DNA of 25,499 nt from a virus (IMGVR_UViG_3300042375_000625:1-25499), one strand, 5' to 3'; shown: positions 1-25,499, numbered from the stretch's first letter. The notes: generated by a model from the letters alone, not told the origin. A program made the numbers and translations.

Positions 1-307
1 CGGCCAGCGGGGCAGAGACGCTGTTGATGTAATCAGCGGGAAGGGTCAGCCAGCCAGTGTCGTAGGAGGTCGAGGAAAGTTTCTGAAGCACCTGCCCGGT
101 ACTACCGCCAGCCGCCACGCCTTGACCGGGAGCGCCTTGGGGGCCAGCGGGGCCAGCGGGGCCAGCGGGCCCAGGGACGCCGACGCTGCCGTCAATCGTT
201 CCAGTGATGGCCGTGATTGTGCCAGTGACCGTAGACTGATCCGCGGCAAAGGTGCCAGAGATGGTCCCGAAGGTCGAGGCCGTCGAAGTAATCGTCGCGT
301 CAGGCAT
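1..307 (-). CDS. Collagen-like tail fibre protein, N-terminal part (truncated by window edge)
   Basis: The reading frame opens at an ATG at 307 and stays open to base 1, giving 102 codons without a stop, so the 3' end lies outside the window. Residues 1-42 are rich in Thr, Ser, Ile and Gly (MPDATITSTASTFGTISG). Residues 43-63 are about six collagen-type Gly-X-Y triplets (GVPGPAGPAGPAGPQGAPGQ). They are followed by GQVLQKLSSTSYDTGW at 71-86, a stretch typical of phage fibre proteins just after the collagen-like shaft. Such proteins form trimeric fibres that present a C-terminal receptor-binding or side-fibre domain. The gene follows the 106-residue gene with 8 bases between and is the last structural gene seen. 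The assignment to collagen-like fibre proteins is firm; the exact position on the virion is inference. Confidence 0.85.
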   Translation of the reverse strand, partial: MPDATITSTASTFGTISGTFAADQSTVTGTITAITGTIDGSVGVPGPAGPAGPAGPQGAPGQGVAAGGSTGQVLQKLSSTSYDTGWLTLPADYINSVSAPLA

Positions 308-315
308 GGCGGCGA

Positions 316-636
316 TTAGGCAGTGACGCTGTCAATTACGTTCACCCTGAACACCTCGGTCCGCGAGATGGTTGCGCCAGGGAACACGAATTTGATATCC
401 CAGCGGCCAAGGCCTAGCGCCCATTCGGAAGTGCTGTCAGGGTAGACCACCGTAAAGGACAGGCCATCGTTTGCGGTCGTGACCGTCAGGGGGTAGACAG
501 TGCCGGCGCGGTCCTCGATGTCCGAGGTCAGGGTGGTCGTCAGCAGGTTAGCAGGCCCCGAGGCTCCGGGCGTCCAGGCAAAGGTGCAGGCGAACGTATT
601 GCCCTGCGAGATGGTTACGGTGTTAGAGCAGCTCAT
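316..636 (-). CDS. Small beta-rich structural protein, tail tip or baseplate-like
   Basis: A 106-residue protein beginning MSCSNTVTISQGNTF and ending with a TEVFRVNVIDSVTA strand. It is almost entirely alternating polar and hydrophobic residues without clear helices, as in small immunoglobulin-like or beta-sandwich domains of phage baseplates and fibre adaptors (the N-terminal domain of BppU-type proteins is a comparable case). No catalytic motif is visible. It lies between the 338-residue tail protein and the collagen-like fibre, so an adaptor for the fibre is a reasonable inference. Its ATG is preceded by copy 1 of the repeated start-proximal element, here 11 bases from the ATG. The family is not recognised with certainty. 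Confidence 0.75.
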   Translation of the reverse strand: MSCSNTVTISQGNTFACTFAWTPGASGPANLLTTTLTSDIEDRAGTVYPLTVTTANDGLSFTVVYPDSTSEWALGLGRWDIKFVFPGATISRTEVFRVNVIDSVTA

Positions 637-647
637 CGGGTCTTAAT

Positions 648-664
648 CCTGCGGGGATTGGCAA
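648..664 (-). repeat. Start-proximal element, copy 1
   Basis: Read on the minus strand this is TTGCCAATCCCCGCAGG, followed by 11 bases and the ATG at 636. It matches the core shared with five other sites. It occupies most of the short gap after the 338-residue gene. Confidence 0.8.
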
Positions 665-680
665 GGGGGAGGGGGGGTGG

Positions 681-1697
681 TTAGGAGGGGGGGGTGATTG
701 AATCAATGCGGAAGTCATTCACAAAGGTGATTGAGCCCGCCAAGGTCGGAATTTCAAACTCCAGTGGCGTGTAGGAGCTATTGATTGTAATCGAAAAAGA
801 GTGAGTTCCGGCCTCAGAGACTGTTGACCCGGTCTCGGCAATCATGCCGTAAAACCCGTAGGGGTAAGTTATATTGAATATGTCTCCGAGGGCCGTGGTT
901 TCCACGTTAATAGACTGAAAGGTGATTGTCCCATTGATGACCGTGCCCTCGTTCCAACAACAGACGTTTGCATCGAGCATTATCTTCAGGGTCGTGGTCT
1001 GCTTAAAATTAAAAGTCAATTGGGCGAAGTCGTAATATTCGTAGGTATTGTCTTCTAAATTCAGCACCTCGCTTTGAAAGTTGTCGACCTCTAGGTCAAC
1101 TGACCAAGGCCCAAGCTGTACAGGTGTACCAGGGAACGCGCCAAAACCTGTTGGGACGATAACGTATTGAGTGTCGAACGCTGGGCAGACCCCGGTTGCT
1201 TGTCCTCCTTGGGCTGACACATCGTAAGCGCTGTCTAGGTGCCAGCGAGGACGGTAAAAAAAGCCTGGGAGATTAGGAGGGGCGTTAGTTGTATCATCAA
1301 TTTCACCAGTGTCGCCATTAGGGTCAGGCACAGGATCAGCTGGACCAGGGGCAGGCGTTGGATCGTACTGATAAACAATGTTGTCTGGGTAACTAGACTC
1401 GATGTGTTGATTGGCAGTAAATCCCATCATGTAGATATAATTGCCGAAGCCGTCCGTTGGGTTGTACCAGCCTGCCTCGACTAAACCTAGGTGCACTTTC
1501 GCTACGTTTTCAGATGGGTAGTCTTCGAACCAAGATTGATACGCAAAGAACTCTGGTTGAGCCGGTGGCAAAACACCGCCCGGAGGATTACCTGTTAAAT
1601 TGTCGAGAGTCGTGCCTGTTGGCCGATTAACGTACGGAGTGTCGCCATTTTTACTTAGGAGCACATACACTGCCGCCGCTCGAGGGGGCAAGGCCAT
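681..1697 (-). CDS. Tail tip or receptor-binding structural protein, family not recognised
   Basis: A 338-residue protein beginning MALPPRAAAVYVLL, rich in Tyr, Phe, Asn, Thr and Pro with long beta-strand-like stretches and no enzyme motif. A Pro/Asp-rich segment near residues 112-135 looks like a linker between an N-terminal region and a beta-rich C-terminal half. Its DNA is visibly richer in A and T than the surrounding head genes, which can mark a recently exchanged receptor-binding gene. It starts one base after the stop of the 196-residue gene and ends in a C8 run just before its TAA. Placement between the tape-measure region and the fibre supports a tail-tip or baseplate role. The specific function is unknown. 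Confidence 0.72.
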   Translation of the reverse strand: MALPPRAAAVYVLLSKNGDTPYVNRPTGTTLDNLTGNPPGGVLPPAQPEFFAYQSWFEDYPSENVAKVHLGLVEAGWYNPTDGFGNYIYMMGFTANQHIESSYPDNIVYQYDPTPAPGPADPVPDPNGDTGEIDDTTNAPPNLPGFFYRPRWHLDSAYDVSAQGGQATGVCPAFDTQYVIVPTGFGAFPGTPVQLGPWSVDLEVDNFQSEVLNLEDNTYEYYDFAQLTFNFKQTTTLKIMLDANVCCWNEGTVINGTITFQSINVETTALGDIFNITYPYGFYGMIAETGSTVSEAGTHSFSITINSSYTPLEFEIPTLAGSITFVNDFRIDSITPPS

Positions 1698-1698
1698 G

Positions 1699-2289
1699 TC
1701 AGACGGCGCTCCAGTAGTAAGCCACCGTTGCGCTGCCGCACTTGAAACGCTCAGTCCAAAGCGAGTTGCATCCGATCATGCCGTAAATGTTCAAAGCGTA
1801 GGTAAACGCTGGAGGGTCGCTCTCTGGCACTGCTGTCTTCAGGCCGGTCACTGTGGCTATTAGGATATAACTATAGGTTTCACTGTCAGTTTGTTCAGTT
1901 GCAAAGACGCGCACGGACGGACGGCCTTCGCCGGAGATAGCCGGATAAGTGGCTGAAGGGGGGGCCGTGTTCCCGCAACGGATATAAACGTAGTTAGTCG
2001 ACATCGTGCCTGCCGTAAGGCCAGCGACAAAGGCCTCGATGTCGGGCGGGGGCTCGTCGGTCAGTAGCACCATGTCGTTCGACCTGACTACGATGTTGTT
2101 TACCATGCCCGGGAAGACGTTGAACTTAAACGCCTCGCCGACCTGCCTGAGGTTATAGACTTCGAGCGGGCAGTATTCTTCGCCATTGTATCCTGTCAGC
2201 TGCCAAGCCGCCCAGGGCTTCTCGATGTTGAGGTTAGTCCCTAGGCTAGAGGACATAAAGGTATAGCCCGTTCCTGGTTGGACGCTCAT
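1699..2289 (-). CDS. Structural protein of the tail-tip region, family not recognised
   Basis: A 196-residue protein beginning MSVQPGTGYTFMSSSLGTN. It has many short strands, aromatic residues and several cysteines, and no membrane segment or catalytic motif. Its C-terminal half (YGMIGCNSLW) recalls a YGMIAETG stretch in the next protein, but the likeness is too short to claim a shared fold. It sits tightly between the 293- and 338-residue genes, three bases after the upstream stop, in a run of beta-rich proteins distal to the tape measure. A baseplate or tail-tip component is the best inference from position and composition. Confidence 0.7.
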   Translation of the reverse strand: MSVQPGTGYTFMSSSLGTNLNIEKPWAAWQLTGYNGEEYCPLEVYNLRQVGEAFKFNVFPGMVNNIVVRSNDMVLLTDEPPPDIEAFVAGLTAGTMSTNYVYIRCGNTAPPSATYPAISGEGRPSVRVFATEQTDSETYSYILIATVTGLKTAVPESDPPAFTYALNIYGMIGCNSLWTERFKCGSATVAYYWSAV

Positions 2290-2292
2290 GGC

Positions 2293-3174
2293 TTAGATGT
2301 TGACGTAAACGTCAGGCGGCCAGCCTTCGACAGAGTATCGAATTTCGTACATCACTTTATAAAGCGATCCGTATTCCTCTACGTTAATTTGAGAAAGCAG
2401 ATTCGTGTTTCCGTAAAGGCCAGCGCCAGTCGGTCCCCAAGCTGGGATGAGGGGGAAGGACGCGCCCCAGCTGTTGGTAGCGGTTGCCTTACCGAGAAGC
2501 AAATAAAGAGCCTGCACAAACGTGGCGTCGTTATAATAGCAGACGCCTGAATAAGTCGTCGTGCGGGCGAGGTACTGGGTCTTGCCGTAGATGTCCGGAT
2601 AATCCGGGTCGACAAAGCCGATGAAGCGGCCGCCCATGCCGGTCTCAAAGCAGGCGCCGTAGTTTCCTTCGCAGGAAGGGACCACAACGGGCTTTCCAAA
2701 GGTAGGGCCTGCTGCCTGACTAATCACCGTCACCGGAGGCCCAAGGGTCGAGTCATTGTAAGCGCCGCCAAAGTCAGCCGGCAGGCCAGCCAGGGCGGTG
2801 CCACCGTAGCCCGTTGCCGCGGTGAAGAAGTTCGGGTGAGTCGTGATGTTCTCGGCGGTCAGGCCGTTAGCCGCGGAGGTGTTGGCTTTGGTCCGGGTTC
2901 CACTGTTGACCGTGGGGTCGATTCCGACGTAATCCACCTTGACGGTCTGATACTGAAGCGAGTCGAACGAGACGCTGGCCTTGTGCGCCTTGAGGTAAGT
3001 ATAGCCGGCCTGACCGAAGGCCGTGCCGCGAGCGGTGAGCGATGCAGCGCTGACGGCCCAGTCTAGCTTGTAGGTGGCCGAGGCCGTGACGAGACCGAAG
3101 CCGTCCGTGACGACGGTCCAGCCTGGCTGGATTTTATCGGTCGTGAGATTGTTTCCTGTAGCGACGATGGTCAT
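2293..3174 (-). CDS. Distal tail or baseplate-like structural protein
   Basis: A 293-residue protein beginning MTIVATGNNLTTDKIQPGW. Composition is Gly-, Thr-, Ala- and Tyr-rich, without transmembrane or coiled-coil segments. It is the first gene after the putative tape measure, the usual place of a distal tail protein or of a tail-tip component replacing it. The C-terminus (YSVEGWPPDVYVNI) looks like a closing strand. Upstream of the ATG the leader is A/T-rich (CATTGTTTAATTTACC) with no Shine-Dalgarno sequence. I recognise no family, so the role rests on gene order. Confidence 0.72.
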   Translation of the reverse strand: MTIVATGNNLTTDKIQPGWTVVTDGFGLVTASATYKLDWAVSAASLTARGTAFGQAGYTYLKAHKASVSFDSLQYQTVKVDYVGIDPTVNSGTRTKANTSAANGLTAENITTHPNFFTAATGYGGTALAGLPADFGGAYNDSTLGPPVTVISQAAGPTFGKPVVVPSCEGNYGACFETGMGGRFIGFVDPDYPDIYGKTQYLARTTTYSGVCYYNDATFVQALYLLLGKATATNSWGASFPLIPAWGPTGAGLYGNTNLLSQINVEEYGSLYKVMYEIRYSVEGWPPDVYVNI

Positions 3175-3180
3175 GGTAAA

Positions 3181-3975
3181 TTAAACAATGCCCGCCTTCT
3201 GCATGGTGAGGGGGACGCGTTCGGTAAAGGGTGCAGGGACGGTGCCGTTGCGGTTGAGGATGAATTGCTCCTGGAGGATGATTTTGATTTCTTCCATGAT
3301 CTCGTTCTGGCGGGTCATCTTCTCCATGACCGGGTTGGCGCCTACGCCGACGACCGTGCCGAAACCTTCGGGGCCCTTGAATGAGCCGGCCTTTTGCTTG
3401 TTCTCATCGGCCGCAAAAATGTGAGCGTACTTCTTGCCCTCTTCGGAATTAAGGAACTCTTGAAGTGCCATGTCCTGATATTCTTTCTGCATGGCAAGTT
3501 GCGCAGGGCTAGGTGCTACGCCTTCTCCCCTAGTATTGGCGGCGGTTTCCTCTTCGATTTTCTGCATCACTTCCCTGCCCCTAACTGTATCAGTAAAGAA
3601 CTTTTCGGTCATCAGCTGACGACCTTCTTTTACTTTCTTTTCTTCCTCTTCAGTGGCGGCTTTTAACTTTAAGAATCGAGCCATCTTGGCCTCGTCAGTT
3701 GAAGCGAAAACAGATTCGCCTTTAGCAATAAGGTCGAGCCCATCCTTTGCGTCTTGCTTGGCCTTTTCAATGGCGCTGGAGATGGCGCCGATAAGAGACT
3801 GAAGGATGACCATCGGGGCGGTGAAGCCGAGGAAGATGTCCTTGAATGAGCTGCCGAACTTCTTGCCGATGTCGCCCAGCTGCTTGTCGAAACCAGACGC
3901 GGCCGATGAAGCCTTGCCCATAGCCTGGGGAACGTCGGAGGTCGTCTTGATGTTTACGGTAAGGTCTTGGGCCAT
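3181..3975 (-). CDS. Putative short tape measure protein
   Basis: A 264-residue protein. Residues 1-30 (MAQDLTVNIKTTSDVPQAMG) resemble the start of many tape measure proteins. Residues about 46-69 form one hydrophobic segment (IFLGFTAPMVILQSLIGAIS), and about 95-235 are charged and helical with likely coiled coil. Tape measure proteins fill the tail tube, set its length and can enter the host membrane, so one hydrophobic helix within a helical protein fits. It directly follows the chaperone-position gene, as expected. Usual siphophage tape measures have 600 to well over 1000 residues, so this would imply a very short tail. Alternatively it is a tail needle or ejection protein. Its start is preceded by copy 2 of the repeated element and by AAAGGAAA. 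Confidence 0.6.
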   Translation of the reverse strand: MAQDLTVNIKTTSDVPQAMGKASSAASGFDKQLGDIGKKFGSSFKDIFLGFTAPMVILQSLIGAISSAIEKAKQDAKDGLDLIAKGESVFASTDEAKMARFLKLKAATEEEEKKVKEGRQLMTEKFFTDTVRGREVMQKIEEETAANTRGEGVAPSPAQLAMQKEYQDMALQEFLNSEEGKKYAHIFAADENKQKAGSFKGPEGFGTVVGVGANPVMEKMTRQNEIMEEIKIILQEQFILNRNGTVPAPFTERVPLTMQKAGIV

Positions 3976-3987
3976 AGTCGGTTTCCT

Positions 3988-4560
3988 TTAACCTGCTGGA
4001 TTGGCAACGGCCGCGGACTCGGCCTGCCGCTTTAGTTCGGACTCGATATAGGCCTCTTCCTCCGGCGACATGATCGCGACGTCGACCCCCTTGCGCATGG
4101 CGAAGGCCGCATTGAGCCAGATGGCCTGACACTCCGGCATCTCCCATGCGCGCTTTTCCTCGATGTTATTTGCCACAAGGTTAGCGACGACCATCAGCGG
4201 CCACGGTGCTTTACTGCTCCCGCCGGTCTTCTTATCGGTCTGGTCCCAGAACTTCGGCCAGTGGCTGACCAGGATGTAGTCGGCGAAGGCCTTGAGCATC
4301 AGTTCAAACTTAGCGGGGTTATCGTTCATCCGCCCGATCCGCAGCTTGTCCACCCAGCTGAGCCCGCCCAAGGGTTCCTCGGCGCACACTTGGCAGGCGA
4401 AGATAAGGTCGGCAGGCGTCACGCCGCGGGAGCCGGTCACCAGCGGGGAGTCGAAGGCCATCAGCCGTACCCGGTACTTGAGGCAGAAAGGGTAGAGCGT
4501 ACGCCCTAGGAACTTGAGGGGCGCCGGGTCGATTTGACTATCTAGGAAGCGGCGGTCCAC
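3988..4560 (-). CDS. Putative tail assembly chaperone-position protein (GTG start)
   Basis: A 190-residue mainly helical protein, initiated at a GTG (first residues read VDRRFLDSQIDPAPL). No ATG lies in frame upstream, and the first internal ATG would remove a conserved-looking N-terminus. Trp-, Leu- and Ala-rich helices (WVDKLRIGRM, LMLKAFADYILVSHW, CQAIWLNAAFAM) and the position between putative tail tube and tape measure suit a tail assembly chaperone, which holds the tape measure during tube assembly. I see no clear X-XXY-YYZ slippery heptamer near its 3' end, so the usual frameshifted extension is not supported. Its last residues VANPAG plus stop are encoded by copy 2 of the repeated element. 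Family call is moderate. Confidence 0.6.
   Translation of the reverse strand: MDRRFLDSQIDPAPLKFLGRTLYPFCLKYRVRLMAFDSPLVTGSRGVTPADLIFACQVCAEEPLGGLSWVDKLRIGRMNDNPAKFELMLKAFADYILVSHWPKFWDQTDKKTGGSSKAPWPLMVVANLVANNIEEKRAWEMPECQAIWLNAAFAMRKGVDVAIMSPEEEAYIESELKRQAESAAVANPAG
3992..4007 (-). repeat. Start-proximal element, copy 2 (inside upstream gene end)
   Basis: Minus strand TTGCCAATCCAGCAGG, one base shorter in the middle than the other copies and 16 bases from the ATG at 3975. It overlaps the last codons of the chaperone-position gene, and the following bases supply its TAA stop. Confidence 0.7.
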
Positions 4561-4571
4561 CCCTTTAGATT

Positions 4572-4590
4572 ACCCCCACAACAGGGGAGT
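4572..4590 (-). other. Hairpin between tail tube and chaperone-position genes
   Basis: In the minus-strand RNA, ACUCCC and GGGGGU can pair (one G-U pair) around a seven-base loop in the 33-base gap after the tail tube stop. No run of U follows, so it is not a typical intrinsic terminator. It may protect the 3' end of the tail tube message or lower read-through. Weak evidence. Confidence 0.35.
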
Positions 4591-4593
4591 CAA

Positions 4594-4977
4594 TCAATAG
4601 GTAATCTCTTCAAAGGACTCGGCAGTCAGAGAGACTGTCACGAACCCTTTCGAGCTGCCGCGGTCGTCTACTTTTGTGATGACTCCCGAGAAGCTGACCG
4701 AAGCAGAACCGCCGGGATAAGCCGAAGCGGTCTTGACCGTAAAGGAAAGAGTAGCGCCGAGAGCAGGAATCGAAGAAGCGTTTGCCACGCCCTCGACCGT
4801 AATCTCGGAGCGGCGGTCGTCATAGCGAGCCGTAATGGTGCGGCCAGTCTCATCGACCACCATGCCGGTGTTGTTGAAGCCAGACGAGACGGTGTAGCTC
4901 TGCACAAAAAGCGAGGCCTGTTGGCCGGCTCCAATTCCGTAGAGGCAAACAGTTCCGGTATTTACAGCGGCGCACAT
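4594..4977 (-). CDS. Putative major tail (tube) protein
   Basis: A 127-residue, strongly beta-stranded protein beginning MCAAVNTGTVCLYGIGAGQ. Its C-terminal half alternates hydrophobic and polar residues (GATLSFTVKTASAYPGGSAS, GFVTVSLTAESFEEITY). It lies between the tail-terminator-like gene and the chaperone-position gene, where siphophages encode the major tail protein that polymerises into the tube. It is shorter than common major tail proteins (about 150-250 residues), so it may be a minimal tube domain. Copy 3 of the repeated element ends six bases before the ATG, which strongly supports this start. An alternative is another small head-tail structural protein. Confidence 0.6.
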   Translation of the reverse strand: MCAAVNTGTVCLYGIGAGQQASLFVQSYTVSSGFNNTGMVVDETGRTITARYDDRRSEITVEGVANASSIPALGATLSFTVKTASAYPGGSASVSFSGVITKVDDRGSSKGFVTVSLTAESFEEITY

Positions 4978-4983
4978 CTTAAA

Positions 4984-5000
4984 CCTGCGAGAATTGGCAA
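4984..5000 (-). repeat. Start-proximal element, copy 3
   Basis: Minus strand TTGCCAATTCTCGCAGG followed by TTTAAG and the ATG at 4977. With three bases of spacer it fills the whole gap after the upstream TAA, so there is no room for a conventional promoter between the genes. Confidence 0.85.
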
Positions 5001-5003
5001 CCC

Positions 5004-5438
5004 TTAGGCAGGGGGCAGGACGGTGAGGACGTCATAGGCAAAGGACGTCGCCCAGGAGCGCTCGTCGATGCCCTCGTCTTCGGACCTTGGGGTGACGTCA
5101 TAGCAGGTCGCGTCACCCGTAGCGGCGAAGGCCGCCTGAATGGAGGCCACGTCATTCATGTTGCCGGAGAGGGCGGCACATCGGGCCCGGTGATCGGCGA
5201 GCGTCGTGTCATCAGCGTTCGAGAAGAGCGTGATGCGGACCGAGCAGCTGAAGTTGCCGAGGCCTTCAGGCAGGTCAGCGGGAGGGCTTGCGGAGTCGCA
5301 GAGGACCACGGCCTTAGGCAGGGTCTGGGTGACGTTACTGTCCCCAGTCAGGAACTGCACGGTGGTCAGCCCGGTCTGGGTCGAGAGATAAGTCGCGAGA
5401 GTGGCCTCGACGACGTGGCGAATAGAACGTGTGCCCAT
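5004..5438 (-). CDS. Putative tail terminator or completion protein
   Basis: A 144-residue protein starting MGTRSIRHVVEATLATYLST. It has an N-terminal helix (VVEATLATYL), a central strand pair (KAVVLCDSAS, CSVRITLFSNADD) and a segment ending YDVLTVLPPA. This helix-strand layout and size match tail terminator proteins such as lambda gpU and DUF3168-like proteins, which cap the tube and join it to the head. Its place, just before the tail tube gene and after the connector genes, agrees. The leader CAACAAATAACCC before the ATG has no Shine-Dalgarno sequence. Fold-level assignment by position and pattern only. Confidence 0.6.
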   Translation of the reverse strand: MGTRSIRHVVEATLATYLSTQTGLTTVQFLTGDSNVTQTLPKAVVLCDSASPPADLPEGLGNFSCSVRITLFSNADDTTLADHRARCAALSGNMNDVASIQAAFAATGDATCYDVTPRSEDEGIDERSWATSFAYDVLTVLPPA

Positions 5439-5441
5439 GGG

Positions 5442-6404
5442 TTATTTGTTGTTAAATTTGTTGACCGGCTTGCGCATGCGATAGCGGACCATGGCAGGCA
5501 TCTGCTTCACGCGGTTGCCGTAGACCAGGGGAAGGACGCCCGCTTCGTCGGAGATGCCGTTAATGTTGCCGATAGGGTTGGTCACAGAGACCTCCGCGAT
5601 CTTGTCGGTGAAGGTGTTCTTATTGTACCCAGCAACGCCAGAATGCAAGGTCACCCAAGTCGCCTTGCGCAGCTCTGCCCCGGGCTCGCCCTGCTGGCCG
5701 TTGTTATCCTTGGGCCTAGGCAGGCTGCTCATGGCCTTGGCCCAGCCAGACTTGACCATGCCGACCATCTTCTGGCGCTTGAGGATGTAGTCTTGCAGCT
5801 CGTTCTTATCTTCGACCAGGAGCTTGGCCGAGACGGCCTTCTGGCCTCGCTTGATGCGGCCGCCGAAGCGACCTTTGACCTGGTCATGGATTGAGCGCAG
5901 GTTCGTCACATAGCCCTGCGTTCCGTACTCGTTCTTGATGGGGGTCGCCCGGTTGAGGAAGTTCTTGGCCTTGGCAAACGCCCGGGCCTTGTCGGAGTCT
6001 TGCACAATCTTCGAGAGGATGTTCCGGCTGCTGATCTGGCTCAGGGCTTTGCCCCCGTTAGTCAGGCGCGTGAAGGCGCCGATGTCGTTCGACTTAACTG
6101 CAAAGGCAATCTGGTTGATAATCAAACCGACCGCAGACCTGTTGGTCGAGTCGTTTGCGGCCACGAATATTTTGGATATGTCCCCGGCCACGGCGTTGAG
6201 GCCAGCCTTCTTAGCTGCGGGGCTCAGGCCGTCGCCGCCGCCTAGGGGGAGGGGGGGCGTAAACTTGGCCGCGTCCTGACAAGCCAGCATGGCCTGCTCG
6301 AGCACGGCGTCCCGCATGGTAATCTTCATGCCCGCGGCGAACTGCCGGCAGGCCTCGACGAACTGTTGCAGGGACTTCGGCTCGATGGAGACCTTGGCCG
6401 GCAT
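5442..6404 (-). CDS. Head-tail connector or minor tail protein, gp10-like by position
   Basis: A 320-residue protein. I place the start at the ATG at 6404 (MPAKVSIEPKSLQQFVEACR) because it overlaps the previous stop as TAATG; the upstream open frame runs through the coding part of the preceding gene. The N-terminal 60 residues have the long-helix and CQDAAKFTPPLP character seen in HK97 gp10-like or minor tail protein Z-like neck proteins. The remainder is a basic helical region (FGGRIKRGQKA) and a C-terminal domain ending RYRMRKPVNKFNNK. It is more than twice the length of HK97 gp10, so extra domains are present. It lies between a head-closure-like gene and the tail terminator. Family identity is uncertain. 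Confidence 0.6.
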   Translation of the reverse strand: MPAKVSIEPKSLQQFVEACRQFAAGMKITMRDAVLEQAMLACQDAAKFTPPLPLGGGDGLSPAAKKAGLNAVAGDISKIFVAANDSTNRSAVGLIINQIAFAVKSNDIGAFTRLTNGGKALSQISSRNILSKIVQDSDKARAFAKAKNFLNRATPIKNEYGTQGYVTNLRSIHDQVKGRFGGRIKRGQKAVSAKLLVEDKNELQDYILKRQKMVGMVKSGWAKAMSSLPRPKDNNGQQGEPGAELRKATWVTLHSGVAGYNKNTFTDKIAEVSVTNPIGNINGISDEAGVLPLVYGNRVKQMPAMVRYRMRKPVNKFNNK

Positions 6405-6781
6405 TACTGGTTGTCGTCGATGACGATCAGGGTCAACCAGGCTGACGCGGGCTTGTAGGTCTGAGTAATAATGCGCACGGTCTTCCCGCCGACGACAATC
6501 TTCTTCCCCTGGCCTAGGCTGGCGATGGGGAGGCCTCCGCTGATGATGGCCGTGGACGCCCCCGTAGAGCCGTCTGGGAGGCTCCAGGAGGCCGTTGCGG
6601 CGGGGAGCCTGACAGAGTACTGGGTACGCTCCATGTAGCCCCCAGATTCGAGGACGGTCTGCATTGCCGGGTCGGAGATGAGGCAAGAGAAGGTGATGGC
6701 CCCAGAGTTAGCCGAGCCGGCCACAGGGAAGTCGGCCACCATCTCCTTCGCGTCAGGGAGGAATTCAGCAAAGAGGCTCAT
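6404..6781 (-). CDS. Head completion or head-closure-like protein
   Basis: A 125-residue protein. The ATG at 6781 (MSLFAEFLPDAKEMVADF) is chosen over one at 6814, because copy 4 of the repeated element ends six bases before it and the longer start would lie in the terminator hairpin. An N-terminal helix is followed by beta-rich sequence (GAITFSCLISD, QYSVRLPAATASW, GKTVRIITQTYKP), which fits small head-closure or head-tail joining proteins that bind under the portal. It is the first gene after the major capsid terminator and overlaps the next gene as TAATG. Family not firmly recognised. Confidence 0.62.
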   Translation of the reverse strand: MSLFAEFLPDAKEMVADFPVAGSANSGAITFSCLISDPAMQTVLESGGYMERTQYSVRLPAATASWSLPDGSTGASTAIISGGLPIASLGQGKKIVVGGKTVRIITQTYKPASAWLTLIVIDDNQ

Positions 6782-6787
6782 TCTAAA

Positions 6788-6804
6788 CCTGCGACCATTG
6801 GCAA
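6788..6804 (-). repeat. Start-proximal element, copy 4
   Basis: Minus strand TTGCCAATGGTCGCAGG, then TTTAGA and the ATG at 6781. It begins within ten bases of the end of the major capsid terminator, so the gene it serves depends on read-through or on a signal in the element. Confidence 0.85.
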
Positions 6805-6812
6805 ACAGGCAC

Positions 6813-6840
6813 AAAAAAAGGGCCCCTTGCGGAGCCCCTT
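6813..6840 (-). terminator. Intrinsic terminator after major capsid gene
   Basis: Minus strand AAGGGGCTCC, loop GCAA, GGGGCCCTT, then a run of T. The stem has nine pairs with one bulged G, a GNRA tetraloop and a seven-base U tract in the RNA. It lies about 20 bases after the capsid stop and is the clearest terminator in the window. It probably lets the capsid message accumulate above the connector and tail messages. Confidence 0.85.
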
Positions 6841-6859
6841 GATTTGAACGTCAGACCGC

Positions 6860-7738
6860 TTAGGCAGCGGTGACGTAGCGAACTGCCGAGGTACCGCGGC
6901 CCTTGTTCGCGCCGATGAGGATCTGAGCGATGCAACGGATGTTGCCCGTTTCAGCCTGACCGACGAGGACCTGGATGGACAGGCCGGACTCGGCGGTGGC
7001 GACGCTGGAGGTGAAGCCGGCGATTTCAGCCATCGGCACCCCAGTGGCGACCAGCAGCGAATCGGGTCCCATAGCCACGCCCGCGAGATTCTCGACGTTC
7101 GGGATCTGGTTCCACTGGTAGATATCCATGCCGGCGACCTGACCGACGTTGCCGGTGGTGACAACGGTGTTGGCGCTCGGGTTGAGGGAGCTGACGAGGG
7201 AGGCGGAGTTGCGGAGGGCCTTCAGGTAGCCGTTGCCGACGAGGAAGGAGCGAGGCTGACCAGCCTTTGCGGAGTCGAGGAGGAACTGAGCGTTCACAAC
7301 GTCATCATAGCCGAAGTCATTGACGGTAACGATTTCTTCCGTGGCGAAGTTGGCGGTCGTGAAGACGGCGCCGATTTCTTCCCAGCACTTGTCGACGATG
7401 GCCTGAGCGGCGGTCTTCGCGTAAGCGTTGATGAGGTACTGCATGCCGAACTCCTGGATGTCCAGGGGGCTGAACTCGTCGACGTACTTGAAGTGCTTGA
7501 GGGTGACCGAGGAGTTGGTCATCGTGGCGCCGTCAACATCCGCGAGGGTGTTGGAGGCCTTGTTGAATTCCGAGGCCGTGCCCGAACCCATGATCGGGAC
7601 GAAGACGGTCTTGCCAGCGCGGCCAACGGAGGCCGAGAGGTTGACGGAGATGTTGTTGAGGATCGGGAGCTTTCCGGCAACCGTCTGAACAATATAGTCA
7701 GACAGGATAGCGGGCGCCGTAGGTAGAACAGTAGCCAT
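6860..7738 (-). CDS. Major capsid protein (HK97 fold expected)
   Basis: A 292-residue protein. The N-terminal region (LSDYIVQTVAGKLPILNNIS, then GKTVFVPIMGSG) is the usual opening of capsid proteins of the P22 coat or related HK97-fold groups: a helix, a strand region with Gly-Lys-Thr, then a polar loop. The middle (SPLDIQEFGMQYLINAYAKT) matches the long spine helix, and the C-terminal part (GVAMGPDSLLVATG, IQVLVGQAETGNIRCIAQI) resembles the P and A domains. It forms the icosahedral shell around DNA. It follows protease and scaffold genes and is the only head gene with its own strong terminator, as expected for the most abundant protein. Its leader is C/A-rich (TAAACACACATACCT). The exact capsid family is unresolved. 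Confidence 0.85.
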   Translation of the reverse strand: MATVLPTAPAILSDYIVQTVAGKLPILNNISVNLSASVGRAGKTVFVPIMGSGTASEFNKASNTLADVDGATMTNSSVTLKHFKYVDEFSPLDIQEFGMQYLINAYAKTAAQAIVDKCWEEIGAVFTTANFATEEIVTVNDFGYDDVVNAQFLLDSAKAGQPRSFLVGNGYLKALRNSASLVSSLNPSANTVVTTGNVGQVAGMDIYQWNQIPNVENLAGVAMGPDSLLVATGVPMAEIAGFTSSVATAESGLSIQVLVGQAETGNIRCIAQILIGANKGRGTSAVRYVTAA

Positions 7739-7761
7739 AGGTATGTGTGTTTAGGGGAGGG

Positions 7762-8193
7762 TTAGAAAGAAATGAGAGCGGCCTTGTGCGCGTTGAAGAA
7801 CGCGATGCGGGCCTGACCGGCAGGGAGAGCGAGGTAGGCGGACTTGATGTCGGCGTTGCTCATCTTCGAGGGGCTGTCGCCCTTCGGAAGTTCGACAGGT
7901 TCGGTACCGAAGGACGCCACGATCTTGGCGGCTTCCTTGGAGGCGGTCACCTTGGTGGCTTCGAGCTCAGTGGCCTTAGCCTTGAAGGTAGAAAGTTCGG
8001 CTTCGCAGACCTTGAGGGCTTCCGTGAGGGAAGCGATGGAGGCGTCCTTCACGGAGGCCTCGACGCGAAGGGCGTCAAGTTCGGCAGAAGCGCCGACGGT
8101 CATCTTCTCCACGGTGCTGCGGAGGTCGTCGCGTTCGGCAGTAAGGCCGGCCAGAGAGGCGGCGGCCGTGACGAGTTGCTCTTCGATGGTCAT
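7762..8193 (-). CDS. Capsid scaffold-like protein from internal start (nested)
   Basis: Starting at the internal ATG at 8193 (MTIEEQLVTAAASLAGLTAE) gives 143 residues in the same frame as the HAD fusion. Nearly all of it is heptad-rich coiled coil to about residue 93, then a Pro/Gly linker (EPVELPKGDSPSKMS) and a C-terminal helix pair that may contact the capsid protein. Size, helical character and place before the major capsid gene fit a phage scaffold. In lambda the scaffold gpNu3 is likewise made from an internal in-frame start, there inside the protease gene. The six-base spacing of the element to this ATG equals copies 3 and 4. Internal initiation is inferred, not proved. Confidence 0.65.
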   Translation of the reverse strand: MTIEEQLVTAAASLAGLTAERDDLRSTVEKMTVGASAELDALRVEASVKDASIASLTEALKVCEAELSTFKAKATELEATKVTASKEAAKIVASFGTEPVELPKGDSPSKMSNADIKSAYLALPAGQARIAFFNAHKAALISF

Positions 8194-8625
8194 CTTAGAC
8201 CTGCGAGAATTGGCAACCGTGCCCTCGGGAGATTCCTGCGCGGGAACCTCTTCGACGTCATCTTCCTCGACCATCTCAGGGATGGCAGCGGGGTCCATGA
8301 CCTCCACGCCCAGGGCGGAGACGGCGTCACGGGTGTCGGCGCGGTTGTCGATAAATAGGTCAACCGGGCGGCCGGCATCGAGCTCGGCCTTGACCACGCC
8401 AGCCTTGAAGGCAGGGGCTTCAGCGCCGGAGTCATTCATGATCAGGGCGTCGTACTCGAAGCCGATGGCGTCGAGGTCGGCCACGGTCTTCTCGCGTTCG
8501 CTCTCGGCGCGGTTGGTCAGCACGACGACCTCTTCGCCATGGGCGTCGATGTAGTCGATGACGCGCTCGACGGGCTGGCCGTCTTTCAGGATGGTGTCGT
8601 CGATGTCGGTGAAGATGCGGGGCAT
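7762..8625 (-). CDS. HAD-family phosphatase domain fused to capsid scaffold-like domain
   Basis: A 287-residue ORF in two halves. Residues 1-110 are a HAD-family hydrolase: motif I DIDDT with Asp7 and Asp9, motif II VVLTNRA with Thr37, a Lys around 74-79, and motif IV LFIDNRAD with Asp93 and Asp97, so all catalytic positions appear present. An acidic linker (about 115-138, MVEEDDVEEVPAQ) leads to residues 145-287, a Glu/Ala/Lys-rich coiled coil with a short C-terminal helix (ARIAFFNAHKAAL). Position between the prohead protease and the capsid gene is where scaffolds lie. Copy 5 of the repeated element is inside the ORF just before Met145, so a separate scaffold can start there. HAD phosphatases act on phosphorylated small molecules or DNA/RNA ends; the substrate is unknown. 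Confidence 0.8.
   Translation of the reverse strand: MPRIFTDIDDTILKDGQPVERVIDYIDAHGEEVVVLTNRAESEREKTVADLDAIGFEYDALIMNDSGAEAPAFKAGVVKAELDAGRPVDLFIDNRADTRDAVSALGVEVMDPAAIPEMVEEDDVEEVPAQESPEGTVANSRRSKMTIEEQLVTAAASLAGLTAERDDLRSTVEKMTVGASAELDALRVEASVKDASIASLTEALKVCEAELSTFKAKATELEATKVTASKEAAKIVASFGTEPVELPKGDSPSKMSNADIKSAYLALPAGQARIAFFNAHKAALISF
8200..8216 (-). repeat. Start-proximal element, copy 5 (internal to HAD-scaffold ORF)
   Basis: Minus strand TTGCCAATTCTCGCAGG, identical in the core to copy 3, followed by TCTAAG and the ATG at 8193. Here it is also translated in the long frame, as part of VANSRRSK joining the HAD linker to the scaffold. Confidence 0.85.
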
Positions 8626-8626
8626 G

Positions 8627-9421
8627 TTAGAAAGAGGCTAGGGCTTTGTTGAACGAGTCGGCGAGGCCAGTGACCAAGCCCTGGGCGGCGGCCTGCTTGC
8701 CGGAGAAGACCTGACCACGGAGGGCGGAGTCTGCGACGAGCGTACGCTTGGAGCGGATGGCGGCCTTGAAGTCTTCGTGAATCGAGTCGACGCCAGCCTG
8801 GAGGTCGGCGATCTGCTCGTCAGAGAGGGACGTGCCCTCGATACCGGCGCCCTTCAGGGGGGAGCCAGACGACTTGATGACGACCATGCGGACGCCCGAG
8901 TCTTCGTAGAGTTTGGACATGTCGGGCACGGCCATGTAGACGCCCACGCTGCCGACGGTGGCAGAGCTTGAGGACACGACGCGATCAGCCTGAGAGCCAA
9001 GCCAGTAAGCAGCCGAAGCCATCTCGGAGTCAGTGTAGGCCATGGTCGGCTTGCCAAGGTCGCGAATCTTGTTCGCTAGTTCCTCGACGCCGGTGACCGT
9101 GCCACCAGGGGAGGAGATGTTGAAGGCAATCTTCTCGACCGCAGGGTCAGCTGCGAAGAGGTCGACGGCCATGGAGAGGTCGTTCACGTCGACGGCGCCC
9201 ATCATCTTCTCGATGGGGCTCAGGTTCTTGCCGATGACGCCGGCAATCGGGATGACGCCGACGCCGTTCTGGACGTAGGGCACCGGGGCCACGCCGAAGA
9301 ACTGCGCGAGCATGTCAGTGAAGCCGAACTTCTCGGCCATGACAGAGAAGTCTTGGGCCTTGGCCGGGTCAATCAGGAGAGGCTCGCGGCCCTTGAGGCC
9401 GTGGGATAAAAAGCGGGACAT
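8627..9421 (-). CDS. Prohead protease, S49 (SppA/lambda gpC-like) family
   Basis: A 264-residue serine peptidase of family S49. The start is the ATG at 9421 (MSRFLSHGLKGREPLLIDPA), one base after the portal stop; the frame upstream only shadows the portal gene. A ClpP-like core begins near residue 53 (GVGVIPIAGVIG). It has the SSPGG oxyanion-region turn at about 103-107, the nucleophile Ser136 in MASAAYW, and the probable general-base Lys190 in SPLKGAG. In lambda-like phages this enzyme sits inside the procapsid and trims scaffold and portal before maturation. Gene order portal-protease-scaffold-capsid matches. Unlike lambda gpC, no scaffold is nested in it; the scaffold is in the next gene. 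Confidence 0.92.
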   Translation of the reverse strand: MSRFLSHGLKGREPLLIDPAKAQDFSVMAEKFGFTDMLAQFFGVAPVPYVQNGVGVIPIAGVIGKNLSPIEKMMGAVDVNDLSMAVDLFAADPAVEKIAFNISSPGGTVTGVEELANKIRDLGKPTMAYTDSEMASAAYWLGSQADRVVSSSSATVGSVGVYMAVPDMSKLYEDSGVRMVVIKSSGSPLKGAGIEGTSLSDEQIADLQAGVDSIHEDFKAAIRSKRTLVADSALRGQVFSGKQAAAQGLVTGLADSFNKALASF

Positions 9422-9422
9422 A

Positions 9423-10937
9423 TTATTTTTCGTTAGTAGAGACGCCGGGGAGTGGTTCAGCCTGGTCGACTTGGGCGACCGTGCCGAGGGGAGTGTTAGT
9501 TGGGCGGAACAGCAGCTCGAAGGGGATGCCGTACTGCTTGGCAAGGTTCTGGATATGCGCCATGTCGGCGGCTCGCTTCTCCATCTCGGAGCGGAAGTCG
9601 AGGCCGCGCTGGCCGTAGAGCTCAGACATGGACATGAGACCCATCTCGATGTCGGCGCGATCGTTGGCGGCTTCGCGGCCAGCGTCGACGGTGACGGACT
9701 TTGGAGTGGTCCACGAAGCGTTGTACCAGGCTGGGTCGTCTGGGATTTCTCCCCGGGCAATGCCGTCGGCGATAATGTATTCCCAAGTCGGCTGACAGAA
9801 GGTCGTCAGAATGACCTGCTGATATTTTCCGAAGACCCGGGCGGCCTTAGCGGTGACCAATCGAACCCCAGCTCCGCCGGCCGAAGTTACGTCTTTTACG
9901 AATTCGTACGGAAGGACGGAGCAGATGTCTTTCTCCAGCGCCGCGAGGAATCCGACGAAGGTCGAATTCGGTCTTTTTGACTCAAAACTTTCAAAGCGAT
10001 CAGAGCTCTCTAGCACGATAGCCTTGCCGCCCATCTGGCTTGCGACGTTCTCGGCAGAGCCACGGCTATTTGAAATCTCAGAGGCCGCATCCTCATCGAG
10101 GAATCCTGAGCCGCGAAAAATCACTCGATTAACGTCACCGTTGTCTTTCACTGCGCGACGCTCGAGGTCGAGGATTTCTTTCACATCCTGGACCCCGCAG
10201 AGCGCAGACTGAAGCACTGGAACGCCGCGGGAGCCCGAGGCCGTTTCCATGTCGACGATGTGCATGACAGACTGGGCCTCAACCTTGCGGGAGGAACCGT
10301 CAGCCTGATATATAGAATAGTAAATCGGTTCGTTAAACTTACCGAAGCCAATGCCGTCCCAGCAATCCGAAGGGGTATCAGTGTCGGTCGGGTCGCCACA
10401 ACGGTGGGCCTCGACGATCTGCACCTGTGCCCGGTCACCGTTAACGACCTTGATAGCAAAGGCGTCACCGTCACGGACCATTGCCCGGACAAGGATTGAC
10501 TGGCACTGGGCAAAGGACTTGCCGGAGACGTCGATGCGCTTAGATTCGCGGGCGAAGTATTCTTCGTACTGGCGGGCAACCTCGGGGTCGCTTGCGTGGG
10601 ACTGCGGCTTGATACCGTCGCCCGAGACGTAGATGACCAGGTCGTTCAAAATCGAGCGGAACAGCGAGGACTCGCGTTCAGCCCAGCGGCACTTCTTGAC
10701 CATCTCGTTGCGGTCCCATGGGGACATGTCGCGGCGCATGTCATCCGGCTGCGGAGCGTAGATGACGCGGCGAGCGTATGTCTGGACGGTCGAACCCCAC
10801 TCGTTCCCGCTGTACTGGTTATTGAAACGGCCCTGAGATACAGTTGCGGCCTGCGGCGCCGGCGTACCCTTGCGGGTGGACGGCTTGCCCTTCTTCGGGC
10901 GCAGGCTGACGGTCGGGACTTTCTTGCGGGGGGGCAT
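9423..10937 (-). CDS. Portal protein, lambda gpB-like
   Basis: A 504-residue protein of the lambda-type portal family. Residues 1-35 are a basic, Pro-rich arm (KKVPTVSLRPKKGKPSTRKG). The central region contains RDGDAFAIKVV and VPVLQSALCGVQDVKEILDL. The C-terminal region has WTTPKSVTVDAGREAANDRA followed by GLMSMSELYGQRG, the typical W-x-x-P...VD...E segment of gpB portals. Portals form a dodecameric ring at one capsid vertex through which DNA is packed and ejected. It lies between the gpW-like gene (three bases upstream) and the S49 protease. The leader ATCGACTAATTT has no Shine-Dalgarno sequence. Assignment is firm. Confidence 0.93.
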   Translation of the reverse strand: MPPRKKVPTVSLRPKKGKPSTRKGTPAPQAATVSQGRFNNQYSGNEWGSTVQTYARRVIYAPQPDDMRRDMSPWDRNEMVKKCRWAERESSLFRSILNDLVIYVSGDGIKPQSHASDPEVARQYEEYFARESKRIDVSGKSFAQCQSILVRAMVRDGDAFAIKVVNGDRAQVQIVEAHRCGDPTDTDTPSDCWDGIGFGKFNEPIYYSIYQADGSSRKVEAQSVMHIVDMETASGSRGVPVLQSALCGVQDVKEILDLERRAVKDNGDVNRVIFRGSGFLDEDAASEISNSRGSAENVASQMGGKAIVLESSDRFESFESKRPNSTFVGFLAALEKDICSVLPYEFVKDVTSAGGAGVRLVTAKAARVFGKYQQVILTTFCQPTWEYIIADGIARGEIPDDPAWYNASWTTPKSVTVDAGREAANDRADIEMGLMSMSELYGQRGLDFRSEMEKRAADMAHIQNLAKQYGIPFELLFRPTNTPLGTVAQVDQAEPLPGVSTNEK

Positions 10938-10940
10938 AAA

Positions 10941-11197
10941 TTAGTCGATGCGGTTATCCCAACGGGTGTTAACCATGGTCACTCGGCGACCATACTTGCC
11001 CGGATCGAGACGGCTTAGGGCGAACATGGATTCGTTCAAGACCTCCTTCGGCGTCATGCCTGGGAAAGCCTTGGTCGCGGAAGACCCGGAGTCTGCGTAG
11101 GACATGAGCGTTTTGCCGTCCATGATCAGCGCAAGGGCCTTGGCTTTGAGGTCGAGTAACTCGCACTCGGTGAGGCCGATAAAATATCCTTGAGCCA
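10941..11197 (-). CDS. gpW-like head-tail connector
   Basis: An 85-residue protein. The ATG at 11197 (MAQGYFIGLTECELLDLKAK) is chosen because copy 6 of the repeated element ends five bases upstream; a frame open to 11273 adds an Arg-rich, unlikely N-terminus. An N-terminal helix (CELLDLKAKALALIM), a DGKTLMSYADSG turn region and a second helix (PKEVLNESMFALSRL) match the helix-hairpin-helix plan of lambda gpW (68 residues), which joins portal and tail connector. The place between large terminase and portal is exactly that of gpW. Sequence identity to gpW is not obvious, so the call rests on layout and position. Confidence 0.72.
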
Positions 11198-11202
11198 TTT
11201 GA

Positions 11203-11219
11203 CCTGCGTAAATTGGCAA
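11203..11219 (-). repeat. Start-proximal element, copy 6
   Basis: Minus strand TTGCCAATTTACGCAGG, then TCAAA and the ATG at 11197. It lies at the end of the 113-base gap after the large terminase stop. A short GC hairpin (GGGCG, loop GCAG, CGCCC on the plus strand, 11227-11240) sits just upstream of it. Confidence 0.8.
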
Positions 11220-11310
11220 CGATAGGGGGCGGCAGCGCCCATGTCCACGCCACGAGACTCTTCCTTCCCGCAACCATCGGCGCCGCCGCTTGAATTCAGT
11301 GTCCCCGAGT

Positions 11311-13104
11311 TCATGCGGAAGGCAAGTCGGTTTCAGTTGTTTCCTTGCCCACGATGCCCCAGCGGACGGCGGCCAGCAGACCGAGCAGCTCGCAGTCGAA
11401 AGCGTGGTTGTCCTTCTTGCCCTGCGGCAACAGCCACTGGGGCTTACCCGTGCGCCTGTCCTTTACGCGGACCTCGGCTGACATCTGGTCGACGTAGTCT
11501 TGCCCTGCGTCTAGGGCGTACGAAAAGGCGCGGCGTGAGCGGAGCCCGTGCATCAGATCCTTGCCCCCGAGGTTCGACCAGACCAGGAGCACGGCGCGGG
11601 TCTGGAGACCGGGCACCATGATAGTCTGCTTATCGGAATAAAATCGGCGGGTCGTCTTGCCGTCCTTGGTCGTCACGCTGAAGTCTTCGTTGCCCGAACC
11701 CTTTGCGCACTTCCAGCCACGCATGGCGGTCTGGCGATATACGTCTTGGGCTTGGTCTCCGGCGTCAACCATAACGAGGGCCGGGTGCACGGCGTGGAGT
11801 TTGACGAAGGCCTCGACGTCCTGCCAGGTCTCAATCTTGGCGAAGGCCTTCAGGCGGCTGTGCCCGGTGCGACTCCAGCGGCGGACTACGCAATATAGGT
11901 GACCACGTTGAACGTCGATGCCGGCGGTGCGGAAAGGGAACGAACCTTCTGGCGCTCCCTCGCGGTCGACCACTCGGCCCTTGGGTGTGATGACTGACTC
12001 GCCGTCCCAGTCGTCGGCCATGTTGTAGTTGGCGGCCTGTGCGATGTTCACGATCTCCCCGCCTTCCTCGGCCCACGGAAGTGCGAGCCTCTTCTGCTTG
12101 AATTGGCGACGAGCGTCGTCGCTCCCGTAGACTTCATAGTCTTCCTTCCCCTTAATCATCATGACGGCCAGTTCGCCCCAGCTCATAGACGCGAGCGAGT
12201 TCCAGTGAAGGCCGATGTGCCCGGAGTTAGCGGAAGAGGCTGTAGCCACAAAGCAGCCGCGAGCGTTCGCTTCCATGCGGGTGGCGTTAGTGTCTGGCAG
12301 CCGGGTCTGGCAGCCGGCGCACTCGTAAGTCGTGCCAGCGCTGACCTTCTGCAAATCCCATGAGCCCGTGAGCTTCGCGTCTTCTGGAAATCGAACCTGC
12401 TCCCAGAGGTAGGGCTGAAGATGCGAACAAGATTCAACGGGGCATCGAAAGTTCCAGTCACGCTGATCGGTGGATTCGTGCAGCTGATGGAATTCCTGAC
12501 CAGCCCGTCCGCCCTGGCTCATGAAGATTCGCTTACCCATCCAGCCGAACGCAGTCACTCGAGCGCTTAATTCCGCTAGGTGCCCGGGAGGTGCCTGCCA
12601 GCATTCGTCTGCAATTGTATAACGGAGCGAGAGGCGCTGAAGGTTGGCTTCGTTCCACAGGCCGCGGCAGTAAAGCGTCATGCGGTCGAAGTCCGTCGTC
12701 GTCGAGCGATCCATGTCGTCGACCGAGATGCGGGCCTTCACCGGCGGGCAGTTGTTCCAGACTGGACGCATGTAGCGCAGGGCGAAGTCCTTAGATTCCG
12801 CATCCGTACTTTGGAAGACTGCGGTAGGCCCTGGAGCGTTTGCGATTATGTGGCAGGTGAACAGACGAGCGAAGAGAGACTTGCCCGACTGGATGCTGGC
12901 GAGAATGGTCAGCAGTTTCGTCTCAGGGTCGGCGGCAATCCGCAGCGCCTCCGCGATCCATGGCGTCCGCTCCGACCTGAATGGCCCGGGCATCGGAGAG
13001 TCAGGGATGGCGAGGACGTTGTCTTCGAGCCACTGCACCACGTCGCCCGAGTCCGCCGGCTTAAGCACGTCACGGCCTACGCGGAGTAGGTCAGCCTTGT
13101 TCAT
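11311..13104 (-). CDS. Terminase large subunit, GpA family
   Basis: A 597-residue packaging ATPase-nuclease. The ATG at 13104 (MNKADLLRVGRDVLKPADSG) overlaps the small terminase end by 14 bases and is preferred to a start at 13149 lying deep in that gene. The ATPase domain has a Walker A-like ASIQSGKS at about 69-76 and a Walker B-like YTIADECW with Asp166-Glu167. Cys residues in CPVESC and CAGC (about 237-275) form a probable zinc site, as in GpA proteins. The nuclease domain shows AGIDVQRGH, VMVDAGDQ and DNHAFDCEL acidic clusters. It cuts and pumps phage DNA into the procapsid via the portal. GpA family terminases often, but not always, make cos ends. Very secure. Confidence 0.95.
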   Translation of the reverse strand: MNKADLLRVGRDVLKPADSGDVVQWLEDNVLAIPDSPMPGPFRSERTPWIAEALRIAADPETKLLTILASIQSGKSLFARLFTCHIIANAPGPTAVFQSTDAESKDFALRYMRPVWNNCPPVKARISVDDMDRSTTTDFDRMTLYCRGLWNEANLQRLSLRYTIADECWQAPPGHLAELSARVTAFGWMGKRIFMSQGGRAGQEFHQLHESTDQRDWNFRCPVESCSHLQPYLWEQVRFPEDAKLTGSWDLQKVSAGTTYECAGCQTRLPDTNATRMEANARGCFVATASSANSGHIGLHWNSLASMSWGELAVMMIKGKEDYEVYGSDDARRQFKQKRLALPWAEEGGEIVNIAQAANYNMADDWDGESVITPKGRVVDREGAPEGSFPFRTAGIDVQRGHLYCVVRRWSRTGHSRLKAFAKIETWQDVEAFVKLHAVHPALVMVDAGDQAQDVYRQTAMRGWKCAKGSGNEDFSVTTKDGKTTRRFYSDKQTIMVPGLQTRAVLLVWSNLGGKDLMHGLRSRRAFSYALDAGQDYVDQMSAEVRVKDRRTGKPQWLLPQGKKDNHAFDCELLGLLAAVRWGIVGKETTETDLPSA

Positions 13105-13654
13105 CGTTCGCGGATAGGTCGGCCTTCGTTCTGCGGACCCAAGTCTCAAGCGCCTTCACGGCCCGGGCTGGGTTCTCGCCGTTGCAGGCCTCGGCCACGT
13201 CGAGCGCTAACTTGTCGAGGCGGTTAACGACTTCGCCCATCAGTTGGCGCATGGCTTCCGTCGCTTCCTTCGAGCTGATGTAGTCCTTAGCCAGGATGAG
13301 TCGTCGCTCTTGTTCCTCTTCGAGGGCGACTAAAGTCTTGAGGCTCTGGTTGTACGCGGTCTGGTACTTCCCCTGGTTCGGGTCTCCTCCCTCCATCGAT
13401 GCAAGCCAGACGCCGCGAGCCCGACCGACCAGGGCACGGTGCTCGCTGATCGTGTCGGCCAGCGTCCCGTCGTCGAGGTTGGCTGGTGCAGCCTTAGGCG
13501 CCTTCGCTGACCGGGCAACGTCTCGAGCTGCTCGCCATGCCTGGGCGGCTTCGACCGTATCCGTCGGCATGCCCTCGCGCTTGAGCACGGAGACGCGCTG
13601 CGGCGTGATGTTCAGCGCCGTGCCGATCTCGAGGTTGCTAGGTTTACGCGTCAT
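13091..13654 (-). CDS. Terminase small subunit, Nu1-like
   Basis: A 187-residue protein directly before the large terminase. Residues 6-40 (SNLEIGTALNITPQRVSVLK, then REGMP) read as a winged helix-turn-helix of the Nu1 or MerR-like type, which recognises the packaging site. An EAAQAWR segment follows at about 35-42. The rest is helical and charged (ALEEEQERRLILAKDYISSK), fit for oligomerisation and contact with the large subunit. It overlaps the large terminase by 14 bases and may itself be translationally coupled (ATGA) to a 35-codon ORF upstream. Function by motif and gene order is well supported. Confidence 0.85.
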   Translation of the reverse strand: MTRKPSNLEIGTALNITPQRVSVLKREGMPTDTVEAAQAWRAARDVARSAKAPKAAPANLDDGTLADTISEHRALVGRARGVWLASMEGGDPNQGKYQTAYNQSLKTLVALEEEQERRLILAKDYISSKEATEAMRQLMGEVVNRLDKLALDVAEACNGENPARAVKALETWVRRTKADLSANDEQG

Positions 13655-13758
13655 GGCCGAGTGCTGGAGTTCCCCCGTTTGCTGTTTTGGTCAAAACCGT
13701 CACTTGCCCCCGTATAAAAGAAGGGCAGGTGTCGCCCAACGCGACGAAAAGGGGGCAT
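13651..13758 (-). CDS. Possible small protein at the head of the late operon
   Basis: A 35-codon ORF (MPPFRRVGRHLPFFYTGASD at its start) that ends in an ATGA overlap with the small terminase gene. It has one of the few Shine-Dalgarno-like sequences in the window (AAGGA, eight bases before the ATG). It is basic and matches nothing I know. It could be a true small gene, or a leader whose translation couples to the terminase. The frame is open further upstream to 13872 but crosses the repeat region, so the short start is favoured. Weakly supported. Confidence 0.35.
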   Translation of the reverse strand: MPPFRRVGRHLPFFYTGASDGFDQNSKRGNSSTRP

Positions 13759-13884
13759 AAAAAGATTCCTTAGGGGGGTATATATCCGCTTTCCTGATAC
13801 CAGTGGGGCGTGGGTGGGGCACCAGTGGGGATTGGTCAAATAAACGACTGTCGGTAATCGATTAGCAATCATAACTAAATGATT
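13759..13884 (-). promoter_or_regulatory. Putative late control region with direct repeats
   Basis: This gap contains two perfect copies of ACCAGTGGGG (plus strand 13799-13808 and 13821-13830), with starts 22 bases apart, that is about two helical turns on one face. On the minus strand the downstream copy lies about 17 bases before TATATA (near 13781-13786), where a -35 box would stand, and no good TTGACA is present. That arrangement fits an activator-dependent promoter for the head operon. An A/T-only inverted repeat, AATCAT and ATGATT at 13867-13884, directly follows the upstream gene. Promoter activity is inferred. Confidence 0.45.
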
Positions 13885-14406
13885 TTAATGACGGTTGAAC
13901 GTCACGCGCATCTTATCGCGCTTGCTGTTGCAGTGAGGGAACAAGCCCTGGGCGTCTGAGTTAACGGCCAGCTGTATGACGCGGGCTCGCTTGCGCATGG
14001 CCTCATGTGTCAGGCCGTACATCTTTGCGATCATACGCGAGGACATGCACCCGGGCAGACTGAGCGCCCAGCGTACGAGCTCGACGTGCCGGCGAATCTC
14101 CATGGAGCCGCTCATAGCCAGGGCATCGATAAAGGCCTTGAGCATGACTGCAACGTGCTCGCGGGAAATAAACGAGTCGACTTCGACATGCTGCTCTCTC
14201 GCGGCAACGATAGAATCCTGCATCCAGCGGACGTGCTCGTCCTTGATTTTAAAGACGTGCCGGCTCTGCACCATCTCGCGGTAAGGCAGGACGCCAGCGT
14301 TGCGCATCTTCTCTTGATTCTTAACCGACTGGGAAAAGAACCACGCGTCGAACGACTTAGCCTCTTTGGTGGGAGCCTCGAGGTCATTGATGCGAGCCTT
14401 CGTCAT
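13885..14406 (-). CDS. Probable DNA-binding protein, candidate regulator
   Basis: A 173-residue, mostly helical, basic protein. Residues about 128-150 (PGCMSSRMIAKMYGLTHEAM, then RKRARV) look like a helix-turn-helix: helix, turn, and a recognition helix beginning near THEAMRKRA. The N-terminal part (FDAWFFSQSVKNQEKMRNAG) is helical and charged. No enzyme motif is seen. It overlaps the previous gene by 23 bases and is the last gene before the late control region, so it is a fair candidate for the regulator acting there. That link is inference from position only. Confidence 0.65.
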   Translation of the reverse strand: MTKARINDLEAPTKEAKSFDAWFFSQSVKNQEKMRNAGVLPYREMVQSRHVFKIKDEHVRWMQDSIVAAREQHVEVDSFISREHVAVMLKAFIDALAMSGSMEIRRHVELVRWALSLPGCMSSRMIAKMYGLTHEAMRKRARVIQLAVNSDAQGLFPHCNSKRDKMRVTFNRH

Positions 14407-14806
14407 TAGGTTCCGACGGTGCAGAAGGTTTCGACTGGGGCAACGTGCAAAGGTTTAGCCAGGTGTTACACCTCGGGACGTACGCGATCAGGCCGAGGAG
14501 CCTTAGCCGGCGAATGAGGGAGTCGCGGCGCTTACGGCGTTTCTTTCCCTTACGGGTATACGGGATGTCTCGGAGTAGGTCGTCGAGCTGCGTGGGTGTC
14601 ATGCACTCGGGCCATTCCCTGACTGTCTCGAGAAAGTAAGTGTTAGCGTCGGCACGGATCTCGGTAGCCCGGGCGGTGGCCTTAGCCTGGGCTTGCTCCA
14701 TGAGGTGGCGCTTGTTCTTCCAAAGCCAGCGTCTTCGAGCGGTCAGTTCTCGCCGGATGCGGAGGAGGTTCAGTTGAGCCGGGGTTAAGGGTCGACGCGG
14801 GGACAT
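14384..14806 (-). CDS. Small basic protein, possible DNA-binding regulator
   Basis: A 140-residue, strongly basic protein. I favour the ATG at 14806 (MSPRRPLTPAQLNLLRIRRE), because the frame up to 14905 crosses two A/T-rich repeats that look regulatory. An N-terminal helical, Arg/Lys/Trp-rich region (LTARRRWLWKNKRHLM) is followed by a winged-helix-like segment: PTQLDDLLRDIPYTRKGKKR, then SLIRRLRLLGLIAYVPRCN. A nucleic-acid-binding role is likely. It overlaps the next gene and comes at the end of the replication genes. The longer form from 14905 would have 173 residues. Family not recognised. Confidence 0.62.
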   Translation of the reverse strand: MSPRRPLTPAQLNLLRIRRELTARRRWLWKNKRHLMEQAQAKATARATEIRADANTYFLETVREWPECMTPTQLDDLLRDIPYTRKGKKRRKRRDSLIRRLRLLGLIAYVPRCNTWLNLCTLPQSKPSAPSEPNDEGSHQ

Positions 14807-14828
14807 CTCGGTAGGGTGGCGGCTTAAT

Positions 14829-14884
14829 TTATTTAATACGCCCCGCCGCGCCAGCAGAGGGGGTAGCGTTATTAAATACTCCCC
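14829..14884 (-). promoter_or_regulatory. A/T-rich repeat pair upstream of the 140-residue gene
   Basis: On the plus strand TTATTTAATACGCCCC (14829-14844) and TTATTAAATACTCCCC (14869-14884) agree at 14 of 16 bases, with starts 40 bases apart. In transcription direction each reads GGGG-n-GTATT-w-AATAA, with TATTAA or TATTTAA as possible -10 boxes. The nearer one is about 25 bases from the ATG at 14806. No consensus -35 is visible. They may be tandem phage promoters or operator sites. Confidence 0.4.
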
Positions 14885-14974
14885 CTGTGGGAGACGGAGT
14901 TGCATACCGTGGCGACGAGGTCATGATTAGAGGCGAGAGGGGGGGTCTAAAGGGTCGAGAGGGGGTCAGTGCCC

Positions 14975-16279
14975 TCAGACGTAATCAGGACGGCTCCTAG
15001 ACCCCTTGGCGGGTCTGGAATCGGTATGCTGGGGGGCGGTCTCGGTACCTGATGGGGCATGCTCCCAGCGGAGGACTTTATCCTCGGGGGAGTGCTGGAG
15101 GTAGATGAAGCCCGACTTCGAGCGCTGGCCGTCAACATCTTCGAGTCCGCAGCGGGAGGCTCGCTTCGAGAAGCCGAACTTGTACCGGGCAGGTTCGCCC
15201 TTGGTCCGATAAAGGAACCCAGCGTCTCGGCTGTAGTTCACCCACTCTGCGGAGCCGGCCCCGAGATACGCGAGCTGAGAGGGGGTCATGCTGTCGAGGT
15301 CGTCAGCCGACTTGGGCTTCGTCGTGTGGTGCATGTAGATCATAGCGGCCTTGGTGCGCTTGAGGACGGGGTCGACTTGGGTGCGGAGCCATTCGGTCGT
15401 CAGGGACTGGTCGGCGATGTCAAATCCAGCGTAAGCCAGGAGCGGGTCAATCCAGACTACCTCGGCCTGATGTCGAAGGATGAGCGCTTCGAGGAATTCA
15501 GGGAAGGCGCCGCCGATGTGCTTGGTGTCGCGGACAATGGCGATGTTTTGCTTTAGCCTGGTCTTCTCGCTCTCGGTCATCTTACAGGTCGAGCCCTGCC
15601 ACGATTCCGCAATGTCCCCGCCGTCGTTCTCGGCCTGAAGAATCAATGTGCGTAGGGGACGCACGGGAGCCAGACCGAACACGGACTGCCCGAGTGCCCA
15701 GGCTGTCGCGATCTGCATCATGAGGGACGACTTGCCGGTGCCGGAGAAGCCGACGATGGAGACCGCGTAACCTTCGCAGAGCCAGCGTCTGGACTTGCCG
15801 ACGAGCACGGTCTTGTCGTCGAGCGGGTTGAAGGTGTCGAGGGCGTCGAGGTCGAACCATTCGCCGATGTCCTTCTCGCGCTTGGTGGCCTTGCGCTGCT
15901 CGGCTAGGCGGGCATAGTGGTCGAGCAGGGCGTCAGGGTCTGTCGCGTTGGCGGCGGCGTCCGAGGCCTGACGGAGAAGGGCAGCGCTTGCAATCAGGTC
16001 GACGTGCTCTTGACGGTATTCGGAAACCCCGGCGTCAGTTGAGAGAAGCGAGACCGTGCCGGCTTCGACCGGCGACTTCATCTCGCGCAGCTTCTGGGTG
16101 ACGGTCAGTTCGTCGGCGCGTATGCCATCGACGGCGAGGGAGAGCATAGCCCCGACGATGTCGGCATGCGTACCATCGAAGAAGTCGGAGGCCTTGAGGT
16201 CAGGCGGGAAGGGGAGAGCATCACGGAGCAGGACGCCGAGGAGGTGGCGTTCCGCGGCGACATTATTCGGCGGGATCAT
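14975..16279 (-). CDS. Replicative helicase, DnaB/RepA-like RecA-fold ATPase
   Basis: A 434-residue protein. Residues 1-130 resemble the N-terminal domain of DnaB (start PPNNVAAERHLLGVLLRD, the usual P-x-n-x-AE-x-x-LLG pattern). Residues 160-385 form a RecA-like ATPase: Walker A GFSGTGKSS at 177-185, a QAEND segment at about 215-219, Walker B EVVWIDPLL with Asp278, and a YMHHTTK sensor-like stretch near 317. This layout joins DnaB-like and RepA/AAA_25-like features, and it should unwind DNA at the phage origin. The C-terminus is Ser/Pro/Arg-rich. It follows a 51-base gap with a TTTGACG element and has a C-rich leader without a Shine-Dalgarno sequence. No primase domain is seen. Confidence 0.82.
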   Translation of the reverse strand: MIPPNNVAAERHLLGVLLRDALPFPPDLKASDFFDGTHADIVGAMLSLAVDGIRADELTVTQKLREMKSPVEAGTVSLLSTDAGVSEYRQEHVDLIASAALLRQASDAAANATDPDALLDHYARLAEQRKATKREKDIGEWFDLDALDTFNPLDDKTVLVGKSRRWLCEGYAVSIVGFSGTGKSSLMMQIATAWALGQSVFGLAPVRPLRTLILQAENDGGDIAESWQGSTCKMTESEKTRLKQNIAIVRDTKHIGGAFPEFLEALILRHQAEVVWIDPLLAYAGFDIADQSLTTEWLRTQVDPVLKRTKAAMIYMHHTTKPKSADDLDSMTPSQLAYLGAGSAEWVNYSRDAGFLYRTKGEPARYKFGFSKRASRCGLEDVDGQRSKSGFIYLQHSPEDKVLRWEHAPSGTETAPQHTDSRPAKGSRSRPDYV

Positions 16280-16330
16280 GGGAAGAGAGGGGTGGAGGTG
16301 TGGGGGCGTGGATGCCCTGCGTCAAATGTT
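16280..16330 (-). promoter_or_regulatory. Putative promoter region of the helicase gene
   Basis: On the minus strand TTTGACGCAGGGCATCC begins about 47 bases before the helicase ATG. It resembles TTTGACGCAATGCAATCC upstream of the gene starting at 24207, at nearly the same distance (the final G is 41 and 44 bases from the ATG). TTGACG could be a -35 box, but no good -10 follows, and the rest of the gap is C-rich. Confidence 0.35.
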
Positions 16331-16789
16331 TTAACGGACGCGCAATAAGCGGTCGAGGTCGGTGCGTCGGTAGTGCGGGACTGGGCGTGGCGTTTTGTAG
16401 ACGCGTGTGTCGATGTCCATGCCGTCGACGCGGTACTGAATGCCGCGAACGGTGCGACGATTCTTGCGAGCGTACTGCGTGAGCGTGACCCAGCCGGCGG
16501 GAGCCTTGAAGCGCTCGAGCTCGATGGCGGCCGCGTGCGCTGCGTCCCAGGTCTTAAACTTTTTCGACAGGCGGTAGGCTAGGTTTGTCTTTGTAATAAG
16601 TTTAACCTCCGCGAAGCCAGCCTTGACGATGCGTTCAAGGGGCGTGCGAATGCCGGCTAAGGTCGTTACGCCGATAAGGGGCAGCAGGTCTTTGGTTCTG
16701 ATCCAGCCGGAAAGGTCGGCAGGTTGTGCACGCTTGCCGTGCATAGGCTTTGCTTTGACGACGGCCTTAATGAAGTCGGCGACGCGCAT
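16331..16789 (-). CDS. Probable DNA-binding protein of the replication module
   Basis: A 152-residue basic protein. The ATG at 16789 (MRVADFIKAVVKAKPMHGKR) overlaps the preceding stop as TGATG, so the open frame beyond it is not coding. The N-terminal half looks like a winged helix or HTH (GWIRTKDLLPLIGVTTLAGI, then RTPLERIVKAGFAE). The C-terminal half has a second HTH-like segment (PAGWVTLTQYARKNRRTVRG) ending in an Arg-rich tail. It lies directly before the helicase gene, so an initiator or helicase-loader role is possible but unproved. Family not recognised. Confidence 0.65.
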   Translation of the reverse strand: MRVADFIKAVVKAKPMHGKRAQPADLSGWIRTKDLLPLIGVTTLAGIRTPLERIVKAGFAEVKLITKTNLAYRLSKKFKTWDAAHAAAIELERFKAPAGWVTLTQYARKNRRTVRGIQYRVDGMDIDTRVYKTPRPVPHYRRTDLDRLLRVR

Positions 16790-17559
16790 CAGATCAGGTC
16801 GTAAGCGGTCGAGCAGATGAACTTGCCTTGGAAGCGGTGGGCGGTCCAGACCTTGCAGTCGCCGCTCTTCTCGTCGATGACCCCATGCAGCCACCCGTTG
16901 CACCACTTGGTCGTGGCTAGGCGCCGGAGGGCGTAGTCGGCCTTATTGATGTCCATCAGGCACATCCCTGAGACGCCGACGATGTTGGCTTCTAGGTGCT
17001 CAATCGTACAGAGGGCGAAGTCGTGGGTGTGTCCGTGAATGACGACATCCCCTGGTCGGCCTAGGGTGCGGGCGGTCTCGCGTGTAGCTGAGACGCCAGT
17101 CTTGAAGCCGTGCGTGCCGGTGAGTTTGCCAACGCGGAAGCGATTCACGTCCTTCGAGCTCTTGCCCTTGACCGAGTAGCGATGGATCTCGCGGCAATCG
17201 ATAGCCTGGAGCGAGTCAGTGTAGGACTGCACGGCGCGGCGGGCGTTGTCTGCCCGGTCACCGTTGCGGGAGAGCATCTGTTCCTCTGCGCGGATGTCGT
17301 GATTGCCCTGCATGAAGATGGTCGGCTTGAGCACCTTGCGGATGAAGTGATTGCCGGCCTTGAGGTCGGCTTCGATGCCTTCCTCCTGGTCTTCGGTCGA
17401 GGCGCCTTTACGCCACGCCCCAAAGTCAAAGCAGTCTCCGAGGGCGATGCGCAGCGTAGGTTTCCAGCGGCCGATGTGAACGGCGAGGGCTTCTTCAGTC
17501 TCTTTGCAGACGTGATGCCCGTGATTGTCCCCGGCGGCTATCCAGCGGATGATACTCAT
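16789..17559 (-). CDS. Calcineurin-like metallophosphoesterase
   Basis: A 256-residue protein with all motifs of the metallophosphoesterase superfamily: GDNHGH with Asp11 and His13, LGDCFDFG with Asp42, GNHD at 85-88, GTHG at 148-151 and GHTHD at 176-180. These bind two metal ions and hydrolyse phosphomono- or diesters. The start at 17559 (MSIIRWIAAGDNHGHHVCKE) overlaps the previous stop as TAATG; the frame to 17694 is a shadow. Neighbours are a dNMP kinase and replication proteins, so action on DNA, RNA or nucleotides is likely. It is much shorter than SbcD/Mre11, so the substrate is open. Confidence 0.88.
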   Translation of the reverse strand: MSIIRWIAAGDNHGHHVCKETEEALAVHIGRWKPTLRIALGDCFDFGAWRKGASTEDQEEGIEADLKAGNHFIRKVLKPTIFMQGNHDIRAEEQMLSRNGDRADNARRAVQSYTDSLQAIDCREIHRYSVKGKSSKDVNRFRVGKLTGTHGFKTGVSATRETARTLGRPGDVVIHGHTHDFALCTIEHLEANIVGVSGMCLMDINKADYALRRLATTKWCNGWLHGVIDEKSGDCKVWTAHRFQGKFICSTAYDLI

Positions 17560-17891
17560 TATTTTGTTAGGTGAGGGATGGGTAGGCCTAAGTCGTAAGC
17601 GGTGAGCATCTCGTCGCGGTGCCGGCGGGCGGTGTCGAGGTCTTTGCCTAGGTTGTGGAGGATGTCGGTCTTGCGCCGGCGGATGCGCAGCCACCAGCAG
17701 TCGCCCAGCTTCTGGAGATGGTGATTGGGGTTCTCGGCCTTGATGATCGGGTCACGTCCGTCACGTCCTGCCCGGGTGTACTTCGGGCACGATAGGAGAA
17801 AGTCGATTCGCTCCTGGCTAAGACCTGCACGGCGAGCCCACTGGATACGCTCCTCGAGTGACAGCTCTTTCTCCATGATCAGAGTCGCCAT
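17559..17891 (-). CDS. Small protein with AP2/integrase-type DNA-binding-like segment
   Basis: A 110-residue protein. Residues 6-40 are helical (MEKELSLEERIQWARRAGLS). Residues about 60-100 read like the three-stranded sheet plus helix of AP2-like or integrase arm-binding domains: LQKLGDCWWLRIRRRKTDIL, then a LGKDLDTARRHRDE helix. The start is uncertain: the ATG at 17891 overlaps the dNMP kinase by 13 bases, while the ATG at 17876 comes two bases after that stop and is equally plausible. It overlaps the phosphoesterase start as TAATG. A DNA-binding role is suggested, not proved. Confidence 0.6.
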   Translation of the reverse strand: MATLIMEKELSLEERIQWARRAGLSQERIDFLLSCPKYTRAGRDGRDPIIKAENPNHHLQKLGDCWWLRIRRRKTDILHNLGKDLDTARRHRDEMLTAYDLGLPIPHLTK

Positions 17892-18460
17892 GTCTTCGCG
17901 ATATATCGCCCTTCCTGCATGATAGCATTGCGGGAGTTAGGGGCGAAGGTCAGCTCCAGGTCAAAGCAATGGCGCTCGCGGATGTCGAGGATGCTGTCGA
18001 GCTCTTCGTTGTTCGCGGGGCCGATGCCGGCGGTCGAGACGTAGACCGTGCGGACCTTCCAGCCGAGGTCGTGCAAAATTTCCTGACACACGACCAGCTC
18101 ATTTCCATACCTCCAGTCTGAGCATATGACAGTCTCCGGCGCCTGTTCCCCTGGCGTCATCTGGATCGGGCAATAGTAGGCAAGGTTCTTTGCGAAGATG
18201 TCCTTATCAATTGACCGGGCAAGTCGACCAGCAGCTACCAGAAAATCCCGATGTTGTACCTTAAAGGGTTCGTTATGAAAGTCGCCCTCCAGATTGAGGC
18301 TCATGAGATAGTCATTTGCCGCGTCTTTTAGGTGGTCTGCGAACGACTGCTTACGCGCCGGCCTTGTCGCCCACTCCAAGATGCCCGAGGCTAGGGTGTC
18401 CTTCCCGGCCCTTGCATATCCGCAGATCAGTACAAGGGTCGGGGCGGCCATGGTGGTCAT
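17879..18460 (-). CDS. Deoxynucleoside monophosphate kinase-like protein
   Basis: A 193-residue P-loop kinase. Walker A GYARAGKDT lies at 14-22 right after the first strand (TLVLIC), the form seen in phage dNMP kinases and related nucleotide kinases. Further features are ICSDWRYGNEL in the middle, where these kinases have a substrate-base loop, and a helical C-terminus. Such enzymes convert dNMPs to dNDPs to feed phage DNA synthesis. It overlaps the 54-residue gene upstream by four bases (ATGA). Closeness to replication genes supports the role. The exact nucleotide preference cannot be told from sequence. Confidence 0.8.
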   Translation of the reverse strand: MTTMAAPTLVLICGYARAGKDTLASGILEWATRPARKQSFADHLKDAANDYLMSLNLEGDFHNEPFKVQHRDFLVAAGRLARSIDKDIFAKNLAYYCPIQMTPGEQAPETVICSDWRYGNELVVCQEILHDLGWKVRTVYVSTAGIGPANNEELDSILDIRERHCFDLELTFAPNSRNAIMQEGRYIAKTWRL

Positions 18461-18621
18461 TCGGAGGCGTTGGCTTTGCGGATGGCCTTGGCCTCGCGGG
18501 AAGCGAGACGCGTCTGTCTTGCGGACATGCGTATGCGCCGGCGAACCCGGCGGAGGTTGAGGTCAGGCGCCTTGAGCAGTGCTTCGACCAGGGCCTGACG
18601 CATCTTGAGGCGGTTGCTCAT
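18457..18621 (-). CDS. Small basic protein of unknown function
   Basis: A 54-residue protein starting at the ATG at 18621 (MSNRLKMRQALVEALLKAPD), joined to the previous gene by a TAATG overlap and to the next by ATGA. It is rich in Arg, Lys, Ala and Leu, likely all helix, with a net positive charge (RRVRRRIRMSARQTRLASRE). It could bind nucleic acid. The open frame to 18744 is a shadow of the SSB-like gene. Confidence 0.6.
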   Translation of the reverse strand: MSNRLKMRQALVEALLKAPDLNLRRVRRRIRMSARQTRLASREAKAIRKANASE

Positions 18622-19064
18622 TAATAGGGGACGTCTTCGGGGTTCGGAAGGTCGTTGACGACGGTCGGCTTCTGGCTGCCCTTCGGGTACGTCAGCTTGT
18701 ACTTGTACTGGGGCTTGCCGTTGTACTCGCCATTGGCTTCGCACTCCACGCCGACAAGGATGGTCTGGCCGCAGGCAGGTGCGATGTATTCCAGATACTC
18801 TGCCGGCGTTGCGTCGAGCCTGATCTCGTTCGTGAACTTGCCGGAGAACTTGCCGACGAGCATAGCCAGGGCTTTGCCGTACTTGCTGGAGAAGTTCTTG
18901 GACAGGCAGAAGCCCTTGTCGTCGACGAAGAAGAGGCGGGCGGAGCAGGTGCCGTCCTCCCAGACTTTGACCTTGTCGGTGCCCTTGGGGCGGATGAGTT
19001 TCAGGCGGTAGGTTCCGTTGGTCGAGATGTTCGTCAGCGGGGGGCGTTCGTTTGTGGGTTCCAT
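18621..19064 (-). CDS. Probable single-stranded DNA-binding protein
   Basis: A 147-residue protein. The body is beta-rich and basic-aromatic (NGTYRLKLIRPKGTDKVKVW, then CSARLFFVDDKGFCLSK), as expected of an OB fold. The C-terminus ends NPEDVPY, close to the acidic-hydrophobic tip of SSB proteins (DDDIPF), which recruits partner enzymes. It lies directly beside a RecE-like exonuclease and near an ERF annealing protein, where phages commonly encode SSB. It starts one base after the exonuclease stop. There is no clear SSB family match, so the call rests on the tail, composition and context. Confidence 0.62.
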   Translation of the reverse strand: MEPTNERPPLTNISTNGTYRLKLIRPKGTDKVKVWEDGTCSARLFFVDDKGFCLSKNFSSKYGKALAMLVGKFSGKFTNEIRLDATPAEYLEYIAPACGQTILVGVECEANGEYNGKPQYKYKLTYPKGSQKPTVVNDLPNPEDVPY

Positions 19065-19065
19065 G

Positions 19066-19860
19066 TTAGGCGAAGGTGATAGGGGTTGCGGTGGTCGTGG
19101 ACTTGACGTCGATGACCTGCACGTCGTCCGGGTAGGCGGGCCAGACGCCGGAGGCGCTGCACTCGCGGTAGAGGTTCACGGCCTTCTCGAAATCGGCGAC
19201 TGCCCAGGACATCAGCTCTGGCCCGATCTCGCAGACGGCGGTCGCATAGGGCGGTTCCTTCTCGACGAAGAGGAATCGGAAGCCGAGGGGGCGTCGGCCT
19301 GTCGCGAGCTCGTAGACGACGCGGTACCAATAGGCCTGAAGGTTGTAGCGGTAATTGCGTACGGCCTTGAGCATGCCGGCAGCTGAAGCATCGTCGGTCG
19401 TCTTGATGTCCCAGAGGTAGTCACCGGCCACGCCGTCGATGGCGGCCTTGAGCGGGATACCGTTATAGTCGACGTGGTACATGACTTCGGTCTCGTCGAA
19501 CTTCACGCCGTGATTCTTGAGCGCGAGGCGGGCGAACGAAGCGACGAGGTGCCCGGTAGCGGACTCTTCCGCGTCGAGGATAGTCTTGCCGACGTTGGCC
19601 GTGGCGAAGGCGGCCCACTGTTCCTTGCCGTCCTTAGTGCGGCGATCCACGTCAGGGGCGGTCGCATAAAGGTCGTCCAAGGTGTGGGGCTCGAGGACTG
19701 CCGAGTGAACGAAGGTGCCGAAGCGCAAGGCCTTGGTCTCTTCGTGTGGCGTGTTGATGTAGGCCTGATAGTGCGAGGCACTGACCAGGAGATGTTTTGC
19801 GGCTGACTGGTTAAGCGCTGGAAAGGCGCGGTATTCTTTTCTGTCGTGGATTTGTGGCAT
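19066..19860 (-). CDS. RecE-like PD-(D/E)XK exonuclease
   Basis: A 264-residue nuclease of the phage exonuclease VIII (RecE C-terminal) type. GTFVHSAVLEP at 48-58 carries the conserved His, the metal site is formed by Asp142 (KAAIDG) and DIKTT with Asp151 and Lys153, and QAYWY at 175-179 is the usual QxxxY helix. It would degrade the 5' strand of double-stranded ends to give 3' single strands for the annealing protein. Upstream lie the ERF gene and small genes, downstream the SSB-like gene, making a two-component recombination system. The leader after the upstream TAA is TTTCCCACCACC, without a Shine-Dalgarno sequence. Well supported. Confidence 0.88.
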   Translation of the reverse strand: MPQIHDRKEYRAFPALNQSAAKHLLVSASHYQAYINTPHEETKALRFGTFVHSAVLEPHTLDDLYATAPDVDRRTKDGKEQWAAFATANVGKTILDAEESATGHLVASFARLALKNHGVKFDETEVMYHVDYNGIPLKAAIDGVAGDYLWDIKTTDDASAAGMLKAVRNYRYNLQAYWYRVVYELATGRRPLGFRFLFVEKEPPYATAVCEIGPELMSWAVADFEKAVNLYRECSASGVWPAYPDDVQVIDVKSTTTATPITFA

Positions 19861-19872
19861 GGTGGTGGGAAA

Positions 19873-20229
19873 TTAGAGGGCGGCGTCGTCTTCGCTTGGG
19901 TTGTGCTCTTCGACGTGCGCTGAAAGGAGGTTGCAGAGGTCGATGGCGTTGTCGGCGGCGAGGGCCACACGGTCGAGCTGATTGCGGAGGACGCGCTCAT
20001 GAGCGACGACGGCCTTCAGGCGGTCGTAGATCGGTTTGATGTGATAAGCCTCTTCGATGTCATCGGCGCTCAGGCGCTCGAGTTCGGCTGCGGCCTCATT
20101 GATGGCGAGTTGAAGATGATACAGGTCGTCACCGGCAAGGCGGTGAGAATCATCGGGCGTCGGACGTAGGGCGGCGACTTCGCCACCGAGCTGAGTGAGG
20201 ATGTTCCTCAGGTATTCGCGATTGGTCAT
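19873..20229 (-). CDS. Helical protein of unknown function in recombination module
   Basis: A 118-residue, acidic and almost wholly helical protein (MTNREYLRNILTQLGGEVAA at the start). Heptad-like stretches (AINEAAAELERLSADDIEEA) and (VLRNQLDRVALAADNAIDLC) suggest a coiled coil or helical bundle. The C-terminus is acidic (HNPSEDDAAL). It overlaps the previous gene by four bases (ATGA) and precedes the RecE-like gene, so it may be an accessory or anti-nuclease factor, but nothing in the sequence shows that. Confidence 0.65.
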   Translation of the reverse strand: MTNREYLRNILTQLGGEVAALRPTPDDSHRLAGDDLYHLQLAINEAAAELERLSADDIEEAYHIKPIYDRLKAVVAHERVLRNQLDRVALAADNAIDLCNLLSAHVEEHNPSEDDAAL

Positions 20230-20465
20230 CGGGTGAAGGTAAGTTCTTTTAGTTCTCCACTGGGAGCGAGCGTAAAGAAGCGGACCTGCGACCGGGCAAG
20301 CGACGGGTGCGTCTTACGCTTCCAGAGTCCAAGGTCGGAGAGGTAGTCGGCTTGCTTGCGGGCGGTCATCTCGACATAGGGGTAACCATCGAGGAGCAGG
20401 AGCAGAGCGTACTGGCCTTGGACGGTGCGGGCGATGCGCTCGATGCCGGCGGGGATGTCAGGCAT
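20226..20465 (-). CDS. Small protein of unknown function
   Basis: A 79-residue protein from the ATG at 20465 (MPDIPAGIERIARTVQGQYA), which overlaps the previous stop by eight bases. The longer frame to 20501 is a shadow. It has an N-terminal helix with a LLLLLDGYPYV segment, then basic sequence (WKRKTHPSLARSQVRFFTLA) and a short strand. Not recognised; it is translationally coupled on both sides within the recombination operon. Confidence 0.6.
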   Translation of the reverse strand: MPDIPAGIERIARTVQGQYALLLLLDGYPYVEMTARKQADYLSDLGLWKRKTHPSLARSQVRFFTLAPSGELKELTFTR

Positions 20466-20694
20466 GGTTGCGGGCTTCCTGCCATTCCTCGATAGCCTCA
20501 ATCAGGGCGTCGGCGTCGATGCGCTGGGCGTGGCGGACGCAGTACCAGAGTTCGTCACCGGCCTCGCGCATACCTTCGAGGCGCTCTTCGAGCTGCTTGA
20601 TGCGGGCGTCCTTAGCCGCAAGGAGGTTCTGGCCGTGCATGGCGCCCATCGCGGCAGAGATGGGGTCGAATGGGTCGAAGTCGGGCTGGCTCAT
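20458..20694 (-). CDS. Small coiled-coil protein of unknown function
   Basis: A 78-residue protein (MSQPDFDPFDPISAAMGAMH at the start) with a predicted coiled coil at about 27-50 (AKDARIKQLEERLEGMREAG), ending in an acidic helix (IDADALIEAIEEWQEARNHA). The start overlaps the stop of the ERF gene as ATGA. No family is recognised. Coupling to ERF suggests co-production with the recombination proteins. Confidence 0.62.
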   Translation of the reverse strand: MSQPDFDPFDPISAAMGAMHGQNLLAAKDARIKQLEERLEGMREAGDELWYCVRHAQRIDADALIEAIEEWQEARNHA

Positions 20695-21155
20695 TTGGTG
20701 AGGGGGCGAGGGGTGGGGGAGAAGGCAGGGGCGGTCGATGAAATGGCCGCAGAACGAATGCCAGAGGCCAAGGATCCATCGTCGTCAGTGTCCACGCTAA
20801 TCCCCGCGGCGGTCGAAGCCGTGATGCGTCGAGCGTAAGTGACTAATGAACCCACTTGCTGGGCGTTCAGACCTTCAGCCTTTAGCATAAGCCGTCCGGC
20901 TTCAAAGACGGTGCCGTCTGTATGCTGAAAAATAGTGGTCACCCCGACTTTCTGCTCGTCGGTCGTGATGAACTGACGCAGCGCAAGACGGTGCTTCCAG
21001 AGGACTGGTTTAATTGCGTCCAGAAGCACGTCTAGGCTGACGTATCTAGCGGTGAAGTTTGCCTTCACGGTTTTGTTGGCGCTGACGTTTTCTAGTTCAG
21101 CCAGGGCGGCGACTAGGTCAGCAGTAGCGGACTGGGTTTGTGGCGTGGTGCTCAT
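20691..21155 (-). CDS. erf: ERF-superfamily single-strand annealing protein
   Basis: A 154-residue protein of the ERF superfamily (P22 Erf and relatives). The signature lies at about 88-127: RLMLKAEGLNAQQVGSLVTY, then ARRITASTAAGISVDTDDDG, the classic Q-x-x-GS-x-x-TYARR...G-x-x-x-x-x-DDDG pattern. Residues 29-62 form the preceding helix and strand region. ERF proteins anneal complementary single strands and promote recombination or circularisation of phage DNA. It is shorter than P22 Erf (204 residues), lacking most of the C-terminal oligomer-modulating region. Its leader after the upstream TAA is TCTCCCACC. Secure. Confidence 0.92.
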   Translation of the reverse strand: MSTTPQTQSATADLVAALAELENVSANKTVKANFTARYVSLDVLLDAIKPVLWKHRLALRQFITTDEQKVGVTTIFQHTDGTVFEAGRLMLKAEGLNAQQVGSLVTYARRITASTAAGISVDTDDDGSLASGIRSAAISSTAPAFSPTPRPLTK

Positions 21156-21164
21156 GGTGGGAGA

Positions 21165-21389
21165 TTACTTGTTACCGACGGTGGCCGGGTCAGCGCCGTC
21201 GATGATGGCCTTGATAGCGTCGAGCGTGAACTGGCGGGTGCGACCGTCGATGCGGAGGTTGTAGTTATCGCCGGAGGGGCGGACGGTGGGCGTCAGCAAG
21301 CGGGCGACCTTGTTATCAGGGAGCAGAATGTACTGCGTCTTCGGGATGACGCGGATCTCGGCGGTGGAAGTGGGGAGGTTCTTTTTCAT
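21165..21389 (-). CDS. Small protein of unknown function
   Basis: A 74-residue protein beginning MKKNLPTSTAEIRVIPKTQY. The centre (DNYNLRIDGRTRQFTLDAIK) reads as a short hairpin followed by a helix, like small DNA-associated modules of the NUMOD type, but the likeness is loose. It lies between the RuvC-like resolvase and ERF genes, and the next start follows its TAA by nine bases. Function unknown. Confidence 0.62.
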   Translation of the reverse strand: MKKNLPTSTAEIRVIPKTQYILLPDNKVARLLTPTVRPSGDNYNLRIDGRTRQFTLDAIKAIIDGADPATVGNK

Positions 21390-21436
21390 AGGTTGGGAAG
21401 GTTACAAAAGGGAGGGTTTGGTCGAGTTATGTAAAC

Positions 21437-21901
21437 TCAGTTAATTGCACGGCGCGTTGCCGCGTCGAAGATTAGCAGGGCATCGGCAGACCAGAGAGTG
21501 ACCGACTGCGTGGGGAAGAGCTCTTGAGCCCGGGCACGGAGATGAGCCTTCCAGCCTTTGCCGTGGTCCTTCTTCTTGCCCAGGGAGTGAGCGGCTTGCC
21601 ACGCTTGGGGCTTCACGCGGTGAATGATAAAACCCATAGCGACGGCGGCGCCGTAGATCATGCCGTAATTCTGGGCGAGTCGAGCGATGGCGGCAGCGGG
21701 GATGAGAGGACCGTAGCCGGCGGTGCTAGGCTCTTCGAGAAAGAGTTCAACGTCCTTGGCCTTCGAGCTCAGGTCGGCGATCAGTTGGCAGACCTCGACA
21801 TCGGTGCCGGGCATCTTCTCGCAGGTGACCGGCTCACCGTCGACAGACCAGCAGATGCCGCCGCTCTGGCCGGGGTCGATGCAGACAATCAGATGCGCCA
21901 T
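21437..21901 (-). CDS. RuvC-like Holliday junction resolvase
   Basis: A 154-residue protein of the RNase H-fold resolvases. The first strand has CIDPGQSGGI with catalytic Asp9; the second acidic position is in LFLEEPS (Glu56 or Glu57); and the C-terminal helix WSADALLIFDAA provides Asp140 and possibly Asp146. It cuts four-way junctions formed in replication and recombination, which helps produce DNA that can be packaged. Size matches RuvC and the poxvirus A22-like group. It lies at the head of the recombination genes after the transglycosylase (10 bases). Assignment is strong by motifs. Confidence 0.87.
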   Translation of the reverse strand: MAHLIVCIDPGQSGGICWSVDGEPVTCEKMPGTDVEVCQLIADLSSKAKDVELFLEEPSTAGYGPLIPAAAIARLAQNYGMIYGAAVAMGFIIHRVKPQAWQAAHSLGKKKDHGKGWKAHLRARAQELFPTQSVTLWSADALLIFDAATRRAIN

Positions 21902-21911
21902 GTCGAAACTT

Positions 21912-22355
21912 TCAACGGGTCAAAACCTTTTGCGAGCGGAATAAATTCCCGACTCGGGTGGCGTAATCGTTCGGGGCGAAGTGGTAGGACTTGGCGCCTT
22001 CGTACCCACGATTCCAAGCCACGGCCAGTTGCTCAGGGGTGGGGGTCGAGTAGCCGTCAGCCTTGAAGCGCTTGCGGAGTATGCGGAGGTGTGCCGCCGC
22101 GATCATGTCCTGAGCGGTGACGTTGCGCCACTGGGACCACTGATAATGGAAGTGCTTCTCGGACTCCAGCAGGGCACAGGCATCGGACCACGCGGCCTTT
22201 CCTACCTGATACATTCCCCGCTCACCGGCCTTGCCGATGGCTTTACGGTTCTGGCCGGACTCGACCTGAGCGATGGCCTCAAGGAGGGTGGCGTCGGAGG
22301 CCGCAGCTGAGTTGAAGCCGAGCAGGAACAGGGCGACAATAGAGAAAGGGCGCAT
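21912..22355 (-). CDS. Secreted SLT-type lytic transglycosylase (endolysin)
   Basis: A 147-residue protein. The ATG at 22355 (MRPFSIVALFLLGFNSAAAS) gives a clear N-terminal signal or signal-anchor segment of about 20 residues; the frame to 22418 would place 21 extra residues before it and is rejected. The catalytic domain has AIAQVESGQN with Glu32, GERGMYQVG at 44-52 and VAWNRGYEGA near the C-terminus, the three landmarks of goose-lysozyme-like SLT enzymes. It cleaves peptidoglycan after export by the host Sec system, so it may not need a large-hole holin. It is separated from the holin gene by small genes. Confidence 0.88.
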   Translation of the reverse strand: MRPFSIVALFLLGFNSAAASDATLLEAIAQVESGQNRKAIGKAGERGMYQVGKAAWSDACALLESEKHFHYQWSQWRNVTAQDMIAAAHLRILRKRFKADGYSTPTPEQLAVAWNRGYEGAKSYHFAPNDYATRVGNLFRSQKVLTR

Positions 22356-22359
22356 GGGC

Positions 22360-22596
22360 TTATGCACGGGGCTTGCCCTCCTTGGCGGCGTTCCAGTCAA
22401 TAACGGATGTCCAATCATTTATGCTACCCGACTTAGCATCGTTTTGTGTAACGCATTTGCTTAAAGCGGTGTAATGAACAGCAAGCAAATCCCCTGCCTT
22501 GGTCAGCCGCTCGACCTCGGCCTTGAGGCGGTCGTTCTCCGCCTTCAGTTCGCCGATGCGCTTCATCATAGTTACCTCTAGAGGGACGGGTTTCAT
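22360..22596 (-). CDS. Small coiled-coil protein of unknown function
   Basis: A 78-residue protein. The ATG at 22596 is supported by an ATGA overlap with the previous stop; a second Met at residue 11 gives a shorter option. Residues 11-40 form a strong heptad coiled coil (MKRIGELKAENDRLKAEVER). The rest is polar, with a C-terminal WNAAKEGKPRA. No signal peptide or lipobox is present, so it is not a convincing spanin despite its place just before the transglycosylase (four bases). Function unknown. Confidence 0.6.
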   Translation of the reverse strand: MKPVPLEVTMMKRIGELKAENDRLKAEVERLTKAGDLLAVHYTALSKCVTQNDAKSGSINDWTSVIDWNAAKEGKPRA

Positions 22597-22877
22597 ACGC
22601 GTCTCGGGACTTGTGATCCGGCGACCTCGAAGCCGTCGAGCTCATAGGAGTATTGGATGCCGACCCATCCACCCGCCGCGACGTAAGCCTGGAGCGATAC
22701 CTTGACGGCGCCGTCTTCGTGCAGGGCTTCGTGGTAGTGGTTCAGAATCTTCTTAACGTTGGTCGACGCGATGGCCGACTTGGCGGAGCAGATGTCCCCG
22801 GTCATGATGCGTTCGTTGACCTCGTAGATTTCGAGGATGAGGTTACGCATACCTTCGAGGTGCTGGAAACTACTCAT
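22593..22877 (-). CDS. Small protein of unknown function
   Basis: A 94-residue protein starting MSSFQHLEGMRNLILEIYEV. Its N-terminal two thirds are helical, and the C-terminal third is a strand-rich tail (GGWVGIQYSYELDGFEVAGS). It overlaps the genes on both sides by eight and four bases, so it belongs to a translationally coupled run. There is no recognisable domain, signal peptide or membrane segment. Confidence 0.62.
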   Translation of the reverse strand: MSSFQHLEGMRNLILEIYEVNERIMTGDICSAKSAIASTNVKKILNHYHEALHEDGAVKVSLQAYVAAGGWVGIQYSYELDGFEVAGSQVPRRV

Positions 22878-23157
22878 GGGGATAAGCGTCTGGGGTGATG
22901 GCCGTGCCCTTTATGATGGCGTCGTCCTGATCGCGGACGCGGGCCTGTAGCAGTTTGATGTCGGCAGCCTGTCGCTTGATGGTGCGACTCTGGAGGTCGA
23001 GCATATCCTCGAGGCGGTCAGCGTAAGCCTTGAGGGCGTTGGCGCTTATGTGCAGGGTGCGGGCGTAAGCCCAAGGGACGAGCCACCAGAGGGTGGGCAT
23101 CTTGTTCGGTCGGATGGTTGTGATCATGTCGGGGGAGTGGGCGAGAGGGTCAGGCAT
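22870..23157 (-). CDS. Small membrane-associated, coiled-coil protein
   Basis: A 95-residue protein from the ATG at 23157, which overlaps the previous stop as TAATG. After MPDPLAHSPDMITTIRPNKM it has a short hydrophobic aromatic stretch (PTLWWLVPWAYA), perhaps an interfacial or weak membrane segment. A long charged helix with coiled-coil pattern follows (ALKAYADRLEDMLDLQSRTI, then KRQAADIKLLQARVRDQDD). Unknown function; the layout of short hydrophobic part plus coiled coil recalls phage membrane-associated accessory proteins. The frame to 23202 is rejected. Confidence 0.58.
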   Translation of the reverse strand: MPDPLAHSPDMITTIRPNKMPTLWWLVPWAYARTLHISANALKAYADRLEDMLDLQSRTIKRQAADIKLLQARVRDQDDAIIKGTAITPDAYPHE

Positions 23158-23417
23158 TACTTGATGCGCTTGTAAGGACCGCGGCGGTCGATGTTCTTCC
23201 ACTCGAGGCCGGTGTTGGCGGCCCAGTTGCGAACGGAGTTGAGGGAGACGCCAAGGGCACAGGCGGCGTCGGCCTGAGTCTTGCCCGCTTCGTTGAGGGC
23301 GTTCAGCTGCGGGAACGTCTGTTCCAGTTTGCTGGCCGCCCAGGACTGCATGGGTCGCTTGAGCCTGATCGGGCGTCCGGCGATGGTGATCGTGGTGATG
23401 TCTGCTTCTTTAGGCAT
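23157..23417 (-). CDS. Small helix-turn-helix protein
   Basis: An 86-residue protein. Residues about 42-70 read as a helix-turn-helix (NEAGKTQADAACALGVSLNS, then VRNWAANTG): helix, G-V-S turn, recognition helix. The rest is basic (RRGPYKRIK at the end). A DNA-binding role is likely, either as a regulator of the early operon or as a homeodomain-like accessory. The leader is the C/A-rich type (CCCCCACACCACACAACACC) with no Shine-Dalgarno sequence. Confidence 0.7.
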   Translation of the reverse strand: MPKEADITTITIAGRPIRLKRPMQSWAASKLEQTFPQLNALNEAGKTQADAACALGVSLNSVRNWAANTGLEWKNIDRRGPYKRIK

Positions 23418-23438
23418 GGTGTTGTGTGGTGTGGGGGA

Positions 23439-23804
23439 TTAGGAAAGAAAGGCAGACTGGGATTTGGGGCGATACCACTTGCAGACATACTTTGTCTTAG
23501 CGCAGCGCCAACGACCAACCTCCACTTCCCCGGATTCGACTGCGTCGTCGAGCAGCTTACGAATCTGCGTCTCGCTGACATCGGGTTTTAGCTCGAAGTA
23601 ATGATGAATAGGAAAGAAGCCTTCTGGAGCCTTGGGCTCTTCCTTTGCAGGGATTTGACTCAGCAACTTCTCAAGGGCGGAAACCCTGTTCTCAAGGGCT
23701 TCGATTTCCTTGCGGAGATTGGTGGTGATGGGTGTGCGGCGAAACTTACGAACAGCCTGGAGGGAGTTCAGAAGTGCCAGTGGGTTTGTGTGTGTTGTGC
23801 TCAT
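23439..23804 (-). CDS. Small protein with coiled coil and winged-helix-like domain
   Basis: A 121-residue protein. Residues 1-30 are basic, and residues 31-52 form a coiled coil (EIEALENRVSALEKLLSQIP). After a Pro-rich linker, residues about 65-110 look like a small winged helix (LKPDVSETQIRKLLDDAVES, then GEVEVGRWRCAKTKY). This is a common plan for phage transcription regulators. It starts with one of two identical 18-base C/A-rich leaders. No family can be named. Confidence 0.65.
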   Translation of the reverse strand: MSTTHTNPLALLNSLQAVRKFRRTPITTNLRKEIEALENRVSALEKLLSQIPAKEEPKAPEGFFPIHHYFELKPDVSETQIRKLLDDAVESGEVEVGRWRCAKTKYVCKWYRPKSQSAFLS

Positions 23805-23821
23805 GGTGTGGGTGGAGATTA
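23804..23821 (-). repeat. 18-base leader repeat, copy 1
   Basis: Minus strand TAATCTCCACCCACACCA. It begins with the TAA stop of the 36-residue membrane gene and ends on the A of the next ATG. It is identical to the sequence at 23935-23952 and contains no G, hence no Shine-Dalgarno site. Confidence 0.8.
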
Positions 23822-23929
23822 GAAGTTGTTCAGGATTTCCAAGATGCCCGGGAACTTCGGGTCAAGGAAGGTGGCGAGGGCAAACGCGGCGAGCGTGGCC
23901 CAGAAGAGGATGGCGAGGAGTTTGGTCAT
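23819..23929 (-). CDS. Small membrane protein (36 residues)
   Basis: A 36-residue ORF beginning MTKLLAILFWATLAAFALAT, with one hydrophobic helix (residues 4-21) after a Lys and a short polar tail ending LEILNNF. It occupies an otherwise empty gap, has the same leader type as its neighbours and ends in a TAA used by the next leader, all of which support a real gene. Its function is unknown; small single-pass proteins in phage early regions often alter host membrane or exclusion functions, but nothing here shows that. Confidence 0.65.
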   Translation of the reverse strand: MTKLLAILFWATLAAFALATFLDPKFPGILEILNNF

Positions 23930-23934
23930 TGGTT

Positions 23935-23952
23935 TGGTGTGGGTGGAGATTA
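23935..23952 (-). repeat. 18-base leader repeat, copy 2
   Basis: Minus strand TAATCTCCACCCACACCA, identical to copy 1, starting with the TAA stop of the 85-residue gene. It is followed by AACCA and the ATG of the 36-residue membrane gene. Confidence 0.8.
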
Positions 23953-24207
23953 GCGGGCGAAGCGGGCGACGATAGCCGCGTGGGCAGGAGAGGCGCCGTC
24001 AACGGCGAGGCCGGCCTTGAGGAAGGCGTTGTGAACCTTTCGGCGAGCAGAGACCGAGGCATCGCGCAGGGTGTGTTTGTATTCCATGCTCCAGAAGAAG
24101 CCGACGCCGATATAGGCGGGCGTTCCGACGAGCTTCATGTCGGCGAAGAAGATCGCGGACAGGGCTTCGTGGGTCAGGGCGTTGAGGTTGAGGTTATCGG
24201 TGGTCAT
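23950..24207 (-). CDS. Small protein of unknown function, first of early run
   Basis: An 85-residue protein (MTTDNLNLNALTHEALSAIF at the start), mostly helical, with a hydrophobic aromatic stretch (GTPAYIGVGFFWSMEY) in the middle and a basic helix (SVSARRKVHNAFLKAG). No motif is recognised. It is the first sizeable gene after the control region and may be coupled by ATGA to an 18-codon leader ORF. Leader GGCACCACCAAGAAC has no Shine-Dalgarno sequence. Confidence 0.65.
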   Translation of the reverse strand: MTTDNLNLNALTHEALSAIFFADMKLVGTPAYIGVGFFWSMEYKHTLRDASVSARRKVHNAFLKAGLAVDGASPAHAAIVARFAR

Positions 24208-24260
24208 GTTCTTGGTGGTGCCCTGACATCCTCGGTCACGGATTGCATTGCGTCAAACAT
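24204..24260 (-). CDS. Possible 18-residue leader peptide
   Basis: An ORF MFDAMQSVTEDVRAPPRT that ends in a four-base ATGA overlap with the start of the 85-residue gene, like the proven junctions in this phage. It lies inside a putative control region, and the length is too short to exclude chance. If translated it could couple or attenuate expression of the next gene. Confidence 0.28.
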   Translation of the reverse strand: MFDAMQSVTEDVRAPPRT

Positions 24261-24355
24261 TTAAACCGAAACCTTTGACGAGGGCGTTTAAGGGGGTCAA
24301 AGCCACCCCAAGGTCAGCCACTGGCTACCCCAATAGACCCCTCTCCGTGCCCTTC
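24208..24355 (-). promoter_or_regulatory. Control region between lysis-like and early genes
   Basis: This 148-base gap holds a perfect seven-base dyad, CGTCAAA at 24251-24257 and TTTGACG at 24274-24280, spaced by 16 bases, a likely operator. On the minus strand TTTGACGCAATGCAATCC resembles an element before the helicase gene. A small hairpin (GGGGT and ACCCC, 24293-24309) lies upstream, without a long U run. No confident -10 box is seen. Confidence 0.45.
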
Positions 24356-24676
24356 CTAGGCCTTTTGACGGCGGGAGCGTAAGAAGACCGCCACCCCTAC
24401 CCCTAGGCACCCCACGGCCAAAGCCCAGCCAAGGTCGCGGACGGAGCGGAGGGCGAGCGTAGCCCAAGAAAGGTTCCGCTCCAGGGACTGTGAGTCGGAC
24501 TTGATGCTGGACCCATCGACGACGATCAGGGCAAGCGCCTCAGTGTTGTGCAATTGGTCGAGCACGAACGAGGAGGTAAGCGCGCAGCTGAGAGCCGTCA
24601 CGCCAGAGACGACCGTCAGGATCAGGACGGCCAGAGTGAGGTTGGCCTCACTTCCGCTTGCGCTTGGCTTTGCCAT
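24356..24676 (-). CDS. Two-helix membrane protein, possible lysis accessory
   Basis: A 106-residue protein with two clear membrane segments: residues about 12-34 (LTLAVLILTVVSGVTALSCA) and about 82-99 (LGWALAVGCLGVGVAVFL), the second followed by RSRRQK, with a polar loop between. The basic C-terminus should stay in the cytoplasm, so the loop would be periplasmic. It overlaps the holin-like gene by 29 bases. Position suggests a second holin, antiholin or other lysis-linked membrane protein. Family not recognised. Confidence 0.68.
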   Translation of the reverse strand: MAKPSASGSEANLTLAVLILTVVSGVTALSCALTSSFVLDQLHNTEALALIVVDGSSIKSDSQSLERNLSWATLALRSVRDLGWALAVGCLGVGVAVFLRSRRQKA

Positions 24677-25025
24677 TGGACTTGGAGGGCTTGGGATTGC
24701 CGGCGATGCGGTCGGCCTCGCGGTTCACCCGAGCCTTGATTGCACGGAGGGCCGCGTCGAGGATTTCTGGAGCCGCGTAAGCCAACCCGCCCACGGCGGC
24801 GGTCCGAAGACTGCTTGAAGTGATATAATCGGTCAGGGCGTAATTCGCTAGCACTGCCGTGATTGAAGCGGCCCCAACGCGCCTAGCCACCCAGCCCCAG
24901 GTCTGCTTGTCTTCGGACAAAAGAAGCCTCGAGCACATTGCTAGCGCGCCGATGATGCTGGCGACAAAGCCGTCACGGGCCTCGCGAGGGATGTCCTCAG
25001 GATTGAACGGAGGGGGAGGGCTCAT
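24648..25025 (-). CDS. Holin-like membrane protein (LydA/phage_holin_3-like)
   Basis: A 125-residue protein from the ATG at 25025 (MSPPPPFNPEDIPREARDGF), supported by an ATGA overlap with the previous gene. Three hydrophobic stretches follow: about 20-36 (FVASIIGALAMCSRLLL), about 50-66 (GAASITAVLANYALTDYI) and about 70-88 (LRTAAVGGLAYAAPEIL). A highly basic tail ends KPSKSNGKAKRKRK. This matches the plan of LydA-type and similar holins that gate lysis. It sits in a membrane-protein cluster. The family call is by pattern. Confidence 0.7.
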   Translation of the reverse strand: MSPPPPFNPEDIPREARDGFVASIIGALAMCSRLLLSEDKQTWGWVARRVGAASITAVLANYALTDYITSSSLRTAAVGGLAYAAPEILDAALRAIKARVNREADRIAGNPKPSKSNGKAKRKRK

Positions 25026-25189
25026 TTGCGGAGGACGGTGGACAGTAGGCAGATGTTGGCGATGGCGTAGCAAAGCCACATGATAGCCATCGGGTAGTTG
25101 CGGGTGTAGAGGTTTGCGATGCCGGCGGAGAAATACGCGAGGGAGGCAATCCCCGGGACGCAGACGGTCGTGAAGGTCTCGACGCTCAC
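25022..25189 (-). CDS. Small two-helix membrane protein (GTG start)
   Basis: A 55-residue ORF starting at a GTG that overlaps the previous stop as GTGA and ends as ATGA on the holin start, so both junctions argue for a real gene. It has two hydrophobic segments: about 9-27 (VCVPGIASLAYFSAGIANLY) and about 33-52 (PMAIMWLCYAIANICLLSTV), ending LRK. It probably works with the holin as a further holin, antiholin or membrane partner. No family is recognised. Confidence 0.68.
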   Translation of the reverse strand: MSVETFTTVCVPGIASLAYFSAGIANLYTRNYPMAIMWLCYAIANICLLSTVLRK

Positions 25190-25470
25190 GAGATGCGCGG
25201 GGGCTTGGCGTTAGGGGCGAGTACGACCTTGCGGTAGTTCTGAGCCCAGAGGAGGGCGGCGAGGTCTTTGCCTAGTCGGTCAATCTCGGCCTCGGGCTTA
25301 TCCGGGAAGGTCAGGTGCCCTTGCTCATGGCAGAGCACTTCAAGCTGACGCTTGGCGCCGAGACGCGGGTCAATCTCGATGAGGTTCTCGCCGATCGTGG
25401 CCTGACCCCATGCCTTCTCCTTGCCGAGTTTACGCCAGACGACCTTCACTTTACTTTTGCGGCGGCTCAT
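25186..25470 (-). CDS. Small HEXXH zinc metallopeptidase-like protein
   Basis: A 94-residue protein. After a basic N-terminus (MSRRKSKVKVVWRKLGKEKA) it has two short strands and the helix LEVLCHEQGHLTFP, whose HEQGH (residues 48-52) is the zinc-binding HEXXH motif. An acidic helix follows (PEAEIDRLGKDLAALLW), in which a Glu could be the third zinc ligand. This is the layout of minimal gluzincin-like or ImmA/IrrE-like domains found in phages. The substrate is unknown; it lies at the head of the lysis-like run. The ATG is probably overlapped by the stop of a gene lying outside the window. Confidence 0.72.
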   Translation of the reverse strand: MSRRKSKVKVVWRKLGKEKAWGQATIGENLIEIDPRLGAKRQLEVLCHEQGHLTFPDKPEAEIDRLGKDLAALLWAQNYRKVVLAPNAKPPRIS

Positions 25471-25499
25471 AGGGGGCGTTGGCGCTGTCGCGTACTCGG

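Follow-up and report, generated by a model that had tools for sequence, protein, structure and literature searches.

The DNA analysed here, referred to as the window in the following, is a complete linear virus record from IMG/VR with a length of 25,499 bases. Its large terminase subunit (TerL), portal, protease, major head protein and a frame joining HAD and scaffold sequences were named by family search, and the remaining structural genes by position or ortholog only. Six genes, all in the structural half of the genome, are each preceded by a copy of a short element of the form TTGCCAAT-N3/4-GCAGG (Table 1); the genes of the small terminase subunit (TerS) and of TerL, the first late genes, have none. 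The pattern TTGCCAATN{2,5}GCAGG matches exactly six times in the window, always on the minus (coding) strand, and not at all in 100 dinucleotide shuffles of it. Scored with a weight matrix, the six copies reach 25.7–29.6 bits, and the runner-up, located within the TerL gene, 15.2. An earlier note, made from the sequence alone, had reported six start-associated copies on one strand that spare the portal, protease, capsid and early genes, and both the pattern search, with no further sites, and the matrix scan bear this out.

Table 1. Features of the late region in the window. The core is the 16–17-base unit recognized initially; the position of each copy extends to the conserved A.
Feature	Position	Strand	Core	Description
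Copy 1	644..664	minus	648-664	TTGCCAATCCCCGCAGG + ATTA; conserved A 644; precedes gene 316-636
Copy 2	3988..4007	minus	3992-4007	TTGCCAATCCAGCAGG + TTAA; spacer one base shorter; conserved A 3988; precedes gene 3181-3975
Copy 3	4980..5000	minus	4984-5000	TTGCCAATTCTCGCAGG + TTTA; conserved A 4980; precedes gene 4594-4977 (tail-tube-like by position)
Copy 4	6784..6804	minus	6788-6804	TTGCCAATGGTCGCAGG + TTTA; conserved A 6784; precedes connector-like gene 6404-6781
Copy 5	8196..8216	minus	8200-8216	TTGCCAATTCTCGCAGG + TCTA; conserved A 8196; precedes scaffold ATG 8193, within HAD-scaffold frame 7762-8625
Copy 6	11199..11219	minus	11203-11219	TTGCCAATTTACGCAGG + TCAA; conserved A 11199; precedes gpW-like head-joining gene 10941-11198
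Promoter-like boxes	4561..4593	minus		TTGACT-N15-TAATCT; end 6 bases before GTG of gene 3988-4560
Intrinsic terminator	6817..6840	minus		between major capsid gene and copy 4
Major head protein	6860..7738	minus		uncoupled start without element
TerL	11311..13104	minus		anchor for finding relatives
HTH protein	13885..14406	minus		candidate trans-acting factor; 173 aa; sigma-region-4-like helix-turn-helix; upstream of small terminase gene

The element sits mostly at starts that are uncoupled from an upstream stop codon. The gaps ahead of the element-bearing starts measure 112, 78, 26, 12 and 44 bases, with one further start being internal, and most late genes without the element begin 0–6 bases from the preceding stop, the exceptions being the capsid gene (23) and gene 3988-4560 (33). 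The latter is uncoupled and lacks the element; it has conserved promoter-like boxes ahead of it; in clades A and B of the relatives described below, TTGAC-N15/16-TAnnCT or TATAGT boxes lie 6–7 bases before the start of this gene (g3988), with a weaker version in clade D. The leader of the capsid gene (7739-7762, minus strand) also lacks the element; it is rich in C and A, CCTAACACAC-like, and resembles its counterparts in the other clades. In the frame 7762-8625, an N-terminal HAD phosphatase-like domain is fused to the scaffold, so that the element and the scaffold start are internal; some relatives carry a stop codon just ahead of the element, and the scaffold is therefore a separate gene there. 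The 3'-terminal bases of gene 3988-4560 overlap copy 2, and copy 4 directly follows the terminator, as had been noticed before, an order that is retained in relatives.

Between GCAGG and ATG there are six bases in three copies and 4, 11 and 16 in the others, which agrees with the original description apart from one distance given there as five. As for the proposed reading of four copies as VANxRR, the copies at 4984, 6788 and 8200 read so in frame with their own ATG, the one at 11203 does so in another frame, and the remaining two do not. This reading is a by-product of the element sequence. Shared coding sequence can likewise be dismissed as the source of the conservation, because the reading frames differ between copies, and because the third codon positions under the copy before g3181, where g3988 and g3181 overlap, are frozen while neighbouring codons vary.

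In relatives with 85–99% TerL identity, the element is found at the same starts wherever these are readable. A matrix scan of the window and six near relatives, a check that had been suggested at the outset, gave no comparable match beside other starts and the expected six sites in each relative, except for one missed in G003, where the site is either a variant picked up by another scan or not covered. In more distant relatives, the positions are retained, but the sequence has changed by clade. TTCCAA..GCAA is one of the forms found there. Clade B has YTnCCAA-N5-GCAA, clade D TTGCC-N6/7-GCAA, clade E TTCCACT..GCAA and clade F CCAAA..ACACTAGTA, and the forms of clades C1, C2 and C3 are TTTTTAC..CCATAGTTA, CAACTTTAGAGAC and TT[GT]ACC..CCAAGGTTA, respectively. 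In clade B (L121:5107, L084, L093), there is sometimes a seventh copy before g5004, with AAGG beside the start, which represents a site gain. Within a genome, all copies agree, and between genomes they shift together: the mean cross-gene similarity of elements inside genomes is 9.25 vs 7.18 ± 0.14 after genome shuffling, and none of 1000 shuffles reaches 9.25. Thus, the element is conserved in related phages in its positions, with clade-specific sequence. The core described initially, with its six copies, was correctly recognized; what had been missed is the extension by about three bases past GCAGG to an invariant A, as well as the change by clade.

This A is part of a constant layout, with the first block at -20/-19, CA at -7/-6 and the almost invariant A, conserved in 96% of 260 instances, at +1. 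When 279 instances are aligned on the second block, the A is the sixth base after CA in 91–100% of each spacing class (76% in the longest class); genes without the element have an A in 20–50% at the matching distance from the ATG. A pyrimidine precedes the conserved A in 80%. In clades A, C3 and D, the first block keeps to -20 or -19; in clades B, E and F, CCA lies at -17/-16. The start codon lies at the conserved A or up to 17 bases beyond it in 279/279 instances and never earlier, and the distance from CA to ATG is at most 22 bases. Judged from the alignments, this architecture looks like an initiation site, including the start nucleotide.

Several readings can be set aside. A Shine-Dalgarno (SD) site is rejected, since GCAGG gives way to GCAA, GCAT or CCAT in other clades and complementarity to the 16S 3' end is not conserved; the element is thus conserved beyond any SD role, as had been supposed. 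An RNA hairpin, in which UUGC would pair with GCAR, is compatible with clade A, but in clade B the third base becomes T, A or C with an unchanged GCA partner, and the folds are weak. For an antisense small RNA, the best duplex (-23.2 kcal/mol) is not better than those of eight shuffled elements (-22.9 to -31.3). By inspection, the copies lack the GG/GC spacing of a sigma-54 site. Rfam returned no match to the element, and no gene for a single-subunit RNA polymerase was seen in the window.

Which factor, then, reads the element? Among 26 genes compared across 27 genomes, the best predictor of element similarity is the identity of a helix-turn-helix (HTH) protein (rho 0.71; 0.81 without clade A), a correlation that is descriptive, as genome pairs are not independent. 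When HTH identity is held constant in the full set, other genes contribute little, at most 0.25. For the element before g316, the identity of g316 itself gives a rho of 0.15 and that of the HTH protein 0.67. The clearest cases are natural recombinants, all from metagenomic contigs. G032 and G023 share 97% identity in the portal, 98% in the protease, 95% in the scaffold, 96% in the capsid and 90% in g316, but only 33% in the HTH protein, and their element types differ at the scaffold, gpW and g316 despite the near-identical proteins. Conversely, G023 and G031 have HTH proteins with 94% identity and a common element type, with scaffolds that are only 51% identical. As far as such sequence comparisons go, element type follows the HTH allele and not the gene behind the element. 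This concerted, allele-linked evolution strongly supports the idea of a binding site for a trans-acting factor, and it leaves the recombination linker between modules, considered in the earlier note, without support, since the element does not travel with its downstream gene but is re-tuned after gene exchange.

All clades carry the HTH gene wherever their contigs extend over this part of the genome, and its product is the only nucleic-acid-binding candidate found to track element type. Many contigs (in the sets L144-L163 and L106/L129) end just past this gene or begin just ahead of the small terminase gene, which suggests that the genome ends lie near the two. In Foldseek searches with an AF2 model of mediocre confidence (pLDDT 72), the top matches of the HTH protein are mostly to sigma region 4, which its C-terminal half resembles at an E-value of 0.13 or worse, that is, below significance; no region 2 was seen. 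Sequence searches of the PDB gave nothing significant, Pfam and PHROG gave no match to RinA, ArpU or Ltr, no homolog was found in phage P8625, and scans with the HTH proteins of clades C1 and C2 returned few relatives.

The HTH allele does not segregate alone. It does so together with the block from the connector to g3181, and the two are therefore statistically inseparable without clade A, outside of which the block accounts for the pattern about equally well; there, the partial correlation between element and HTH protein vanishes once g5004 is held constant. The reader could accordingly be another product of this block, with the link to the HTH protein being incidental. We consider this quite improbable: the elements of gpW, the scaffold and g316 lie outside the block and still follow the HTH protein, the block contains no recognized nucleic-acid-binding candidate, and its correlation with the element is to be expected, because block genes carry three of the six elements, which are inherited along with them.

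We favour, with somewhat less than even confidence, the reading that late genes are initiated at the six copies, which form one regulon controlled in trans by a product of the phage, most likely the HTH protein, and that the copies are used as promoters. This protein would recognize the element as DNA ahead of the six structural genes, and the conserved A would be the transcription start. The element would then serve as a compact late promoter whose use by RNA polymerase depends on the HTH protein, and the mRNAs of the six cistrons would have a short leader or none, in a host lineage with little use of SD sites. The earlier note had argued that some gaps are too short for a promoter, which is not safe, as about 20 bp suffice if transcription begins at the conserved A. 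Judged by related terminases on contigs of metagenome-assembled genomes (MAGs), the host group is the Opitutales/Verrucomicrobiota; in GenBank, Verrucomicrobia phage P8625 gives the match with the best E-value. A scarcity of SD sites has been reported for some Verrucomicrobia (PMC10783764), and in this phage an SD-like 4-mer precedes 2 of 36 genes without the element. Three MAGs of the host group contain no exact copy of the element.

A conventional promoter is not apparent. Where the element lies, no strong pair of sigma-70-type -35 and -10 hexamers with a distance of 16–18 bp is present, and a promoter scan of the late region stayed at chance level. The stretch from -12 to -7 lacks an A/T-rich -10 box, and DNA melting at this place would thus be unusual. 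The missing element at TerS and TerL, the insignificant structural matches of the HTH protein and the metagenomic origin of all natural recombinants also count against the promoter reading. The missing box is its main weakness and makes an element that acts in the mRNA the main rival, and a serious one, if on balance unlikely. Here, the element would be a translational operator or enhancer over the ribosome-binding region, by which the HTH protein or a different phage protein switches the six late cistrons on or off; the translation enhancer or RNA–protein site of the earlier note would be of this kind. Such an element would account for the constant use of the coding strand, for the vicinity of the start codon even where the gap exceeds 100 bases and for the mostly uncoupled starts, with a core motif that is never overlapped by the ATG, and the Start-Associated Sequences of cluster K mycobacteriophages, discussed below, have been interpreted likewise. 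However, the factor that co-segregates best has the look of an HTH protein that binds DNA, the SD-like GCAGG is lost in other clades, and the hairpin pairing is broken in clade B. Alternatively, an endonuclease might cut the mRNA ahead of the conserved A and so produce short-leader monocistronic mRNAs. The motif closes in a fixed YA on its 3' side and the start codon never lies ahead of it, which would suit such processing, but no candidate RNA nuclease co-segregates among the tested genes, and we regard it as very improbable.

Taken together, these observations suggest a dedicated, virus-made switch for the start of late genes in phages of Verrucomicrobiota. The natural recombinants amount to swap experiments that tie the element sequence to one phage gene, and the question of its reader is thereby directly testable. 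If the promoter reading is true, it shows how late genes are timed and started in phages of SD-poor hosts, and a set of orthogonal regulator–site pairs is gained. More tentatively still, the element may stand for a new class: a compact phage late promoter from about -20 to +1 with no -10 box, a sigma-region-4-like reader made by the phage and mRNAs that begin at or just before the AUG, in which specificity changed repeatedly and the sites were re-tuned in concert, including those before genes acquired by recombination.

Late regulators of the RinA, ArpU and Ltr types are encoded beside the terminase genes and act at a late promoter ahead of the packaging genes. Likewise, the small HTH protein described here is encoded just ahead of the small terminase subunit, but its six putative sites are all internal to the operon, and TerS is not preceded by one. 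The stoperators of cluster A mycobacteriophages, temperate phages with more than 20 such sites that include promoters and are not tied to starts (PMC9283540), share with the element an asymmetric bipartite build, one orientation relative to transcription, a location in short gaps and a specificity that co-evolves with a phage HTH protein. By analogy, a phage repressor might halt elongation at the element within the late operon, and a profile match links the HTH protein to the TipsytheTRex repressor, albeit at an insignificant E-value of 0.59. We consider such a roadblock improbable, because it leaves the closeness to start codons and the invariant A unexplained; moreover, the sequence match to TipsytheTRex is not significant, and family scans showed neither an integrase nor a lysogeny gene. 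Unlike stoperators, the sites here number only six, every one at a start.

In phage P8625 (L107), TTGNNA-N17-TANNNN-N6/7-ATG occurs at five structural starts (5412, 9620, 10736, 15558 and 17505), the positions of gpW and the connector among them, but not at all in shuffles; GTATCCA or TGGATAC often accompanies it. These boxes are predicted leaderless promoters of the sigma-70 type; a text search of the P8625 genome paper found no mention of them. Since they, like the boxes of gene 3988-4560, lie near start codons, leaderless starts appear plausible in this group. P8625 resembles our phage in the predicted start of transcription at the start codon, with sigma-70-type TTGACA/TANNNN boxes 17 bases apart instead of the motif described here.

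The closest described kind are the Start-Associated Sequences (SAS/ESAS) of cluster K mycobacteriophages, which have a 13-bp consensus, GGGATAGGAGCCC, with the SD core AGGAG and, since their description in 2011, are still without a known reader or function (PMC3203893, PMC11373665). Both are short asymmetric repeats a few bases before the starts of uncoupled genes, in one orientation, conserved with gene families and beyond SD pairing, and absent from the host. SAS, however, mark non-structural genes of the right arm and contain AGGAG, whereas our element marks structural genes, lacks an SD core in most clades and differs from the SAS consensus in every clade. With this different consensus and gene class, we do not file it as SAS. 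What sets it further apart is the concerted, clade-specific change of its sequence and the HTH allele that is linked to it.
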